Below, piece after piece: positions 1 through 64,000 of a stretch of 64,000 nt of DNA. Below the pieces are notes generated by a model. That model searched no databases. It had not been told where the DNA came from and worked only from the letters and a program-made list of their open reading frames with translations. The stretch is from positions 124,001 to 188,000 of the forward strand of contig JAGVWE010000003.1 in the NCBI GenBank assembly GCA_018304425.1. The letters run 5' to 3'. The position numbers were made by a program, and so were the translations under genes. The DNA is from Candidatus Iainarchaeum sp. GTDB lineage: Archaea; Iainarchaeota; Iainarchaeia; Iainarchaeales; UBA10219. Position 1 is the first letter of the stretch. The number at the start of each line of letters is the position of its first letter.

Positions 1-786
1 AGAGGCACCCCCCTCCCGGTGCTGTTCGGCGTCGGCACGCTCCTATACGCGCTGATGTCCCTGGCCCTGCTTCCCTTCGCTGACCTGTCCAAGCTGACCC
101 CGACGATGTGGATGCTTAGCGCGGTCAGCGCCGCCATCAACGTCATCGGCTGGTACTTCATGTTGAAAGCCATTGAGCGGCTGGAAGTCTCCATCCTCGG
201 CTCGTTCGCCGGGGTCTACACCGTGTTTGCGGTCCTGGCCGGCGCCTTGACCCTGGGCGAATGGCCCTCGCCCCTGGGCTGGGCTGGCATTCTCCTCGTG
301 TTTTTCGGCCTGCAACTGGTCGACCGGTTCAAGCTTGTGACCGACCGCAGGCAACTGTGGAAAAACCCGGGCGTGCAAGTCCGCTTGGCTGCCATCGCAG
401 CCTGGGTCATCGAAGTGTATTTCGTCAAGGAGGGCGTGGTGCTGGCCGGGCCAGTGAATTTCCACCTGCTCCGGAACGGCTTCCTGCTCCTGTTCGCGTT
501 GCCCCTGATGTACGCGCTGGATGCCCGGGCTTTCCGCCGGTTTGCGGGCAAGCCCTGGCTCTGGGGCCAGGCGGCGGTCTGGGCGTTCTCCCGCAACGCG
601 CAAATCTTCACCAGTTTGGTTGCCATCTCCCTCACCTTCGTCGGCTACGCCTCGGCCGTCATGAACACGAACATCCTGTGGACCCTGGCGCTGGGCCACT
701 TCATGCTGGGAGAAAAACGGGTGCGCGAAAAACTCGTGGCCTGTGGCGTCATCACCCTGGGAGCCGTGCTCGTCAGCCTGGCCTGA
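1..786 (+). CDS. EamA/DMT-family transporter, 5' end cut by window
   Basis: The reading frame is open from the first base, so the true start lies upstream. About 260 residues remain, mostly hydrophobic helices with short polar loops. This is the pattern of EamA-type drug/metabolite transporters, which usually have about 300 residues and ten helices in two repeats. The C-terminal helix pair ends in a short basic stretch (EKRVREK) and a final hydrophobic segment, as in family members that keep their C-terminus. The substrate cannot be read from sequence. The next gene begins about 60 bp downstream on the same strand. A GTG at position 19 could be a start, but the coding-like sequence before it argues against that. 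Confidence 0.75.
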   Translation, partial: RGTPLPVLFGVGTLLYALMSLALLPFADLSKLTPTMWMLSAVSAAINVIGWYFMLKAIERLEVSILGSFAGVYTVFAVLAGALTLGEWPSPLGWAGILLVFFGLQLVDRFKLVTDRRQLWKNPGVQVRLAAIAAWVIEVYFVKEGVVLAGPVNFHLLRNGFLLLFALPLMYALDARAFRRFAGKPWLWGQAAVWAFSRNAQIFTSLVAISLTFVGYASAVMNTNILWTLALGHFMLGEKRVREKLVACGVITLGAVLVSLA

Positions 787-844
787 CACCCGAAACGGCA
801 GCATTTTAAACCCCAAAGCCTTACTTGTATGGGTTTTGGGGGAA

Positions 845-1600
845 ATGGGTTTGAATCGGAAAACAATTTGTTTGCTGGCATTGCTTGCCCTGATGGGCTA
901 TGCCTGGGCCCACGGCGAAGCCGAAGAACACGCGGAAGAAGACCGCATGGAACCCTCCGAGTACCTTCCCGTGGACCCCTGGCCCCTGGCCTTGTACGCG
1001 GGCGCCTTCATCCTCCTCGTTTCCTTCGTGGCCTTCATCTCCCGAAACCTGACCACGGACGCCCACAAGAAAATGTTCTTCATCCTCATCGCTGTGCCAA
1101 CCGTCCTCGTCACCCTCTACATGGCCGCGACCACGGTCTACTTGAACCTGGCCTCGACCTCCGGGGGCCCGGTGCACTGGCACGCGGACTACGAGATATG
1201 GGCGTGCGGCGAAAAAGTCGAACACCTGGAGGACGCGGGCCTCCTGTCAAACACCGTTGGAAGCCCTGTGCTGCACCACCATGAAGACAACCGCATCCAC
1301 GTGGAAGGCCTGGTGGTGAACAAGGAAGACATTGCCCTCGCTAAGTTCTTCAAAGTTATCGGCGGCGGCCTCACCGATTCCGCTATTACCCTCCCATTGG
1401 AGGGTGGCGCCGTGAAAACCTACCGTAACGGGGACTTGTGCCCGGACGGAAAGCCCGGCACGCTCCGCCTCTACGTCAAGGAACACCAGACCGGCCAATT
1501 CTTTGAAAGCACGGAAATCGCGGGCTACGTCATCAAGCCGGGTTTCGAGGTGCCGCCCGGGGATTATTTGAAAATCGCGTTCGAGACGGAGGGGAACTGA
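845..1600 (+). CDS. exported/membrane His-rich protein preceding CcdA-like gene
   Basis: I start at the ATG encoding MGLNRK because a signal-like hydrophobic segment ending ALMGYAWAHG follows at once. The order is: signal segment, acidic/His patch, a helix near residues 45-65, a second near 75-95, then an exported domain rich in His. That domain contains HWHADYEIWACGEKV, a triple-His HHHEDNR and IHVEGLV. The protein two genes downstream (2605-3120) carries the same arrangement, so the two look homologous. The His clusters suggest metal binding, possibly copper; that is inference. The gene abuts the CcdA-like gene with no gap and is probably co-transcribed and co-functional with it. No named family recognised. 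Confidence 0.75.
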   Translation: MGLNRKTICLLALLALMGYAWAHGEAEEHAEEDRMEPSEYLPVDPWPLALYAGAFILLVSFVAFISRNLTTDAHKKMFFILIAVPTVLVTLYMAATTVYLNLASTSGGPVHWHADYEIWACGEKVEHLEDAGLLSNTVGSPVLHHHEDNRIHVEGLVVNKEDIALAKFFKVIGGGLTDSAITLPLEGGAVKTYRNGDLCPDGKPGTLRLYVKEHQTGQFFESTEIAGYVIKPGFEVPPGDYLKIAFETEGN

Positions 1601-2311
1601 ATGGCGGTAGCCGCTTCCCTGCCCCAACTCGGCACCGTGGTGTTCACGGCCGCCATCGACTCCATCAACCCCTGCGCGATTGGAGTGCTCATCCTCCTCA
1701 TCTCAGCCATCATCGCAACGGCGCAGTCACGGGGCAGGATGCTCAAACTCGGCCTGGCCTACATCGCCGCGGTCTACGTAACCTATTTCCTGGCCGGCAT
1801 CGGGTTGAGCCTGTTCTTCACCCAAATCCCCATCTGGCTCGCGGAATACATTTCCATCCTCGTGGGCGGCTTCATCGTCTTGGCCGGCCTCGTCGAAATC
1901 AAGGACTTCTTCTGGTACGGGCAGGGGTTTACGCTGGCGATTCACCCCGAAATGGCCAAGAGAATCAGCGACTACTCCAAGAACCTCTCGGTGCCGGGCG
2001 TCATGTTCTTGGGCGCCTTCGTTGCCGGCGTCGAACTGCCTTGCACGGGCGCGCCTTATCTGGCCATTATCCTCGTGCTCAAGGAAAGCTTCAACCTCAC
2101 GGCGATAGGGTTGCTGGCCCTCTACAACGCCATCTTCGTCCTGCCCTTGCTCGTCATCCTCCTGCTGGCCTATGGCGGCATGAAGGTAACCGAGTTGAAG
2201 ATGTGGAAGGACCAGAACCGGCCCTACATGCGCCTGGCCTCGGGCCTCACCATGATCGCGTTGGGCTGGCTATTGATATTTATTGCCAATGGCACCATTA
2301 ACTTCGGGTAA
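1601..2311 (+). CDS. CcdA/DsbD-type transmembrane thiol electron carrier
   Basis: A polytopic protein of 236 residues with about six helices. The two Cys-Pro/Pro-Cys signatures of the CcdA family are visible: SINPCAIG in the first helix and ELPCTGAPY in the fourth. In this family the two cysteines pass electrons from cytoplasmic thioredoxin to exported thiol proteins for cytochrome maturation, disulfide isomerisation or metal delivery. The ATG directly follows the stop of the preceding gene, indicating translational coupling. The partners are probably the exported His/Cys proteins on either side, because no cytochrome maturation gene is present. The family is secure; the electron acceptor is inferred. 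Confidence 0.88.
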   Translation: MAVAASLPQLGTVVFTAAIDSINPCAIGVLILLISAIIATAQSRGRMLKLGLAYIAAVYVTYFLAGIGLSLFFTQIPIWLAEYISILVGGFIVLAGLVEIKDFFWYGQGFTLAIHPEMAKRISDYSKNLSVPGVMFLGAFVAGVELPCTGAPYLAIILVLKESFNLTAIGLLALYNAIFVLPLLVILLLAYGGMKVTELKMWKDQNRPYMRLASGLTMIALGWLLIFIANGTINFG

Positions 2312-2316
2312 CGCGC

Positions 2317-2595
2317 ATGACGCACACGCTGCACATCGTGAAGCGAAAGGGCCACAAGGAACCCTTTGACGAGAAAAAAGCGTATGGCAGCGTCTACTGG
2401 GCCTGCGCCAGCGCCCACGTGCACAAGGGCGAGTGCGAGCGCATCGCGGCCAAGGCCGTCAAGGCCCTGAACGACTTCATCCACGACAAGAAGGAAGTGG
2501 ACTCCGGCGACCTCTTCGACTTCCTTGGCAGGGAACTCGAGAAGCACCACAAGGACGCGGCCTACATGTTCCGCTCGCACCGCGACCTCTCCTGA
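2317..2595 (+). CDS. stand-alone ATP-cone domain protein
   Basis: 92 residues forming essentially one ATP-cone domain. It opens with HIVKRKGHKEPFDEKKAYGSVYWAC, split here as HIVKRKG-HKEPFD-EKK, and ends with the helix-rich part LFDFLGRELEKHHKDAAYMF. ATP-cones bind ATP/dATP and are normally regulatory modules of ribonucleotide reductases or of the NrdR repressor. This protein has no zinc ribbon and no reductase domain. It lies in the CcdA operon, 5 bp after that gene, an unexpected neighbourhood. It may sense adenine nucleotides or simply be a co-transcribed cytosolic protein. Domain call good; role unknown. Confidence 0.8.
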   Translation: MTHTLHIVKRKGHKEPFDEKKAYGSVYWACASAHVHKGECERIAAKAVKALNDFIHDKKEVDSGDLFDFLGRELEKHHKDAAYMFRSHRDLS

Positions 2596-2604
2596 GGCAA
2601 ACGC

Positions 2605-3120
2605 ATGGACAAGAAACTCGTCATCTACGCTTTGTCCGCCCTGATTGTCACGGCCCTGATTTTCGGGCTCGCCTCCAACCAGGCCAAGCCCCAGGAAATC
2701 CACCACCACTTCGACTTCCTTCTCTATCTCGACGGCCAAGCCGTGGACTTGGGCCAAGACCAATACCAAGCCACGGCGGAGCATCCATTGGACGAACGCG
2801 TGCACCTGCACGACGGCAACGGAAAAGTCGTGCACATCCACGCCGCGGAAGTAACCCTGGACGACTTCCTGGACAGCCTCGGCATCGAACTCCACGAAGT
2901 CGAGGGGCTGCGCATCTACGTCAACGGCCGAGAGGAAAAGCTTGGCCTAGACTATCAACCAAAAGATCTTGACCAAATCCTGGTTACGGACAGCGCCAGC
3001 GAAGCAACCATCCAAGAACAGCTGGCCTCCCTCACCAACAACGCCTGCATTTACTCCGAGAAATGCCCCGAAAGAGGCAAACCCCCGACGGAAAGCTGCG
3101 TCGGGCAATGCGTGATTTGA
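2605..3120 (+). CDS. exported His/Cys-rich protein, CcdA operon
   Basis: 171 residues. An uncleaved anchor or signal helix near residues 5-24 is followed by an exported domain with IHHHFDFLLYLDGQAV, HLHDGNGK and VHIHAAEV. These match the His pattern of the first gene of the operon. The C-terminus has four cysteines (NACIYSEKC and ESCVGQC), which could be substrates of the neighbouring CcdA-like carrier. A metal-delivery or thiol-redox role outside the membrane fits the context but is inferred. The gene starts 9 bp after the ATP-cone gene and its stop touches the next start. Confidence 0.72.
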   Translation: MDKKLVIYALSALIVTALIFGLASNQAKPQEIHHHFDFLLYLDGQAVDLGQDQYQATAEHPLDERVHLHDGNGKVVHIHAAEVTLDDFLDSLGIELHEVEGLRIYVNGREEKLGLDYQPKDLDQILVTDSASEATIQEQLASLTNNACIYSEKCPERGKPPTESCVGQCVI

Positions 3121-3678
3121 ATGGAAACCGACGGCGACCACATCTATATCAACCGCAAATTCGTGCCAAAGACCCTATTGATGGGGATTTTTCTGCTGGC
3201 GCTGGGCGGAGCCCCCTTCCTGTTACCAGACGCCTCCACACTCTGGGAAACAAGCCGAGACGAAGGGATGGCATGGACCTGGCCCTTCGTGTTATTCCTC
3301 GGCGCGTGCGCAATCGTGCTCTCTGTCAAGTACTATTTTTTCCCGCAACCGCTCTTTGTGCTCTCTGCGGAAGGCATTGAATGGGGGCGGAAAGTCCGCG
3401 GCTTCAAACTCGCCTGGACTGAAATCAAGGCCCTGCAGGCGTTCACGGTCACCCACGAGAACACCCCTGTTATGCGGGGCCTGGGCGTGGTGCTTGCCAA
3501 CCCCGAAGCCGTCTTCGAACGTTTCAAAACAGTCGACAAAATCATGGCGCTTGCCTCGGAGGCAACCGGCTCCCCGGTTGTCTACCTGCCCCTGGACAAC
3601 CTGAGCGTGAGCGATGAAGAACTCTTGGCGCGCATCCGCAAGTACTTCCAGGGCCCCATCGAACTCAAGTCAACGTAG
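3121..3678 (+). CDS. two-helix membrane protein with PH-like domain (STM3941-like)
   Basis: 185 residues with two helices (about 20-38 and 58-76). They are followed by a cytoplasmic beta-rich domain that begins FVLSAEGIEWGRKVRGFKLAWTEI in pieces such as EGIEWG and LAWTEIKAL. Two helices followed by a PH-like fold is the layout of STM3941-type proteins, whose function is unknown. The ATG immediately follows the stop of the preceding gene, so it closes the CcdA operon. After it come about 150 bp without a gene before the BRO-like gene; that stretch holds only an AT-rich TATA-like motif near 3771. Confidence 0.62.
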   Translation: METDGDHIYINRKFVPKTLLMGIFLLALGGAPFLLPDASTLWETSRDEGMAWTWPFVLFLGACAIVLSVKYYFFPQPLFVLSAEGIEWGRKVRGFKLAWTEIKALQAFTVTHENTPVMRGLGVVLANPEAVFERFKTVDKIMALASEATGSPVVYLPLDNLSVSDEELLARIRKYFQGPIELKST

Positions 3679-3830
3679 GACGTGCTTCGCGGCCTTGAGC
3701 ACGCTGGCAGAAGGGCTGGCCACACCGGTTACGTGGCCTCACTTGGCACCGGAAATACACTCCCCATAGCATTAAAAATCGGTTCAAGGAAAGAATTGGA
3801 AAGACGCGACCCAACATTTTTGGTGTGGCC

Positions 3831-4655
3831 ATGAGAGAGGAAAGCGCACTAGTCGTATTCCAAGACCGAAAAATACGGCGAACCTGGCATGCAGGCGAAT
3901 GGTTTTATTCCGCCACGGACATCGTTCAAGTCCTTTCAGACAGCCCTGCACCAAGGCAGTATTGGGGGGTTTTAAAGGCTCGCGAGCCCCAACTGTTAAC
4001 ATTTTGTTTACGGTTGAAATTGCCAGCCGAAGACGGAAAACTTCGTTTAACTGACTGCGTTAACACTCGAAACGCATTCCGACTCATCCAGTCCGTTCCA
4101 TCCAAGAAAGCAGAGCCCTTCAAGCAGTGGCTGGCGCAACTAGGCAAGGAACGAATCGATGAAATAGAAGACCCTGAGTTGGCACAGAACAGGGTAAAGG
4201 ATTATTACGAACTTAAAGGCTATCCACAGGACTGGATTGACAAACGCCTGCGCGGCATAACCGTCAGACAGGAATTGACGGACGAATGGAAGAACCGATA
4301 CGTTACCGAAGAAAAGGAATTCGCGATACTCACCAATGAAATCAGCCGCGCAACCTTCGACAAAAGCATTCAAGAATACAAGAAGTTAAAGGGCTTGACG
4401 AAGAAAAACCAGAACTTGCGCGACCACATCACTGATTGGGAACTCATCCTCACTATGGTGGGAGAAAAGGCCACAACTGACATAACCAAGGCCAGGGACT
4501 CCAAGGGATTCCCAAAATGCAGGCAATCCGCCCAGGCAGGTGGGAAAATCGCCCGCAATACGCGGAAGGAACTCGAGCGAAAAACCGGAAAACCCGTAGT
4601 TTCCAGCGAAAACTTCAGGCACCTCACCGAAAACAAGAAAAAACGACTCGTTTAA
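3831..4655 (+). CDS. BRO-N / DinD-like protein
   Basis: About 274 residues. The N-terminal 110 residues resemble the BRO-N domain found in viral proteins and antirepressors (IRRTWHAGEWFYSATDIVQVL in parts: GEWFYSATDI, YWGVLKARE). The C-terminal part has NLRDHITDWELILTMVGE followed by a Gly/Lys-rich GGKIARNTRKELE segment, as in DNA-damage-inducible DinD-type proteins. I use the ATG at 3831; a GTG two codons earlier is possible. The gene is visibly richer in A/T than its neighbours, stands alone and has a TATA-like ATTAAAAAT near 3771. Recent transfer from a virus or plasmid is likely. DNA binding is expected from the family. Confidence 0.72.
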   Translation: MREESALVVFQDRKIRRTWHAGEWFYSATDIVQVLSDSPAPRQYWGVLKAREPQLLTFCLRLKLPAEDGKLRLTDCVNTRNAFRLIQSVPSKKAEPFKQWLAQLGKERIDEIEDPELAQNRVKDYYELKGYPQDWIDKRLRGITVRQELTDEWKNRYVTEEKEFAILTNEISRATFDKSIQEYKKLKGLTKKNQNLRDHITDWELILTMVGEKATTDITKARDSKGFPKCRQSAQAGGKIARNTRKELERKTGKPVVSSENFRHLTENKKKRLV

Positions 4656-4668
4656 AGCGCCGGCGCCC

Positions 4669-5670
4669 TCACACCACTTTCTTCGCCGCCTTGAGCGCGC
4701 GGTTCATGAGGGTAAGCCCGATGCCTTTTTCCGGCACGCCCTCGACGACGATGCGGCCAATGCCAGCCTTGTCGAGGAGGCGGAAGTAGGCGAAGAGCCT
4801 GCGGGCGAAGGCCTTCACCGAGGGGAACACGATGACGATTGCATCCGCCTTGACGCGCGAACGCGTGGTCAGCACGGCCGTGCGCCTGCCCTTCGCGCCC
4901 TTCAGGGCCTTCCCGAGCTTGCGGCTGGACAACGGCGGCCGGATGACCACGACTTCGGCCTTCGGCGCGTAATGCCGGTACTTCATGCCCGGGGAAAGCG
5001 CCTTGCCCCGCACCGCGCCGTGCCGCTTGACGGAGGCGTGGACGCGCACGCGGCCAATCGCCTTGCGTAGTTGCTCCAGCGTCACCGCACCCGGCCGCAG
5101 CAACTCGGGAACCGGCCGACTCAAGTCCACAATAGTGGACTCCACGCCGTGCTCGGTCGGCCCCCCATCGAGGACGGCCTCGATGCGACCCCGCAGGTCT
5201 TCGACGACGTGCTGCGCGTCCGTGGGGCTCGGTTTTCCGGCGACGTTCGCCGAAGGCGCGGCGATGGGGCAGCCGGCGGCGCGAATCAATTGGAGTGCAA
5301 CCGGATGGTCGGGCATGCGCACGGCCACGGTTTGCAGGCCGCCGGAGACCACGGATGGCACGCGCGCGGTTTTGCGGAGGACGAGCGTCAACGGGCCGGG
5401 CCAGAATTTTTTCATCAGCTTGCGGGCGGAAGATGGAATTTCGGCAACCAGCCTCCCCAGTTCACTCTGCCGTGCAACGTGCACGATGAGCGGGTTGTCG
5501 CTGGGCCTGTGCTTGGCCTTGAAAATCTTGCGACAGGCCCGCGCATGGAAGGCATCGGCTCCGAGGCCGTACACGGTTTCCGTGGGAAAAGCCACCAGGC
5601 CACCGCGGCGAAGGATAGCCGCCGCTTTTTTGATGCCGGCCTCATCCGGTTTCAGCAACAAGGTGCGCAT
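4669..5670 (-). CDS. tsaC: threonylcarbamoyl-AMP synthase, long Sua5 form
   Basis: 333 residues. The YrdC/TsaC domain fills residues 1-200 and a Sua5-type C-terminal domain the rest. Visible signatures are GGLVAFPTETVYGLGADA, split GGLVAFPTET-VYGLGA, the nucleotide-binding KAKHRPSDNPL, the SAN motif in APSANVAGKPSPT, and VLDGGPTEHGVESTIVD in parts. The enzyme makes threonylcarbamoyl-AMP from threonine, bicarbonate and ATP, the first step of t6A37 modification in tRNAs reading ANN codons. It is the last gene of the RuBisCO-hemerythrin-DUF488 operon, beginning 4 bp after DUF488. The ATG start gives the expected MRTLLLKP N-terminus. Confidence 0.93.
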   Translation of the reverse strand: MRTLLLKPDEAGIKKAAAILRRGGLVAFPTETVYGLGADAFHARACRKIFKAKHRPSDNPLIVHVARQSELGRLVAEIPSSARKLMKKFWPGPLTLVLRKTARVPSVVSGGLQTVAVRMPDHPVALQLIRAAGCPIAAPSANVAGKPSPTDAQHVVEDLRGRIEAVLDGGPTEHGVESTIVDLSRPVPELLRPGAVTLEQLRKAIGRVRVHASVKRHGAVRGKALSPGMKYRHYAPKAEVVVIRPPLSSRKLGKALKGAKGRRTAVLTTRSRVKADAIVIVFPSVKAFARRLFAYFRLLDKAGIGRIVVEGVPEKGIGLTLMNRALKAAKKVV

Positions 5671-5674
5671 CCCA

Positions 5675-6016
5675 TCAGCCCAGAAACTCCTTCAAGGCCA
5701 CGGCGTTGTTGCGCGCTATGTCTTTTGCGCCGAACAAGAGCATGACCACCTTATGCCTTTTCTCCAGCATTTTCAGCTTTCCCGCCCATTCCTTGTTTTG
5801 CCTCAACTCGGCGGCATACTTTTTCCGGAAGGCCGGCCACTTGGCCGGGTCGTGGGCAAACCACTTGCGCAGCGCGTCGGAGGGCGCGATTTCCTTCAGC
5901 CACTCGTCGATGGAAGCCTTTTCCTTTGTCAGGCCGCGCGGCCAGAGCCGGTCAACGAGAACCCTGCAACCGTCTTCTTTCGCCGGCGCCTCATACACCC
6001 GTTTTACCCTGAACAT
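5675..6016 (-). CDS. DUF488 family protein
   Basis: About 113 residues from the ATG MFRVKRVYE; a GTG three codons earlier is possible. Characteristic DUF488 sequence is visible: VLVDRLWPRGLTKEKA, EWLKEIAPS, LRKWFAHDP, FRKKYAAEL and the terminal AKDIARNNAVALKEFL. The family is small, soluble, widespread and of unknown biochemical function. Its start nearly touches the hemerythrin stop (1-bp gap), so it is translated from the RuBisCO operon. It is about full length for the family. Confidence 0.88.
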   Translation of the reverse strand: MFRVKRVYEAPAKEDGCRVLVDRLWPRGLTKEKASIDEWLKEIAPSDALRKWFAHDPAKWPAFRKKYAAELRQNKEWAGKLKMLEKRHKVVMLLFGAKDIARNNAVALKEFLG

Positions 6017-6017
6017 C

Positions 6018-6485
6018 TCATTCACAGCATTTATTGTATTTTTCCGGGGGCAAGGCCCTCATCCTGGCAAAGGCTTCGGCCCGTTCTTTTTCGCTCACCG
6101 ACTGGTCAATCCAGGGGTAGAGGATGTTTTCCTCCTTCTCGTTGTGGGCCTTCAGGACCTCCAGAAGGCCCTCTTCCGCTTCACCCGCCGCCGGGTTTTT
6201 TTCCCCAAACTTGTCGTGGATTTCCTCCAAAAACCCCTTGATTTGGCGGTGCTCCTGCCGCATGACAGCGGTTGGCCCGGCCTCCTTCATACCTGTGCGT
6301 TCCTCGAACAAGGGAAAGAGGATTTCCTCCTCCCATACGATGTGGCGCTGCAGCCCGACCTTGAATCCGGCGAAAAAGCGGAGCGCCCCCGCTTTGTCTT
6401 TTGGGAGGGCCCTCAAATATTCCTGGAAAATGGCGTCCAGCCGGTCATGGTCCGCGCCCATGAAGTCCTTCACCTTCTCGGTCAT
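6018..6485 (-). CDS. hemerythrin-domain protein
   Basis: 155 residues. The di-iron ligand pattern is clear: HDRLDAIF, then LQRHIVWEEEILFP (HxxxE), MRQEHRQIKGF and LKAHNEKEENILYP (HxxxE). Such proteins bind O2, NO or iron, or act in iron-sulfur repair. The ATG at 6485 lies 4 bp after the RuBisCO stop and is preceded by a purine-rich GGTGAGGG that can serve as ribosome binding site. A longer reading frame upstream is merely the overlapping frame of RuBisCO. A role in keeping O2 away from the RuBisCO pathway is attractive but inferred from gene order. Confidence 0.9.
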   Translation of the reverse strand: MTEKVKDFMGADHDRLDAIFQEYLRALPKDKAGALRFFAGFKVGLQRHIVWEEEILFPLFEERTGMKEAGPTAVMRQEHRQIKGFLEEIHDKFGEKNPAAGEAEEGLLEVLKAHNEKEENILYPWIDQSVSEKERAEAFARMRALPPEKYNKCCE

Positions 6486-6489
6486 GCCC

Positions 6490-7797
6490 TCACCTGGGCC
6501 TCGTGTAACCCCAGTAGTCCATGGCCTGCTGGAGCGCCTTGCAGGATGCGGAGGCCTCTTCCAGGCTCTTGCCTTCGAGCTTGGCTTCCAGGGCCGCCCG
6601 CATGGCAATAGCCCCCGCGTGGCTGCCTTTGGGGTGACCGTGCACGCCGCCGCCCAGCTGGAGCATGATTTCGGTGCCCAGCAAGTCGATGATTTGCGGG
6701 ATGAGGCCGGGCTGCAGGCCCCCGGAGGCAACCGGGAAAACGGGTTTCGTGTCCAGCCAGTCCTCGGCCAGGCAATGCTCTACCGGGTTCTCCCTGACTT
6801 TCTGTTGGGTGATGTGCTCCTGCACATCCAAGACCTCGTGCTTGGGCGAAACCATTTTCCCGATGTGGGTGCCGATGTGGTACTGGTCGACGCCGAGGAG
6901 GCGCACGACCTCGCCCACGGCGAGGTTCGAGAAACCATGTTTCGGGTTCCGGTCGAAGGCCCCGTGGAAGGCGCGGTGGGCGTGGATGGCGAGGCCCAGG
7001 TCCGCGCAGTGCTCGCGCAGGGTTCTGACGCTCGTCCAGCCAGAGGTTATCACATCAATCATGGCGTACTCGCCGCCCTCGCGCGCGACGAACTTTGCCC
7101 TCCGAAGCATTTCGTCCGTGGTCGGGGCGGTCACGTTAATCAAGTAACTCTTCTTTTCGCCGGTTTCCTTCTCGGCCTTGTCCCGCAACTTCAGCGAGAG
7201 CTTGACGCGCTTCTCGAAGGGATTGAATTTCTGGTTGCTCAGGTTCTCGTCGTCCTTGAGCAGGTCCAAGCCTCCCGTCCAGATGTCGTAACCGATTTGC
7301 GCGTGCTCTTTCGTGGTCATGCCGACCTTGGGCTTGGGCACGCTGAGCATGAGCGGCCGCTTCTTGACGCCGAAAATCTTCCGAATCCCTTTGATGCCGA
7401 ACTGCGGGCCGGGAAAGGCCTTGACTATCTTGGCCGGCCACTTCACATCCTGCAAGCGCAGGGAAGAAACGGCTTTCATGCCGAAGTCGTTGCCGGCAAT
7501 CGAGGCCAGGATTTGCGCCATGTTGCCGTACTCGAAGTGGTCCACGGGGTAAGCGATTTTAATCCAGCCGTCCTTGCCGGCCCAGAAGACCTTGGCCGCG
7601 ACCTTCTTGACGTGCTCGTACTTCAAGCCCACGACCTTGGCCCAGGTGCCAATCGAGCTCTCGGAGGCAACCGCGCCCCAGGCGCGCTTCTTGGTCTCCC
7701 ACCCTGGAACCCCCACGCGGAAGCTCACAATCATGTCGGATTTAGCTGGTTTATAGGAAAGGTCAACGAAGTCTTCATAGCCGGCCAAAGCGCTCAC
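6490..7797 (-). CDS. rbcL: RuBisCO large chain, archaeal form III
   Basis: About 435 residues. All catalytic landmarks are present: the carbamylated-lysine motif GGLDLLKDDEN, HAHRAFHGAFDR, the loop-6 lysine in HIGTHIGKMV, SGGLQPG and GGGVHGHPKGSHAGA. Length, sequence and archaeal context indicate form III, which works with AMP phosphorylase and ribose-1,5-bisphosphate isomerase in nucleoside salvage; those partners are not in this window. I place the start at the GTG giving VSALAGYEDFVDLSYKP, because family members begin just before YxDFVDL. The upstream extension in the open frame is Cys/Phe-rich and unlike the family. It heads a four-gene operon and its TATA element is shared with the divergent gene. 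Confidence 0.95.
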   Translation of the reverse strand: MSALAGYEDFVDLSYKPAKSDMIVSFRVGVPGWETKKRAWGAVASESSIGTWAKVVGLKYEHVKKVAAKVFWAGKDGWIKIAYPVDHFEYGNMAQILASIAGNDFGMKAVSSLRLQDVKWPAKIVKAFPGPQFGIKGIRKIFGVKKRPLMLSVPKPKVGMTTKEHAQIGYDIWTGGLDLLKDDENLSNQKFNPFEKRVKLSLKLRDKAEKETGEKKSYLINVTAPTTDEMLRRAKFVAREGGEYAMIDVITSGWTSVRTLREHCADLGLAIHAHRAFHGAFDRNPKHGFSNLAVGEVVRLLGVDQYHIGTHIGKMVSPKHEVLDVQEHITQQKVRENPVEHCLAEDWLDTKPVFPVASGGLQPGLIPQIIDLLGTEIMLQLGGGVHGHPKGSHAGAIAMRAALEAKLEGKSLEEASASCKALQQAMDYWGYTRPR

Positions 7798-7831
7798 CTC
7801 ACGCGGAAAACAACAGAATAAGGTTGAACCC

Positions 7832-7840
7832 GTATAAATA
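7832..7840. promoter_or_regulatory. TATA element between divergent genes (RuBisCO and methyltransferase-like)
   Basis: GTATAAATA reads as a TATA box on the plus strand and CTATTTATAC on the minus strand. It is the only TATA-like motif in the gap. It sits about 38 nt before the RuBisCO GTG and 50 nt before the ATG of the divergent gene, so both may use it. Confidence 0.5.
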
Positions 7841-7886
7841 GTTGCCGCCCGAAAGGAATAAATGGAAGCGACGCCCACCTATTACC

Positions 7887-8732
7887 ATGCACTTCATGGG
7901 GCCCTGGAAGGCCCTCCGGAGAAATCCTGCCTTTCGCAAGTGGTGGCATGGCAACTGGGAAGCAAGCGAGCCCAAGGGCACCCGGAAACGTCTCGAAGGC
8001 GCGTACAGGACAACCGTTCGGCTGGATCGGGCGGCACAGGCGGGAGCCGACACGGGAGAATACCGGTCTAACCTAGGACTCACGGAGATTCAGCGTAACT
8101 ACGGGCTCACCCTCGGCAGGTTCGCCCAGGCCATGCTTCCCACCCATGGGGATAGGCTGCGGGTGCTCGACATTGGGGCCGGCCATGGCCGCCTCCTCGC
8201 TGAGTTGCGCCAACAGCTGGGGCAGGAGAAAGTCGAGGCCCACGCCACGGGTCTGGCCAGGCCGCCGCAAGCCGAGCAGTTTCTGGGGCCTGGGAAGTAC
8301 AAGCAAGGCGTCTTCGCACGCAGCCATCGCACTTGGTTCCCGCCTCGGTCCCTCGACCTGATCACATCGATCAGGGGGGAGACCGCCGACTTCATCGATG
8401 TGCAGAGCATCGCGCGAAGCCTAAGCGACCACGGGGTCGCGCTGCTGGATGTCGGTGCCGTGGATGCGATGGAACTCGTGGCGCTCCGTGCCGAGGCCGA
8501 AAAGGCCGGGCTCAAGCTCCGCTGCGTTTCGGCTGTCCTGCAACGGGCCAACAAAAAAAGGTCGACCATCAACCTTCTTCGGGCAGGCGAGAGAGCGTTG
8601 CCGTTGACCGCGCAGGTCGAAACCATGTTCGTGTTGATGCACAGGCACCATCTGGATCCAAGGATCCAGAATGCGATAAGCAAGGACCTGGTGGATGTCA
8701 AGGGCTGGGATAGAATCAGAATCGGATTATGA
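7887..8732 (+). CDS. SAM-methyltransferase-like protein, Arg-rich
   Basis: 281 residues starting MHFMGPWK; a TATA box lies upstream. The basic N-terminal 80 residues are not recognisable. A Rossmann-like methyltransferase motif I follows (RLRVLDIGAGHGRLLAEL in parts LDIGAGHGRL), then a GVALLDVGAVDAMEL strand-helix. The acidic end of motif II and a catalytic motif are not obvious, so activity and substrate are open. It is one of several solitary Arg-rich genes with their own promoter in this window. A 7-bp inverted repeat follows directly after the stop. Confidence 0.62.
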   Translation: MHFMGPWKALRRNPAFRKWWHGNWEASEPKGTRKRLEGAYRTTVRLDRAAQAGADTGEYRSNLGLTEIQRNYGLTLGRFAQAMLPTHGDRLRVLDIGAGHGRLLAELRQQLGQEKVEAHATGLARPPQAEQFLGPGKYKQGVFARSHRTWFPPRSLDLITSIRGETADFIDVQSIARSLSDHGVALLDVGAVDAMELVALRAEAEKAGLKLRCVSAVLQRANKKRSTINLLRAGERALPLTAQVETMFVLMHRHHLDPRIQNAISKDLVDVKGWDRIRIGL

Positions 8733-8738
8733 GGGCCA

Positions 8739-8754
8739 TTGGGGAGTTCCCCAA
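8739..8754 (+). terminator. hairpin after methyltransferase-like gene
   Basis: TTGGGGA and TCCCCAA form a perfect 7-bp inverted repeat with a 2-bp spacer, 7 bp beyond the stop codon. There is no T-run after it, so it may stabilise the 3' end rather than terminate. Low certainty. Confidence 0.3.
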
Positions 8755-8823
8755 ACCCTGAAGGGGCGGGGCCATGGCCCAGCGGCTTGAACGGATTGAT
8801 TGGGGGAGGGAGGAAGGGGGGAA

Positions 8824-9189
8824 TTATTTTCCCTCCTCGAAGATGGCTTCCAACTTTTCGTTGAATTCCTCCCATTTCTTCGCCATCTCCTGCTTGCCCT
8901 TCCACTTGGCGGCAAGCACGCCCACAACCAGTTCTGCCACCTCGTCGAATTTTCTGCCATGGGCTTTCTCGAGGCGTGCCTTGATTTTTTCGGTCAACAA
9001 CTCGTGCTTGGCCCGCAAGGCCGCGCCAAAAATCATTTCAGCGTGGCCGCCGGAACCACAGCCTTTCAGGCCGCTGCCGCAGCCGCCCTCGTTGGAACCG
9101 CATTCGCAGTTGGCTTCGCCGCACTCGCACCTGCAGCCTGCACCGGTTTCTTCGCTGGAACAAGCGTCTTCCTTGATATCGCATTGCAT
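8824..9189 (-). CDS. small Cys-rich protein with C-terminal helices
   Basis: 121 residues. The first 50 hold about ten cysteines in Gly/Cys/Glu-rich sequence (CRCECG, CECGSNEGGCGSG), like a metallothionein or metal-cluster tail. The rest is a charged helical domain (KHELLTEKIKARLEKAHG, WEEFNEKLEAIFEEGK). No signal peptide, so cytoplasmic. It is divergent from a PadR-type regulator that itself has N-terminal cysteines, and operator-like palindromes cover the gap. A metal or redox buffer controlled by that regulator is a reasonable inference; no named family recognised. Confidence 0.7.
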   Translation of the reverse strand: MQCDIKEDACSSEETGAGCRCECGEANCECGSNEGGCGSGLKGCGSGGHAEMIFGAALRAKHELLTEKIKARLEKAHGRKFDEVAELVVGVLAAKWKGKQEMAKKWEEFNEKLEAIFEEGK

Positions 9190-9210
9190 GTTGGGAACCT
9201 CCTTGAATAG

Positions 9211-9281
9211 AGTAGGATGTCCTACTCAACACATATAGGACGCGCTACATATTTAAAAACATATTGGGCACCCTATATGTA
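9211..9281. promoter_or_regulatory. three operator-like palindromes between Cys-rich gene and padR
   Basis: Site 1 is AGTAGGATGTCCTACT (9211-9226), a perfect 7-bp inverted repeat. Site 2, TAGGACGCGCTA (9236-9247), is a weaker version. Site 3, within 9260-9281, is ACATATTGGGCACCCTATATGT with one mismatch between arms. Their shared core is TAGG(R)YGYCCTA-like, and centres are spaced 23 and 28 bp. A TATA box for padR (ATATTTAAAA near 9249-9258) lies between sites 2 and 3, and CCTATATG on the other strand serves the Cys-rich gene. Binding by the PadR protein here would repress both genes. Confidence 0.55.
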
Positions 9282-9293
9282 AGGGCTTTCCCT

Positions 9294-9662
9294 ATGTTTT
9301 TAATGGATTTGGACGCATTCCCTGCCATGGACGGCAAGCAGTGCGCTGGAGCCCCTTGTGACATGCGTGGCTTTCTCTCTTTTTTCACGCTGTGGCTCCT
9401 GAACCAGAAGCCGCGCTCGGGCAAGGACATCGCCGAGGAAATCGGGAAAAAGAAGGGCGAGTGCCCGAAGTCGGGAACGATTTATCCGGCGCTGAAGAAC
9501 CTCAAGGAACACGGCCTCATCCAGGGAAAACGCGATGGCAAGGAAATCGTGTACTCGCTGACGGCCGACGGAAAGCGGGCCTACGAGAACGCGTTCAACT
9601 TCTTCGTGAAAGCCTATGGCGAAATCGTGCAAGGACACGAAGCCGCGCGGAAAAAAAACTGA
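9294..9662 (+). CDS. PadR-family transcriptional regulator
   Basis: About 122 residues. The winged-helix core of PadR is clear: LSFFTLWLLNQKPRSGKDIAEEI, split LWLLNQKPRSGKDI, then CPKSGTIYPALKNLKEHGLI and REIVYSLTADGKRA-like EIVYSLTADGKRAYE. Before the domain, KQCAGAPCDMRGF supplies two cysteines plus one in the recognition region (GECPKSG), suggesting metal or redox sensing. I choose the ATG MFLMDLDAF because it is the first one after the predicted transcription start; the ATG at 9303 is an alternative. It probably controls itself and the divergent Cys-rich gene. Confidence 0.85.
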   Translation: MFLMDLDAFPAMDGKQCAGAPCDMRGFLSFFTLWLLNQKPRSGKDIAEEIGKKKGECPKSGTIYPALKNLKEHGLIQGKRDGKEIVYSLTADGKRAYENAFNFFVKAYGEIVQGHEAARKKN

Positions 9663-9681
9663 AAAACTGGAGGCATGTTTC

Positions 9682-10248
9682 ATGGACTTACCCTGGGGAG
9701 ACCCCCGCAGCACCCAATTCATCACGAACGTCGGACTCATCACGAGCGACGGCCCGAACGGCCCCGACATCATGTCCAGCGAGTGGACCCACCACATTTC
9801 CTACAGCCCCGGACTCCTCGCGGTCTGCATCCGGCCGGGAGGCGCAACCCACGAGAACATCCGCTCATCCAAGGAGTTCGGCGTGAGCATCGCGGCCACC
9901 GACCAGAACGTGATGGCCAGCGTTGCCGGCACCAACAAGGGAAAGGAAGTCGACAAAATCGCGGCCCTCCAAGAACTGGGCTTCAAGTTCCGCCCGGCCA
10001 AGCAAATCAATGCCTTGATGGTGGAGGGCGCAGTGCTCAACATCGAGTGCAGGCTCAAGCAAGAGCTGGCCCTGGGCAGCCACACGGTCTTCGTCGGCGA
10101 AGCCGTCGAGGCCACCTTGAACCCGGGCAAGAAGCCCCTGGCCTACCATGCCGGCCAGTTCTGGCGCCTCACGGAAGCCATTGCCAAGCCCGGCCCCACC
10201 GAACTCGAGCGCATCGCGAAAACCGTGGCCGCGCACCAAAGGAAATAG
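9682..10248 (+). CDS. flavin reductase-like FMN-binding protein
   Basis: 188 residues of the flavin reductase/FMN-binding split-barrel family. Seen are the strand region TQFITNVGLITS, the SSEWTHHISYSPGLLAVCI segment in parts, GVSIAATDQNVMASVAGTNKG with its flavin-binding pattern, and LNIECRLKQELALGSHTVFVGEAVE. The family reduces free flavin with NAD(P)H or acts in other flavin chemistry. The start ATG has a strong ribosome binding site GGAGG 9 bp upstream, 20 bp after padR, so it is likely in the padR operon. A longer frame reaching back into padR is not used. Confidence 0.88.
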   Translation: MDLPWGDPRSTQFITNVGLITSDGPNGPDIMSSEWTHHISYSPGLLAVCIRPGGATHENIRSSKEFGVSIAATDQNVMASVAGTNKGKEVDKIAALQELGFKFRPAKQINALMVEGAVLNIECRLKQELALGSHTVFVGEAVEATLNPGKKPLAYHAGQFWRLTEAIAKPGPTELERIAKTVAAHQRK

Positions 10249-10311
10249 CCGGCCGACCGCGTTAGGTTAATAAAAACGTGCCGGGGTTAAATGCACCTAC
10301 CGGTTTTCCAG

Positions 10312-12000
10312 ATGCCCTCCCCAGACCTACGAAGATACGTCAAGGAATCCCTGACCTTTGACTTGAAGGCCGGCTTCATCACCGCCATCGTGGCCCTGCC
10401 GCTGGCCATCGCCTTCGCCATCGCCTCCGGGGTTCCCCCCATCATGGGCCTCTACACCGCGGTGGTGGCGGGAGTCCTTGGCAGCAGCTTTGGCGGCTCC
10501 AGGTTCTCCATCACCGGGCCGACCGGCGCCATGACGGTCATCATTCTCTCCGTCGTCAACCAGTTCGGCGTCGAAGGCCTGCTGCTGGCCGGCTTCCTCG
10601 CCGGCCTCATCCAGCTCGCGTTCGGTGTCATGAAAATCGGGCAACTCGTGAAATTCATCCCCTTCCCCATCGTCTCCGGCTTCACGGCGGGCATCGGCGT
10701 CATCATCTTCGTTGGCCAAATCCCGAACGCGCTGGGCCTCCAACTGCCTCCCAAGGAATTCGTAAGCGAGGCCCTGCTGCAAATCGCCGAACACGCGGGA
10801 AGCGCCAACCCCTGGGCACTTGGCATCGCGGTGGGAACGGTTGCCATGCTCACGTGGCTGCCCAAAATCATGGCCTCCAGCCACAAACTGGGCCCCCTCA
10901 AGAGCCTGCCCCCCTCCCTGTTCGCCTTGTTCCTCTCCACGGCCCTTGTTTACTTCCTGGCCCTGCCGCTCCCGCTCGTCGGCGACATCCCCATGGGCCT
11001 GCCCACCCTCCACCTGTTCCCCGTCAACCTCGACCTCATCCACGATTTGCTGCCCTCCGCGCTCACCATTGCCTTGCTGGGCTCCATCGAAGCCCTGCTG
11101 TGCGCGGTGGTCTGCGACGGCATGACCAACACCAAGCATGATAGCAACCGCGAGCTCATCGGCCAAGGCATCTCCAACCTCTTCATGCCCTTCTTCAACG
11201 GCATCCCCGCAACGGCTGCCATTGCCCGCAGCGCCGTCAACGTCCGCGAAGGCGCCAAGACCAAACTGGCAGGAGTCATCCACGCGCTCATCCTCCTCCT
11301 CATCCTCTTGTTCTTCGCGCCCTGGGCCCGGTTCATCCCCAAGGCGTTCCTGGCAGGCATCCTCTTGTTCGTCTCCATGCGCATGATTGACTTGGAGGAA
11401 TTCAAGACCATCCTCCACATCAGCAAATCGGAAGCCCTTGTCTTGTTCGCGACCTTCGGGCTCACGGTGTTCACGAACCTCGTGTTCGCCATCCAGATGG
11501 GCATGACCTTCGCCGTGTTCCTCTTGTTCATCCGGTTGACGCAGATGGCGGAGATAACCTCGTTCGAAGCCTACCAGGGAAGGAACGCGAAGGTGGCGGC
11601 CATGCTGGAAGCCAATCCCCGGCTCAAGGAGAACGTGGAACTCTACTCCATCAACGGCCCCTTCTTCTTCGGCGCCATGCACGTCTTCGACTCGCGCCTG
11701 GGCACGCACCTCGCCTTACAGGCGCCCTACATCGTGTTGCGCCTGCGCAACGTTCCATTGATTGACGCCTCGGGCGTCACGCGCCTGGCCGCCTTCATCG
11801 CGCACGCCCACAAGCAAGGCAGAACCGTGCTGTTGGCCGCCGTGCAGCCCGCCGTTGCGGAGCGGCTGCAGCACAGCCCCGAATACCGGGAACTCGTCAA
11901 GGCCGAGCACTTGTTCGACAGCGCGGACAAGGCCCTGGAATGGGTGGAAAAGCGGTTGGGCGGCAAACCCATGCCTTTTATATTCCCCCGACGACAATAG
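10312..12000 (+). CDS. SulP-family anion transporter with STAS domain
   Basis: About 560 residues. The N-terminal part has the SulP transmembrane core (KAGFITAIVALPLAIAFAIASG in parts, SFGGSRFSITGPTGAMT, FNGIPATAAIARSAVN). A C-terminal STAS domain contains VLRLRNVPLIDASGV. The family carries sulfate, bicarbonate or other anions, often coupled to sodium or protons. A TATA box at about 10267-10276 predicts transcription from near 10297, so the ATG at 10312 is favoured over the one at 10291. It stands alone; substrate cannot be read. Confidence 0.9.
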   Translation: MPSPDLRRYVKESLTFDLKAGFITAIVALPLAIAFAIASGVPPIMGLYTAVVAGVLGSSFGGSRFSITGPTGAMTVIILSVVNQFGVEGLLLAGFLAGLIQLAFGVMKIGQLVKFIPFPIVSGFTAGIGVIIFVGQIPNALGLQLPPKEFVSEALLQIAEHAGSANPWALGIAVGTVAMLTWLPKIMASSHKLGPLKSLPPSLFALFLSTALVYFLALPLPLVGDIPMGLPTLHLFPVNLDLIHDLLPSALTIALLGSIEALLCAVVCDGMTNTKHDSNRELIGQGISNLFMPFFNGIPATAAIARSAVNVREGAKTKLAGVIHALILLLILLFFAPWARFIPKAFLAGILLFVSMRMIDLEEFKTILHISKSEALVLFATFGLTVFTNLVFAIQMGMTFAVFLLFIRLTQMAEITSFEAYQGRNAKVAAMLEANPRLKENVELYSINGPFFFGAMHVFDSRLGTHLALQAPYIVLRLRNVPLIDASGVTRLAAFIAHAHKQGRTVLLAAVQPAVAERLQHSPEYRELVKAEHLFDSADKALEWVEKRLGGKPMPFIFPRRQ

Positions 12001-12075
12001 TTATTGCCCCGATGAAGAACTGACGATGATACTGAGCCACAAGCGATGACGACTGATGGGCGAGCTGAGGGGCAC

Positions 12076-12696
12076 TCAACTTTTCTTTCCAGCCAACCGG
12101 CTTTTCCGCCGCGCCTTCAAAAATTCGAGTGCCACCGGCACCAGCGAGACCACGATGATGCCGACGACCAGGGCCTCGATGTTTTCCGCGATGACGGGGA
12201 TGCCGCCCAGGAAGTAGCCGGCGGAAACCATGGAAACCGACCACAAGACGCCGCCGACGACGTTGTACTTGATGAACGTCTTGAAATCCATGTGGCTGGC
12301 CCCGGCCACGATGGGCGCGAAGGTCCGCACCACCGGCACGAACCGCGCGAGGACAATGGTTTTCTTGCCGTACCGGGCGTAGAAGGCTTCCGCGCGCTTG
12401 ATGTGCTCGGGGTCGCGGAAGAAATCCCCCTTGTGGACAAAGAACCGGCGGCCGTACTTGCGGCCCATCCAGTAGCCGACTTGGTCCCCCGCGATGGCGA
12501 AGAAAGCGGTGCCGATGATGACCAGGTTGAGGTCGAGGAGGCCGCGCTGGGCGAGGAGGCCCGCCGTGAACAGCAGGGAATCGCCCGGCAAAAAGAAGCC
12601 GAAGAACAGCCCGGACTCGGCGAAGACTATGGCGAACAAGGCCACATAGCCAAGCGTCGCGAGCAGGGCTTCGAGGTTTCCGACCAGGCCGAACAT
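12076..12696 (-). CDS. DedA-family membrane protein
   Basis: 206 residues. Signatures are VFAESGLFFGFFLPGDSLLF in parts, DQVGYWMGRKYGRRF, the Arg/Pro motif FVPVVRTFAPIVAGASHMDFKTF in parts, and a final helix with a basic tail. DedA/VTT proteins are implicated in lipid flipping and membrane homeostasis. It converges on the SulP gene. The 75 bp between them hold several CTGA and GATGA motifs but no convincing box C/D RNA. Confidence 0.9.
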   Translation of the reverse strand: MFGLVGNLEALLATLGYVALFAIVFAESGLFFGFFLPGDSLLFTAGLLAQRGLLDLNLVIIGTAFFAIAGDQVGYWMGRKYGRRFFVHKGDFFRDPEHIKRAEAFYARYGKKTIVLARFVPVVRTFAPIVAGASHMDFKTFIKYNVVGGVLWSVSMVSAGYFLGGIPVIAENIEALVVGIIVVSLVPVALEFLKARRKSRLAGKKS

Positions 12697-12812
12697 GCCA
12701 TGGACAGGGTTGGGAAAGGATTAAATGGCAACCCCCCGGGCCCACGCAATCCAATGCTTTTCCCTCTGCATTCCAGCAGGGTATATATACAAGCTCTGGC
12801 ATCTAATAGTGC

Positions 12813-13493
12813 ATGTCGAAAGCGTTTTCGTTCCTGGGCCTGGCGGCCATCCTCGTGGTGTTCGTGATTGCCGCCGGCTGCCTTAACCCGACACCCGCGC
12901 AGCCAAACCCGGGCGAGCCCGGGGGCATGTGCGGGGGCATCGCCGGCATCGAGTGTGAAGAGGATTTCGTCTGCCAATATGGGGGAAATAATCCGGATGC
13001 GGCGGGAACCTGCGTGAAAGCCGAAGAGGAAAGGCCGCCGGCCGAGGAAGGCGAGTTCTGCGGTGGCATCGCGGGCATCCCCTGCGAGGCCGGGTTCGAG
13101 TGCCAGTTGCAGGGCGATTACCCGGATGCGGGCGGCACCTGCGTGGATGTCTTCGCAAGGCCGCCGAAGCCAGCCCAGGAAGGCGAGCGCTGTGGCGGAT
13201 TCGACAGCCGCTCCTGCGACGTGGGCCTCGTATGCGAAACGAGCGCCGGGCCCCCGGGTTCTTTGGACATGGACACCGGCAGCTGCGTGAAGTTGCCGAA
13301 CCAGCCGGACACGGAGGGCTGCACGCTCATGCGCAACGTGAACACCGGCGAGGTCGCCTGTTTCGGCTGCGGCCGCAGCATCTGCAGCGACCCCAGCCCG
13401 GATTTCCAGCCCTTAGAACGCGACCCGAGCCAGCTGGGCATCCCATACTCGTGCTACATCGACGAGGCGGGCGCGTGCGCGCTCGCGCAGTGA
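12813..13493 (+). CDS. Cys-rich lipoprotein with three tandem modules
   Basis: 226 residues. A lipobox (VIAAGC, Cys at about 23) follows the signal helix. Then come three related modules of about 45 residues, each with a CGG..., a GIxCExxFxCQ stretch and a closing GGTC or TGSC: EPGGMCGGIAGIECEEDF, GEFCGGIAGIPCEAGF and GERCGGFDSRSCDVGL, given here as starts only. A fourth Cys-rich C-terminal part has ACFGCGRSICS. The repeats resemble small disulfide-rich extracellular modules. A TATA box TATATATAC at 12782-12790 lies about 27 nt before the ATG, implying a leaderless message. No function recognised. Confidence 0.75.
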   Translation: MSKAFSFLGLAAILVVFVIAAGCLNPTPAQPNPGEPGGMCGGIAGIECEEDFVCQYGGNNPDAAGTCVKAEEERPPAEEGEFCGGIAGIPCEAGFECQLQGDYPDAGGTCVDVFARPPKPAQEGERCGGFDSRSCDVGLVCETSAGPPGSLDMDTGSCVKLPNQPDTEGCTLMRNVNTGEVACFGCGRSICSDPSPDFQPLERDPSQLGIPYSCYIDEAGACALAQ

Positions 13494-13494
13494 A

Positions 13495-15072
13495 TCAGAC
13501 TTTCTTGTCCCACGTTCCACCCACCTCGCAGACCACGAGGTAGACTTCGCCGAGGACTGCGGGTGTGGAGGACGGGATGGTGCCGGTCAAGCCGTTGGGG
13601 AAGAATTTCTGGATGCTTTTCACGTCACAGCCTTCCACCAGGCTCCCAACGGGTTTGCCTTCGATGCGGGCGCTGGTGCCCACGTAGTTGAAGCCGAGGT
13701 TGAGGTTGATGCCGAGGGGCTCGTAGAGGTGTTCGCCCTTCAACTTGTAGGTGCCGGCGGCACTGCATTCCACGTTGTAGGCCACGCCGTTCTCCATCAG
13801 GAAGTTGCGGGCGATGCTGCCCTTGGAGTGCGTGTGCCAGTCCTGGATTTCGTAGACGCTGACCTTGTCACAGGACAGTCCCTGCCTGGAAACGTCGATG
13901 AGGAAGGCCTCCGCCGAATAGTTTTCCGGGACCTTTAAGGGCAGGGAGACGTAGTTTTTCCCGGCCTTGAAATTGAATTCATACACCGTTCCCTGTGCGT
14001 CCTCGGGGATGGTTTCGTGCAGGCGGAGGATGATTTCCCGTTGCCTCAAATCCCATTCCTTGCGCGTGGTCTGGGTTTCGAAGGGGCCATAGGTGTTCTC
14101 CCGGGTTTCAACGAATAACGGCTTGAGCAGGGCGTACACCACGCCCTTTTCCTCGATGCCTTCGACTTCGAAGATGAGTTGCTTGAACAGGAGGTTCCCG
14201 AACTCGTCCACGTACCTGCGGTCGGCCCTGGAAAAGTCATCCAACGTCACTTCCACCTCGCCTTCCGGGGAAATCTCCTTGTAGAGGCCGGTCTCGTTTT
14301 CCTCGAACTTGAGGTAAAGCACGCCGCCCACGAAGTTTCCGCCCGTGGCCTCGTCGAAGAACCTCACTTTCAGGGGCAGCAAGTCCTTTTCGCGGACCAC
14401 GCGCTTGGCGATGGCCCGGTAACCGCCCGAGAGCTTGCGGAAGTCATCGGACTTGAAGGAGTGGAAGCCTTCGGCGAACAAGGTGGAGTTCGAGAACACG
14501 CCGGCATCCAGGTCCCTGATTCTTCCCACCAAATCGGTTTTCGCGTCCACGACCGTGCGGGGGATGCACTGGTCCTTCAAATCGCAGACCAGTTTTTCCA
14601 CGCGCACCGGCACTTCCCGCACCAGTTGGCCGTCCTCGTCTACGACTTCGAGGAAGAGCTTTTTGGTTTCCACGGGCCTTGGGGCCGGCGGCTTTTCATC
14701 GCCGGGCGGCACGTAGTCCGGGCCCTCGACGGGTTTCTCAGCGCCCTTCTCGTGGCGGCACTCGACTTCCTCCGTCGTGGAGTCCAGGTAGAGCACCAGG
14801 GCCTTGGAGGCGTTCTTGGCTTCCACACGGTAATAGTACTTGACGGGCATCTCCTTCTTGCACTCCGCGTCCAGCTCCTTTTTGACCGCGGAAACCGTGT
14901 CCTCGTCCCACAAGGCGATGACTACTTCGGCGTCGGGAACCGAGTCAATGGCTTCCCGCACCACGGGAATGGCGCGCACCTTTTCCTCCAAGGAGGCCTT
15001 CCCGAAGTCCGGCACGCAGCCAGCCAAAGCCACGAGGAAAGCCAGGGCAAGCAATAAAAGGGCTTTATTCAT
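13495..15072 (-). CDS. large lipoprotein of unknown function
   Basis: 525 residues from the ATG MNKALLLL; a TTG three codons earlier would overlap the promoter. The lipobox LVALAGC is followed by about 500 exported residues, mostly beta-rich: a VVRE/VVIALWDED region, a Pro-rich spacer near residue 120, and Ig-like stretches such as VVDEDGQLVREVPVRVEK. The last third contains ECSAAGTYKLKGEHL and GFNYVGTSARIEG. No family recognised. A TATTTAAA box about 33 nt upstream fits leaderless transcription. It converges with the preceding lipoprotein gene, with their stops one base apart. Confidence 0.7.
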   Translation of the reverse strand: MNKALLLLALAFLVALAGCVPDFGKASLEEKVRAIPVVREAIDSVPDAEVVIALWDEDTVSAVKKELDAECKKEMPVKYYYRVEAKNASKALVLYLDSTTEEVECRHEKGAEKPVEGPDYVPPGDEKPPAPRPVETKKLFLEVVDEDGQLVREVPVRVEKLVCDLKDQCIPRTVVDAKTDLVGRIRDLDAGVFSNSTLFAEGFHSFKSDDFRKLSGGYRAIAKRVVREKDLLPLKVRFFDEATGGNFVGGVLYLKFEENETGLYKEISPEGEVEVTLDDFSRADRRYVDEFGNLLFKQLIFEVEGIEEKGVVYALLKPLFVETRENTYGPFETQTTRKEWDLRQREIILRLHETIPEDAQGTVYEFNFKAGKNYVSLPLKVPENYSAEAFLIDVSRQGLSCDKVSVYEIQDWHTHSKGSIARNFLMENGVAYNVECSAAGTYKLKGEHLYEPLGINLNLGFNYVGTSARIEGKPVGSLVEGCDVKSIQKFFPNGLTGTIPSSTPAVLGEVYLVVCEVGGTWDKKV

Positions 15073-15221
15073 GGAATCCAAGTATATAATGCCTTTGGGG
15101 TTTAAATAGTTACGCCCCCCAGGCAGGCAAGAAAACGCATGGGCAAGCCTTTAAAACCTTGACGTTTCACAATTGGTATAGCGTTTTTTGCGCTGCAAAA
15201 CGGATTTTTCGAGGTGGGTTT

Positions 15222-15650
15222 ATGGCGGAAGACAAGAAACAAGTGCCCGTGGATGACGACGACGAGGGTTCCGACGAGGAACTGCCCTTTCCCCGCGCGA
15301 CCATCGTCAACATGCTGCGACAGCACCTGGACTCCGGCAAGCAAATCAAGGGCCAGGTCAAGCGCGAGATGAACATCTGGCTGGGCAGCATGGTGGAACG
15401 CATCGCCCACAAGATGAACGCGCACCCCTACACCTACGTGGACGGCAGCATGTTCCGCGAGTCGATAGAGCCCTACGAGGCCATCCAAGAAATCGAGAAA
15501 GAAAAAGAACGCATCATCAAGCAGCTGGAATCCGTCAAAGCGGCCTGCGACGTGCTCATCAGCGAAGTCGACCGGAAATTCGTGTTGAGAAGCGGTTTCG
15601 CCACCGAGTACCAGAAGGAAAAGGAAGCGGCCGCAAAGGGGAAGAAGTAA
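15222..15650 (+). CDS. histone-fold protein with C-terminal coiled-coil
   Basis: 142 residues. An acidic N-terminal tail (DDDDEGSDEE) precedes a histone-fold-like segment: LPFPRATIVNMLRQHL, then VKREMNIWLGSMVERIAHKMN and AHPYTYVDGSMFRESIEPYEA. It matches the helix 1-loop-helix 2-helix 3 layout of archaeal histones and NF-YB/HAP3 proteins. A coiled-coil extension EIEKEKERIIKQLESVKAA and a basic tail rich in Lys follow. The ATG has a ribosome binding site GAGGTG 6 bp upstream and a TATA (TTTAAAACC) near 15150. DNA packaging or transcription is likely; the acidic start and coiled coil set it apart from minimal archaeal histones. Confidence 0.65.
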   Translation: MAEDKKQVPVDDDDEGSDEELPFPRATIVNMLRQHLDSGKQIKGQVKREMNIWLGSMVERIAHKMNAHPYTYVDGSMFRESIEPYEAIQEIEKEKERIIKQLESVKAACDVLISEVDRKFVLRSGFATEYQKEKEAAAKGKK

Positions 15651-15780
15651 AAACTTCCCTTTTCTTACCTATTTTTTAAGCCAGTCAATAGCTGCGCTTT
15701 GCAACCAGTTCGTAAAAGAAGATGTCCATGCAAAAGGCGCGTTGCCGCATGTAATGGTCAAACTCTTGCGCTGTTTGCCG

Positions 15781-16044
15781 TCAGGTTATCCTCAAGCCGG
15801 CAGCGTCATGCAGATTCCTGTGAAGCGAATCCAAGAACTGGCTCCGCAAGGCAGCGCGCCGCCAAGCTGAAATTTCGCCTCCCTGGTGGGCCAGAAAGTT
15901 CGCCTGGCGCTCCAATTCATACCAAGAGGAAGCAGGCCGGCCAAACACTTCCCGGATGCCCGCAGCCAGAGTGGCACGACGGGCTTTCCGTTCCCTGCGT
16001 ACGGCCTTGAACGAGGCCATTCGCTTCCTGAGGTTCAATCGCAT
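15781..16044 (-). CDS. small Arg-rich orphan, possibly interrupted by TGA
   Basis: 87 residues, basic (MRLNLRKRMASFKAVRRERK), no recognised family. On this strand TTTTATTTTT about 20 nt before the ATG acts as TATA, consistent with a leaderless message. Reading on past the TGA in the same frame gives 31 further sensible codons (ending ELVAKRSY) before a second TGA at 15685-15687. The gene may therefore have once been longer, or it may be a pseudogene. The remaining gap 15651-15780 holds nothing else I can identify. Confidence 0.45.
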   Translation of the reverse strand: MRLNLRKRMASFKAVRRERKARRATLAAGIREVFGRPASSWYELERQANFLAHQGGEISAWRRAALRSQFLDSLHRNLHDAAGLRIT

Positions 16045-16083
16045 GCATTACAATTGGGGCCCGAAAAATAAAAGGTTATATGT

Positions 16084-16341
16084 TCAGCCCCCGAAAACAA
16101 TCCGCTCGATGTCGGCCTTCCGATGGACATTCAGCGAAACCTGCAGGCCGTAGTGGGCGGGTTTCGGCACGATTAAGCCCTCCTTAACGAGCTTGTCGAG
16201 TTCCTCCTCAACGTCCTTTCGCTGGTCCTTTGGCAAGCCATGCGCAATCAGTTCATAGTCCAAGTGCTTGCCGCCCCATAGGTTCTTTCTAACCATTTTG
16301 TTGAGAATCCACCAGCGAAGCTTCGAAGAAGGAAGTTTCAT
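16084..16341 (-). CDS. small winged-helix-like protein
   Basis: 85 residues: LRWWILNKMVRKNLWGGKHLD, given in part, then an HGLPKDQRKDVEEELDKLVKEGLIV-type helix-turn-helix and a beta-wing LQVSLNVHRKADIERIV. The layout suits a compact winged-helix DNA-binding protein. It is divergent from another winged-helix gene. A TTTAAATA box about 28 nt before the ATG supports a leaderless start. No family name assigned. Confidence 0.6.
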   Translation of the reverse strand: MKLPSSKLRWWILNKMVRKNLWGGKHLDYELIAHGLPKDQRKDVEEELDKLVKEGLIVPKPAHYGLQVSLNVHRKADIERIVFGG

Positions 16342-16393
16342 TTATTGATACATAAAGCGTTAAATATTTAAACTTTGCCAACATACAGCTAAT

Positions 16394-16418
16394 TAGACAA
16401 ACCGCAGGCGTTTGTCTA
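16394..16418. promoter_or_regulatory. 9-bp inverted repeat, putative operator
   Basis: TAGACAAAC and GTTTGTCTA are perfect inverted arms separated by 7 bp. They lie at the predicted transcription start of the winged-helix gene that follows (TATA near 16360-16373). A palindrome at this place is typical of an autoregulatory operator. Confidence 0.5.
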
Positions 16419-16434
16419 CTTAAAGGTCGTTCGC

Positions 16435-16779
16435 ATGAAACAAATTCCCAATTCCCTGTTCGTCGAGTTCCTCGGAGATTACCCCCTTATTCGGGTGCTG
16501 GACTTCCTGATTGAGAATCGCATCTTCGACTACTCTAAGAAGGACATCTGCAAGTATGCTGACGTCTCTTGGAACACGCTGGAAGACTTCTGGGACGGCC
16601 TGGAAAAAAACGGCCTGGTGACCCACACCCGCAAGGTCGGCAAGGCCAACATGTACAAGCTAAACACGGCCAACCCCATGGCAAACCAACTCATCGAATT
16701 GGACAAAGCACTGATGAAGCAAGCCATGGATAAACTAGACGAGCACGAGAAAGTCAAGATTGTGGCGCGCAGCCACTGA
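16435..16779 (+). CDS. winged-helix transcriptional regulator
   Basis: 114 residues with an N-terminal winged helix: YPLIRVLDFLIENRIFDYSKKDIC in parts, the recognition helix region YADVSWNTLEDFWDGLEKNGLV and the wing THTRKVGKANMYKL. A C-terminal helix pair (LIELDKALMKQAMDKLDEHEK) may dimerise. The family is common in archaea next to small unknown genes. It lies just after the 9-bp palindrome and is followed 6 bp later by a 39-codon gene. Confidence 0.75.
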   Translation: MKQIPNSLFVEFLGDYPLIRVLDFLIENRIFDYSKKDICKYADVSWNTLEDFWDGLEKNGLVTHTRKVGKANMYKLNTANPMANQLIELDKALMKQAMDKLDEHEKVKIVARSH

Positions 16780-16785
16780 TTGGAT

Positions 16786-16905
16786 ATGAAACGAACGGAA
16801 GAAGACGAAGCGTGGGAACTCTTTGCCTGCCTATCCATGCGGCGCGCATGGGGCAAAACGGACCAGATTTGGGATAAAATCGCGGCAGAAGACTTAGCCA
16901 AGTAA
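16786..16905 (+). CDS. 39-residue small protein, partner of winged-helix regulator
   Basis: ATG to TAA encodes 39 residues beginning MKRTEEDEAWELFACLSM and ending AEDLAKstop. It starts 6 bp after the regulator's stop and keeps an amphipathic-helix pattern with sensible codon use. Its end overlaps the end of the convergent kinase gene by 12 bp. A regulator plus very small protein could be a toxin-antitoxin-like pair, but nothing more supports that. Confidence 0.45.
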   Translation: MKRTEEDEAWELFACLSMRRAWGKTDQIWDKIAAEDLAK

Positions 16906-17457
16906 TTCCTCTATTTTCCGCGCCACCATGCTCTCCGTGTTCCGGAACAGGAACGCCTCCACGGTGGAACCGTTGTGGCACTTGCGCACGTAGCTGGCTT
17001 TCTCGAAGTCGAGGATGCAGACCGTGTGGTCGGGGCGCACCAGGATGTTCCGCCCGCGCCCGGCGAGCTGACCATGGTCCACGCCGATTTTGTCGAGCTT
17101 TTGCGCCTGCTCCTGCAGGGAGGCGATGACTTTCTGCAGCAGGGCCTTGTCCGGCTTGCCTTCGAGGAACTTGTCGAAGGTCTGGCCCTCGACGAACTCC
17201 AGCAGCAGGCAGCGTTCCTCCTTGTCGAAGCCGATGAGCTTGGGGCCGATGCCGGCGCGGTTGGCCAGGGAGAGGCAGGCCGCCTCCTGTTCGACCATGA
17301 AGCGCCGCGTGGACTTGTCCCGCTCGGCCTTGAGGGCAAAGGCCTTGCCCGCCTTGTCGTGGACGAGGTAGACCTGGCTGGAGTAACCCTTGGCCAGGGG
17401 CTTGCCCAGCATAAGGTGACGGGCGGCGCAGAAGGCCTGGACGCGTTCCGAGTGCAT
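16894..17457 (-). CDS. predicted Ser/Thr protein kinase, COG2112-like
   Basis: 187 residues with a minimal kinase fold. Seen are a Gly-rich loop GKPLAKGYSSQVYLV, the VAIK-like lysine in FALKAERD, MVEQEAACLSLANRAGIGPK around the C-helix Glu, and LLLEFVEGQTFDKFL. The catalytic part is VDHGQLAGRGRNILV, and the DFG-like motif is ILDFEKASY. The HGQL and DFEKAS forms are typical of the archaeal COG2112 group, related to Bud32 and RIO kinases. Substrate unknown. It lies upstream of, and convergent to, the winged-helix operon. Confidence 0.82.
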   Translation of the reverse strand: MHSERVQAFCAARHLMLGKPLAKGYSSQVYLVHDKAGKAFALKAERDKSTRRFMVEQEAACLSLANRAGIGPKLIGFDKEERCLLLEFVEGQTFDKFLEGKPDKALLQKVIASLQEQAQKLDKIGVDHGQLAGRGRNILVRPDHTVCILDFEKASYVRKCHNGSTVEAFLFRNTESMVARKIEELLG

Positions 17458-17481
17458 GCAGGGAATGAGGCGGAAAGGGCT

Positions 17482-18471
17482 TTAAGTCCCTTCCTTCAAG
17501 TAGGGCTCCAGCAGGCGTGCCCAAGCCATCGAAAGTTTATAGTATTCGTCCGGGCAACTCTCCGCACGCTCCGCAGGCAAAACCTCGTCATCTATCAGAT
17601 TGGCGAAGCCCTCGGGGTTTCTGCCATACACCCAGCAGGCGATGTTGTAAAACCGCTGCTGGCCCAGGGCGTGCTCGTCCCAGAACGCCAGTTCCCCGGG
17701 CTCTTCAAGGGAAGACCACAGCATGAAGGCGGCGGCCGCATTCAAGGCAATGCCTGGCCCCGCTTCATCCCCTCTTTCAATCAGCAAAAAAGTCGCCAAT
17801 TGGTCCACGCTGTCCTCTTCGCGTCCGGTGGCCGGCAAATCCAGCAAGTGGATGAGGGCATGGCCGGCTTCGTGATAGAATATAAACTCCGTGGCAAACA
17901 AAGTGGACTTCGTGGGGTCCTCTTCTTCGGCCGTGTTCTCGGCAAACAACGCTTGCAACTCGGAGACCAATTCATAGCATAAAACAAGGGTGGTTTCTTC
18001 CGGCAAATAAAAGGCGTTGGCTTCCCCGCAGTCCTGGAAAACCACCGGAACATCCCGGGGCAACGCCACAAAAGCATTCAAGCCGTCAACGATGCCCTCG
18101 AAATGCCTGGACTCCTTCAAGTAAACCATCCACTCGTTGGCCGTGGGGTCGCTGGATTCCGCGTACCCTAGCTTGAAGTCGCCTTGGTCTTCAAACCGGG
18201 GAGGCTCCACGGCGGGGGTTTCAAGGGGCTTGGTTTCAACGGGTTCGACCGGAGTGGGCGGCGGGTTTGGAGTGGCTGGAACTCGAATCATTTTTCCCGC
18301 GGAATCGGGCCCGGCAACGGGTTCAGCAGCCTGGTCAAGGGCGTCCGCGGTTTTTTCCAGGGCCTGGGAGGCCTTCTGGAGGCCCTGGGCCGTGCAGCCG
18401 GCCAGCAAAATAAGCACGACCAAAAACAAGCCACCCCCTGGCAGGGGCATCCGCCTGAAAGACAAGAACAT
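17482..18471 (-). CDS. lipoprotein with DUF4344-like metallopeptidase domain
   Basis: 329 residues. The lipobox LILLAGC follows the signal helix, then a Pro/Glu-rich linker to about residue 95. The C-terminal domain holds a zincin motif FYHEAGHALIHLLDLP (HExxH) followed by REEDSVDQLATFLLI, which supplies the downstream acidic residues typical of DUF4344. It is therefore probably an exported, membrane-tethered metalloprotease. A TATA (CTTATATAG) sits about 25 nt before the ATG MFLSFRR, indicating a leaderless transcript. Confidence 0.78.
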   Translation of the reverse strand: MFLSFRRMPLPGGGLFLVVLILLAGCTAQGLQKASQALEKTADALDQAAEPVAGPDSAGKMIRVPATPNPPPTPVEPVETKPLETPAVEPPRFEDQGDFKLGYAESSDPTANEWMVYLKESRHFEGIVDGLNAFVALPRDVPVVFQDCGEANAFYLPEETTLVLCYELVSELQALFAENTAEEEDPTKSTLFATEFIFYHEAGHALIHLLDLPATGREEDSVDQLATFLLIERGDEAGPGIALNAAAAFMLWSSLEEPGELAFWDEHALGQQRFYNIACWVYGRNPEGFANLIDDEVLPAERAESCPDEYYKLSMAWARLLEPYLKEGT

Positions 18472-18634
18472 CCAAGAAGTAAGGCAATTGGGCTATATAA
18501 GCCTGTCTGGCCCCATTAACACGCATATCCATCAAAAAACGCGTTAGCTTTAAAAACCTTCATATCCATCAATAATTTACGATTCCAATTAACCCTGATT
18601 AGGGCATTTTTGCCACTGAATGGAGGTCGATTTC

Positions 18635-20290
18635 ATGGCGGAAGCAGGACAACAACCAGTCATTTTCCTCTCTGAGGGAACCAAGCGCACCCGGGGAAGG
18701 GACGCGCAGCGCATCAACATCATGGTCGCCAAGGCGGTGGCCAACGCGGTCCGGTCAACATTAGGGCCGAAAGGCATGGACAAAATGATTGTCGACGAGT
18801 TGGGGGACATCACGATTTCCAACGACGGCGCCACCATCTTGAAGGAGATGAGCATCGACCACCCCGCGGGGAAGATGATGGTCGAAGTCGCCAAGACCCA
18901 GGATGACGAGGTCGGCGACGGCACCACGACCGCAGTAGTCTTCGGCGGCACGCTCCTGAGCAAGGCCGAAAGCCTGCTCGACGACGAGATTCATCCCTCC
19001 ATCATCGTGAAGGGCTACCGGCTCGCGGCCGAGAAGGCCCGGGAGTTTTACACGCAAATCGCGGACGTAATCAAGTTCGATGACGTCAAAACGCTGAAGG
19101 AAATCGCCATCACTTCGATGACCGGCAAGGCCTCCGAGGGCGCGGAAGAACTCGCGAACCTGGTCGTGCAGGCCGTGCGGCAGGTCGCCGAAAAGGAAGG
19201 CGACAAGATGGTCATCGACCGGGACAACATCAAGCTCGAAAAGAAGGTCGGCGCCAGCCTGCACGAGAGCCAACTGGTCAAGGGCATCATCGTGGACAAG
19301 GAAATCGTGCACTCGGGCATGCCCAAGAAAGTCCAGAACGCGAAAATCGCGTTGGTGGACTCCGCGCTCGAAATCAAGAGCACGGAAGTCGACGCCAAGA
19401 TACAGATTTCGGACCCCGACCAGTTGCAGGCGTTCCTCGACCAAGAGGAGAAGATGCTGAAGAACATGGTCGACAAGATTGTGGCTTCCGGAGCCAACGT
19501 CGTGTTCTGCCAGAAAGGCATTGACGACATGGCCCAGCACTTCCTCGCGAAAGCCGGCATCTCGGCCATCCGCAGGGTGAAGGCCAGCGACATGACGGCC
19601 TTGGCCAAGGCCACGGACGCCAAGGTCGCCACCCGGCTCAGCGACCTGGGCAAGGACGACCTAGGCTACGCGCAAAGCGTCACCGCCAAGAAAGTCGCGG
19701 GCGATGACATGGTCTTTGTCGAGGGCTGCAAGAACCCGAAAGCCGTTTCCCTGCTGGTCAGGGGCGGTAGCGAGCACGTCGTAGACGAAGCCGAAAGGGC
19801 CGTGAACGACGCCATCGGGGCAACGATGTCCGCCATCAAGACCGAGAGGGTGCTGGCCGGCGGCGGTTCCTCGGACGTCGAGGTCGCGAACAAGCTCCGC
19901 GACTACGCCAAGACGGTTGGAGGCAGGGAACAGCTGGCCATCGAGGCCTTTGCCGACACCCTGGAAATCATCCCCCGCACCCTGGCCGAAACCGCGGGCA
20001 TGGACCCGTTGGACACCATTGTCGCGTTGCGCAGCAGGCACTCGACCAAGGAAGGCAAGTACATTGGAGTGGACGTCTACAAGGGCAAGCTCTCGAACAT
20101 GAAGGACTTGCACGTCATCGAGCCCCTGGCCTTGAAGACGCAGGCCATTTCCTCGGCCAGTGAGGTCGCGGAAATGCTGTTGCGCATCGACGACATCATC
20201 GCCGGCAGCAGCAAGGGCCCACCCGGCGGAATGCCCGGCGGCCACGGCCACGGCGGCATGCCCGGCATGGGCGACATGGGCGAGATGTAA
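18635..20290 (+). CDS. ths: thermosome subunit (group II chaperonin)
   Basis: 551 residues, full length. ATPase motifs are visible: [23 protein letters not shown] in parts, [14 protein letters not shown], and the late [14 protein letters not shown]. The C-terminal tail is rich in Gly-Met ([17 protein letters not shown]), as in archaeal thermosomes. It assembles into a double-ring folding chamber. The ATG follows a ribosome binding site GGAGGT by 8 bp; a TATA (GCTTTAAAAACC, about 18546) gives a leader of some 55 nt. That differs from the leaderless genes around it and suits a highly expressed gene. Confidence 0.97.
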
Positions 20291-20331
20291 CCCGCCCACC
20301 CCCCTATTTCTTTTTTTCTTTTATTTCCCGG

Positions 20332-21600
20332 TCACTCGTACCGGAGCGCGTCCACGGGATGCAAGCTCGCAGCCTGCCGGGCCGGCACCGCGCCGGCAAC
20401 CACGCCGACCACGGTGGAAAAAGCGATGGCGGCCAGCACCAGCAAGGGATTAACGACCGTGGTAATGCCTCCGCTGCTCCCCGGTCCCGGCAGGAGGCCC
20501 ACGCCCAGCAACGGCAGGGACAAGGCGATGAGGCTGCCGAGGACCGCGCCAATCACGCCGCCCACGAAACCGAACAACGCGGTCTCGATGAGGAACAACC
20601 GCAGGATTTCCTCGTTGCTGGAACCAAGTGCCTTCAGGATGCCGATTTCCTTGGTCTTCTCCAGCACCGAAGTGAACATGCTGTTCGCAATGCCAATCGA
20701 ACCCACGACCAATGAAACCGCGGCGATGGCCAGCAAGAACAAGACCAGGGTGCCGGTGACATCCGTTACCCGTTGCCGGATGGCCTCCGTGGAACTCACC
20801 GTGAAGTCCTTGTCGCGTTCCGTGACATGACGCGAAACCATGAGGCGCTGCTCAACGGCCTTCGCAGCCTCGGCCGAGTCGCTTCCCGCCACGAGCTTGA
20901 CCTGGATGCCCGTGAACTCGTCTTCCGCAATGCCTTCCAGGAGGGCCTGGGCGGTCTCGTTCACCATGAAGGCCATCGAGTCATCCGAGCCGTTCAAGGA
21001 CTCGCGGAGGATGCCGACCACGCGGAAGGACCGCTTGTTCAGCACCAACAGGTTGCCGACCGCGAGCTTCTTCTTGAAGACCTCGTTGGCAATCCGCCAC
21101 CCCACCACGACGCCATCCCGGTCGGCGGGCGTGAGATAGCGGCCCGAAGCCACTTCCGTGGTGTTGATGAGGCGCCAGGTCACCGGGTTGATGCCTTGCA
21201 CGGACACCGTGGATTCCTCGGCCAGGAACGACGCGGTCGCATTGCCCCGCACCACTTCATTGATGAACGCGACCTGGGGAATGGCTTTGAGGGCCAGCAC
21301 GTCGCGGTCCGTGAGCGGCTCACTGGACGAAGCCGCAACCCCTCCGCCCCCGGGGATGCCGCCGCCGCGGAACTCGCCGAAGGTGCGGCTGGCCCGCGAA
21401 AAGCCGGGGCTGACGTTGATGATGTCGGCTCCCAGGCCGCTCAGGCGCTGGTTGACGCTGGCCTGGGCTCCCTCCCCAATGGAGATGATGGCCACCACGG
21501 CAGCAACCCCAATGATGATGCCGAGGAGGGTGAGCCACGAACGCAGCCTCCGGTGGAGGAGACTGTTCACAGCCAGGTTCACGGAGTCTTGGAACTTCAT
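20332..21600 (-). CDS. ABC transporter permease, MacB/FtsX type
   Basis: 422 residues. An N-terminal helix (LTLLGIIIGVAAVVAIISIGEGAQ in parts) is followed by a large exported MacB-type domain (about 45-280). Three C-terminal helices form the FtsX fold, with IGILKALGSSNEEILRLFLIE in the coupling region in parts. The family exports peptides, lipoproteins or other molecules by a mechanotransmission mechanism. It is the last gene of the operon ATPase - COG1361-like protein - permease and begins 4 bp after the middle gene. Confidence 0.9.
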   Translation of the reverse strand: MKFQDSVNLAVNSLLHRRLRSWLTLLGIIIGVAAVVAIISIGEGAQASVNQRLSGLGADIINVSPGFSRASRTFGEFRGGGIPGGGGVAASSSEPLTDRDVLALKAIPQVAFINEVVRGNATASFLAEESTVSVQGINPVTWRLINTTEVASGRYLTPADRDGVVVGWRIANEVFKKKLAVGNLLVLNKRSFRVVGILRESLNGSDDSMAFMVNETAQALLEGIAEDEFTGIQVKLVAGSDSAEAAKAVEQRLMVSRHVTERDKDFTVSSTEAIRQRVTDVTGTLVLFLLAIAAVSLVVGSIGIANSMFTSVLEKTKEIGILKALGSSNEEILRLFLIETALFGFVGGVIGAVLGSLIALSLPLLGVGLLPGPGSSGGITTVVNPLLVLAAIAFSTVVGVVAGAVPARQAASLHPVDALRYE

Positions 21601-21604
21601 GCCC

Positions 21605-22854
21605 TCACTTGCCTGCTCTCTTGCGCTTTTTCAGGTAGAGGTAGTAGGCACCGCCCACCCCGACGAGTACGACCAGTGCAGGCAGCCAGGGAAAGCCGCC
21701 CTGCCTGGCCTGGCCCATGGCCTGCCCGCCTTCCGTGGAGGGCTGCCACAGGCTCTGGGGCAGGAAGTGCACGGTTTTCTTGACGGTCTGCCGTTCCCCC
21801 GTGGTATCGGTGTAGGTTATCTCGACCTGGAGGTCGGCAAACTTGGATTCCCCTGCCGGAGGCAAGGCATTGGTTTGCAGGAAGCCGCCCTGCCGGGCCT
21901 GCCTACGCGCTTCCGCTGTCCCACTGGTCGGCTCGATGCGAAAAGAGGCAATCGTGAAGTCGCCGCGGTTGAGGTTGCCGAGCACGGCCGTGTCAAAGCC
22001 CTGCGTCGAAAAATGGGCCTGCTCGGGGATGCGCACCACGATGCCTTCCGCGTTGTTGGAGCCGATGTTCGCAATCGACAGGGAGACCTGGTTGTTGCCG
22101 GTTTCCTGGAGGCTCACGTCGAAGTCCGTCGTTCCCCCGACCACGAACCCGATTTTGGAAGTAAGCGTGTTGGTGGAAGCCGATTCGTCATTGTACGTGA
22201 TGTTCGTGTCGAAGGCGTTCACGCCCGGCGTGATGTTGGGGTCAACGGCCACCAGGAACGTGACCTCGGCCTGCTTGCCTGCTCCCAGGGAGGCGACAGG
22301 TTGATGTTGGACAAGACGTTGTTGCTGGTGTTGGACAAGGTGAACTTCACGTCCACCTTCCGACCCGGCAGCAAAACCACGGGCTCGACCTTCAATTCCA
22401 GGTTTTTCCGCGCCTTGTTGACGGGGATGGTGATGGTCTTGATGTCTTCCACTACTTCCTTTTCCACGTTTTCCGCGACGACGTTCATGCTCTTGTAGTT
22501 GATGCGGATGTTCAGGCTGTAAACGCCGGGCAAGGCGTCTTCCCTGATGCGGAACTTGAACAGGACGGTCTGCGTGATGTTGGGCCGGATGTTGTCCAGG
22601 CTGCTTTCCACGTCCAGGCCCTCGAACTCGGCCGGCAGCACCAGCTCGGCCTTGAGGTCCTTGGCCATGTTGACCATACCCTTGTTGTGGAGTTGCACGG
22701 ACAAGCTGACCGTGTCCCCCACGTACACCTCGACCGGCAGGATGGAATAGTCGTCCTGGATGTTGATGACTTTGGCCGCCTCGATGTAGGCCGCATGGGC
22801 CGGCAGCGCCAGCCACGCCAGGGCCAATAAACCGATTACTGTTTTCATCTGCAT
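21605..22854 (-). pseudogene. COG1361-type exported protein of ABC operon, frameshifted
   Basis: Two frames together make one protein: a signal peptide (MKTVIGLLALAWLALPAHA) and beta-sandwich domains up to about NVLSNINLS, then, in another frame, SLGAGKQAEVTF to the C-terminal helix and basic tail KKRKRAGK. The switch lies near 22290-22300. The start ATG at 22854 has AAGGAGG 6 bp upstream. COG1361-like exported proteins often accompany MacB-type permeases in archaea and probably form an extracytoplasmic part. Restoring a second copy of a 7-bp CTGTCGC-type repeat would rejoin the frames, so recent deletion or an assembly error are both possible. Confidence 0.75.
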
Positions 22855-22874
22855 GTCCGTTCCTCCTTTGAGCG

Positions 22875-23546
22875 TCAAACAATCCGTCCATCCCTCACGT
22901 GCACTACGCGTTCCGCGTAGTCCGCGATGTCGGGTTCGTGCGTGATGACCACAATGGTGCGGCCCTGCTTCTCGTGCAAGCCGACCAAGAAATCCATGAT
23001 TTCGTCCTTGGTCGCGGAGTCCACGTTGCCGGTGGGTTCGTCCGCGAGGATGAGCGGTGGGCCAGTTGACAGGGCGCGCGCGATGGCCACGCGTTGGCGT
23101 TCCCCTCCGGAGAGCTGGGCCGGGAAATGAGTCAACCGGTGCCCAAGGCCCACCAGCTTCAAGAGCTTCCGGGCGCGTTCCCCCATTTCCTGTTCGCCGA
23201 AGTCATGGATGCGGAGGGGCAGCAACACGTTTTCGAGGACGTTGAGGGTGGGGTATAAGTTGAACATCTGGAAGATGAAGCCGATTTTGCGGCCCCGGAT
23301 ACGGGCCAACTCGCTTTCGCGGAGGCTGGAAACCGGTTGCCCATCCAGCCAGACCTCGCCCCGCGTGGGAACGTCCAGGCAACCGATGAGGTTCAACAGG
23401 GTGGACTTGCCCGAGCCGCTGGGCCCCATGACGGCCACGAACTCCCCTGGCTTGACTGCAAGGTTGACGCCCCGCACGGCCTGGACTTCGACTTCCTCCA
23501 TTTGATAGGTCTTCCAGACGTTTCGCAATTCGATGACCGGCCGCAT
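22875..23546 (-). CDS. ABC transporter ATP-binding protein, MacB/LolD type
   Basis: 223 residues. Walker [10 protein letters not shown], signature [15 protein letters not shown], Walker [13 protein letters not shown] and switch His in VVITHEPD are all present. The [16 protein letters not shown]-loop region is typical of the LolD/MacB/FtsE group. It powers the permease two genes downstream. A TTAATATAC element about 28 nt from the ATG may be shared with the divergent membrane regulator. Confidence 0.95.
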
Positions 23547-23622
23547 GGTTTAAATGTAGGACGCAACCCTTAATATACGTTGAGTGAAACCAGTTGAAAC
23601 GGGAAACGAGGTGAAACGACTG

Positions 23623-24138
23623 ATGTCGACGGCGAAAAGGCACTCGTATGTCATGGTATTGGCCTTCTTGTATGCCGGCTTCTCCCTGGTTTTAACACTG
23701 CTGGTGGTGTACCACCTCTTCTGGCGCCCGGAGGGCGGCGGCTTTGGCTTCCTGCCCCCGGGTGGCCGCGGTCACTCTCCCCTGTCTCCCTGGGCCTTAA
23801 TCACTTCCGCGCCCTTCGTGGTGCTCTTGGCCGGCGGCCTCATCTCCCTATTCGCCGGCTACTCGATTTGGCAGTTGACGCGCAAAAAAGAGGTCCACGC
23901 GGCCCGGCACGGCGTCATGAACGCGTTACTGTTGCCCAATGAAGCCCGCCTCATCGGGTTGTTGAAGGCCTCCGAGAACGGCTTGACGCAGTCCAGGCTA
24001 GTGGTGGAGTCCGGCCTCTCCAAGGTGCAAGTGCACCGCATCGTCAAGAAACTGGAATCCCAGGACATCCTCTCCAAGCACAAGTACGGCTTGACCAACA
24101 AGCTCGTGCTCGCCAAGGACTACGCGGAACCAGCGTGA
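23623..24138 (+). CDS. membrane-anchored winged-helix regulator
   Basis: About 171 residues from the ATG MSTAKRHSYV, which has GAGGTG about 9 bp upstream; GTGs at 23584 and 23611 are possible. Two transmembrane helices (residues 9-30 and 55-80) flank a Gly/Pro-rich loop. A cytoplasmic winged helix follows: LLPNEARLIGLLKASENGLTQS in parts, SGLSKVQVHRIVKKLESQDIL and the wing KHKYGLTNKLVL. It is divergent from the ABC operon, the usual position for its regulator. It may sense membrane state and control that exporter. Confidence 0.78.
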   Translation: MSTAKRHSYVMVLAFLYAGFSLVLTLLVVYHLFWRPEGGGFGFLPPGGRGHSPLSPWALITSAPFVVLLAGGLISLFAGYSIWQLTRKKEVHAARHGVMNALLLPNEARLIGLLKASENGLTQSRLVVESGLSKVQVHRIVKKLESQDILSKHKYGLTNKLVLAKDYAEPA

Positions 24139-24151
24139 CGTCCGGCTTCGC

Positions 24152-24547
24152 TCAGGCCTTCGCCTTCTCTCCAAAGCACATTTCCGTTTTCGACTCGGTG
24201 CCTGGGACGCTGAAGACCACGCAGCCGTTGCCGACCGCTTTTTCGTTGCCCCTAAAGTGCTCCAGCGCGGTCTCGTCCAGGTAAAAGTCGGCCGTGACAG
24301 TCGAGTCCTTGGCTATGAGGTGGCAGAGCTTCCCTGCGCCCTCCAACCGGTCGCTGGAATAGTCCTCCAAGCCCACGATGGAAGGCATGTAATACTTCAT
24401 GCCAATTTGGTCACCGGGTTGGCACCATTGGCCGCCAAGGCTTCCGCCCTTCAAGCCCTTCATGGTTTGGGTGATGTCCTTGGACGAACAGCCGGCAAGC
24501 AGCAAAAGCAGGAGCAACAAACCCATTGCAAGCCAAGCGCGTTTCAC
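24152..24547 (-). CDS. small lipoprotein
   Basis: About 131 residues. A long Leu-rich signal helix ends in the lipobox LLLAGC. The exported remainder has three cysteines and a compact beta-like pattern (QPGDQIGMKYYMPSIVGLED in part, GNGCVVFSVPGTESK). I use the GTG at 24547, which overlaps the upstream gene's stop and is preceded by AAGGTGA; a GTG at 24556 is also possible. It is translationally coupled to the Cys-rich secreted protein before it. Function unknown. Confidence 0.6.
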   Translation of the reverse strand: MKRAWLAMGLLLLLLLLAGCSSKDITQTMKGLKGGSLGGQWCQPGDQIGMKYYMPSIVGLEDYSSDRLEGAGKLCHLIAKDSTVTADFYLDETALEHFRGNEKAVGNGCVVFSVPGTESKTEMCFGEKAKA

Positions 24548-24548
24548 G

Positions 24549-25847
24549 TCACTCACCTTTCCTGAACTCAAAGTACTGCGAGGAAATGCCGATGCTGTTC
24601 AAAATGCTGGTAGAAGTCTCGGAACCGCTGGGGCTCGTGCCTCCCGTGGGCACCAACTGGAAGTAGGTGCAGTCGCTGCTCGTGGAGAGGTTGCCGCGCA
24701 CCGTGTAAGGCTCGGCAATCGAGCCCGTCATGGTAAAGGCCTTGTCGTCAAACGAACCCGAGAGATAGGCCACGGCGCCCGGAATGTTGTTGTATTCGTT
24801 GAAGACCGAGGCCTGGAAGCCCTGGTTGGAGCCCGTGACCTCGGCCCGACCCACCTTGAGACTGCCCTGCACCCAGTTCCAGGTGCCCATGAAGCTGCAG
24901 GCGGCCTCCGGTGGCTGCGCGGGAGGCAACTCGACGGGGGGCCGCTTGACGGGAGGGAGCGGCGGTTGGGTGGGCGGCTGTTCCGTGGGCGGGTAGTAGG
25001 GCGGTTGCTCGGCAGGCGGCGTGTATGGCGGCTGCGGAGGCGTTTCCATGCTTTCCCCTTTCTTGAGGACGGACTGCAGCAAGTCCACGAGTTGCTGGGT
25101 GCGCTCGGGGCCCAAGGCGTTCAAGAGCTGGCGGAGGTTCCGCGTGTTGTGGACGAAGTGCGCGTAAATGAGTTCGCTCATCATCGAGTCCAAGCCCGGG
25201 ACGAGGAAGGTGTCGCCGCGGGGCGCGTATTTTATGAGGGACTTTATTTCGTCGGGCGCGTGCTCGACCATCAACTCCATGACGTCGTCGGGGATGCTGG
25301 ACACCAGGCGCTTGAGGTTTTCCTTCACCGTCTTCGGGTCGAGGCAGACCGTGTGCAGGTCGTCAAACTGGCCCTCGCATTCGCACTTTTTTCCGTTCAC
25401 CGAGAGGGAGGAGTTCGCGGGGCAGCCGTCGTCGCGGCCGTGGACGTAGAAATTGTAGAAGAATTCCTCGAGGTCGCGGCCCTGCGCGCGGACGGCGTTG
25501 CAGACGGCCGAAAACTTATCGCCATAGTGAAGCGGCCGGCACTGGCCGCTGGCAAAGCATTTATTGCAGTCCTTGACCAGGACTTCGGCTTCCGTTTCGG
25601 CGTCAATGGGTCGTCCGTCATCAGAGTAACCGCCGGGGCCATACTTCCAGGGCTCCTGGATGCATTGCTGGCTGCACTTGTTCAGAACCTTCCACTCGCA
25701 TTGCACGAACTTCTGGCAAGCCTTGGCGCATTCCGCGGCGCAGACCGCGTAAAGGGCGCGGTCCTTGGAAACGGTGTAGTTGGCTGCCCAGACAGAAGCC
25801 GCAAGCAAGACCAAAAACGCTCCCACTAACCCCCAACCATGCTTCAT
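24549..25847 (-). CDS. secreted Cys-rich protein with Pro-rich linker
   Basis: 432 residues with a signal peptide ending near VWAANYT. The N-terminal third has many cysteines (CAAECAKACQKFVQCEW, KCSQQC, DCNKCFASGQC). A helical stretch follows, then a 60-residue Pro-rich linker with repeats such as EQPPYYPPTEQPPTQPP. The C-terminal domain is beta-rich and starts CSFMGTWNWVQGSLKV, recalling small beta-barrel ligand-binding folds. No family recognised. It is the first of a two-gene operon with the small lipoprotein. Confidence 0.68.
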   Translation of the reverse strand: MKHGWGLVGAFLVLLAASVWAANYTVSKDRALYAVCAAECAKACQKFVQCEWKVLNKCSQQCIQEPWKYGPGGYSDDGRPIDAETEAEVLVKDCNKCFASGQCRPLHYGDKFSAVCNAVRAQGRDLEEFFYNFYVHGRDDGCPANSSLSVNGKKCECEGQFDDLHTVCLDPKTVKENLKRLVSSIPDDVMELMVEHAPDEIKSLIKYAPRGDTFLVPGLDSMMSELIYAHFVHNTRNLRQLLNALGPERTQQLVDLLQSVLKKGESMETPPQPPYTPPAEQPPYYPPTEQPPTQPPLPPVKRPPVELPPAQPPEAACSFMGTWNWVQGSLKVGRAEVTGSNQGFQASVFNEYNNIPGAVAYLSGSFDDKAFTMTGSIAEPYTVRGNLSTSSDCTYFQLVPTGGTSPSGSETSTSILNSIGISSQYFEFRKGE

Positions 25848-25957
25848 GGGCTTGGCCCACGGAATAACGTTGACCCCGTATTTATAGGTTTCGTTCGGGG
25901 TTAGGCGGGCTCATAGGGCCGCAAAAGGAATAAATAGGCGGGCGGCATAATGCATGC

Positions 25958-26902
25958 ATGCGACGCATGCCGCCAGCCAAACGCCGGCCTTACCCCAACG
26001 CTTCCAACCTCGCCCCGGAAATCGCCGAACGTGGCAGGGCCTTTGACGACGCACCCGAACCCGGGCCACGTACGCGCAGGCAAGTCATCGCTGACGCCAA
26101 AGCCTACCTGCGCGCGGCAAGCACGGTGAAGAACAGGACGCCCGAACAGATACTGGATATCAAGCGGGCACGGCAGCGGCAAATGAGGAACCGGCGATGG
26201 CATCCAAGGTGGCGCTTGAAGAACCTCCTGAAACACGATGCAGAACTCCGCAAGGCCTACCACCGGCTGGGCCCCGCAACGCATGATTCCCCAAAACGCA
26301 TCCTGGGCAGGGCGCTTGCCGTCGCAGAAGCCGCAGAAATCGCAAGAGGGGGAACGGGGCGCACGGCCGTGCGGAGGGTCTTGGCCAAGCTACGGGCACA
26401 CTGGCCCCCCTATGTGACGGTAGCCGCCATGGCAGAGCTTAACCGAGCGGATCCGACTACCCGGCGGTTCACCCGCATCCGCAGCGAGAACCTGGCCAAC
26501 CCCAGCCAATTTCCAAAAGAAAAAAAGAACCGCATCGTGACTGCTTGGGAAACCGCGGGCAAGGAAATCAAGGGTGCCTGGCGGCGGCTGCGAGCGGAAG
26601 ATCGAAAGATATCGCTGGGCGACATCAGCTGGGTGCTGGTCGAACGCGGACTGAAAAGGCTGCCGCCCCGCAGGGACTCCCATCAGGCCTTTTTCACGGG
26701 ACTCACCAGCGAGCGAACACGGCCACTTGGGCTCTCACCGTTCCAGACCCTCGTGCTGGCCGAACTCCGGACTCCACAGTCCATCGTGGAGATTGCCGTG
26801 AAACTCGGCGTGGACCCGGCACAGGTGTCCCGCGCCCGCCTACGAATCCTGAGAAAGGCCGGCGTGTGGCGCCCTGAAAGACACCGGTCACCGGGAAGAT
26901 AG
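25958..26902 (+). CDS. Arg-rich orphan with C-terminal HTH
   Basis: 314 residues, very rich in Arg and Ala, with no signal or membrane helices. The last 60 residues look like a helix-turn-helix: LSPFQTLVLAELRTPQSIVEIAV in parts, then KLGVDPAQVSRARLRILRKAGVW. A nucleic-acid-binding role is inferred. The gene stands alone, between two unrelated minus and plus genes, and its GC-rich codon use matches the genome. Confidence 0.55.
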   Translation: MRRMPPAKRRPYPNASNLAPEIAERGRAFDDAPEPGPRTRRQVIADAKAYLRAASTVKNRTPEQILDIKRARQRQMRNRRWHPRWRLKNLLKHDAELRKAYHRLGPATHDSPKRILGRALAVAEAAEIARGGTGRTAVRRVLAKLRAHWPPYVTVAAMAELNRADPTTRRFTRIRSENLANPSQFPKEKKNRIVTAWETAGKEIKGAWRRLRAEDRKISLGDISWVLVERGLKRLPPRRDSHQAFFTGLTSERTRPLGLSPFQTLVLAELRTPQSIVEIAVKLGVDPAQVSRARLRILRKAGVWRPERHRSPGR

Positions 26903-26955
26903 CCTGCACCTTTAAATAGTTCCTCGGCCCAGATGGTATAGCTCCCAAGAATTGT

Positions 26956-27327
26956 TTGAATCCAGTGATTGCCTTGCAGGTTGGAGAGTTGCGGCCTTAC
27001 GCGAAAAAAGTGGAAGTAATCGTCAAAGTACTCGACAAGAACGAGGCCAGGGAAGTCCACTCCAAGCTTGACAACCGAAACCACTCCGTCACCGAGGCGC
27101 TCGTCGGGGATTCCTCGGGAACCATCCTGCTCACTCTCTGGGATGACGCCATCGACAAGCTCGTCACCGGCAAATGCTACAAGCTCTCCAACGCCTTCAC
27201 GTCTCTCTTCAAGAACACGCTGCGCTTGAACCTCGGCAGGTACGGCAAGCTCGAAGATCACCCCGAAGACGTGGCAGCCAACGCCCACCACAACCTGTCC
27301 GAGAAAGAGTTCGAGGGCCGAGGGTAA
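26956..27327 (+). CDS. OB-fold ssDNA-binding protein, RPA/SOSS-B type
   Basis: About 123 residues forming one OB fold. The diagnostic parts are VGELRPYAKKVEVIVKVLDK, VTEALVGDSSGTILLTLWDD and SLFKNTLRLNLGRYGKLED. This matches archaeal single-OB proteins related to RPA and human SOSS-B. It should bind single-stranded DNA or RNA. There is no ATG: the start is a TTG at 26956 or a GTG at 26965. The TATA box TTTAAATAG at about 26911 puts transcription near 26938. Confidence 0.85.
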   Translation: MNPVIALQVGELRPYAKKVEVIVKVLDKNEAREVHSKLDNRNHSVTEALVGDSSGTILLTLWDDAIDKLVTGKCYKLSNAFTSLFKNTLRLNLGRYGKLEDHPEDVAANAHHNLSEKEFEGRG

Positions 27328-27346
27328 GGTTGCGGGCCGGCGGGCT

Positions 27347-28336
27347 TCAGGACGGGAGTTCCTGGCCGGGAAACTTGGCGGCGAAACGGCGACGCAGTTC
27401 GACCACGTCTGCCCGGCTGAAATGGGCCGGGTGGGTGCGCAAGAGCCTCGAGAGCGCGGTGACGTCGGCCCCTCCAGGATTCCGGGCACTGGCCAAAAGG
27501 AGTGCGGCAGCCCGGACATAGTGCTTTTTTTCATAGGCCTTCGCAATGGCAGCGGCATAGCGGTTCTTCGGGGACTGGATTCTACCGGGACGCTTCCGAG
27601 AAAGCGAATAGGGCACTTCGGGGAGCGGCTCGTGGAAGCGCAGACGATAATTCCGCCGGACAATCTCTCGCTCGGTCTCCCTCAGCGGGGTCTCCAAAGA
27701 GGCGTTCCCGAAGATCAGCCGGATCTTGATTCTCGCCCCTGGAGTGCCTTCGAGGATATACCATTGCAACGCATCGAACACCCTTCCATCCCTCATCGCG
27801 GCTGCCCCCTCTTCCTCGTATCGCTCGGCCGGCCGAAGCATGCTGCTCAGCGACCTGGTGGTCTCAGGCTCGACGTAGCGAGGACTCACGTCCCCAGATG
27901 AAAGCCATGCGCGCACGCGCTCCGACATCCGGTGGATGGTGCCGAACTCGTCGCAATAGGGGCCGAGCGCCTCGACGAGTTCCCTCGCTTTTTCGTGGTC
28001 GGTCTTCGCCAGGTGCTCCGCGACCGCCAGGGCCTTCTGCTGCAGGTAACGTCTGAAGGTCTGCCTGACGCTGGCGTCGCGGATGGCGAGGAAGTTCTCG
28101 GCCAAGCGGAACCACTTGTACACGTCCGGGACCTCGACCCCGGTGTTCCGGAAGAAGGTCCGTGCCCTCCGCTCCGCGAGCTCGTGCCGGCCGTGCAGGA
28201 AATCTAAGTCCACGGCAGCGGAGACCGCATCGAGGGCCTTGGAGAGAGTCCTCTGCAGGGTTACCCGTTTCGCCTCAGGCAGTTTCCCACGCCCGCGGGT
28301 GAGGCCATGCCGTGCCCTGGAGGGAATCGCCGCCAT
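27347..28336 (-). CDS. Arg-rich orphan protein
   Basis: 329 residues, basic, alpha-helical in appearance, without signal or membrane segments. Recognisable pieces are only compositional (RGRGKLPEAKRVTLQRTL, YAAAIAKAYEKKHYVRAAALLLASA in parts), the latter recalling a helical repeat. No family assigned. A TATA-like ATTAAATAG lies about 28 nt before the ATG inside an 8-bp inverted repeat, so leaderless expression under local control is likely. Confidence 0.5.
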   Translation of the reverse strand: MAAIPSRARHGLTRGRGKLPEAKRVTLQRTLSKALDAVSAAVDLDFLHGRHELAERRARTFFRNTGVEVPDVYKWFRLAENFLAIRDASVRQTFRRYLQQKALAVAEHLAKTDHEKARELVEALGPYCDEFGTIHRMSERVRAWLSSGDVSPRYVEPETTRSLSSMLRPAERYEEEGAAAMRDGRVFDALQWYILEGTPGARIKIRLIFGNASLETPLRETEREIVRRNYRLRFHEPLPEVPYSLSRKRPGRIQSPKNRYAAAIAKAYEKKHYVRAAALLLASARNPGGADVTALSRLLRTHPAHFSRADVVELRRRFAAKFPGQELPS

Positions 28337-28353
28337 GCAAAAACTAGCCTCCG

Positions 28354-28384
28354 CCCCCCTATTTAATCGTTTCGAGTAGGGGGG
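28354..28384. promoter_or_regulatory. inverted repeat around a TATA box; rest of 28385-28592 non-coding
   Basis: CCCCCCTA and TAGGGGGG form 8-bp arms around the TATA element of the preceding minus-strand gene. The following 200 bp up to tRNA-Ile have no gene. They hold a second TATA-like CTTAAAACC near 28412, a GAAGG-GG-CCTTC hairpin near 28490 and the tRNA's own TTTTTTAAACC near 28550. A small RNA there is possible but I cannot identify one. Confidence 0.35.
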
Positions 28385-28592
28385 TGGACGGGACCAAGGC
28401 CCGGAGCACTCCTTAAAACCCTTTCTCCCCCCAAACTGAGTCTATGAACGGCAGAAGGGATCTAGAAATACTCCGGCAAATACCTCTCAGAAGGGGCCTT
28501 CGGCAAATTCTGCGGTACTAGCGCCGCGCCCAGCCGTTCGAATACCCCGTTTTTTAAACCTGTTTCCCTTGAAAACAATGGAACTAGGCCCG

Positions 28593-28666
28593 GGGCCCGT
28601 AGCTCAGCCTGGCAGAGCATTGGTCTTATACACCAAGCGCCGGCGGTTCAAATCCGCCCGGGCCCA
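28593..28666 (+). tRNA. tRNA-Ile(UAU)
   Basis: The full cloverleaf folds: acceptor GGGCCCG/CGGGCCC, D-stem GCTC/GAGC, anticodon stem TTGGT/ACCAA, T-stem GGCGG/CCGCC with loop TTCAAAT, discriminator A. The anticodon loop CTTATAC gives anticodon TAT, which reads AUA. CCA is not encoded and there is no intron. The gene lies 23 bp before ileS, which supports isoleucine identity. Most archaea instead read AUA with a CAU tRNA modified to agmatidine. Confidence 0.93.
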
Positions 28667-28689
28667 TTCCAGCGCGAGGCGCTCAACCC

Positions 28690-31593
28690 ATGACCGACAA
28701 GAAAAACCTGGAGCCCTTCACCCTCCAAAAAGAAGAAGAAGTGAAGGCCTTCTGGAAGCAGGCGGGCGTTCCCGAAAAGGTGCGGAAGCAGCACGCGGGC
28801 AAGGGCAAGCCCTATTACTTCATGGACGGGCCGCCTTACGCGACCGGCCACATCCACATGGGAACGGCCTTGAACAAGGTGTTGAAGGACGTGGCTTTGC
28901 GCTCCAAGCGCATGGAGGGCTTCGATGTCTTCGACCGGCCCGGCTATGACACGCATGGCCTGCCCATCGAGCACCAAATCGAGAAGGAACTGGGCTTCAA
29001 GGTGAAAGCCGACATCGAACGGTTTGGGGTCAAGCCCTTCGTGGAGAAATGCAGGGAGTACGCGACGCGCTTCATCGGCACCATGAACGAGGAATTCGGG
29101 AACCTCGGCGTGTGGATGGACTGGAAGAACCCGTACCTGACGCTGAGCAACGAGTACGTGGAAGCCATCTGGTGGACGTTCAAGACCGCCTACGAAAAGG
29201 ACTTGTTGTACTTGGACAGCTACTCGGTGCACGTATGCCCCCGGTGCGCGACCGCCGTGGCGTACAACGAGATAGAGTATTCCAAGGTCGGCGACGCCAG
29301 CGTCTACTACAAGCTGACCCTAAAAGACCAGCCCAACACCCACCTGGCGGTGTGGACGACCACCCCTTGGACCATCCCCGCCAACCGCGGGGTCATGGTG
29401 CATCCAGACTACGAGTACGCTTTCGTGGAAACCAGGGAGCACGGCACCCTGGTGGTCGCGAAGGACCTGGTCTCCAAGCTCATGCCCAAGTTCGGCGTCA
29501 AAGAGCACCGCGTGACGCAGGTGAAGAAGGGAGCCGAATTGGTTGGTCTCCGGTATTCCGACCCGCTTGGCAAGCACATGAAAATGTCGTACACGGAAAA
29601 GGATTTGCGCGTCATCCCAAGCCCCCGCTACGTGAACCTCACGGATGGAACTGGCTTGGTGCACTGCGCGCCCGGCCACGGAAGGGAGGACTACGAGGAA
29701 GGCAAGCGCCACGGCCTGAGCATCGCGTGCCCCGTGGACCTCACGGGCACGCTGAAACCCGAAACCGGGAAGTACGCGGGCAAGCGCGCGAAAATCGTGG
29801 ACGCGGAAATCGTGGAAGACTTGAAAGCCGATGGCTTCGTGTTGGGCGAGGAAAAGTACGTGCACGATTATCCCTTCTGCTGGCGGTGCAAGCAGGCCCT
29901 GCTCATGCTGGCCGTGCCCCAGTGGTTTTTCCGCGTGACCAAGCTGCGCGAAAAGATGCTGAAAGAAAACGAGGAAGTCAACTGGGTGCCGGGCTGGATG
30001 AAGGACCGCATGAAGAACTGGCTCGAGAACCTGGGCGACTGGCCGGTTTCCAGGGAACGCTACTGGGGGACGCCGCTGCCCATCTGGCAATGCGGTGCCG
30101 CCGATGCCCCGGGCTGCGGGCACATCGAGGTGTTCGGTTCGGTGGCCGAGCTGGGCGGGAAAGCCAGGCTACCCAAGGAACTGAATCTACACAAGCCGGA
30201 GATTGACGGAATAACCTTCCCCTGCCTCAAGTGCCGCAAGGAGATGAAGCGCATCCCCCACGTCCTAGACGTCTGGTTCGACGCGGGAGTTTCCTCTTGG
30301 GGGGCACTTGACTACTCGAGGGACGACCAACTGTTCAAGCGCTATTGGCCGGCCGACCTCAACATCGAGGGCACGGACCAGGTGCGGGGCTGGTGGAACT
30401 CCGAAATCATCACTTCCACGATTTGCTTTGACGCCAAGCCCTTCAAGAACATCGCCGTGCACGGCATGGTGCTGGACATCACGGGCAGCAAGATGTCCAA
30501 GTCAAAGGGCAACGTGATTGGGCCCGCGGAAGTCATCGCCAAACACAACCGCGACTACTTGCGCTACTTTTTGGTCAGCGAGAGCCGGGGAGAGGACTTC
30601 AACTTCTCGTGGGATGCCTTCAAGGACATCGGGCGGTTCTTCAACATCCTGTGGAACACGTATAACTTCGCGCAAATGTACGCGTTCGTGGACTTCAAGG
30701 AATCCGCGGCGAAGGCGAAGCTGAACGTCGAAGACCAGTGGATTCTCAGCAAAATGAATTCCCTGGTGAAGAAAGTGCGGGAAGCCTATGACTCCTACGA
30801 GTATTTCAAGGCCCCGGATGCCATCAACCGGTTCGTGTTGGAGGACCTGAGCCGCACCTATGTCAAGCTCATCCGCGACCGCGTTGGAACAAAGGACGGG
30901 CGGGGCGCCGAGGAAACGCTCAACTACTGCCTCGTGACCCTGGCCCGGCTGTTGGCGCCCATTACCCCCCACGTGACCGAATACGTGTACCAGCACTTTA
31001 AGGGGCCAAGCCTTCCGGAAAGCATCCACTTGCTGTCCTTGCCGGAACCCGAGGAAAAGCGGATGGACGCGGGCCTGGAAAAGGAAATGGAGTTGGCCAT
31101 GGAAATCGCGCAAGCCACGCTGGCCTTGCGCGAGGAAAAGAAGCTGCGCCTGCGCTGGCCGCTCAACGAGTTGGTCGTGCAGTCGAAGGACGGAAGGGGC
31201 GTAGGGCGCGCCGCGGGCATCCTGGCCACGATGTGCAACGTGAAAAAGGTTTCCGAGGCCACGACGGCCCCCAAGGGAGAGTATGCCAGCAAGCCTGTCG
31301 ACGAGTTGACTCTGCACCTCAACACGGCTGCCGATGAAAGGCTGCGCGACGAGTGGGAGGTCAGGGAACTGGTGCGGCGCGTGCAGGAACTGAGGAAAGA
31401 AGCAAAGCTCCAGCCCGGCCAAAAAGTGGACTTGCTGATTGCCTGCGACGACGGCAAATTCCTCGAAGCCCACCGGAAGGCCGTCGAGGAAGAGACGCAC
31501 ACGCGGTTTGTGAACGGCGAGGGCCTGCCCCCAGCAGGGGAGAAACGCGAGAAGCTATTGGACCGCGTGTTCTACGTCAAGCTGAAGCCCTAG
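28690..31593 (+). CDS. ileS: isoleucyl-tRNA synthetase
   Basis: 967 residues, class Ia synthetase. The HIGH-type motif is PPYATGHIHMGTALNK and the KMSKS motif is DITGSKMSKSKGNV. The editing domain lies in between (VWTTTPWTIPANRGV). FDVFDRPGYDTHGLP and GTDQVRGWWNSE fit IleRS. The C-terminus has the anticodon-binding helical bundle and a short tail of archaeal type. The ATG follows tRNA-Ile closely, so both are probably made as one transcript and then separated by tRNA 3' processing. Confidence 0.97.
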   Translation: MTDKKNLEPFTLQKEEEVKAFWKQAGVPEKVRKQHAGKGKPYYFMDGPPYATGHIHMGTALNKVLKDVALRSKRMEGFDVFDRPGYDTHGLPIEHQIEKELGFKVKADIERFGVKPFVEKCREYATRFIGTMNEEFGNLGVWMDWKNPYLTLSNEYVEAIWWTFKTAYEKDLLYLDSYSVHVCPRCATAVAYNEIEYSKVGDASVYYKLTLKDQPNTHLAVWTTTPWTIPANRGVMVHPDYEYAFVETREHGTLVVAKDLVSKLMPKFGVKEHRVTQVKKGAELVGLRYSDPLGKHMKMSYTEKDLRVIPSPRYVNLTDGTGLVHCAPGHGREDYEEGKRHGLSIACPVDLTGTLKPETGKYAGKRAKIVDAEIVEDLKADGFVLGEEKYVHDYPFCWRCKQALLMLAVPQWFFRVTKLREKMLKENEEVNWVPGWMKDRMKNWLENLGDWPVSRERYWGTPLPIWQCGAADAPGCGHIEVFGSVAELGGKARLPKELNLHKPEIDGITFPCLKCRKEMKRIPHVLDVWFDAGVSSWGALDYSRDDQLFKRYWPADLNIEGTDQVRGWWNSEIITSTICFDAKPFKNIAVHGMVLDITGSKMSKSKGNVIGPAEVIAKHNRDYLRYFLVSESRGEDFNFSWDAFKDIGRFFNILWNTYNFAQMYAFVDFKESAAKAKLNVEDQWILSKMNSLVKKVREAYDSYEYFKAPDAINRFVLEDLSRTYVKLIRDRVGTKDGRGAEETLNYCLVTLARLLAPITPHVTEYVYQHFKGPSLPESIHLLSLPEPEEKRMDAGLEKEMELAMEIAQATLALREEKKLRLRWPLNELVVQSKDGRGVGRAAGILATMCNVKKVSEATTAPKGEYASKPVDELTLHLNTAADERLRDEWEVRELVRRVQELRKEAKLQPGQKVDLLIACDDGKFLEAHRKAVEEETHTRFVNGEGLPPAGEKREKLLDRVFYVKLKP

Positions 31594-31655
31594 TTATCGG
31601 CAATCGACGAAGTAAGTTTATTAAGCAGGTGGGTGCCATTAGTTCCGGAGAATGC

Positions 31656-31805
31656 ATGGGTTGGCTAGGATTTCCAAAATACCAGTGGCGCGGATTAAGC
31701 TATCTACTGGTGATTGGTGGCATCGGCTTGTTGCTCCTCAAAGAATACGCGGTGGGCGCCCCCTTGATAATCATTGGCGGCTTGATAGGAATAACCAATG
31801 GGTAA
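31656..31805 (+). CDS. 49-residue membrane protein
   Basis: 49 residues with two hydrophobic helices (LSYLLVIGGIGLLLL and GAPLIIIGGLIGI). The ATG MGWLGFPKYQW has GGAG 5 bp upstream, and AGTTTATTAAG near 31614 may be its TATA. Its stop overlaps the start of the next small membrane gene by a few bases. A pair of tiny membrane proteins of unknown role. Confidence 0.55.
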   Translation: MGWLGFPKYQWRGLSYLLVIGGIGLLLLKEYAVGAPLIIIGGLIGITNG

Positions 31806-32127
31806 GAACATGAATCCGAGGGAATCACGAGCATTTGGTGCCGGAAAACTGAAGCACGACCGCATGATTAAAATCACGGCCCTGGTGCTCACTTTCGGCG
31901 GCTCCATTCTTGCCGGCCTCGCATTCAATGAAAAAATCCTGCTTCCCGCAAGCAAGGAAATAATCATCGTATTGTTGGCAGGCATCCTGTTCCTGTTGCT
32001 GCTTTTCCAAAACGCGAAGTTGAACGCGCTGGAACAAATTTTGGGCTGGGATGAAAAAGCCGAAGAAGGAAAGATGAATCTGCTCGCCCGGTGGATTGAC
32101 AAAGCAATTAAGCCAATCACAAGATAA
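31798..32127 (+). CDS. small two-helix membrane protein
   Basis: 109 residues from ATG MGKNMNPRES (the inner Met is possible). Two helices (about 25-45 and 53-72) are followed by a charged cytoplasmic tail LGWDEKAEEGKMNLLARWIDKAI. It overlaps the preceding small membrane gene and so is coupled to it. Base composition is more A/T-rich than neighbouring genes. No family recognised. Confidence 0.6.
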   Translation: MGKNMNPRESRAFGAGKLKHDRMIKITALVLTFGGSILAGLAFNEKILLPASKEIIIVLLAGILFLLLLFQNAKLNALEQILGWDEKAEEGKMNLLARWIDKAIKPITR

Positions 32128-32133
32128 CAGAAG

Positions 32134-33294
32134 CTATTCGCCCTGACCCGCCACGTACTCCCCATAGTCGAAGTGCAGGTATTTCAGTACCTCGTTTTCG
32201 TCTTCGTGGCGCGTGTAAACCGTGGAGAAAAACGGGTACTGGGTGTGGTCCACGACGACGTAGTCCAGGACTTCGCGGAAGGTTTGCTTGAACTTTTCGT
32301 GGTCAACCGAGTAATGGCTTGGCAGGCCCTTTTTGGGGCGCTGGCCCAAGACGAAGGCATAGGTCCGGTCATCTGGTTTGGATAGGATGTGCTTCCAGTC
32401 GGGTGCCTGGCCTTCGAAGAAGTGCCGGTACTCGTTCACGCCGAAGGCATGGAAGGACAAATCGGCGAGGCCGAAGCCGCCAAACCGGAGGGGGTTGACT
32501 TCAATGGGGCGGAGGCCCTTCCGGGTCAAGCGGAACTCGAAGTGCACGGGAAAAGAAGCCAGCGGCGCCAGGGACCCGAGTTTTCCGAGGAAAGCCGTGA
32601 CCGATTCCAATAACCGGCGCAACAGGGCGTGGCTCGTATAGTACACGACGTTCCGCGAGTCCTCGGGCGAGGCAAACGGGTGCTTGGAGAGGCCGACCAC
32701 GGCGGGTTTGCCGCGCGTGTCAAAGAAGGCATCGCACGCAAACTCCTCTCCCTCGATGAAGTCCTCGACCAGGAACTTGTCCGCGTTGAGCACGGCGTCA
32801 TTGAACGAGCCCTGGAAGGCGCTGATTTCGGCGAGGACCCTTGGAACGGCGTCATCCCACTCGGCTTGACCTGAAACCCTGGCGTTGCCGCGGCCGCAAA
32901 AGCCAATTGAGGGCTTGAGGAACAGCGTCCTCCCGGCAGGCACGTGGAAGCCGGCGAGTTCCCCGCGTGTCAACTCGGCGAAAAAGAAGTCCGGAAACCA
33001 GGCGCGGAGTTTTTCCCGCAAGGCAGCCTTGTCCTTGAAAACCGTTATCGCATCCACCAGTGGCTTCCGCCCGGACGCGTACACGAGCGGAAGCGAGTCC
33101 TCGGCATTCGAGTACACCACGGTGTCGGGCGCGGCCAGCAATGCCTTGGCCCTGGCTTCATCCACGAAGGACAGGTTGACGGGAAGCAGGGCGCGGAGTT
33201 CCTTGGAGGCATGCACGGGAACCCGGTACTTGGCCAGGGTCTCCAACAACAACCTGGAAAGAAAGGACTTGGACAACAAGCACAAGGCGTTCAT
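32134..33294 (-). CDS. ATP-grasp domain protein
   Basis: 386 residues. The N-terminal pre-ATP-grasp part precedes LFLKPSIGFCGRGNARVSG, a Lys and Gly-rich nucleotide-binding stretch. FLVEDFIEGEEFACDAFFD and the metal-binding FEFRLTRKGLRPIEVNPLRFGG follow. These are the hallmarks of ATP-grasp ligases that join a carboxylate and an amine. Substrate unknown. It follows deoxyhypusine synthase by 31 bp, with its own TATA (CTTTAAAAGG) overlapping that gene's end. Confidence 0.82.
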   Translation of the reverse strand: MNALCLLSKSFLSRLLLETLAKYRVPVHASKELRALLPVNLSFVDEARAKALLAAPDTVVYSNAEDSLPLVYASGRKPLVDAITVFKDKAALREKLRAWFPDFFFAELTRGELAGFHVPAGRTLFLKPSIGFCGRGNARVSGQAEWDDAVPRVLAEISAFQGSFNDAVLNADKFLVEDFIEGEEFACDAFFDTRGKPAVVGLSKHPFASPEDSRNVVYYTSHALLRRLLESVTAFLGKLGSLAPLASFPVHFEFRLTRKGLRPIEVNPLRFGGFGLADLSFHAFGVNEYRHFFEGQAPDWKHILSKPDDRTYAFVLGQRPKKGLPSHYSVDHEKFKQTFREVLDYVVVDHTQYPFFSTVYTRHEDENEVLKYLHFDYGEYVAGQGE

Positions 33295-33325
33295 GGCGTT
33301 TGTACAAGGTAGAGGGCAACGCCTT

Positions 33326-34303
33326 TTAAAGATTGACCCACGCCCAGGCCAGCAGCGGGAAGACGAGGGTGGCCTCGGCCTCGATGGCCACCGCGTTGCG
33401 CTGGTCTTTGAGCTTGTTCCAGCTCACGGCCTCCTTGGGCAGGGCCCCGGACAGGCTGCCATCGTATTGGGTGCCCGTGGAAACGTAAACCGCGTAATCC
33501 AGGCCGTCGCGGAGGATGGCCGCGCCAATGAGGTGGTGCTTGGCGATGCCGCCCCCAAGGATAACTCCGCCAACCTTATCAGGCTGGAGGATTTGGTCGT
33601 AGAACTTGGTGACGTCGGCCGCCTGGTCGATGACCAGCTTCTCGCGCTTGCCTTGGTTGAAGAAGTAAAAGTGGTCGCCCATGGCCCCGTCCACAAAGCC
33701 CGGGCAGTAGATGGGAATGCGGTTCTGGGTGGCCCAATGGAGCACGGAGTGCTTGTCCTGGATTTCCTTGCCCAACTCGAAGACGTAGTCGCTGGGCGCC
33801 CAGATGCGCTTCTGCGCGTAGCGCTTTTCGATGAACTTCGTGTGGAAGGCCTCGAAGTCCACGTAGTGGTCGTCGGGCACGAAGAGGTTGCCGATGCGGT
33901 TGAGCTTGTTGGCCTTGACTTCCGAGTCATTCACTTCAAAGTCGCCGACCCGGAACGGGTGCCTGGACTTGATGCAGTCCTCTTCGATGGCGCCGGTGGA
34001 GGTGACGATGGCCGCAACCAACTTGTGTCTGACCAACTGGGCGATGATCTCCCGGAGGCCGGACGAAACCATGTTGGATGTGAGCGACAGGAAGACCGCG
34101 GCCTGGTCTTTTTTCATGCGCTGGACCAATTCGACGGCGCGGCCGAGGTTCGAGGCCTGGAAGCCGAGCGAGGAATAGTGGCCGAGCAGTTGCCTGACGG
34201 AAAGGTTCTTGTCGAGCGCGAAGCCCTGCACGGGCGGAAGCTGTTGGAGGTCGATGGACTTGCTTGCCTTGCGGCGGCGGAAGCTGGGGTTCTTTTGAGT
34301 CAT
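33326..34303 (-). CDS. dys: deoxyhypusine synthase
   Basis: 325 residues from the ATG MTQKNPSF; a GTG three codons earlier is unlikely. Conserved parts: LTSNMVSSGLREIIAQLV, VTSTGAIEEDCIKS, PIYCPGFVDGAMGDHF, GGVILGGGIAKHH, and the catalytic region AVSWNKLKDQ, whose Lys forms the enzyme-imine. The enzyme moves aminobutyl from spermidine onto aIF5A. It starts 19 bp after the Sec61-beta gene and shares its operon. Confidence 0.95.
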   Translation of the reverse strand: MTQKNPSFRRRKASKSIDLQQLPPVQGFALDKNLSVRQLLGHYSSLGFQASNLGRAVELVQRMKKDQAAVFLSLTSNMVSSGLREIIAQLVRHKLVAAIVTSTGAIEEDCIKSRHPFRVGDFEVNDSEVKANKLNRIGNLFVPDDHYVDFEAFHTKFIEKRYAQKRIWAPSDYVFELGKEIQDKHSVLHWATQNRIPIYCPGFVDGAMGDHFYFFNQGKREKLVIDQAADVTKFYDQILQPDKVGGVILGGGIAKHHLIGAAILRDGLDYAVYVSTGTQYDGSLSGALPKEAVSWNKLKDQRNAVAIEAEATLVFPLLAWAWVNL

Positions 34304-34322
34304 GGAAAACACGAAAAAGCGG

Positions 34323-34493
34323 TTACCCGGCCACTAGGTGGATGGCTAGGACGATGGCCGAGAACGCGCCCGCAAAGAGCACCACGAATTCGGGGGTGAG
34401 CTTGGGGCCCGCGGTGTCCGCGTCGAAGAACCGCATGATGCCGATGCTGGAGCTCGGAGCCGAGACCCCACCGGAAGTGCGCTGGAACTTCAT
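34323..34493 (-). CDS. preprotein translocase Sec61-beta subunit
   Basis: 56 residues. The archaeal Sec61-beta layout is clear: a Ser/Gly-rich N-terminus (TSGGVSAPSSSIGIMRFFD), the conserved GPKLTPEFVV and one tail-anchoring helix ending AIHLVAG. It joins SecY and SecE in the protein-conducting channel. CTATAAAAG about 25 nt upstream predicts a leaderless message, and the same element can drive the divergent gene. It heads an operon with deoxyhypusine synthase. Confidence 0.9.
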   Translation of the reverse strand: MKFQRTSGGVSAPSSSIGIMRFFDADTAGPKLTPEFVVLFAGAFSAIVLAIHLVAG

Positions 34494-34513
34494 TTTAACG
34501 CCTCAATAGAAGG

Positions 34514-34523
34514 CTTTTATAGG
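34514..34523. promoter_or_regulatory. TATA element shared by Sec61-beta and divergent gene
   Basis: CTTTTATAGG on the plus strand is 29 nt before the plus-strand ATG, and its complement CCTATAAAAG is 25 nt before the Sec61-beta ATG. The spacing fits archaeal leaderless promoters in both directions. Confidence 0.5.
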
Positions 34524-34546
34524 AGAAGGTTTAAAATATATCCTAT

Positions 34547-35509
34547 ATGTATCCCGTGCCTGAAAACCCGGCCAAGAGCGCCCTGAAAGTCACCATGCTG
34601 GTGGCGCTCATCGCGGTGCTCTGGTTTGTCGGGGTGTGGACCGGCGCCATCCGGTGCAGCCTGTTGCCCGGCGGCTGTCCGGTGTACTGGGGGTTACTGC
34701 GAAGCGGCACCGGCGGAAAACCCGAGATTTTGATTGTGCACGGCGAGGAAGACGACCCCGGCCTCGGCGACCCCAAGCTGTTGGAGAAAGCCCTGTCCGA
34801 CCCCAACATCCTGGCAGTCCACCCGGATGCGGTGAAGGTGGAGCGGGTGACCAAGGACTTCCTGAAAGGCTATGACCTGGTCATCGTGACCAAGGCCAAA
34901 GTCATTCCCACCAAGAAGGTCAAGGAATTCATTGACTTTGCCGCGGAAGGCGGGCGCCTGGTGTGGACCGGGGACGCGGGCACGGCGTTGGGCGGAGACG
35001 AGAGCCCGGGAGAGGCCCTGTTGTTGAAGAGCCAGCGGCCCGGCGAAGAAGACGTGAACGAGGTCATCGGCCCCTGGGCGAGGAGGGACGGCGAGTACAT
35101 GGTGCCCTTGGACGAATTCATTGCCGCGGAATTCCTGGGCACGTACTGCGAGTTGAAGAACTGCCGGGACGCGAACCAGCTGATGGGGCTGTTGGAGGCC
35201 TTGCCGGGGAGAAAGCATCCACTCGTTGAAGGCATCCGCGATGACCTCGAATTCTATGGCGACTTCGCGTTGGTCAATCAACGCGAGGGCAACAACGCCA
35301 AGCGCGTGCTCACCCTGAAATACGGTTCCGAACTCGTAACCAAGGACAAGCGCAAGCTCGGCAAGGAATTCCCGGTCATCATCAGTTCCGGGCTGGGCAC
35401 CGGCAAGGTCGTCTATTACGCCGCACCCCTCGAATACTTCTTCGCCCCAGGGCGGCCCAAGAAGTACTACCAGTTCCTGGAAAACATGTACAAGGGCATG
35501 CTGAACTAA
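34547..35509 (+). CDS. membrane-anchored glutamine-amidotransferase-like protein
   Basis: 320 residues: a short N-terminus starting MYPVPENP, one helix (about 15-35), then an exported or cytoplasmic alpha/beta domain. EILIVHGEED, LKGYDLVIVTKAKV and EFIDFAAEGGRLVWTGDAG have the strand-loop pattern of class I glutamine-amidotransferase-like folds (ThuA/DUF4350 type). Catalytic Cys and His are not evident. The C-terminus PVIISSGLGTGKVVYYAAPLEYF also fits. The protein at 36194-37087 has the same N-terminus type and domain, so they are paralogs. Confidence 0.6.
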   Translation: MYPVPENPAKSALKVTMLVALIAVLWFVGVWTGAIRCSLLPGGCPVYWGLLRSGTGGKPEILIVHGEEDDPGLGDPKLLEKALSDPNILAVHPDAVKVERVTKDFLKGYDLVIVTKAKVIPTKKVKEFIDFAAEGGRLVWTGDAGTALGGDESPGEALLLKSQRPGEEDVNEVIGPWARRDGEYMVPLDEFIAAEFLGTYCELKNCRDANQLMGLLEALPGRKHPLVEGIRDDLEFYGDFALVNQREGNNAKRVLTLKYGSELVTKDKRKLGKEFPVIISSGLGTGKVVYYAAPLEYFFAPGRPKKYYQFLENMYKGMLN

Positions 35510-36000
35510 CGCCCGAATAGCGCATCGATGAAGTCAAGGCGCGCTGCCTTGTAGATTCTGTACTTTCTCACTCCAAGCGTTGCGGCCAGGGAAAGATGAA
35601 GCTGGATGTTTAGCATCATAACCTGAGCCTGCGTAAGAGGCGCAGATTTCTTCCGGAGGCGTCGCTTCAAGACCCCATGCTCAGACAACCAGACTTCAGC
35701 GTCGAATAATCCCCTTGCGATGTTTCTTGGGACTGCTTGCTTGCGCGTCAAGCAATTCATGGCTTCAAGAACATAACTCAGGAACAGGTTCGCCTGTTTT
35801 GCCCCAACCAGCTTTGCGGGGGGCAAATGAAACCCCTTAAGGACACGTTCACCAAGAGCCTGGAAAGCAAACGTCTTGCCTGGGCCACCTAATTCAGGCC
35901 GTGCTTCCTCAAGGAACCGCTGATGTTGGGGACGCAGGCGATTGCGGCGGGCAACCGAAACAACACCCCGACGGCGGCGGCTGGACCCTGGAGTGGACAT
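35506..36000 (-). CDS. small Arg-rich orphan protein
   Basis: 164 residues from the ATG MSTPGSSRRRRG; very basic N-terminus, then a helical part with LPPAKLVGAKQANLFLSYVL and LTQAQVMMLNIQLHLSLAATL. No signal peptide. GATTTATAGG about 28 nt upstream is the TATA. Its stop overlaps the end of the preceding convergent gene by 4 bp. No family recognised; more A/T-rich than its neighbours. Confidence 0.55.
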   Translation of the reverse strand: MSTPGSSRRRRGVVSVARRNRLRPQHQRFLEEARPELGGPGKTFAFQALGERVLKGFHLPPAKLVGAKQANLFLSYVLEAMNCLTRKQAVPRNIARGLFDAEVWLSEHGVLKRRLRKKSAPLTQAQVMMLNIQLHLSLAATLGVRKYRIYKAARLDFIDALFGR

Positions 36001-36193
36001 ATTCAAGCAGAAGCAGCAAATTCCTATAAATCTTGCTTTAGCGGTTTAAGCGACCTAAAACAGCCCGCGGAAACCTTTATATATACTAAAAGCATAGGTA
36101 TAGTAGGGTTCAGGGGGCAAGGGAAAGGTATATAAATCCCTTAAGCCCTAAATACATAGCAATTAACAAGTTAATTGGAGAGGGTGAAAAAGA

Positions 36194-37087
36194 ATGTATC
36201 CTGAAGCTGGTGGAGCGGATTTGCCTCCGGCAGGCGGCGGGGGTTATTTCCCGGAGCCTGATTGGAAGAGCCGGATTGCCTACAATCTCGAAGGACTTAT
36301 TCCCTTAATCCTCATACTCATCATCGCCTTTTTCTTGGCGGTCAAGTTCAACATCGTTTCGAGTTCGACCCCTTTCGTGGGGCCCATTGCAAACGTTTTC
36401 GGCGTCGGCAGCAGCCCCGTCAAGTTGCTCATCATCGGCAAGAGCAGCCCGGAAGTCATCGACGTCCTGAACAAGAACCCGGACCTCGTGGTTTACCGCA
36501 TGAAGTCCCCGCATGAACTCGAGCGGAACCCCAAGGAACAGATTTCACAGTACGACGTCGTCATGCTGGACCAGAGCCAGGAAGCCGACAAAGCCATTTC
36601 CCGGAGGCTCGGCGATGCCTTGAACAGCTGGGTCAAGGGCGGCGGAAACCTGGTCACGGTCATGGACTCGGGAATCCGGCGCACGGGCCTGGGTGGACAG
36701 GTCGCGTTTGACGTCGTCGGCTGGCAGGGTACCATCGGAGACGTAGTTCCCGTTAGCTGCGACCGCGTCGGCGAAGGACAATTGGCATGCGAAAACAAGA
36801 TTATCGTCCGCGGAAAACTCACGCGACAGATTGAGTCCCATGCCATCATGTCCGGCATCGAGGTGGCGCCACCCCAGGAAGGAGCCTTCTTCCTGCTGGA
36901 AACCTTTGACGTCACCCCCACCGGCACCGAGGTGGCCTATGTTTCCGAGGCAAGGGGCATCGACTCCTTCCCCGGCATCGTGGAAAAGAAGATGGTGGTC
37001 GGGAAAAGCGTTTACTTCAACTATAACCCGGGCATCACCCAAACCATCCTCGAGAACACGCTTAAATACATGCGGAAAGCGATTTAA
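36194..37087 (+). CDS. membrane-anchored glutamine-amidotransferase-like protein, paralog
   Basis: 297 residues: Pro/Gly-rich start (MYPEAGGADLPPAGGGGYF), one helix (LIPLILILIIAFFLAV), then VKLLIIGKSSPEVIDVL, ISQYDVVMLDQSQ and LNSWVKGGGNLVTVMDSG. The last two mirror the 34547 gene (YDLVIV and EGGRLVWTGDAG). No catalytic triad seen. It has a ribosome binding site (GGAGAGGG) and a 5' leader with TATA boxes at about 36072 and 36127 (GTATATAAAT), so expression may be high. Membrane-bound sensor or scaffold roles are possible. Confidence 0.6.
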   Translation: MYPEAGGADLPPAGGGGYFPEPDWKSRIAYNLEGLIPLILILIIAFFLAVKFNIVSSSTPFVGPIANVFGVGSSPVKLLIIGKSSPEVIDVLNKNPDLVVYRMKSPHELERNPKEQISQYDVVMLDQSQEADKAISRRLGDALNSWVKGGGNLVTVMDSGIRRTGLGGQVAFDVVGWQGTIGDVVPVSCDRVGEGQLACENKIIVRGKLTRQIESHAIMSGIEVAPPQEGAFFLLETFDVTPTGTEVAYVSEARGIDSFPGIVEKKMVVGKSVYFNYNPGITQTILENTLKYMRKAI

Positions 37088-37234
37088 CCCCCTTAAGGGG
37101 GTGGAAACCGCCTCCCCTCTTTCCTTTTTCTTTCAGCCCTTTTTCCGGCCAGCGGCAGCCCTTTAAAATGAGTTTGGGAAAACCATGCTATTAGTGCCAC
37201 CAATAGGGAACGACTTACCAGTGGAGGCGATGGC

Positions 37235-37510
37235 ATGGCGGAAAACGACAACACGGTGTTCGTGGGAAAAAAGGGGACCATGGCCTATGTCTTGGCCGTG
37301 GTCACGCAAATCAACCAGGGTGCGAGGGAAGTCACGGTCAAGGCCCGGGGCAAGGCCATTTCGCGTGCCGTGGACGTCGCGGAAATCGTGCGCAACAAGT
37401 TCGACACGAACCTCCTGGTGTCCGGCATCGGCATCTCGACCGAGGAAGTAAGCACCGAGGACGGCACCCCGTTAAAGGTTTCGGCCATTGAAATCACGCT
37501 CAGGAAGTGA
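37235..37510 (+). CDS. albA: DNA/RNA-binding protein Alba
   Basis: 91 residues. The Alba fold is plain: [21 protein letters not shown] in parts, [21 protein letters not shown] with the loop Lys/Arg residues, and [10 protein letters not shown]. Alba coats DNA and RNA in archaea. The ATG has GGAGG 8 bp upstream and a TATA (CTTTAAAATG) near 37160. It is followed 18 bp later by the NusA-like gene, probably in one operon. Confidence 0.95.
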
Positions 37511-37528
37511 GCCAAGGAGTTGGAGCCG

Positions 37529-38026
37529 ATGAAGTTCCCGCTGTGCGAGCAATGCATTGAAGCCGAAGAGCTTTGCCCGGCCTGCGAACAGCTGCTCCGG
37601 GAGGGGAAAATCACCGCGCTCGACGTCGCGGTATCGCACCTCCTCGGCAGGCTCAAGCGGAAGCTCTCGCTGGAGAACGCGGACTTCGTGAAGGCCCTGG
37701 ACCTCGGAAAGCTCGTGGTCATCGTGGCCACGGGAAAAATCGGGGTCTTCATCGGCCGGAAGGGCCGCATCGTGACCGAGGTCAGCCGCGAGCTCGGAAG
37801 GAAGGTCCGGGTCATCGAGCAGACTTCGGATGAGAAAAAGATGGTCCAGGACCTGGTGGGAAAGGCACAGGTCCTCGGCATCAACAAGGTGTTTTCCCCG
37901 GCCGGCCAGGAATACAAGGTCGTGGTGGCCAAGAAGGACGCGCCGCGCCTGGTGTCCGGCAAGGCAAGGCTCGAAGAAGCCATCCGCCAGCTGCTGGGCG
38001 CCAAGGCCACGATTGCGTTCGAGTGA
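37529..38026 (+). CDS. NusA-like KH-domain protein with N-terminal zinc motif
   Basis: 165 residues from the ATG MKFPLCEQC; a TTG three codons earlier is unlikely, as AAGGAG sits 9 bp before the ATG. The N-terminus has two CxxC pairs (CEQC, CPAC) that can bind zinc. Two KH-like parts follow: LVVIVATGKIGVFIGRKGRIVTEVS in pieces (GVFIGRKGR is the GxxG loop) and YKVVVAKKDAPRLVSGKARLEEAI. It fits the archaeal NusA-like family linked to transcription elongation and rRNA synthesis. Confidence 0.85.
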   Translation: MKFPLCEQCIEAEELCPACEQLLREGKITALDVAVSHLLGRLKRKLSLENADFVKALDLGKLVVIVATGKIGVFIGRKGRIVTEVSRELGRKVRVIEQTSDEKKMVQDLVGKAQVLGINKVFSPAGQEYKVVVAKKDAPRLVSGKARLEEAIRQLLGAKATIAFE

Positions 38027-38180
38027 ACGGCAGGCGAAAACTATTTATGCTCCTTCGACCCAATAGGTTTACGCAAATTCTTGGACAGCCTTTCGCTGCC
38101 GAACCAAGTAGGGGTTTCCGTCCACCGGCTTATACGGGCTTCGAGAACAAAAAGCGAAAGATATATTAAGGAGTCATGAT

Positions 38181-38192
38181 GTATCATGATAC
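38181..38192. promoter_or_regulatory. palindrome GTATCATGATAC before HTH gene
   Basis: A perfect 12-bp palindrome ending 3 bp before the ATG. TCATGAT also occurs at 38174 and GTCATGAC at 38203, making a cluster of dyads over the start region. GATATATTAAGG near 38158 is the TATA. Autoregulation by the encoded HTH protein is likely. Confidence 0.4.
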
Positions 38193-38195
38193 AAC

Positions 38196-38699
38196 ATGAG
38201 CGGTCATGACACCAGGCAAAACGAACAAAACCGGGGCTTCGTGGAGCGCATTGCCCCCGAATTCACCGAGTTGACCCTAGACGTCAAGGAATTGCAGGAG
38301 CAGGGCAAGGACCCGTTGTTCGTCTCTGCGCTCTTATTCCGCCTCATAAAGGAGCGGGAGCGCACCAACCGGCTCTTGGACGACTTGAACGACAAATATG
38401 ACCACCTGATGCTGGAATTAAAGCAGCGAAGAGGGGGGGAGTCCGCCGGCCCTACACCCATGCCCCTGGGAACGGGCATGCAACCGGATGCCGGTAACTT
38501 CCACCTGCTGGCTGTGCAGGACGACCAAATCCTTAAATACGTCGAAGAGCACGGCCAGGCCACCGCTGCCGACATCAAGGCCATCATGAACTACAAGCGA
38601 TTGAACGCGGCCTCGCAGAGGCTCAACAAACTGCACCGGGAGGGGCACCTCAAAAAAGTCCAGCAAGGCAAGCGGGTGTTATTCTTGTCCAGAAACTAG
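38196..38699 (+). CDS. coiled-coil protein with C-terminal winged helix
   Basis: 167 residues. A helical N-terminal half (FRLIKERERTNRLLDDLNDKYDHL in parts, a coiled coil) is joined by a Pro/Gly-rich linker to a winged helix: ILKYVEEHGQATAADIKAIM, YKRLNAASQRLNKLHREGHL and a short wing. A DNA-binding regulator is likely. The palindrome cluster at its start suggests that it controls itself. The preceding gap 38027-38195 has a TATA-like CTATTTATG and a weak CTTGG/CCAAG stem but no gene. Confidence 0.68.
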   Translation: MSGHDTRQNEQNRGFVERIAPEFTELTLDVKELQEQGKDPLFVSALLFRLIKERERTNRLLDDLNDKYDHLMLELKQRRGGESAGPTPMPLGTGMQPDAGNFHLLAVQDDQILKYVEEHGQATAADIKAIMNYKRLNAASQRLNKLHREGHLKKVQQGKRVLFLSRN

Positions 38700-38862
38700 G
38701 AGCAGGCGTTTGGCATCATGGAACGTATTCAACCCCCACCTCACTTCCCTGGTGCCAAAAACTGCCTCCTTCCATTCAGAGGAAAACAAGCCTCCTTGAC
38801 TCCCAATATCAAGGAAACCTCCCAAGTCAACGCCAACAGAAAAACAACAAAAAAAGCGAATC

Positions 38863-38936
38863 GGGTGAAACGGGGCCCCGCTGCTCGTGCAGCGGGGTAT
38901 CCCATTTCCTACTTCTTTCACGCCGCCTTTCACCCC
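38863..38936 (+). other. nested inverted repeats in gene-free stretch
   Basis: GGGTGAAA (38863-38870) can pair with TTTCACCC (38929-38936). Inside is a perfect 9-bp hairpin, CCCCGCTGC/GCAGCGGGG, with loop TCGT (38876-38897). The rest of 38700-38962 has no convincing gene. It may be the 3' end of the HTH transcript or a small RNA. Confidence 0.4.
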
Positions 38937-38976
38937 CCCCCAAAGGCTTAAATAACACCTTGGACAAGAGTAAGGT

Positions 38977-39414
38977 ATGCGACGCCGAAGCGTTCCGAGT
39001 AGAATGCGTACACCGGGTGGACGGCCGGACGCCAAACCAACCGGCGCCTCGAAGCCGTCTGACGCTGCCAGGGCACGGAGAGCACAGACAATAAGGGACC
39101 TCAAAAGAATTGGGAGGCACCGCGTCCCGCCTGAACTCGTGGCAGGGTTGAGAAAAGCCGTGGCCCGGGAAGACCGCATCCGGCAGGTGATGATAGCCGC
39201 GCAACGAGCCTGGCACCGCAAGCCCGGGAGCCCGGCACAGGCCGCTTTCTGGGCAAGACTAGACGAACGCAAGGCACGCGCTTTCTTTGAAGACTGCGCG
39301 GCCAAGGAAGTGGCCTTGCGCGCAGCCCAGCGGAAGCGTGTGTCCTCCAACCTCGAGCGAACGCTTGCCAACATGTGGTGGACCGAGTGGAAGGCGCTGC
39401 CGACCGGCAAGTGA
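38977..39414 (+). CDS. small Arg-rich orphan protein
   Basis: 145 residues; N-terminus MRRRSVPSRMRTPGGRP, then helical and basic (ARARRAQTIRDLKRIGRHRV, FEDCAAKEVALRAAQRKR). GGCTTAAATAAC about 27 nt before the ATG implies a leaderless transcript. No signal peptide and no family recognised. Similar in composition and promoter layout to the orphans at 25958, 35506 and 46719. Confidence 0.52.
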   Translation: MRRRSVPSRMRTPGGRPDAKPTGASKPSDAARARRAQTIRDLKRIGRHRVPPELVAGLRKAVAREDRIRQVMIAAQRAWHRKPGSPAQAAFWARLDERKARAFFEDCAAKEVALRAAQRKRVSSNLERTLANMWWTEWKALPTGK

Positions 39415-39451
39415 GGCGGCAGACTATACGAGAAGCAGTAGAAAGCCGTGA

Positions 39452-39913
39452 TTATTTTTTGGCCATGCTCTCGCGTAGTTGCTGCAAGAGCTTCTTGCCG
39501 GACTGCATCTGGTTGAAGGCCTGCTCCGTGTCCGCGTCCCTGAACTCGACTTCGAATTCGCCGGAAGGCAGTTTGACGAGTTGGACGCTGTCCCCGTATT
39601 TTTCCTGCAAGCCTTCGAGGAGTTCTTCTTCTTTGACGACCAGGTTGAGGCGGCTGGCCACCAGGTTCTTGGTCTTGCCCAGGTCCAGGACATGGGAACG
39701 CAGTTCCTCGACGAGGCTCCGGGCTTCCTCGCCGTGCGGGGAAACGTTGACCTCAACGTTGTCCAAGCCTTCCTTGGCGATGGCCTGGCCGAGCCCGGCC
39801 TGCTTGGCCTCCACTTGTTTGAGTAACCGCTCGAATTTCGCGAGCTCGGCTTCCACGCGCGTCAACAAAAAGCGGAGCCGTTCCTCTTGCTCTTTCAACT
39901 CGGATTCAGGCAT
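39452..39913 (-). CDS. coiled-coil protein
   Basis: 153 residues. An N-terminal coiled coil (ELKEQEERLRFLLTRVEAEL, FERLLKQVEAKQ) is followed by a small mixed domain: DNVEVNVSPHGEEARS, then LGKTKNLVASRLNLVVKEE and SVQLVKLPSGEFEVEF. No family recognised. It is divergent from the HerA-like ATPase over a shared TATA, which hints at co-regulation. Confidence 0.62.
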   Translation of the reverse strand: MPESELKEQEERLRFLLTRVEAELAKFERLLKQVEAKQAGLGQAIAKEGLDNVEVNVSPHGEEARSLVEELRSHVLDLGKTKNLVASRLNLVVKEEELLEGLQEKYGDSVQLVKLPSGEFEVEFRDADTEQAFNQMQSGKKLLQQLRESMAKK

Positions 39914-39942
39914 AAAACCGAGTAATTTAGTGGCCTAAAAGA

Positions 39943-39950
39943 TTTATATA
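39943..39950. promoter_or_regulatory. TATA element shared by coiled-coil and HerA-like genes
   Basis: TTTATATA is centred about 26 nt before the HerA-like ATG and 33 nt before the coiled-coil ATG on the other strand. No other TATA-like motif lies in the 58-bp gap. Confidence 0.55.
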
Positions 39951-39971
39951 CGCGAACGCCGTAGTCCTTGC

Positions 39972-41267
39972 ATGGGCATGGACCTGAGCGAAAAGAAGTC
40001 GGTGCTGGGCCGGACCCTGGAAGACATCGAAAGATACGGGGAAAGGGGCACGGCCTACATCGGCAAGGTCGTGATGTCGGCAGGGGAAAAGCCGGTGCTG
40101 GGCCGGAAAATCCTCTTGGACGTCGCAAAGCCCCACCTCATCCTGATTTGCGGCAAACGCGGCGGCGGGAAGTCCTTCAGCATGGCCGTCCTCCTCGAGG
40201 AGATGGCGCGCCAGCCCCCGGAAATCCGGAACCGGTTGAGTGTCATCGTGATTGACACGGTCGGCATTTTTTGGACGCTCAAAATCCCGGACCGGAGGAA
40301 CCCAGCCGAGTTAGCGGACTGGGACTTGAAGGCCGACAAGACCAATGTCAAGGTATTGGTGCCGAAAGGCAGACTCGACTTCTACCAGAAAAACGGTTTG
40401 CCGGTGGACGGCGCCTTCACCATCAAGGTGTCCGAAATCGGCGCCGAGGAATGGCTGGCCTTGTTCAAGCTGACGTGGAAGGACGCGGAAGGCGTCTTGC
40501 TGGCCCGGGTGCTTGAACGCGTGCGGGAAACGCTGGGCACCCTGTACGGCTTGGACGAACTCATTGCCGAGACCAAGAAGGACGATGAAAGCGAGAAGCT
40601 GGCCCGGCAGGCCCTGGCCAACCGCTTCGAGGTGGCCAAGGTGTGGGGCTTGTTCGAAAAGGAGGGCACCAAGATGAAGGACCTGGCTGCGCCCGGGGAA
40701 ATCACCATCATCGACGTCTCGGCGTACCGGCAGGCCATCGGCATGCAGGGAACCAGGGACATCATCGTGGGCTTGATTGGCAAGAAACTGTTCGAGGAGC
40801 GCATGCTGTTCCGCAAGGAGGAAGAGGTCAAGGTCATCAAGGGCTTGAAGCGGGAGTCGTCCATGCCGATTGTCTGGATGTTCATTGACGAGGCCCACAT
40901 GTTCATGCCCAAGGACGAGGACAACATCGCATTGCAGGTGCTATTGGAATGGGTGCGGGTGGGAAGGCAGCCGGGCCTGAGCCTGGTGCTGGCCACGCAG
41001 AGGCCGAACAAACTGCACCCGGACGCGATTTCGCAGGCGGACCTGTTCATCAGCCACCGCCTGACCGCGCAGCCGGACATCGAGGCCGTGGCCGAGCTCC
41101 GCCCGAGTTACATGGCGCAGGACTTCGGCAAGTACTACCAGGAGATGCCGCGCAGTAAGGGCTTTGCCGTGGTCTTGGACGACAACACGGAGAAGATGTG
41201 GCTCATCAAGATGCGGCCCCGGTTCTCGTGGGACGGGGGAGTTACCGCGAGCGCGTTCACCGACTGA
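39972..41267 (+). CDS. HerA/FtsK-like ATPase
   Basis: 431 residues from MGMDLSEKK (the next Met is possible). Walker A LICGKRGGGKSFSMAVLL, Walker B VWMFIDEAHMF and the sensor LVLATQRPNKL are present, with EWVRVGRQPGLSL between them. This is the HerA/DUF87 branch of hexameric DNA-translocating ATPases. HerA normally works with the nuclease NurA in end resection; NurA is absent here. The promoter is shared with a coiled-coil protein. Its stop overlaps the convergent membrane gene by 11 bp. Confidence 0.82.
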   Translation: MGMDLSEKKSVLGRTLEDIERYGERGTAYIGKVVMSAGEKPVLGRKILLDVAKPHLILICGKRGGGKSFSMAVLLEEMARQPPEIRNRLSVIVIDTVGIFWTLKIPDRRNPAELADWDLKADKTNVKVLVPKGRLDFYQKNGLPVDGAFTIKVSEIGAEEWLALFKLTWKDAEGVLLARVLERVRETLGTLYGLDELIAETKKDDESEKLARQALANRFEVAKVWGLFEKEGTKMKDLAAPGEITIIDVSAYRQAIGMQGTRDIIVGLIGKKLFEERMLFRKEEEVKVIKGLKRESSMPIVWMFIDEAHMFMPKDEDNIALQVLLEWVRVGRQPGLSLVLATQRPNKLHPDAISQADLFISHRLTAQPDIEAVAELRPSYMAQDFGKYYQEMPRSKGFAVVLDDNTEKMWLIKMRPRFSWDGGVTASAFTD

Positions 41268-42681
41268 TGACCACGGGGTTTTCGTTGCCGGCCGCGTGCA
41301 GGTAGTTCAAGGTGAACAAGTTCGCGTACAAGGGGTCGAGGGGGCCGGTGAGGGTGTACGAGCCGCTGCCGGCCGCGCGCACGGAGACGAAGTCCGAGGC
41401 CACGCTTTCGAGGCCGGAGAGGTCGTTGGGCGAGCGCAGCAGGGTGCTGTACTCCTGGTCACGCAAATAGACCACGAACAGGTAGCCCTGGGGCCCCAGG
41501 CCCTCGGTTAAGCTGGTTTCCAGGAATTTGGCGGCAGTCAGGGATTTGACGGTGCCACGGAAGAAGGCAATCCAGCCATGCCTTTCCACGACCACCTCAT
41601 CCAGGTGGGGGGCGAGGAGGCCCGCGATTTCGGGGTCCCTGGCGTCTGCCGGCACGCCGTAGACGAAGAAAACCGCCTTTTCCCCTGGGTGGAGGACGCG
41701 ACCGAAGCCGGTTCCAACCAGGGCGTCGAAGGTCTGGTAGCCGAAGAACAACAGGAGCAGCAGCCAGACGACCCGGTGGGGCACGGCGAAGCGGCGCAGG
41801 AAAAGCACCAGGCAGAGCAAGGAGAAGGCGAGCACGCTGAAGGCGTAGGTAGCTGCGATGGTGGCCCCGAACAGGTAGCTGCCCAGGAAGAGGATGCCGC
41901 CGGTGCCGAAGAGGGGGTAGAGGAATTCCTGCCAGGGCTTCAACGCGAGGCCGGAGCGGGCCTTGAGCCAGTAGAAGAGCAGCAGGCCGATGAGGAGTTG
42001 CGAGGCCGCGGTGAAAAAGTTTCCGTCCAGCATCACCACCAGGAGGCCGAAGGAAACAATCCCCCAAAGCATGGGGCGGACGTTGTGCTGCCCCGAATAG
42101 GCGGCCAGGCCTTCCTGGAGGGCGAAGTAGGCGGCGAAGAAGAGCATCACCAGGAGGGCCAGGGAAAAGAGGGCGGCAAAGGGAACGATGGCGTACATGG
42201 GTCTGCCGGTGTCGTATTTGAGGGGCGCACCCAGCCACTGCGTGACCTGGGACAACGCGATTTTCCCTTCATGGGTGTGGCCGAGGTAGCTGGCCTCCCA
42301 TTCGATGCGGTCACCTGAACCGATCAGGGTGCCAACAATGGAAGAAGAATCTTGCAGGGTGAAGCCTGGCACGGTCGTGTAGAGGACGAGGAAGTGCAGG
42401 AAGAAGCCGGTCAACGAGGCAAGGCAGACCATGTAGAGGAACCAGTGGAAGGGGTGCGGGTTGCGCAGGAAAAAAGCGGGAAGCCTGCCATGGTCTTTCA
42501 GGTGGAGCACGCCAAAGTAGAGCAGGAGCCAGCCGAAGAAGGCCAGGCTCTTGCCGAAGGAGTTGCCCTCGAAATAGGTCTTGGTGAAGGCATGCACGAG
42601 GAGTTCAACGGGTTTGAACAGGAAAGCCAGGACCAGCACGAACAGGGAGGCAAGCAGGGCGGTTTTCGCGTTAAAGGCCAT
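41257..42681 (-). CDS. polytopic membrane protein with C-terminal soluble domain
   Basis: 474 residues from ATG MAFNAKTALL. About ten hydrophobic helices run to residue 330. A soluble domain follows with GVPADARDPEIAGLLAPHLDE, WIAFFRGTVKSLTAAKF and GYLFVVYLRDQEYSTLL. A large loop (DRIEWEASYLGHTHEGKI) sits between helices. The soluble domain resembles those at the end of large oligosaccharyl-transferase-like membrane proteins, but I cannot name a family. It is divergent from a GT-C-like gene with back-to-back TATA boxes, so the two may act together at the cell surface. Confidence 0.6.
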   Translation of the reverse strand: MAFNAKTALLASLFVLVLAFLFKPVELLVHAFTKTYFEGNSFGKSLAFFGWLLLYFGVLHLKDHGRLPAFFLRNPHPFHWFLYMVCLASLTGFFLHFLVLYTTVPGFTLQDSSSIVGTLIGSGDRIEWEASYLGHTHEGKIALSQVTQWLGAPLKYDTGRPMYAIVPFAALFSLALLVMLFFAAYFALQEGLAAYSGQHNVRPMLWGIVSFGLLVVMLDGNFFTAASQLLIGLLLFYWLKARSGLALKPWQEFLYPLFGTGGILFLGSYLFGATIAATYAFSVLAFSLLCLVLFLRRFAVPHRVVWLLLLLFFGYQTFDALVGTGFGRVLHPGEKAVFFVYGVPADARDPEIAGLLAPHLDEVVVERHGWIAFFRGTVKSLTAAKFLETSLTEGLGPQGYLFVVYLRDQEYSTLLRSPNDLSGLESVASDFVSVRAAGSGSYTLTGPLDPLYANLFTLNYLHAAGNENPVVISR

Positions 42682-42742
42682 GGTATCCAGTGCCCGGCAA
42701 GCGAATAAAAACATATTTAAAGCCTTGAACCGTATTCCTTGC

Positions 42743-44116
42743 ATGGGGGAAACCAAAGCCATTGGCTTGCTGCTGGTCGTGTGCCTAGCGGCCTTGCTGG
42801 TCCCGTTCGCGCGGTTCGACCAATTCGTTTCCAGCGACTTGTGGGAAAGGCAACGGGTTTCCGCCGAGATACTGGAAAACGGTTTCGTCCCCGAAAAAAA
42901 CATGGCCTACTCGCCTTCGGCGCCGTTCCTCTACCCGCCCTCGTTTGACCTGCTGTTGTCGCTGGCGGTGGCGACGGGCGCAGACTACCTGTCAGCCGTG
43001 AAAGTGCTTTCGTTGGCCGTTGGAGTCTCGCTGGCGTTCTTTGCCTACCTGCTTTCCCGGCGGTTTTTCAGGCCCGAGATTGCCTTGTTGTCCGCGTTCT
43101 TCGTCTTCTTCATGCCGCGCGTGTTCCGGTTAAGCCTCCAGCCCATTCCGGAGACCCTGGGCCTGTTGTTGTTCGTGGTCACACTCTACTTTGCCTCCAC
43201 CAACCGGTTGAAGCTGGCCGGCTTGTTTGCTTCGGCGTTGATGTTCTACCACACGCGGTCCTTCTTCAACTTACTGCTGGTCAGCGGCATCCTGTTCCAC
43301 TCCCTGCACGGCGTGCAGGGACTCAAGAAGATGAAGTGGCTGCTGGCCTTGCCCCTGCTTTTTTCCCTGGCCTACTGGCTGGAGCGACTGCCTGCCGCGT
43401 TCAAGTCCACGCAGTTGCTGAACCCCTTTGTCTCCGAGTGGAGCCTCCTGCAAGTGCTGGGCCCCCAAGCCCTGCTGGCCGCCTTCTACCTGGTGTTCTG
43501 GTGGAAATACGCCCGCTACAAGCCCCTCATCCACTGGACCGGGGCCTTCGTCCTCTTGTACGTGGCGGCGCTGGGCACCGGCAACAAGACCCTGGCCTTC
43601 CGGGAACTGACTTACTTGTTTGTGCCGGTTGGCCTACTCTCCAGCGCCCTGGTATGGCGTTTACGGGCTTTAAAGGGCTTCATCGTGCCATTGGCCCTGC
43701 TTTTTTCGCTGGGCTACGCGTTTTACCTGAACTTTAACCCAGCCTATCCCCTCGAAAAAGAGGGCGTGCAAGCCCTTTCCATGGCTTCCCGACAAGGGTT
43801 TGGAGCCGTTTTAACCGATTTCGTGACCGGTTACGGGGTGCCAGGCATTGCCCACAAGAAAACCGTGATTGGCGCCTTCATGGAAAACCTACCGGACGCC
43901 AACCAGCGGCTCTTGGACGCCAAAGAATTCCTGTCCACTTCCAGCCCCGAAACCGCGGTGGCGCACATGAAAAAGTACCGGGCGGGAACGGCTTTCCTGG
44001 GCAGGCTGGCCGCCGAAAACCAGTGGGGCCTCGACACGGACTACACGAAATTCGATTCCCCTTCCTTCAACAAGGTGTACGACAACGCGTTCACGAAAGG
44101 CTACTCACTTACTTGA
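42743..44116 (+). CDS. GT-C-type membrane glycosyltransferase-like protein
   Basis: 457 residues from ATG MGETKAIGLL, 26 nt after an ATATTTAAAG TATA. The first exported loop has RFDQFVSSDLWERQRVSAEIL and the acidic/aromatic pattern of GT-C enzymes. About eleven helices follow, including FFMPRVFRLSLQPIPETLGLLL and a motif YHTRSFFNLLL. The last 80 residues are soluble (LLDAKEFLSTSSPETAVAHM). Such enzymes transfer sugars from lipid-linked donors. Substrate and exact family remain open. The stop overlaps the convergent gene by 12 bp. Confidence 0.65.
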   Translation: MGETKAIGLLLVVCLAALLVPFARFDQFVSSDLWERQRVSAEILENGFVPEKNMAYSPSAPFLYPPSFDLLLSLAVATGADYLSAVKVLSLAVGVSLAFFAYLLSRRFFRPEIALLSAFFVFFMPRVFRLSLQPIPETLGLLLFVVTLYFASTNRLKLAGLFASALMFYHTRSFFNLLLVSGILFHSLHGVQGLKKMKWLLALPLLFSLAYWLERLPAAFKSTQLLNPFVSEWSLLQVLGPQALLAAFYLVFWWKYARYKPLIHWTGAFVLLYVAALGTGNKTLAFRELTYLFVPVGLLSSALVWRLRALKGFIVPLALLFSLGYAFYLNFNPAYPLEKEGVQALSMASRQGFGAVLTDFVTGYGVPGIAHKKTVIGAFMENLPDANQRLLDAKEFLSTSSPETAVAHMKKYRAGTAFLGRLAAENQWGLDTDYTKFDSPSFNKVYDNAFTKGYSLT

Positions 44117-45457
44117 AGGCACGGGCTGCGCGGCCGGTGGCTGCTGGGGTTGTGCTCCGGAAACGGGTTGCGGTTTTTCCTGCACGGCTTCCTTGGAGGC
44201 GAAGACGGCCAGGCCATCGTTCAACAAAAACGAGTCCAGGGAACGCTGGTTGGCGTGCGTGATAATGGTTTGCATGACGGCCTCCTTTTCCGCCAAGAAC
44301 AACAGCACGTTCTTTTCCTTGCCCAAAACGAGGGCCACGATGCCTGAACCCTCGTGATCCAGCTCAATGCCGTTGACGGAAAGCGCGGGCTCCGTGGTCA
44401 AGCCGATGGCAGCCGCGTTCTCCCCCACCAGGTTCTTGGAACCGAAATCCGTGACAATGATTTGGTTGGCCGCGGCCGATGCCGGGCCCTGGCCCTGGCC
44501 CGGCGCCACGACATTGGCTTCCAAGCCCTTTCCGTCCAGCAGCCCCTTGAGGGCCAGCGCCACCCGCAGGAACTTCGGGGAATACACGATGTCCACGCGT
44601 CCCCTGAACAGGTAGGGGAAGTCCCTGAGCGAGGGCCGCTTGTTGGCGGAGACCAGCCACTGCGCGAGGTTGCTGGCGAACTGCTTGTTGCCGGCCGACT
44701 CGTTGAATTGGTCGCTCAAAAAGGTCTGGTCGCAGAGGGCAAGCACGCCCCCGTTCAAGGCGACCGGCGAAAACGAGGCCCGGGACTCGATGGCGGTTGA
44801 TTTCGTTCCCTTGGAGGAGAACACGATGCCTTTCTCGTTGGGCGCCACGCTGCACGCGATGTAAAAGGCGAGCTTCTTCACTCCCTTGAAGAGCGCGTTG
44901 CCCGCGAACTGGCTGAAGTACGGGTAGCGGAAGTTGCCGTCGTTTTCCCCGAAGTCATACAAGTAACCGGATTCGAAGAACAAGTCAAAGGCCGTGGCCA
45001 GGGAATTGGCTTGATGGCTTTTCTCGGGGTCCGCGATCAAAAGGATGCGGCCGCCCCGCGAAGCAAACCGCTGGACGACAACGATTTCCTGTTCCTGGAA
45101 CGCCTTGACCGACTGGATGGACACGAAGGCGCTGGCTTCCGCGAGCTTGTCCTCCAAGAGGTTCCCGTCCGCCACATACTCGACGCGGTAGCCCTTGGAG
45201 GCCAGGGAAGAAAAAAAGCCCGAGAAATTCCGTTCATCAAAGGCGTTGTCATGCGCCCGGTCCACCAAGACCATTCCGTCTCCTTGCGCGAACTTTTCCC
45301 TGAACTCCTGCACCGGGGCTTCCGGAACGGAAATGTCGAGGTTGTGGAGGACGGTCTTCGGCGGCACGTAAACGCCCCTATAGTACAAGAGGGCGTGGGC
45401 CGCCAAAACCAGCAAAACCAGGGCAACGAACAGTTTCACGTGCTTTTTTCCGTTCAT
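44105..45457 (-). CDS. DUF4350-like membrane-anchored protein
   Basis: 450 residues from ATG MNGKKHVKLF, two bases after the SppA stop. One N-terminal helix is followed by a first domain: GMVLVDRAHDNAFDERNF, LASKGYRVEYVADGNL, VVVQRFASRGGRILLIADPE. This is the DUF4350 pattern, a glutamine-amidotransferase-like fold. A second alpha/beta region and a Gln/Pro-rich tail (QPQQPPAAQPVP) complete it. It belongs with the two other membrane-anchored proteins of similar fold at 34547 and 36194. Confidence 0.68.
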   Translation of the reverse strand: MNGKKHVKLFVALVLLVLAAHALLYYRGVYVPPKTVLHNLDISVPEAPVQEFREKFAQGDGMVLVDRAHDNAFDERNFSGFFSSLASKGYRVEYVADGNLLEDKLAEASAFVSIQSVKAFQEQEIVVVQRFASRGGRILLIADPEKSHQANSLATAFDLFFESGYLYDFGENDGNFRYPYFSQFAGNALFKGVKKLAFYIACSVAPNEKGIVFSSKGTKSTAIESRASFSPVALNGGVLALCDQTFLSDQFNESAGNKQFASNLAQWLVSANKRPSLRDFPYLFRGRVDIVYSPKFLRVALALKGLLDGKGLEANVVAPGQGQGPASAAANQIIVTDFGSKNLVGENAAAIGLTTEPALSVNGIELDHEGSGIVALVLGKEKNVLLFLAEKEAVMQTIITHANQRSLDSFLLNDGLAVFASKEAVQEKPQPVSGAQPQQPPAAQPVPSSK

Positions 45458-45459
45458 GT

Positions 45460-46314
45460 TCAGCCCTCGTGCTCCACGTACAAGAAGTAATTGGCCGGAA
45501 CCGTGTTGGTCTTCGGGCTCAACTGGTTTTCGTCGACGAACAACACGACTTGCACGCCCTGCTTCTTCTTGCCCATCCACTCGCTTACATCCCTCACCCG
45601 GTAATGGACGATGCCGGCGAGTTCCGCCGCCTTTTCGAGGGCGCGAATCCCCGAGCCGATTTCGTCGACCAAGCCGTACTTCACGGCCTCCATGCCCTTG
45701 TAGACCTGGGCTTCGGCGATGACTTCCTTGGGCAGCTTAAGCCTTCCCTGCCGTTGTTCGACGACGGCGTTGAGGAAGCTCTCCTTTATCAACTCCACTT
45801 GCCGCGCGTAGTGCCGCTTGCCGGTCCGCTGGCCCTTGAAGGGCCCGGTGATGATCTTGTTTTCGCCGACTTCCTCGGGCTCGGGCAACGACGAAATCAC
45901 GCCCACGCCCCCGATGTCACTGGAAGGCTTGGCGACCACGTAGTTGGCGGCCACCGAGGCATAGTAGGCGCCGCTGGCCGCAATCTGCTCGACTTCCACC
46001 ACCACGGGCTTGGCCTTCCGCAACTCCAGGAGGCTCAGGTAGAGGTCCTCGGAGGCCGCCGCTTCGCCGCCCGGGCTGTTGACCCTGACCACCACGGCCT
46101 TGATTTCCGGGTTCTCCCGGGCAAACCGCACCTGCTCGGAAAAGTCTTCGGCGAACGCGGAATTGATTTCGGCCTTCAAGTCCAGGGTGCCAATCACGGG
46201 CTGGGGCACGAGGTAAGAGGCCAATACCAGGCCAAACGCCAGGGCCAAGGCCATGGTCAAAGGCAGTGAGTGCCTGCGCCAAAAGCGTTTAACGGGTTCC
46301 CAGCTGTTCTCCAT
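45460..46314 (-). CDS. sppA: SppA-like signal peptide peptidase, S49 family
   Basis: 284 residues with one N-terminal helix (LPLTMALALAFGLVLASYLV). S49 features are clear: VVVRVNSPGGEAAASEDLYLSL in parts, the catalytic serine in QIAASGAYYASVAANYVVA, and GVGVISSLPEPE. The lysine candidate is in ITGPFKGQRTGKRHY, and EGMEAVKYGLVDEIGS-type sequence follows (here KGMEAVKYGLVDEIGS). It cleaves remnant signal peptides or membrane proteins. It is coupled to the DUF4350-like gene. Confidence 0.88.
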   Translation of the reverse strand: MENSWEPVKRFWRRHSLPLTMALALAFGLVLASYLVPQPVIGTLDLKAEINSAFAEDFSEQVRFARENPEIKAVVVRVNSPGGEAAASEDLYLSLLELRKAKPVVVEVEQIAASGAYYASVAANYVVAKPSSDIGGVGVISSLPEPEEVGENKIITGPFKGQRTGKRHYARQVELIKESFLNAVVEQRQGRLKLPKEVIAEAQVYKGMEAVKYGLVDEIGSGIRALEKAAELAGIVHYRVRDVSEWMGKKKQGVQVVLFVDENQLSPKTNTVPANYFLYVEHEG

Positions 46315-46379
46315 ACCTTACCGCTCCCGCACTAAAATAGCCTGGATTGAGTTTAAAAGGGTTTCACACGAGAAATCTG

Positions 46380-46564
46380 GAAGCCCAGGCCAACGAAGAG
46401 AGGCCTACCGCCCCATTGAACCCTGCGGGTGAAATGGGGCACGTCCGCAAGTGCCAGTTGACCAGGGCAGTGTCCTGCAAGGCAGGACACGTTTCCCCGA
46501 AGACACAGTCTTCGGGGCCTCGTCCCCAAGGGGACAAGGTCGCAGGCCTTTTGTAAAAAGGCCT
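46380..46564 (+). ncRNA. hairpin-array RNA element A, upstream of tRNA-Val
   Basis: Six stem-loops lie in under 160 nt: CCCCATT/AATGGGG (46411-46439), GGCAC/GTGCC, GTGTCCTGC/GCAGGACAC (46470-46490), CCCCGAAGA/TCTTCGGGG (46495-46517), GTCCCC/GGGGAC (46522-46535) and AGGCCTTTT/AAAAGGCCT (46544-46564). The last ends one base before the tRNA. The fifth is enclosed by CCT/AGG across a C-A mismatch, exactly as in element B at 50.3 kb. A TATA (GTTTAAAAGG, about 46350) puts transcription near 46380. No gene fits here. It could be a separate RNA or a tRNA leader. Confidence 0.6.
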
Positions 46565-46565
46565 T

Positions 46566-46637
46566 GGGCGCGTGGTCTATCGGTATGACGTCGCCTTCAC
46601 ACGGCGGAGGTAGTCGGTTCAATTCCGGCCGCGCCCA
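46566..46637 (+). tRNA. tRNA-Val(CAC)
   Basis: Acceptor GGGCGCG/CGCGCCC, D-stem GTC/GAC, anticodon stem TCGCC/GGCGG, loop TTCACAC with anticodon CAC, T-stem GTCGG/CCGGC with loop TTCAATT, discriminator A. CCA is not encoded and there is no intron. It reads GUG valine codons. It directly follows hairpin-array element A, with which it may be co-transcribed. Confidence 0.92.
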
Positions 46638-46718
46638 TTTCTTCCCTTTTTTCCAAGTGCGTGGCCTGCGGTCGGCGAAGGCAAAAGGTTTTATGCACGC
46701 ACCCCCCACCAAGTATAT

Positions 46719-47183
46719 ATGAAGAAGGGAACGCCTGGATGGAATCCCCTGCAGAAGGGAAGGCGAACACCCAAGAGGAAACTGCGCCTGCTCGCGGCGA
46801 AGCGGCACGCGCCTCCCGCTGACGTAGTCGCGCGGATGTCCCCAGAGAAACAGTTGGCGTTCGCGGCCAGGGAACTACACATTTTCCACCAGGTGCCAAG
46901 GTTCCTGAGGGAAGCGATCTGCCGGCAGGTATTCGAGTACATGACGGATGAAGTGGCGCGGCTCAGCCGGGCGCGGATGCGGTTGGGCACGCGGCTGAGG
47001 CAGACCCGCGGGTCAGCCAAGGCAGTGGCACGCGCAAAAACCAAACTGGATGAATTGGATGCGGAAATCGGCTGGCTTGAAAAAATCCGGGATGAACCGT
47101 CCGAGCAATGGATAGAGGCCGAGAACTGGATCCGGGCGAAGCGCAGGGAACTCCTCAGGCAGGGCATCCTGAAAAAGGGGTAA
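46719..47183 (+). CDS. small Arg-rich orphan protein
   Basis: 154 residues: basic start (KKGTPGWNPLQKGRRTPKRK), then a helical body with RFLREAICRQVFEYMTDEVA and a coiled-coil-like AKTKLDELDAEIGWLEKIRD. AGGTTTTATGCAC about 30 nt upstream is the TATA, and the ATG is preceded directly by AAGTATAT. No signal peptide and no family recognised. Composition and promoter resemble the other Arg-rich orphans of the window. Confidence 0.52.
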   Translation: MKKGTPGWNPLQKGRRTPKRKLRLLAAKRHAPPADVVARMSPEKQLAFAARELHIFHQVPRFLREAICRQVFEYMTDEVARLSRARMRLGTRLRQTRGSAKAVARAKTKLDELDAEIGWLEKIRDEPSEQWIEAENWIRAKRRELLRQGILKKG

Positions 47184-47240
47184 GGCTGCCTGGGCCAGGC
47201 GAACCGTTTTAAGACCTTGGATGCAAGTGGAGTGGGAAAC

Positions 47241-47912
47241 ATGCTCGAATCCCTGCCAAGCCTTTCATTCGCCTTCCTGGCCCTCGCGTTGGGCTTCAAG
47301 CACAGCTATGACGCTGACCACATCGTGGCCGTTGCCAACCTCCTCCGAAAGTCGAAGTCGTTGCGGGAAGCCCTGGGCATGAGCGTCAGTTGGAGCCTGG
47401 GCCACATGCTCACGGCTTCCGGCATCACCGCGTTCCTCTACGTGTTCCGGGAATCCGTGCTCCGCTTGCTGCTCGAAAAATTCGAGTTGCTGGTGGCCGT
47501 GATGCTGATTGGCCTGGGCCTCTACAGCCTCTACGACTTGACGCGGTTCCACCGGCACGAGCACGAAGGCGAAAGCGGAAAGCACGCGCACCTCCACGTG
47601 CACGCGAAGAACGAGCAAGGCAGGCACCTGCACCAGCACATGTTCGGCATCGGCATCGTGCACGGCCTCGCCAGCAACGACGAACTCCTCATCCTCTTGA
47701 CGGCCTCGCTGGGCCTGAACTCCCTGGCCGGGATGCTGGCCGGAACCGCCTTGTTCAGCGTTGGAGTGGTTGCGGGCATGATGGTGTTTGCCGTGGTTTT
47801 CACGTACCCCTTGTTCCGCGCGCACTCCGACAAGCTCTACGCCGCGTTCACGGTGTTGGTAGCCCTGGCCAGCATAGCCTATGGCTGGTTGATGCTGCGC
47901 GGGCTGGCCTGA
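47241..47912 (+). CDS. nickel/cobalt transporter-like protein (NiCoT/RcnA superfamily)
   Basis: 223 residues, about six helices. The metal signature HSYDADHIVAVAN (HxxxxDH) is in the second helix. A His-rich cytoplasmic loop follows helix three (HRHEHEGESGKHAHLHVHA), and GIVHGLASNDELLIL lies near the fourth helix. It imports or exports Ni/Co or a related metal. The ATG MLESLPSL is chosen; earlier TTG and GTG codons precede the predicted transcription start. The next gene encodes an exported His/acidic propeller protein. Confidence 0.8.
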   Translation: MLESLPSLSFAFLALALGFKHSYDADHIVAVANLLRKSKSLREALGMSVSWSLGHMLTASGITAFLYVFRESVLRLLLEKFELLVAVMLIGLGLYSLYDLTRFHRHEHEGESGKHAHLHVHAKNEQGRHLHQHMFGIGIVHGLASNDELLILLTASLGLNSLAGMLAGTALFSVGVVAGMMVFAVVFTYPLFRAHSDKLYAAFTVLVALASIAYGWLMLRGLA

Positions 47913-47956
47913 ACCGGGCGGGCAAAACCTTAATAACCCGTTAAGCCAATAATCTG

Positions 47957-48043
47957 CTGAGGGGCGACCCGGAAAAGGCGGCGCTAATTTCAAGCTCCCC
48001 AAGATTGAAATGCCGCGCAATAAGAAGGGCACGCGCTCCTTAG
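47957..48043 (+). ncRNA. small structured RNA element, copy 1
   Basis: 87 nt closed by CTGAGGGGCG and CGCTCCTTAG (10 bp with two G-T pairs). An inner stem GCGGC/GCCGC encloses a hairpin TTTCAA/TTGAAA with loop GCTCCCCAAG(A). A TATA (CCTTAATAAC, about 47927) is centred 26 nt before the first base. A 22-nt block including the hairpin is identical to copy 2 at 49543-49628. The element could be a separate small RNA or the leader of the beta-propeller gene that starts 23 bp later. Confidence 0.65.
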
Positions 48044-48066
48044 CCACTTATTTGAGGCGCTCGGAC

Positions 48067-49140
48067 ATGAAGCTACCCCTTGCCACAGGCGTTTTGCTGC
48101 TTGTTTTGCTGCTGGGATGCACGAGCCCGCCAAAAACGGGGCCGGAGCGCGCGGTCTATGTCGCCAACGAAAAAGGCGCCAGTCTCTCGGTCGTTGATGC
48201 GGCAACCAACAAAGTCGTGGAAACGATTGCATTGGGCGGCCACCCGCACAACGTCAACGTGAGCGCCGACGGGAAATACTTCTTCGCCACCAACCACTCC
48301 GAAGACGAGGAAGAAGAAGCGGGGAAAAAGGAGGAAACAGAGCACGACGACCACCATGCCGGTGGCGAAAGCTTTGTCCGCATCCTGGACGCGCGAACGT
48401 TGCAACTCGTGAACTCGATTGCGCTGGAACAATTCGGCGCCCACGTCGTGCCAAGCCACGATGGCAGGAGCCTGTTCGCCTCTGACCAGGGCGCGGACTT
48501 CCTGGAAGTCCTTGACCTGGAGGAAGGCACCAGGCTGTCGCGCATCAAGACCGGGCATGGGCCGCACGGCTTCGTGGTGAGCCCGAACGACCAATTCGTT
48601 TACACGCCCAACGTGGCAAGCAACGACATAACGGTCATCGACGTTGCGGCGCAAGAAGCGATTGGGACCATTGTCCCGGAATACGGCGGACACGCCTGCG
48701 AAAAACCCGTGGCCATGGGCATTGACACAGGAGGCCGTTATGGTGTTGTTACTTGCGGCGGCAGCTTCGACGCCTACAAGATAGATTTCGCGGAAAAGAA
48801 AGCCGTAGGCCGCGTGGAGTTCAGGAAAGGGGAATACCCAGGCCCCATCCAAACACCCTTACACCCCGACGGAAAAACCCTCTACATCCCGGACATGCGG
48901 AACGGCGTGGTGCACAAGGTTGACTTCGAGTCCTTCAAGCTGTTGAAAGATATCCCTGTAGGAAAGGGCGCGCACGGCATCGCCTTCAGCGCCGACGGGA
49001 AAACGGCTTACATCACCCTGACCTGGGAGAACGCCCTGGCCGTCCTTGACCTGGCTACGGAGCAGGTCAGGGCCCGCATCCCGGTGGGCGAGGAACCCAA
49101 CGGCGTGGCCGTGCGGGGCGGAAAGAACCAGGGATGGTAG
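48067..49140 (+). CDS. YVTN beta-propeller lipoprotein with His/acidic insert
   Basis: 357 residues. The lipobox LLLLGC ends the signal helix. Repeats of the YVTN type follow: RAVYVANEKGASLSVVDAAT, GHPHNVNVSADGKYFFATN, FVYTPNVASNDITVIDVAAQ, KTLYIPDMRNGVVHKVDFES. Between blades one and two is a Glu/His insert (EDEEEEAGKKEETEHDDHHAGG, in part). The fold should be a seven-bladed propeller on the cell surface. The insert and the adjacent Ni/Co transporter suggest metal binding; that is inference. The ATG is 23 bp after the RNA element. Confidence 0.82.
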   Translation: MKLPLATGVLLLVLLLGCTSPPKTGPERAVYVANEKGASLSVVDAATNKVVETIALGGHPHNVNVSADGKYFFATNHSEDEEEEAGKKEETEHDDHHAGGESFVRILDARTLQLVNSIALEQFGAHVVPSHDGRSLFASDQGADFLEVLDLEEGTRLSRIKTGHGPHGFVVSPNDQFVYTPNVASNDITVIDVAAQEAIGTIVPEYGGHACEKPVAMGIDTGGRYGVVTCGGSFDAYKIDFAEKKAVGRVEFRKGEYPGPIQTPLHPDGKTLYIPDMRNGVVHKVDFESFKLLKDIPVGKGAHGIAFSADGKTAYITLTWENALAVLDLATEQVRARIPVGEEPNGVAVRGGKNQGW

Positions 49141-49142
49141 CG

Positions 49143-49481
49143 TCAAATGGATTGGACCGGGGGCGTTGTGCCGAAGAAGAAGGCAGCCGCTCCAACCAAA
49201 GCAAACAGGACTCCCATTCCCAGGAACACCCAGAAAAACAGGCTGCCGCCTCCAAGGAACGCCTCGACTGGTTGGGCTTCATATGGATTCCCTGGGTTGA
49301 CTTTTACCGCCAACGTTGAACCCGGTGAGTGTTCGTCCGCATAGCGTTGGGCGGCACCGTAATCGCCAGAACCGGGGGACGTGTAAGCGTTCGTGTATTC
49401 TTTTCCCTGATAAGTGAATTTGTATTTCAGGATGCTGCCCCACGCGATGCCGGTGTCCTTGACCCAGCCAAGCCAGCCCAA
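49143..49481 (-). pseudogene. DUF3592-like protein, N-terminally truncated
   Basis: 112 residues from a TTG; there is no ATG. It matches the C-terminal two thirds of the neighbour at 49713-50216: ILKYKFTYQGKEYTNAYTSP, GDYGAAQRYADEH and KVNPGNPYEAQP line up with the same parts there. The first helix and about 58 residues are missing. Homology stops about 10 bp from a duplicated promoter-plus-RNA segment. Probably a decayed paralog cut by that duplication, though a short working protein is not excluded. Confidence 0.6.
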
Positions 49482-49542
49482 GCCCCAGAAAGCCTTAATA
49501 AGCAGTTAGCGCCTATAATGTGATTGAAAGTGGTTGGAAAAA

Positions 49543-49628
49543 TAAGGAGCCACCTGGAAAAAGCGGTCCTCTTTCAAGCTCCCCAAGATTGAATCAAACC
49601 GCATAATAAGCAAGGCAACGGCTCCTTA
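49543..49628 (+). ncRNA. small structured RNA element, copy 2
   Basis: 86 nt closed by TAAGGAGCC and GGCTCCTTA (9 bp), with inner stem GCGGT/ACCGC and hairpin TTCAA/TTGAA, loop GCTCCCCAAGA. Against copy 1, the last outer pair changes G-C to C-G, one inner pair C-G to T-A, and two G-T pairs become A-T. A CCTATAATG TATA-like motif lies about 27 nt upstream. No plus-strand gene follows, so this copy should be a free small RNA. The rest of 49482-49712 has no gene. Confidence 0.65.
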
Positions 49629-49712
49629 CAATCCATTCGCCAGCTAGTTCTTCGAATACGGTTTCAAGGCAGCCAGCAGGCGACAAAAAAGGGGTTAACC
49701 TCCCTGCAGGGG

Positions 49713-50216
49713 TTAAAGGTTTTGGCCGGCAGCCGGGGCCACGCCCAGGAATAATACCGCTGCGCCAATCAAGGCAAACCCGATGCCCATGCCGAGGAAA
49801 ATCATCATAGCCAACCCCATTCCGCCCAGCAAGGCATCCGCGGGATGGGAGTCATAGGGGTCGGCCGGGTTGACTTTCACTTGAATCGGGGTTCCCGAAA
49901 GGTGCTCGTCCGTGTACCGCTGCGCGGCCCCATAGTCGCTGGAACTCGGTGAATTGAAAGCATTCGTGTAGTCTTTGCCCTCGAACGTGAAAGAATACTT
50001 GAGCGTGTTGCCCCAGGTGACGCTCGAGCCACTGCGCCCCGTGGAACGGTCCTCGAACACGCTGGACTCCACGACCCTGGCATCTATGGAAACCCAGGGC
50101 GTGGTCTGCTCCTTGTACAAGAAGTAACCGCCTAGGCCGGCAAAAACGAGGCCCACCACCAAGAAAAGGGCTCCAACCAGTTTCGGGTTATTGGTTTGAT
50201 ACGAATACAATTGCAT
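49713..50216 (-). CDS. DUF3592-like membrane protein
   Basis: 167 residues from ATG MQLYSYQTNN. A first helix (LVGALFLVVGLVFAGLGGYF) is followed by an exported beta-rich middle (WVSIDARVVESSVFEDRSTG, LKYSFTFEGKDYTNAF, DYGAAQRYTDEHLSG) and a final helix. This is the usual DUF3592 layout; function unknown. CCTTTAAATAGG about 30 nt upstream is its TATA and may also serve the divergent RNA element. A truncated paralog lies downstream. Confidence 0.75.
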   Translation of the reverse strand: MQLYSYQTNNPKLVGALFLVVGLVFAGLGGYFLYKEQTTPWVSIDARVVESSVFEDRSTGRSGSSVTWGNTLKYSFTFEGKDYTNAFNSPSSSDYGAAQRYTDEHLSGTPIQVKVNPADPYDSHPADALLGGMGLAMMIFLGMGIGFALIGAAVLFLGVAPAAGQNL

Positions 50217-50271
50217 GCAAGGCAATAGAAGACCATGGACCTATTTAAAGGTTCCTCCAATGGCAGCTGAG

Positions 50272-50513
50272 AGTGCACGGGGCAGACCTTTTTACAACCA
50301 TCAAAAGCTTCGCTTTTGGTGGCGTCGTCCACGAAGTGGACAACGAAGCCCTGGGAAAACGTCCCCTGCGCGGCAGGGGGCTGGCTTGGCCTATCGGCCT
50401 CGCTATTTATGGCCCACCATCAAAACCTTCGGTTTTGGTGGCCTCGTCCACGAAGTGGACAAGGTCTTTAGATGGGCCGACGTATAGCGCGCAGCCGCCG
50501 CTATCGTGCGGCT
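50272..50513 (+). ncRNA. hairpin-array RNA element B, beside tRNA-Leu
   Basis: A 49-nt unit occurs twice (50297-50345, 50416-50464). Each has an 11-bp stem with TTC loop and a GTCCAC-GAA-GTGGAC hairpin closed over a C-A mismatch. The only four differences are two swapped pairs (307/313 against 426/432; 324/344 against 443/463). Between them lie AAGCC/GGCTT and CCCCTGC/GCAGGGG. AGACCTT (50284-50290) can close with AAGGTCT (50461-50467). A TATA near 50241-50250 predicts a start near 50272. No protein fits. The hairpin module CCTCGTCC...GGACAAGG recurs in element A. Confidence 0.65.
50274..50285. repeat. direct repeat of tRNA-Leu 3' end (att-like)
   Basis: TGCACGGGGCAG is identical to 50516-50527, which is the 3' end of the tRNA-Leu gene including its discriminator base. 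The two copies enclose the 230-bp hairpin array. This is the arrangement left by tyrosine-recombinase integration into a tRNA gene, but no integrase is present. It may be a scar or a mini-element. Confidence 0.5.
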
Positions 50514-50515
50514 AA

Positions 50516-50599
50516 TGCACGGGGCAGGATTCGAACCTGCGCACGCACTGAGCGACCGGGTTCTAAGCCCGGCGGATTTGGCCGCTTTCCTACCCGTGC
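50516..50599 (-). tRNA. tRNA-Leu(UAG)
   Basis: 84 nt, class II. Acceptor GCACGGG/CCCGTGC, D-stem GGA/TCC, anticodon stem CCGGG/CCCGG with loop CTTAGAA (anticodon TAG, reading CUA), long variable arm with CGC/GCG stem, T-stem GCAGG/CCTGC with loop TTCGAAT, discriminator A. No intron, CCA not encoded. Its 3' end is duplicated at 50274-50285. Confidence 0.92.
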
Positions 50600-50640
50600 A
50601 GCAAGAGGATGGCTCAGGCTTATTTAAGGCGAGCCTGAAT

Positions 50641-50799
50641 TTAAAGTAGTAGTTCGGATAAATAGAGCGACTGGGCCTCATGAACGTTGCACAGGGCTTC
50701 CGCTTTGGTCTCGCCCTGTGAAATGCATCCCGGCAGTTCTGGGATGTAAACCGTGTACCCGCCCTCTTCTTGGGCTTCAAGAACCACATGCAATTTCAT
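50641..50799 (-). CDS. HicB-like antitoxin-domain protein
   Basis: 52 residues: MKLHVVLEAQEEGGYTVYIP, ELPGCISQGETKAEALCNVHEA and a short end. YTVYIPELPGC followed by the EA helix is the diagnostic HicB/UPF0150 fold. HicB normally neutralises the HicA RNA-cleaving toxin, but no HicA gene adjoins. GTTTTTAAATAAG about 30 nt upstream is the TATA. An orphan of this kind may have lost its toxin or gained another role. Confidence 0.82.
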   Translation of the reverse strand: MKLHVVLEAQEEGGYTVYIPELPGCISQGETKAEALCNVHEAQSLYLSELLL

Positions 50800-50849
50800 G
50801 ACAACCAAGGAATATAGGTGCTTAGCTTATTTAAAAACATTTGGCCTGT

Positions 50850-51422
50850 TCAGCCCAGCTTATGCCGTTTAAGCCATCTCGCCAGCTTCTTGGCGGCCAC
50901 GGCCCGGTGGCTGAACTTGTTTTTCTCGGCCAAGGGCATCTCGACGATGGTCTTCGAATAGCCTTCGGGGATGAAGAGCTTCTCGTAGGCCAGGCGCTTG
51001 GAGTGCGGCTTCTTCAGCTTCGAGCCCATGCTACCCTCCAGCGTGCCCACGAACAGCTTGCGCTGGTTCTTGCGCTTGCCCCACTGGAGGACGATAACAA
51101 CCTTGAACAACGCGCGCCGGTCCTCTCCCTGCAAGAGCTTGAGCAAGCCCTTGAACCCGATTCCCAAGTAGACGCGTTTGGCGAAGATGCCGGGAAAATC
51201 ATGATAGGCCTTGAAGTAAATGCCGGTGTCCTCGACGATGACCGGCTTTTTCACGAGGGCATAGGCTTGCTCGGCCTTGTAGAGCGCCACCCTTTCCTGG
51301 GAGCCCACGTCCGGCTCCGCCAGCTCGGTGTCCACCTGCTCGACTTCAATGCCGTGGGAAGCCAGGACGTGCGCGACCTCTTCGACCTTGTGCTCGTTGG
51401 AAGTTACGAAAAAGAGTTTCAT
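50850..51422 (-). CDS. rdgB: non-canonical purine NTP pyrophosphatase (ITPase)
   Basis: 190 residues from ATG MKLFFVTSNEHKVEEV. Seen are the family start FVTSNEHKVEE, VIVEDTGIYFKAYHDFPGIFA in parts (ED and the substrate pocket), and the C-terminal FSHRAVAAKKLARWL. The enzyme hydrolyses ITP, XTP and dITP to monophosphates. It begins 17 bp after the MscS gene's stop and is probably in the same operon. A longer frame upstream is only the MscS shadow. Confidence 0.9.
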   Translation of the reverse strand: MKLFFVTSNEHKVEEVAHVLASHGIEVEQVDTELAEPDVGSQERVALYKAEQAYALVKKPVIVEDTGIYFKAYHDFPGIFAKRVYLGIGFKGLLKLLQGEDRRALFKVVIVLQWGKRKNQRKLFVGTLEGSMGSKLKKPHSKRLAYEKLFIPEGYSKTIVEMPLAEKNKFSHRAVAAKKLARWLKRHKLG

Positions 51423-51438
51423 GTTGGTTCCCCGCCCT

Positions 51439-52386
51439 TCAGCCGAACATGTAGACTTCGGTGTCCCCGCCCTTCTTGTGCCAGACGCCCTTCTTGGACT
51501 GCTTGGGCTTGGGAAGGTCCTTCTTGTTGACCAGGGTACGGTAAGGGAACGGGATTTCCACGCCTTCGGCGTCAAACCGCTTTTTCACGGACTCCAGCAG
51601 GTCCATGGCCATGAAATCGGCTATCTTCTGGTCCTTGGCCCAGTAAAAGAGGCGCAGGACGACGGCCGAATCGTCCAACTTGGCCACCTTGACGACCACG
51701 GACTGTTCCCCGTCGAAGACGCCCTGCTTCACCTTATAGGCAAAATAGTCCGGGTGCTTCCGCACCTCCGACTGGAGGATGGCCCGTGCCAGGTCGATGT
51801 CGGAATCGTAGCTGATGCCGAAGTCCAGCTGTTTGATGGCCTTCTCGTCCTTGATCGTGTGGTTGAAAATCAGCTCCTCGGTGATGATGGAATTGGGGAT
51901 GATGACGCGCGCGTTCTCATTGGTGCGGATGACCGTATCCCGCAAGGTGATGTCCTCCACCTTCCCATAGATGTCCTTAACCTTGATGCGGTCCCCCACG
52001 CGGAAGGGCTGGTACATCGCGATGGTGACGCCGCCGATGATGTTGGAGGCAGCCTTTTGCGCCGCGAAACCGATGATGATCGCCAGGACACCGGCACCGG
52101 CGAAGAGGCTCAGGGTCAGCTGGCTCAGCTCAGGAACCAGGGAAATCGCAGAGATTATGCCGAACAACCAGATGAGCGCCACGACGATGCGCGCCGTGAT
52201 GGTGTATTGCGTCTTGTTGAAATGGATTCGTTTGCTGGTCTTGTCAAAGACCCCCCGCAGGATGTTGCTCACCACGAGTGCCACCACGTACGTGATGAGG
52301 AGCACGAGGAAAGGCCCCAATACGTGCTCGTATTGGCCAAGGAAGTCAAGGGCCGTAGTCAAGTCAAGCAGTGCCATGCAAACCAT
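51439..52386 (-). CDS. MscS-family mechanosensitive channel
   Basis: 315 residues. Three helices are visible; the pore helix and beta-domain entry read SLFAGAGVLAIIIGFAAQKAASNIIGG in parts. YQPFRVGDRIKVKDIYGKVEDI and IIPNSIITEELIFNH are the classic MscS signature. The C-terminal domain ends in a basic tail. It releases solutes on osmotic down-shock. CTATTATAG lies about 25 nt before the ATG MVCMAL; the inner Met is an alternative start. Confidence 0.92.
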   Translation of the reverse strand: MVCMALLDLTTALDFLGQYEHVLGPFLVLLITYVVALVVSNILRGVFDKTSKRIHFNKTQYTITARIVVALIWLFGIISAISLVPELSQLTLSLFAGAGVLAIIIGFAAQKAASNIIGGVTIAMYQPFRVGDRIKVKDIYGKVEDITLRDTVIRTNENARVIIPNSIITEELIFNHTIKDEKAIKQLDFGISYDSDIDLARAILQSEVRKHPDYFAYKVKQGVFDGEQSVVVKVAKLDDSAVVLRLFYWAKDQKIADFMAMDLLESVKKRFDAEGVEIPFPYRTLVNKKDLPKPKQSKKGVWHKKGGDTEVYMFG

Positions 52387-52453
52387 TCTAATAACGGCAA
52401 TGAGCTATAATAGGCTTTGGGTTCGGAAAGGCAAACTCCTGGGCTGCCGCAAA

Positions 52454-53800
52454 TCAGTAATCCTGTTCCCGGATTCCCTCGACTTCCCTGGGCTCCGGCC
52501 CGGCTTCAAGGTGGACCGCTTCCCGGGGCGGCCGCTCCATGGGCTTCGATTCTTCCAAGACCTTCTTGCCCGGCGGCCCTTTCCCCGCGCTTCCATTGCC
52601 TGAACCCGGTGCGCAGAAAAACCGGAACCCAATGGTGAACACCAGGATGGTGATGAGTATCACGGAAAAGGCGATGCCCGTGTACTGCTCGCTCCCCGGA
52701 ATGCCGTAGGTCGAGGGCATCACGGCCAGCACGGCCGCCGCGAACCCGCGCGGCATGGCGATGGTCATGAGTTTTTTTTCCTGGGAAGAGAATTTCCCGC
52801 CAGCGGCCGACAGCCACACGGCGAGGGGCCGCACCAGCAGGACGGCGGCGGAAACCGCGAGCCCGATTAGGAACGTGCCGGTCTCCAGGGACATCAGCAG
52901 CCCGATGAAGACGAAGAAAAAGGTCTTGATGAAGAAGCTCAGCTGTTCGTGGAAGCCGCGCGCGTCCTGCTTGAAGGCGATGACTTCGGGGAACCGCAGG
53001 GCCCTGGAGATGGCCGCGCCGTTGCCCAGCACCACGCCGAACAACAGCACCGTGATGGCCGCGCTTCCGTTCACCGCATTGGATATCACGTACAAGAACA
53101 TCATGACGGCAAAGGTCAGCGTATACGAGTAGGCCGTGCCCTGCAGGAACCGCAGCAGCCACAGCCACAGCAGGCCGGCGACGATTCCCAGGAAGCCGCC
53201 GACCGAGAACTGGGCGGCGATGTTTTTCACCACCGTGTCAAGGCCCGAGCCCGGCTCCAAAATGAATTGGATGACGGCGATGACCAGCACCACGCACAGG
53301 GTGTCGTTGACCGCGGACTCGATGCTGAGCAGGTTCGCCACTTCTTCCCGGAGTTTCGCGGTCTTCCCCAAGGGCATGATGATGATGGAAGAGGTTCCCC
53401 CCACAATGGAGCCCAGCAGCACGCTGTTGGGCAGCGACCAGCCGGGGAGGAAACCAAGAAACGCGAGTCCCTCGCTCACTGCCACGACGGCCGCCACCGA
53501 AAAGAGCACGCCCAGCACGGCCAAGGCGAATCCACGGGGGGCACCGGAGAGCAGTTCGCCCAGCTTCAAGCCCAGGCCGCCCTCGAACATGATGACCACC
53601 AGGGCCAGGGCCGAAAAGAAGGGCGCAAGGCCCCACACGAAGTCCCGTGAAACCAGGTGGAAGACCGGGCCGAGGAGCACGCCGATGAGCACCAGCCAGA
53701 GGACGTCCGGCACCTTCGTGCGCACGAAGATGACTTCGCCCAGGGTGCCCATGACCAGGATGCCGGCCACGATGAGCAAGAACAACGAAATGGGGTCCAT
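52454..53800 (-). CDS. NhaP-type Na+/H+ antiporter (CPA1)
   Basis: About 448 residues, twelve or so helices. The cation-binding motif NLLSIESAVNDTLCVV has the ND pair of CPA1 antiporters, and the IMFEGGLGLKLGEL and VGGTSSIIIMPL segments fit the family. A hydrophilic, Pro/Glu-rich C-terminal tail follows the last helix. CCTTTTAATG about 28 nt before ATG MDPISLF supports that start; an upstream GTG or TTG start is not needed. Sodium efflux and pH control are expected. Confidence 0.9.
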   Translation of the reverse strand: MDPISLFLLIVAGILVMGTLGEVIFVRTKVPDVLWLVLIGVLLGPVFHLVSRDFVWGLAPFFSALALVVIMFEGGLGLKLGELLSGAPRGFALAVLGVLFSVAAVVAVSEGLAFLGFLPGWSLPNSVLLGSIVGGTSSIIIMPLGKTAKLREEVANLLSIESAVNDTLCVVLVIAVIQFILEPGSGLDTVVKNIAAQFSVGGFLGIVAGLLWLWLLRFLQGTAYSYTLTFAVMMFLYVISNAVNGSAAITVLLFGVVLGNGAAISRALRFPEVIAFKQDARGFHEQLSFFIKTFFFVFIGLLMSLETGTFLIGLAVSAAVLLVRPLAVWLSAAGGKFSSQEKKLMTIAMPRGFAAAVLAVMPSTYGIPGSEQYTGIAFSVILITILVFTIGFRFFCAPGSGNGSAGKGPPGKKVLEESKPMERPPREAVHLEAGPEPREVEGIREQDY

Positions 53801-53852
53801 GGGAGAATAGAAGCGTAAGTGCATTAAAAGGCTTTCGCCGCTTTGCCTGGCC

Positions 53853-55472
53853 TCAAATCGGGCACACGTTTTTGTCGAATTTGTCCGAGAAAATCATGTT
53901 TTCGCCGTAGGTGATGGGCACGTCCACGATGCAGACGTTCTTCGTGGACAAGGCTTTTTCCAGGGTCGGGTAGAGGTCGGCCGCGCTTTCCACCCGGTAG
54001 CCCTTGGCGCCGAAGCTCTCCGCGTAGGCCACGAAGTCAGGGTTGGTGAAACTGACCCCGGACTCCCGGCCGAACTTTTTTTTCTGCTTCCAGCCGATGA
54101 CCCCGTACTTGGCGTCGTTGAAGACGACGATGGTGAAGTGGACGCCCAACCGCTTGGCGGTCTCTATTTCCTGGGAGTTCATGAGGAAGCCCCCGTCCCC
54201 CGTGACCGCCAGGACCTGCCGCTTGGGTTCCGCGAGCTTGGCCGCCACGGCCCCGGGAACCGCGATTCCCATGGAGGCGAAGCCGTTGGAGATGATGACC
54301 GTGTTGGGTTCGCGCGCGGGATAGTTGCGCGCAATCCACAGCTTGTGCGCGCCGACGTCACTGATCAGGATGTCGCAATCGCCCATGGCCTTGCGGATGT
54401 CGTACAACACTTTTTGGGGCTTCAAGGGGAAGGAGACATCCAGCTTGTTGGCCGCGTATTCTTCCTTGATGAGGGTCCGCAGCGTGTTGGGATAGTCAAA
54501 GCCCTTCCGGAAGCCCGTCCGGGTGGAGAGGATTTTGAGCGTGGTCCGGAGGTCGCCCACGAGTTCCACGGCGGGAACATAGTTGGCGTCGACTTCCGCT
54601 GGCACCGAGTCCACGTGGATGATTTTCTTGTTGTTGGCCGGGTTCCAGAGGCTTGACCCGTATTCCACGAAGTCATAGCCTACCGCGATGACCAAATCAG
54701 CCTGGTCAAAGCCGCAGGACACGTAGTCCTTTTGCTGCAAGCCAATCGTGGCCAGGCAGAGCTCGTGCTTGGCCGGAATCACGCCCTTGGCCATGAACGT
54801 GTTGGCCACGAACACGTTGTTCTTGACCGCGAACTCAACGAGTTCCCTGGAAGCGCGGCCGCGGATGACGCCGTTGCCGGCCAGGATGAGGGGCTTTTCG
54901 GCTTGCTGGATGAGTTCAACGGCCTTGTCGAGTTCCAGTATGTCCGGGTGGAAGCGCGGGCTGGAGGTCACGCGCAGGGGCCTGGCGTCCGACTGGAGGC
55001 CGGCAATATCTTCCGGCAACTCGATGTGGGTTGCCCCAAACTTCTCGGTTTGCGCGACGCGGAAGGCCTTTCGCACGATTTCCGCGACCGAGTCAGGGGA
55101 AGCGATGCGGGCATTCCATTTGGTGATGGGTCGCAACGCGCTCACGATATCAATGTACTGGTGGGATTCCTTGTGGGTCTTGGCCAGGCCGGCCTGGCCA
55201 GTGATGGCCACGAGGGGCGCGCGGTCCATGTTCGCGTCCGCAACCCCCGTGATGAGGTTCGTTGCCCCAGGACCAAGCGTTGCCAGGCACACGCCCGCGC
55301 GCTGGGTCAACCGCCCATAGACATCCGCCATGAAGGCCGCACCTTGTTCGTGGCGCACGGGCACGAATTTTATCCTGGCCCCGTTCATGGAATCCAGGAT
55401 ATCAATGGTTTCCTCGCCAGGCAAGCCGAAGACGTACTCGGCTTCCTCGTTTTCGAGGCATTCCACGAACAA
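53853..55472 (-). CDS. ilvB: acetolactate synthase large subunit-like TPP enzyme
   Basis: 539 residues. TPP-enzyme features are complete: YVFGLPGEETIDIL, VRHEQGAAFMADVYGR with the catalytic Glu, LGPGATNLITGVADA, and the cofactor motif VTGDGGFLMNSQEIETA...NDAKYG, given here in pieces (GDGGFLMN, FNDAKYG). The product fits acetolactate synthase, though the regulatory small subunit is absent and a catabolic AlsS role is possible. The listed start is a TTG. Family members begin MKVSD-, and KVSD is encoded just upstream after an ATC, so the real start may be unusual. It overlaps the end of the Fur operon region. Confidence 0.88.
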   Translation of the reverse strand: MFVECLENEEAEYVFGLPGEETIDILDSMNGARIKFVPVRHEQGAAFMADVYGRLTQRAGVCLATLGPGATNLITGVADANMDRAPLVAITGQAGLAKTHKESHQYIDIVSALRPITKWNARIASPDSVAEIVRKAFRVAQTEKFGATHIELPEDIAGLQSDARPLRVTSSPRFHPDILELDKAVELIQQAEKPLILAGNGVIRGRASRELVEFAVKNNVFVANTFMAKGVIPAKHELCLATIGLQQKDYVSCGFDQADLVIAVGYDFVEYGSSLWNPANNKKIIHVDSVPAEVDANYVPAVELVGDLRTTLKILSTRTGFRKGFDYPNTLRTLIKEEYAANKLDVSFPLKPQKVLYDIRKAMGDCDILISDVGAHKLWIARNYPAREPNTVIISNGFASMGIAVPGAVAAKLAEPKRQVLAVTGDGGFLMNSQEIETAKRLGVHFTIVVFNDAKYGVIGWKQKKKFGRESGVSFTNPDFVAYAESFGAKGYRVESAADLYPTLEKALSTKNVCIVDVPITYGENMIFSDKFDKNVCPI

Positions 55473-55477
55473 GTCGC

Positions 55478-55903
55478 TTACCTTGATGGTTCCACCTTCA
55501 GGCAGTCGTTGCAGAGGCCCTGGAAAGTGAGGTGGTGGCCTGAGATGTGGAGCCCGGTTTTCTCGGAAAAGCTTCGCTCGATTTCGCGGCTATAGCTTGG
55601 CACGTCGGAAACCCTTTGGCAGGACGTGCAATGGAAGTGATAGTGCTCGGAGAGGTTGGAGTCGAACCGCGTGATGCCGCGGTCGCAGTGGATTTCCCGG
55701 AGCAGGCCCTCCAGGCGGAGGATGTGGAGGTTCCGGTAGACGGTTGCCAGGGAAATCGAGGGCAGCCTGGGTTTCACGGCTTCAAAGACTTCCAAGGCGC
55801 TGGGATGCGAGTCCAGGCCCTTCACGCCTTCAAAGACCTGCATGCGTTGAACGGTGATGCGGCGGTTTGCCTTCCGCAACTGGTCCACCAATACAGCCTG
55901 CAA
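55478..55903 (-). CDS. Fur-family metalloregulator
   Basis: 141 residues. The winged helix (ISLATVYRNLHILRLEGLLREI) and the dimerisation/metal part (EHYHFHCTSCQRVSDVPS, LCNDCLKVEPSR) are standard Fur/PerR. Two CxxC pairs give the structural zinc site and the HxH cluster the sensing site. It likely represses iron or peroxide genes. The start is a TTG (MQAVLV) with no ATG in reach. Its stop lies inside the reach of the acetolactate synthase start, so the two are coupled. Confidence 0.9.
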   Translation of the reverse strand: MQAVLVDQLRKANRRITVQRMQVFEGVKGLDSHPSALEVFEAVKPRLPSISLATVYRNLHILRLEGLLREIHCDRGITRFDSNLSEHYHFHCTSCQRVSDVPSYSREIERSFSEKTGLHISGHHLTFQGLCNDCLKVEPSR

Positions 55904-56008
55904 TCAAACCCCCCTTACCGATAAAAGTTCTCAATAGCATGCATTGGCAAGCGTCAGGTATAAAAACCCTATTAAGGCCATTAAATAGCGTTTTGTTGAA
56001 CCTACTTC

Positions 56009-57253
56009 ATGGTGCCAGGAATGCCGGACAAAGCACAAGAATTTGACGTCATCGTGGTGGGAGGCGGACCTGGCGGGAGCACATGCGCGTCCTTCTGCAG
56101 CAAGGCCGGGTTGAAGACCCTTTTATTGGAGGCCAGCAAGTTCCCCCGCGACAAGGTGTGCGGGGACGCGATTTCCGGGAAATCCATCGGCATCCTCCGC
56201 GAACTCGGCATCGAAGCCGAGATGCAGAACATCCTGCACGGCCGGGTCAATGGAGTCCTGTTGAGCAGCCCCAAGGGCACCCTGCTGGAAGTGCCGATTC
56301 CGCAAACGTTCAAGGACCGCGAGTCCTACGGCTACTGCTCGCGGCGCATGGTGTATGATAATTTCCTGTTCCAGCACGCGAAAAAACTCGCGGTGACCAT
56401 GGAGGAATTCCGGGTAACGGACCTGGTCAGGGAAGGCAGCCAGGTAGTCGGAGTCAAGGGCCTGGACTTGAAGACCCGGCAGGAAAAGGAGTTCCGCGCC
56501 AAAATGGTCGTGGGCGCGGACGGCGCCAACTCAGTGGTTGCCATGAAAACCGGCTTGCACGAAGTCGACCCCAATCATTCCTGCATCGCTTTGAGGGCCT
56601 ACTACGAGGGCATCACCGGGATGAAGAACCTGATTGAAATCCATTTCCTCGAAGAAGTCCTGCCGGGTTATTTCTGGATTTTTCCCCTCGAAAACGGCCT
56701 CGCCAACGTTGGTGTTGGCATGATTACCCATGACCTGCGGAAGTCCAACAAGAAGCTCGAGGAAGCCTTGAACAACGCCATCCAGAGCAAGCTGTTCCGG
56801 GAACGGTTCAAGGACGCGAAACTCATCGCCCCCATCCGGGGCTGGACCCTGCCATTCGGCTCGAAGCACCGGAAATGCTATGGCAACGGCTTCGTGCTCC
56901 TAGGCGATGCCGCCTCGCTCATCGACCCCTTTTCCGGGGAAGGCATCGGCAACGCCATGACTTCGGGGAGGACGGCTGCCCGCATCATCAAACAGGCCTT
57001 CGAGGCAGGGGATTTCTCGGAAGCGTTCCTCAAAAAATACGATGCAACGCTCTGGCAGGAAATCGGGCCCGAACTGCAGACGAGCCTCATGCTGCAGAAA
57101 GTGGGGAGGAACACGATGCTGCTGAACATGATTATCAGCAAGGCCGCGAAAAACAAGCACCTGCGCGACCTGATTTCCGGCATGCTCGTCAACGAGGTGC
57201 CCAAGAAGACCCTCGCCGACCCCTTGTTCCTGCTGAAAGTGCTGGTCAGCTGA
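56009..57253 (+). CDS. geranylgeranyl reductase
   Basis: 414 residues. FAD-binding GxGxxG is DVIVVGGGPGGSTCASF. The family motifs CGDAISGKSIGIL, VVGADGANSVVA and VLLGDAASLIDPFSGEGIGNAMTSG, in parts, are all visible. It saturates geranylgeranyl chains of archaeal ether lipids. CATTAAATAG near 55979 predicts transcription at about 56008, so the message may begin at the ATG, or the ATG at 56021 is used. It is divergent from the Fur gene. Confidence 0.92.
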   Translation: MVPGMPDKAQEFDVIVVGGGPGGSTCASFCSKAGLKTLLLEASKFPRDKVCGDAISGKSIGILRELGIEAEMQNILHGRVNGVLLSSPKGTLLEVPIPQTFKDRESYGYCSRRMVYDNFLFQHAKKLAVTMEEFRVTDLVREGSQVVGVKGLDLKTRQEKEFRAKMVVGADGANSVVAMKTGLHEVDPNHSCIALRAYYEGITGMKNLIEIHFLEEVLPGYFWIFPLENGLANVGVGMITHDLRKSNKKLEEALNNAIQSKLFRERFKDAKLIAPIRGWTLPFGSKHRKCYGNGFVLLGDAASLIDPFSGEGIGNAMTSGRTAARIIKQAFEAGDFSEAFLKKYDATLWQEIGPELQTSLMLQKVGRNTMLLNMIISKAAKNKHLRDLISGMLVNEVPKKTLADPLFLLKVLVS

Positions 57254-57264
57254 GCCGCCTACGT

Positions 57265-57573
57265 TCAGCGGAATTGCTCGAAAAGCAGGCGCACTTCTTC
57301 GCTGGCCTTTTCAGGGCTCCACGGAGGGTCGAACACCACTTCGATGTCGATTTCCGGGTCCTTGAAGCCCAGGTCCTCGAGGGCCAGCCGGGAGTTGCCC
57401 ACAATCATGGGCGCGGCCGGGCAGCCGGGGCTGGTCAAGGTCATCCGCACGTACACCTTCCCGCCTTCCCTCAATTGAATGTCGTAAACCAGGCCCAGGC
57501 TCACGATGTCGATTCCCAACTCCGGGTCGATGACCTGTTTGAGGCCTTCGCGGACTTGTTCAACGGAAACCAT
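57265..57573 (-). CDS. DUF59/MIP18-family iron-sulfur assembly protein
   Basis: 102 residues from ATG MVSVEQVREGL; a GTG eight codons before it is possible. VIDPELGIDIVSLGLVYDI, VRMTLTSPGCPAAPMIV with the conserved Cys, and DIEVVFDPPWSPEKASE are the family's fixed parts. Members assist Fe-S cluster insertion (SufT/MIP18 type). AAGGGGGG just before the ATG can bind ribosomes. It converges on the geranylgeranyl reductase gene. Confidence 0.9.
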   Translation of the reverse strand: MVSVEQVREGLKQVIDPELGIDIVSLGLVYDIQLREGGKVYVRMTLTSPGCPAAPMIVGNSRLALEDLGFKDPEIDIEVVFDPPWSPEKASEEVRLLFEQFR

Positions 57574-57618
57574 GGCGCCCCCCTTAACAACATTCACCCA
57601 TAAGAATTTAAAAGAGGT

Positions 57619-60279
57619 TCAACCGGCTGAAAACGGGTTATAGGCCTGGCAGGCGGACTTATCTGGGCACACCGGGTTTTCACCGGGGCAGTCAAAGCAA
57701 GGCAAAGTCTTTTGCGCCATGAAACAACAGGTGAATTGGTTCATGACCTGGTTGTTGTATGTGTATTTCTGGGTGCCGAACTTTATGTAAGTGCATAGAG
57801 TAGTACACACGGGTGGTTCTTGTTGTGGGACAAAACCGCCGCAAAAGCTTTGAGGGTCTTGGCCCATGGTCTGGCCGCTGCCAATAAACCTACCAATGGA
57901 ACCAAGGCTCTGGCCAAACCGTTGATTGCAGTCAAAGGGCGTGGAATCACAGACATCCCCTAACCTGTCCGCATCCTCGTCCCCTTGGTTAGAGTTAGGC
58001 GTGTGCGGGCAGTTGTCCTGGTCATCGCAGATGCCATCATTGTCCGAGTCAGGGCAACTGGGGGTCTGCGGGCCTTCGTCGACAGGCGGGCCTTCATCGA
58101 CCGGGGGCTGGGTTACAAGTCCTGTGCCAGGTGTTTCGGTAACCAACTGCTGGCAAATGCAGCTGTTGGGGTTACACGTGTATCCAGCAGGGCAAGTCGT
58201 TGTATCACAGTACATCGTCTGCTGGTTATACAAAATACTGCCCCCGCCCCAGCCACAGGGAAGCCTCCTCTTTGGCTCACAGGCACAGGAATTGGGGTTG
58301 CAGGCTAATCCTTCGGGGCAGTCATCCTTACAGACCTCCTTGCCTTGGTTAAAGTACGAGGTATATGTTTCGCCCATCCTGGCTATTATGCCCGAGCATT
58401 TCCGCACAGGCTTTTCAACGATGGTTTTGGGGGTGCAGGTACAACTGCTGGCATTGCACTGATAACCCGGCGGGCAGTCGTCCTTACAGGTCATTCCCGA
58501 GGGACTGAAGGGATTGCGGTCAGTCGCATCCACGTAGGTTGTGTTGGCCGCGCAACTCTTTTCTTCCTTGACCGGCTCACAGACACAGGCCGAATTGCAG
58601 CGCTGGTCTCCTGGACAGTCATCCACGCACTCCTTGCCTGGCGGCAGTCTTGCAATCGTGCCACCGGGTCTATAACCAGTTGTGCGCGTTCTCTCCCTGC
58701 AGGATTCCCCTGGTTTTTTCACGCAGACACAACTCCTTTGGTCGCATTCGGTTCCGTCAGGACAGTTGTCTTCGCAAGCCATTTTCTTGGCGTCAAAGTC
58801 GGAGGCAAAGGTTTCCCCTGGTTTAACGGTTTTTTCAGCGCACTTCCTTGTGGGAGGCTCTTCCTTTTTCTTGCACGTGCAATCATTCAAATTGCAGGTT
58901 TCTTTTGGATCCTTGCATGGCGTTCCCACTTCGCATTGCTCCCAGGGGTCGAGGATTTTGTCCCCACAATAGGGGATATCCCATGGCCACTCCTCACATG
59001 TGCAGTTATTCATGTTGCACATCTGCCAAGGATTGGGACAGGGGTCAAACCACTCGCATTGCTCGGGCGGAGACTGCAGCACACCGTCCCCACAGAATTC
59101 CTCGGGCGGGATTTTTTTGAATCTCCAGAGCTGGAGCGGCGTTACGGCGGGGTTCCTGTCAAAGCCTTCCAGCACTTTTCCGTTCACCGGCTCGGCTTTC
59201 CTCCACTTGCCGTCATAGCGCGAGAAGTAAATCTCGCCGGGAGCGTCTGCATCACTCCACCAAACATCCAAGCCAATGGTGCGCCCAAGAATAAAGGTCA
59301 AAGAATTCCTGAAATCCTTGCCCTTCGTGTCAGCGGCGAGGGCCTTTGCCAGGCCCCCAAAGACATCCACTGCATACCATAAAGCCCCTTTCTTCAGGTA
59401 AACGCTGTACGCCTTGCTTTCCCGGTCGTACGCCAAATCAGGCATCATTTCCTTGTCAACAAGTAGGCTGGGCCCTGATTCCTCTGCCCACATGGCGGCA
59501 TAGACTTGGCCATCGATTGCAGGCCAAACCGCTGCCCCCGGCCCTTTGGAGGCTGCATCAACGCCCGTCCTTTGATCGGTTGGAATCTTGTTATCTATCA
59601 CTGCCTCAGCCAGTTGCCCTGGCACCTCTTTTGCCGGCCGCCATTTTCCTTCCTTGAAATAACTGCCATAGGCTTTTCCGCCGGAACCGTTATCTGCTGT
59701 GAACACTAAACCAAACGCTCCCCAGGGACTCCAGGCAAGCTCTGGGAGGCTAACCTTTTTTAGGCCTGCTCCCCTCCAAAGGGGTTCGGCTTTCCCGCCA
59801 AGCACAGCGTACATGAGTTCACTGGAACCATCCTCATTCAAGTGTACCCAAACAATTAGCACAGAATCGGGGCCCACTGCAACGGTTGGATCCAAGTCGT
59901 TGCCTGGCAACGCTGCCAAAGAGGTGGGCGCAGCCCATTTCCTGGACTTCCATTCAGAAAAATAAATGTCAAAGTCCCCGGACGGGTTTTTGTGAGACCA
60001 AACCGTTACCGCATAATTATCCTTGGATGAAACATCTGGGTCATGGTCTTCGCCGGACAGAAGGGCAACCGGTGCACTCCTCCCCCCGCCTGGCACAAAC
60101 CAGGCAACCCTTTGGTCGTCGTACAAGGAATACCAGATGTCCCAGTCTTTTCCCTTGTGCTGCCAGACCACGAGGGCATCAACGGCTTCCTTGGAGGCAG
60201 TCACAAGCCCGGTACTGCAGCCAGCCAAAAGAATCAGCAAAACTAGGAAAGCAACCACTAAAACAGGCTGGCCCCTCAC
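57619..60279 (-). CDS. giant Cys-rich lipoprotein with thrombospondin type-3 repeat
   Basis: 886 residues from a GTG; an ATG 8 nt earlier soon meets a stop. The lipobox LILLAGC is followed by a propeller-like region (repeats such as ALVVWQHKGKDWDIWYSLY and YAVTVWSHKNPSGDFDIYFS). Then come about ten Cys modules (CEDNCPDGTECDQRSCVC, CKDDCPPGYQCNASSCTC). One TSP3 calcium repeat (DSDNDGICDDQDNCP) precedes a C-terminal Cys domain ending CFDCPGENPVCPDKSAC. That domain matches the end of the 60758-63322 protein. A surface or adhesion role is likely. Confidence 0.75.
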   Translation of the reverse strand: MRGQPVLVVAFLVLLILLAGCSTGLVTASKEAVDALVVWQHKGKDWDIWYSLYDDQRVAWFVPGGGRSAPVALLSGEDHDPDVSSKDNYAVTVWSHKNPSGDFDIYFSEWKSRKWAAPTSLAALPGNDLDPTVAVGPDSVLIVWVHLNEDGSSELMYAVLGGKAEPLWRGAGLKKVSLPELAWSPWGAFGLVFTADNGSGGKAYGSYFKEGKWRPAKEVPGQLAEAVIDNKIPTDQRTGVDAASKGPGAAVWPAIDGQVYAAMWAEESGPSLLVDKEMMPDLAYDRESKAYSVYLKKGALWYAVDVFGGLAKALAADTKGKDFRNSLTFILGRTIGLDVWWSDADAPGEIYFSRYDGKWRKAEPVNGKVLEGFDRNPAVTPLQLWRFKKIPPEEFCGDGVLQSPPEQCEWFDPCPNPWQMCNMNNCTCEEWPWDIPYCGDKILDPWEQCEVGTPCKDPKETCNLNDCTCKKKEEPPTRKCAEKTVKPGETFASDFDAKKMACEDNCPDGTECDQRSCVCVKKPGESCRERTRTTGYRPGGTIARLPPGKECVDDCPGDQRCNSACVCEPVKEEKSCAANTTYVDATDRNPFSPSGMTCKDDCPPGYQCNASSCTCTPKTIVEKPVRKCSGIIARMGETYTSYFNQGKEVCKDDCPEGLACNPNSCACEPKRRLPCGWGGGSILYNQQTMYCDTTTCPAGYTCNPNSCICQQLVTETPGTGLVTQPPVDEGPPVDEGPQTPSCPDSDNDGICDDQDNCPHTPNSNQGDEDADRLGDVCDSTPFDCNQRFGQSLGSIGRFIGSGQTMGQDPQSFCGGFVPQQEPPVCTTLCTYIKFGTQKYTYNNQVMNQFTCCFMAQKTLPCFDCPGENPVCPDKSACQAYNPFSAG

Positions 60280-60343
60280 CCTCGCATCCCCTTAAAATAA
60301 ATCTCCCCCAGAAATGCATTAAAAGCCCTCGCATTGGGAGCAG

Positions 60344-60688
60344 CTATTTAAAGGCCGTTGTTTGCTGCAAGGCATCGATTTTGGCCGCCAACACGAAGTC
60401 GTTTTCGCTCAAGCCCCCGATGGCGTGGGAGGACAAGCGCAGCGTCAAGCGGTTCCACTTGACTTCCATGTCCGGGTGGTGGCCCTCGCTTTCCGCGAGT
60501 TCAGCCACTTTGTTCACGAACGCCATGTTTTCCTTGAAGTCCTTGAACTTGAATGCCCGCGAAATGGATTTCGCGTCCGGGCCCAGGTCCCAGGTGCCAA
60601 GCTCGGCGTGGTAAAACCGTGCCTGGGCTTCCGTGAACGGCTTTACGCCGCCCTCACAGGGTTTGCAGCGTTTGGAGGCAAGGTCCAT
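60344..60688 (-). CDS. pterin-4a-carbinolamine dehydratase
   Basis: 114 residues. EGHHPDMEVKWNRLTLRLSSH in parts (EGHHPD, VKWNRL) and THAIGGLSENDF-type sequence (here SSHAIGGLSENDFVLAAKID) are the PCD signature. The N-terminus has CKPCEGG. The enzyme dehydrates 4a-hydroxytetrahydropterin and in bacteria serves pterin recycling; in archaea it may act in molybdopterin or other pterin chemistry. Stand-alone gene between two giant surface proteins. Confidence 0.92.
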   Translation of the reverse strand: MDLASKRCKPCEGGVKPFTEAQARFYHAELGTWDLGPDAKSISRAFKFKDFKENMAFVNKVAELAESEGHHPDMEVKWNRLTLRLSSHAIGGLSENDFVLAAKIDALQQTTAFK

Positions 60689-60757
60689 GCCTACAATAAG
60701 GCTTAAATAATAGAAAAACCTATTGATTGCCTACTTTGAGGGGTATGGGTTAGCTCA

Positions 60758-63322
60758 ATGGCTTGGACAGACCTGTTCGCGGAAATCAAGGCACACCCCA
60801 AGCGGTTCCTGGCCGCCTTCCTGGTCGGCATGGTTCCAGTCCTGAACCTGTTGTCCTGGGGCTACGCCCACCGCGTCCTCCAGGAAACCAGCCGCCAACG
60901 AAAACCCACCCTGCCCGCCTTCGAACCCTCGGTGGAACTGTGGCTAACGGGCCTGAAAGTGGGCCTGCTGCTTTTCCTCTACAACCTCGTGCCGGGCCTC
61001 CTCCAATTCGTGCTCGCCGTACTCGCCGCCTGGATTAACTCCCCGCTTGCCGCTTTGCTCGTCCTGCTGGTGTCCATCGTCCTGAGCTTTGCCGCCATGA
61101 TGGTTTTCTTCATTGCCTGGAAACGGTTTGCCGCCACCGACTCGTTCAAGCAGGGCCTGCGCTGGCAGTCCTTCCTGTCCGAGGCCCTTGAAAGGGGTTT
61201 CCTCTGGTTGTCCGTCAAGCTCACGGTGTTCGCGGTCCTGGTGCTGGTCGTGGCAAGAATGCTGGGCCTCTTCGGCTTGCTTCCCCTGGCCGGCCTGTTC
61301 CTCTTCCTGCTCGTGGCCGCCATGGCCCTGGGCTTGCGCCAAAAAATGTCGTTCGAAAAAATCTCGATTCCCACGCCCCCCAAACGGGGCGGCCCCGGCC
61401 AGAAGGGCCTCGGCCAACCCGGCCTCGGCCGGAAAGGCCTGCTGGTGCTGGGCCTCGTGCTCCTGTTAGTCGGCGAATTCGCCTTCGTGGGCAGCCACAT
61501 GGAACCCATTCAATCCCAGACCCAGAAGAAAATCGGCGTAGAATTGTGGAGCGTGAAGCTGATAGCGCCCTCGTTCTGGCAGTGGCTCTGGCTGTCCGAA
61601 GAAGAACTCAGCCTTACCACGCGGGTCAATGAAACCCAGCACGACCACGGCTGGCAGTCCAACGCCTTTCAGCTCGACAAAAGCGCGAACGCGAGCTGGG
61701 ACCCACTTGGCACCAGCGGCTACTTCAGTTTTTCAAAACCAAAACCCCCGATTTACTCCCACCTCCAATGCCACTACCTGGATGACCCGACCGATGGCTG
61801 CTTTGAAGTCAAGAATTCCAGCATCGGCATCACCTGGAAGTTCATGCAAAAACTGTTCGAACTCTTGGCCGGGCAAATCCTGAAAACCCTAACTGGCCAA
61901 ATCACGCCCGGCGGCATCGCCATCGACTTCCTGGTTGGGCTGGTCACCGACCAAATCAGCGGCTTCCTGGGCCTGGACGCTGGCATCCTGGATGGCTTGA
62001 CGGGCGCAGGCAAGTCCAGTGCCGGCTCGGTGCAAGCCGCAGGCACTTCGGAAGCCATCAACGCGGGCATGGAGGCCCTTGGCAAGGCCACGGAAGAAGG
62101 CGCGGGCATGCTGGGCCAGTCGCGGCTCGGAAAAGCCGTCACCTCCGCCCTCGAAAAACAGTTCGGAAAGGGCACGGGCGGAAAAATCGGCTTGAACATC
62201 ACCCTCGGTGCCTTGACCGACATCCTCGTCAAAATCATTTCCGAACTCATCTTTGGCTTGATTCCCAAGACCACCACGGTGCTGGCCAGCGGCTGTGCGA
62301 ACCTCGCAACCGAAAGCAAGGTCGGGCTCTCAGGGGACTACACGGGCTATGTGCTTACACTGGCTCGCGAAGAGACCACGGACATCCAATGTGAGGAAAA
62401 AATCGTTCCGCCCACGACCGGCACCATCTACATCCCCCCGGATGGCACGGGCAAGACCGGGGGAGACCCCTGGCGGGAGCCTCCACCCATTCCCCCGCCG
62501 GAGCCGCCGCCTGTCACGCCCCTGCCGCCCACGACACCGGGAACCCCTGGCGGGGCCAAGAAATGCACCAGTGAAAAGGACTGCTATGACCTCGACCAAT
62601 ACTATTGTTCGGGGCTGGTCGCGCACGCCGACATGGGCCAGTGCATCAAAGGCGAGTGCCGCGTCCTCAAGCAGTCCAGGGACTGCGACGACAAAAAGGA
62701 CTCCACCGAAGACCTGTGCGAGGCCTCGAAGACCGACGTGAAATGCATCAACCGGCCCAGGTGCGGCAACGGCAAGCAGGACTCCGGGGAAAACTGCTCG
62801 AATTGCTCGAAGGACGTGAAGTGCGCGGCCGGGCAATACTGCGAGGCCGGCGTCTGCAAGGAGCCGCCCTGCAAGGACCACGGCGGGGACACGGACGGGG
62901 ACGGCACCTGCGACGACGTGGACAACTGCAAGGACATTCCCAACGACCAGCGCGACCTGGACGGGGACGGCACGGGCGATGTATGCGACGAGGCCCCCAT
63001 CGACTGCGGGGGATGGGCAGCGGAAAACGGCCACGAAAGCTTTTCCAGCGGCTGGACTTCCCCCGGCACCGAGGAAGCCGCCAAAGACTTCTGCATCCGC
63101 AAGATGTGGGAAGGCGTGGACAAGCCGGTTTGCTATACGACGTGCCTCAAGGTGTTCATCAACGCCTACATGACGCCCAACAACGTATTCACCTGCTGTG
63201 CCCGCTACGTGACCAGGATTGCCTGCGACGACTGCCCGGGCCAGCACCCCAACTGCCATCCCTGCGGCGAAGACTATGACAGCTGGATTGGCGGCGGGCC
63301 CGTTGTAGAAGGCGGGTCCTAG
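60758..63322 (+). CDS. DUF4013 membrane protein fused to secreted Cys-rich/TSP3 domain
   Basis: 854 residues. The first 210 have five or six helices in the DUF4013 pattern (HPKRFLAAFLVGMVPVLNLLSWGY in parts, LWLTGLKVGLLLFLYNLVPGL). After another helix comes a large exported part with a Pro-rich spacer. Cys modules (CTSEKDCYDLDQYYCSG), a TSP3 repeat (DTDGDGTCDDVDNCKDIPND) and a C-terminal domain (FCIRKMWEGVDKPVCYTTCL, FTCCARYVTRIACDDCPGQ) follow. That last domain recurs in the 57619 gene. Anchored surface protein; function unknown. It uses GATTGCCTACTTT-type leader sequence without a clear TATA. Confidence 0.75.
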   Translation: MAWTDLFAEIKAHPKRFLAAFLVGMVPVLNLLSWGYAHRVLQETSRQRKPTLPAFEPSVELWLTGLKVGLLLFLYNLVPGLLQFVLAVLAAWINSPLAALLVLLVSIVLSFAAMMVFFIAWKRFAATDSFKQGLRWQSFLSEALERGFLWLSVKLTVFAVLVLVVARMLGLFGLLPLAGLFLFLLVAAMALGLRQKMSFEKISIPTPPKRGGPGQKGLGQPGLGRKGLLVLGLVLLLVGEFAFVGSHMEPIQSQTQKKIGVELWSVKLIAPSFWQWLWLSEEELSLTTRVNETQHDHGWQSNAFQLDKSANASWDPLGTSGYFSFSKPKPPIYSHLQCHYLDDPTDGCFEVKNSSIGITWKFMQKLFELLAGQILKTLTGQITPGGIAIDFLVGLVTDQISGFLGLDAGILDGLTGAGKSSAGSVQAAGTSEAINAGMEALGKATEEGAGMLGQSRLGKAVTSALEKQFGKGTGGKIGLNITLGALTDILVKIISELIFGLIPKTTTVLASGCANLATESKVGLSGDYTGYVLTLAREETTDIQCEEKIVPPTTGTIYIPPDGTGKTGGDPWREPPPIPPPEPPPVTPLPPTTPGTPGGAKKCTSEKDCYDLDQYYCSGLVAHADMGQCIKGECRVLKQSRDCDDKKDSTEDLCEASKTDVKCINRPRCGNGKQDSGENCSNCSKDVKCAAGQYCEAGVCKEPPCKDHGGDTDGDGTCDDVDNCKDIPNDQRDLDGDGTGDVCDEAPIDCGGWAAENGHESFSSGWTSPGTEEAAKDFCIRKMWEGVDKPVCYTTCLKVFINAYMTPNNVFTCCARYVTRIACDDCPGQHPNCHPCGEDYDSWIGGGPVVEGGS

Positions 63323-63345
63323 TTGCTCGTGCCCAACTGATATCC

Positions 63346-64000
63346 ATGGGACTCAATGAAATCATGGGGGAAATCCAGCGGCACCCCAAACGGTTCCTCG
63401 CGGCCTTGGCTGCCAGCCTCTTTCCGCTGACGGGCTTGTTTTCGGCCGGTTATTTGACGGCCGTGCTCCGGGAAACCAGCAAAAACGGGAAACCGTTGTT
63501 GCCACCCATTCATGCGCCCACACGGCTTTTCATGGACGGTGTAAAGGTCGGGACCCTGTTTTTCCTCTACAACCTCCCCACCAGCGTAGTGGGCGCCTTC
63601 CTGGGGCTGGCGGCCGCAACCGTCGGCGGTGCTTTGCCGTGGCTTGCGGCAGCGGTTTACCTTGCCCTTGGCTTCGCTTCCCTGGCCCTCTTTTTTGTTG
63701 CCTGGAAGGAATTCGCGTTGACGGGCTCCCTGCGGAACGCGCTTCGCTGGCGAGAAAAAATTCCGGCGGCATTCGAAAAGACGTTCCTGGTCAGCTACCT
63801 TAAACTCTGCGGGTTCGGAATCCTGGTGTTGGCCATTGCCCGGCTGATGGGCTTCTACGGCATCCCCTATTCGGCCGGCATGTTCCTGTTCCTCCTCACC
63901 GCAGCTTGCTCCCTTGGAACCAAAAACCAAGGGCCCTCGCCGAATGCGCCACCGGCCCAAACAGCCGGAAAAGCGCGGAATCCCGGAAAACTGGTGCCCC
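63346..64000 (+). CDS. DUF4013-like membrane protein, 3' end cut by window
   Basis: 218 codons are visible from ATG MGLNEIMGEIQRHPKRFLAA and the frame is open to the last base. It repeats the membrane part of the preceding gene: HPKRFLAALAASLFPLTGLF, GYLTAVLRETSKNGKPLLPP, FMDGVKVGTLFFLYNLPTSV. The two genes are tandem paralogs, 23 bp apart. A secreted C-terminal region probably continues beyond the window. Confidence 0.75.
   Translation, partial: MGLNEIMGEIQRHPKRFLAALAASLFPLTGLFSAGYLTAVLRETSKNGKPLLPPIHAPTRLFMDGVKVGTLFFLYNLPTSVVGAFLGLAAATVGGALPWLAAAVYLALGFASLALFFVAWKEFALTGSLRNALRWREKIPAAFEKTFLVSYLKLCGFGILVLAIARLMGFYGIPYSAGMFLFLLTAACSLGTKNQGPSPNAPPAQTAGKARNPGKLVP

Follow-up and report, generated by a model that had tools for sequence, protein, structure and literature searches.

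Is the array of hairpins that lies against tRNA-Leu(UAG) in the 64,000-nt stretch of archaeal DNA analysed here (the window) an RNA in its own right? A preliminary description had proposed a single dedicated, structured noncoding RNA with a TATA box near 50242 and a 7-bp closing stem. As that description reported, the two 49-nt units of the array (50297-50345 and 50416-50464) were identical at 45 of 49 positions, and the four differences formed two matched C/G swaps, both at predicted pairs (G50307/C50313 to C50426/G50432, and G50324/C50344 to C50443/G50463). The chance that four random differences coincide with two of the 20 pairs in the fold is ~9e-4, even before complementarity is required. 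The region also folded better than its shuffled versions (z = -6.2 on the plus strand). Paired exchanges and low folding energy both speak for a dedicated RNA, but the minus strand folded equally well against shuffles (z = -6.3), and hairpin stability that is the same on both strands counts against a dedicated one-stranded RNA. The supposed closing stem AGACCTT/AAGGTCT (50284-50290 with 50461-50467) is present as a complement, yet its ensemble pairing probability was ~1e-4 and 5% of shuffles had a 7-bp complement linking the ends of the region, so it is not a closing stem. The TATA box, TATTTAAA at 50242-50249, does exist; however, it also lies 26-33 nt ahead of the start codon (ATG at 50216) of a divergent DUF3592 gene, whose promoter it would suit too, and it is therefore not specific evidence for a plus-strand RNA. 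A separate TATA-like sequence, TTATTTAA at 50620-50627, belongs to the tRNA-Leu gene. Searches around the array with Rfam 15, at gathering and permissive thresholds, returned tRNAs only and no known structured RNA family, and Rfam found no match at four copies of its repeats located away from tRNAs.

Rather than a single RNA that carries a promoter and a closing stem of its own, the region proved to be two separable, adjacent dispersed repeats, one from each of two families, bounded on one side by a 12-nt copy of tRNA-Leu 3' sequence and on the other by tRNA-Leu(UAG) itself, whose 3' end they adjoin (Table 1). The family-1 element consisted, in order, of an H1 arm, a two-hairpin block borne in the H1 loop, the linker GGGAAAACG, an H2 hairpin and an H3 hairpin, and had a 97% identical copy elsewhere in the window's genome (G000) at G000:C1:292463-292579. 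The family-2 element ran from TATTTATG through an H2 hairpin (GGCCC..GGGCC) and CGACGTAT to a tRNA-proximal hairpin, H1. The composite was bordered on its left by the 12-nt tRNA-Leu copy, of which the final two bases overlapped the family-1 match. A like arrangement was found at the tRNA-Leu(CAG) locus, where ~20 nt of the tRNA 3' end was copied (L010:2330-2350). An element integrated at a tRNA att site would bring an integrase gene and a direct repeat that includes the tRNA 3' end. The repeat of the tRNA-Leu 3' end measured 12 bp in the window and ~20 bp at tRNA-Leu(CAG), but the 242 bp between the window repeats held no coding gene, and the other docked copies that were inspected had no tRNA 3' repeat. 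These copies at the left edges of two arrays could be scars of tandem duplication or could reflect insertion into a duplicated tRNA. The second family-1 copy in the window scored 37.5 bits with R1 over 46521-46564 and 16.4 bits over its H2 part (46452-46498), carried a different two-hairpin block in its linker, and folded strongly as single-stranded DNA (z = -9.2). In the two-hairpin blocks of the array, of L089 and of the loci in genome G034, each hairpin kept one C.A/T.G mispair, at the fourth base pair from the hairpin foot and on either strand.

Table 1. Positions within the window of the repeats, their parts and the neighbouring tRNA genes.
Feature	Position	Strand	Evidence or remark
12-nt exact copy of the tRNA-Leu 3' end (TGCACGGGGCAG)	50274..50285	-	Direct repeat with 50516-50527, spacing 242
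Family-1 element	50284..50400	+	Covariance model R1, 77.4 bits, E 3e-16
First two-hairpin block, in H1 loop of family 1	50297..50345	+	Matching block in three other family-1 copies (L069, L083, L085); diverged form in L070
Family-2 element	50402..50513	+	Covariance model R2, 49.9 bits, E 3e-16
Second two-hairpin block, in H2 loop of family 2	50416..50464	+	Unit comparison
tRNA-Leu(UAG), 3' end abuts family 2	50515..50600	-	ARAGORN; Rfam RF00005
Another family-1 copy, abuts tRNA-Val(CAC) 5' end	46452..46564	-	Covariance model R1
tRNA-Val(CAC), where the 46452-46564 copy docks	46565..46638	+	ARAGORN

Covariance-model searches of the window's genome, on which the copy counts rest, yielded 28 copies of family 1 (R1, E<0.01) and 18 of family 2 (R2, E<0.001), occurring singly, in tandem and in both orientations relative to tRNAs. 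The elements were short (~50-120 nt), noncoding and rich in palindromes. Read outward from the RNA gene, they followed a common plan: nearest the gene came a hairpin, H1, free in sequence; then a linker, GCGAAAACG for family 1 and GCATACGTC for family 2; then a second hairpin, H2, of the GTCCCAT..ATGGGAC type; and finally a family-specific tail. Both loops and linkers held additional, nested hairpin blocks; the 49-nt unit of the array is a block of this sort, captured once in each of its two elements. In genome G014 the family-2 H1, AAACTTTTTGTAAAAAAGTTT, was nearly the reverse complement of the family-1 H1, AAACCTTTTTACAAAAGGTTT, a likeness that suggests a relationship between the families. 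At the left edge of family 2 in G013, G059, G026 and some G000 copies, a distal motif (AATATTAC/AGTACTAC) stood ahead of the hairpin, which we take to be reminiscent of rolling-circle nick sites. The exact core pattern had no match in public genome and viral collections, from which the window's own and near records were possibly excluded.

Edges of 13 of the 28 family-1 and 7 of the 18 family-2 copies fell 0-6 nt from a listed tRNA end, all facing the tRNA (binomial P ~5e-29 and ~2e-15, respectively, even with copies confined to 15% of the genome), and 19 of 43 tRNA genes carried a docked element. Three further family-1 copies were introns, in tRNA-Asp(GUC), tRNA-Gly(UCC) and a tRNA-Ser, each starting at the canonical 37/38 junction with its first base directly after the 5' exon. 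One copy lay 24 nt past the 23S rRNA (Rfam match), one adjoined a tRNA-Gly that the tRNA search had missed, three stood in tandem behind a docked copy, and three, that of the window included, were within the 3' regions of two tRNA-Leu genes. An additional family-2 copy abutted the apparent 3' exon of an intron-containing tRNA-Glu, read from the sequence. An RNA gene nearby was absent for 4 of 28 family-1 and 9 of 18 family-2 copies. The same hairpin, H1, always faced the RNA. Under the family-1 convention (family 2 being written the other way round), an element at a tRNA 5' end was therefore antisense to the tRNA, and those at 3' ends or inside the three introns were in the sense orientation.

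An occupied and an unoccupied site were provided by twin tRNA-Pro(UGG) genes 1.6 kb apart with identical exons (G000:C7:52237-52309 and 53911-54033; L043, L061). One had a clean 50-nt insert in its anticodon loop, starting AAGCCTTTTTT, and also, at its 5' end, a tandem pair of family-1 elements; its twin had neither. No target-site duplication was found at this insertion. The evidence is one within-genome pair, from which gain and loss are not separable, and it could record loss of an intron instead of gain. Bulge-helix-bulge pairing at the exon junction was obtained by hand for the tRNA-Pro insert and the three intron copies; the window copies lie outside mature tRNA and hence are not introns of this kind.

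The stems themselves are real and maintained by paired changes, as the two units had implied, and the same held on a large scale among relatives. Of the family-1 cells, 96.9% were paired, and 14 of the 22 pairs varied on both sides, as did 14 of 15 pairs in family 2; nearly all variable pairs changed on both sides, with no single-sided intermediates. The preliminary description attributed the paired exchanges between the two units to selection on RNA, an interpretation that the mispairs do not bear out. Among 733 cells there were 8 G.T and 9 A.C, rare and equal, unlike the acceptor stems of the same genome's tRNAs, where 13 G.U and 0 A.C occurred in 203 cells (P 6e-5 for wobble fraction, 0.003 for polarity). 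The excess of G.U over A.C that marks the functional strand of a strand-specific RNA was thus missing from the repeats. Because the alignments were fitted to the models, the pairing is inflated, yet such fitting should not favour A.C over G.T. DNA template switching that homogenises inverted repeats also yields paired exchanges with almost no single-sided intermediates (PMC8604942). Covariation without wobble or strand polarity therefore favours DNA inverted repeats over a one-stranded RNA.

The host is a Diapherotrites-like DPANN archaeon, placed among Candidatus Diapherotrites by its thermosome matches, and the complete genome of GW2011_AR10 (G013) belongs to the same order. We found family 2 in 15 of 75 genomes of this order and in none of 12 belonging to other parts of the class. 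Other families within the order yielded weak family-1 matches, and these too adjoined tRNA ends or formed introns. Six of the 12 family-2 copies of GW2011_AR10 abutted a tRNA end or exon and three more stood in tandem behind such a copy; some of the tRNAs concerned carry introns and were recognised from the sequence by reading. G059 held 41 family-2 copies, and most of those read were away from tRNAs, which makes docking a strong preference and no absolute rule. In G059 (L267-L272) several copies were followed by a common downstream sequence, ATGAGAAAAACTTGAAC, possibly a larger element. Two G034 loci (L020 and L021) had, by eye, tRNA-like sequences broken up by hairpin arrays, which included a CCTTGTCC..GGACGAGG hairpin also found in the window's two-hairpin block. 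Our search of the open-access literature, which did not extend to subscription journals, found no account of such repeats in Diapherotrites or DPANN.

We read the repeats as an apparently undescribed palindromic and probably mobile family targeted to tRNA boundaries. Our best explanation, to which we give a probability of about 0.7, is that two members of this dispersed family make up the array and that the family is, or recently was, mobile or copied as DNA hairpins. The elements would move, or would be copied, in hairpin form, probably as single-stranded DNA, and a putative nuclease, encoded by the host or borne by an element, would recognise the boundaries of tRNA genes (or the folded tRNA sequence) together with H1. 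Copying of one arm from the other at the DNA level, a need for the hairpin during copying, or both, would keep the arms complementary. If the repeats are mobile DNA hairpins at tRNA boundaries, the tRNA-Leu-linked array would be either debris of insertion or a passenger carried passively in the tRNA trailer, and not a dedicated small RNA. More speculatively, they may constitute an undescribed class of miniature archaeal mobile elements that recognises tRNA and rRNA processing boundaries, sets H1 against the 5' end, the 3' end or position 37/38, and is thereby a direct source of new tRNA introns in this DPANN order.

No transposase, target-site duplication or complete autonomous relative could be tied to the family. 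The sole IS200-type (Y1) transposase found in the genome, at a contig end (G000:C1:81-437, within L208, G000:C1:1-1524) near tRNA-Thr(CGT), found no support as the mobiliser, its flanking hairpins being by eye unlike families 1 and 2; the presence of Y1 in relatives did not track the repeat family. Nor do the repeats qualify as MITEs, having no pair of terminal inverted repeats (each end is a separate hairpin) and no target duplication at tRNA-Pro. The 92.5%-complete genome contained no reverse transcriptase of family PF00078.

A dedicated noncoding RNA is highly improbable given the evidence above. Alternatively, the hairpins might be cis-acting elements of tRNA processing or termination, functional in leaders, trailers and introns and spread because they are useful there, for example by shielding the ends or by directing RNase P, RNase Z or the splicing endonuclease. 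Their placement at mature tRNA ends and at the 37/38 junction, and the hand-paired bulge-helix-bulge junctions in which intron copies use their first bases, would fit such a role. Even so, we consider it unlikely: 24 of the 43 tRNA genes carry no docked element, one and the same sequence runs antisense to the tRNA where it docks at a 5' end and sense where it docks at a 3' end, the G.U/A.C polarity of an RNA is absent, and many G059 copies are distant from RNA genes. A function in cis on either strand during tRNA maturation may nonetheless exist.

Movement could instead take place at the RNA level: the splicing endonuclease and an RtcB-type ligase would join excised intron RNA to tRNA ends, by reverse splicing or ligation, and the product would then be reverse transcribed and recombined into the genome. 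Archaea also process 23S rRNA at bulge-helix-bulge motifs, and the elements sit at cut sites of pre-tRNA (5' end, 3' end and 37/38) and beside 23S rRNA, which speaks for this route. So does the large-scale tRNA intron transposition reported, without an established mechanism, in Thermoproteales (PMC4090602). However, copies at 5' ends are antisense to the tRNA and are not the direct product of joining element RNA to tRNA, a PF00078 reverse transcriptase is lacking, and the RNA strand polarity is again absent, leaving this route quite improbable. DNA hairpins remain our preferred explanation, and we judge the array itself to be ordinary debris from insertions of a larger system that is apparently undescribed. 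The occurrence of the same palindromic element as an intron and at both tRNA ends, with a filled and empty tRNA-Pro pair, provides a concrete, testable donor sequence, and such elements may show how these microbes acquire tRNA introns. Paired base swaps in hairpins, by the same token, are alone no proof of selection on RNA.

Among known systems, the tRNA-gene-targeted retroelements of yeast and Dictyostelium are long and insert tens to hundreds of bp away. Like the present repeats they insert beside tRNA genes and away from the mature sequence, but no reverse transcriptase was found here. The palindromic elements of Rickettsia and Wolbachia and MITE-like repeats (PMC10969869 for MITEs) are likewise hairpins on the 100-nt scale, passively carried in or beside genes, whereas our repeats are archaeal, differ in sequence, prefer tRNA boundaries and, unlike MITE-like repeats, had no terminal inverted repeats or target duplications that we could find. 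A tRNA-Thr locus of Caldiarchaeum disrupted by a mobile element similarly combines tRNA intron gain with tRNA fragments, but that element is 1.8 kb long and encodes a recombinase, in contrast to the ~50-120 nt noncoding repeats described here (PMC3293823). REP/BIME repeats, mobilised by REP-associated tyrosine transposases (PMC2817692), share the form of short, dispersed, noncoding, imperfect palindromes in single copies and tandem mosaics; the archaeal repeats have far fewer copies and no linked REP-associated transposase, and precise docking at tRNA ends and introns is a feature of theirs and not of REPs. The transposed tRNA introns of Thermoproteales (Fujishima 2010, cited in PMC4090602) likewise place similar introns at the canonical 37/38 position of different tRNA genes; the elements reported here are also found flanking the mature tRNA on either side, in either orientation, and next to 23S rRNA.
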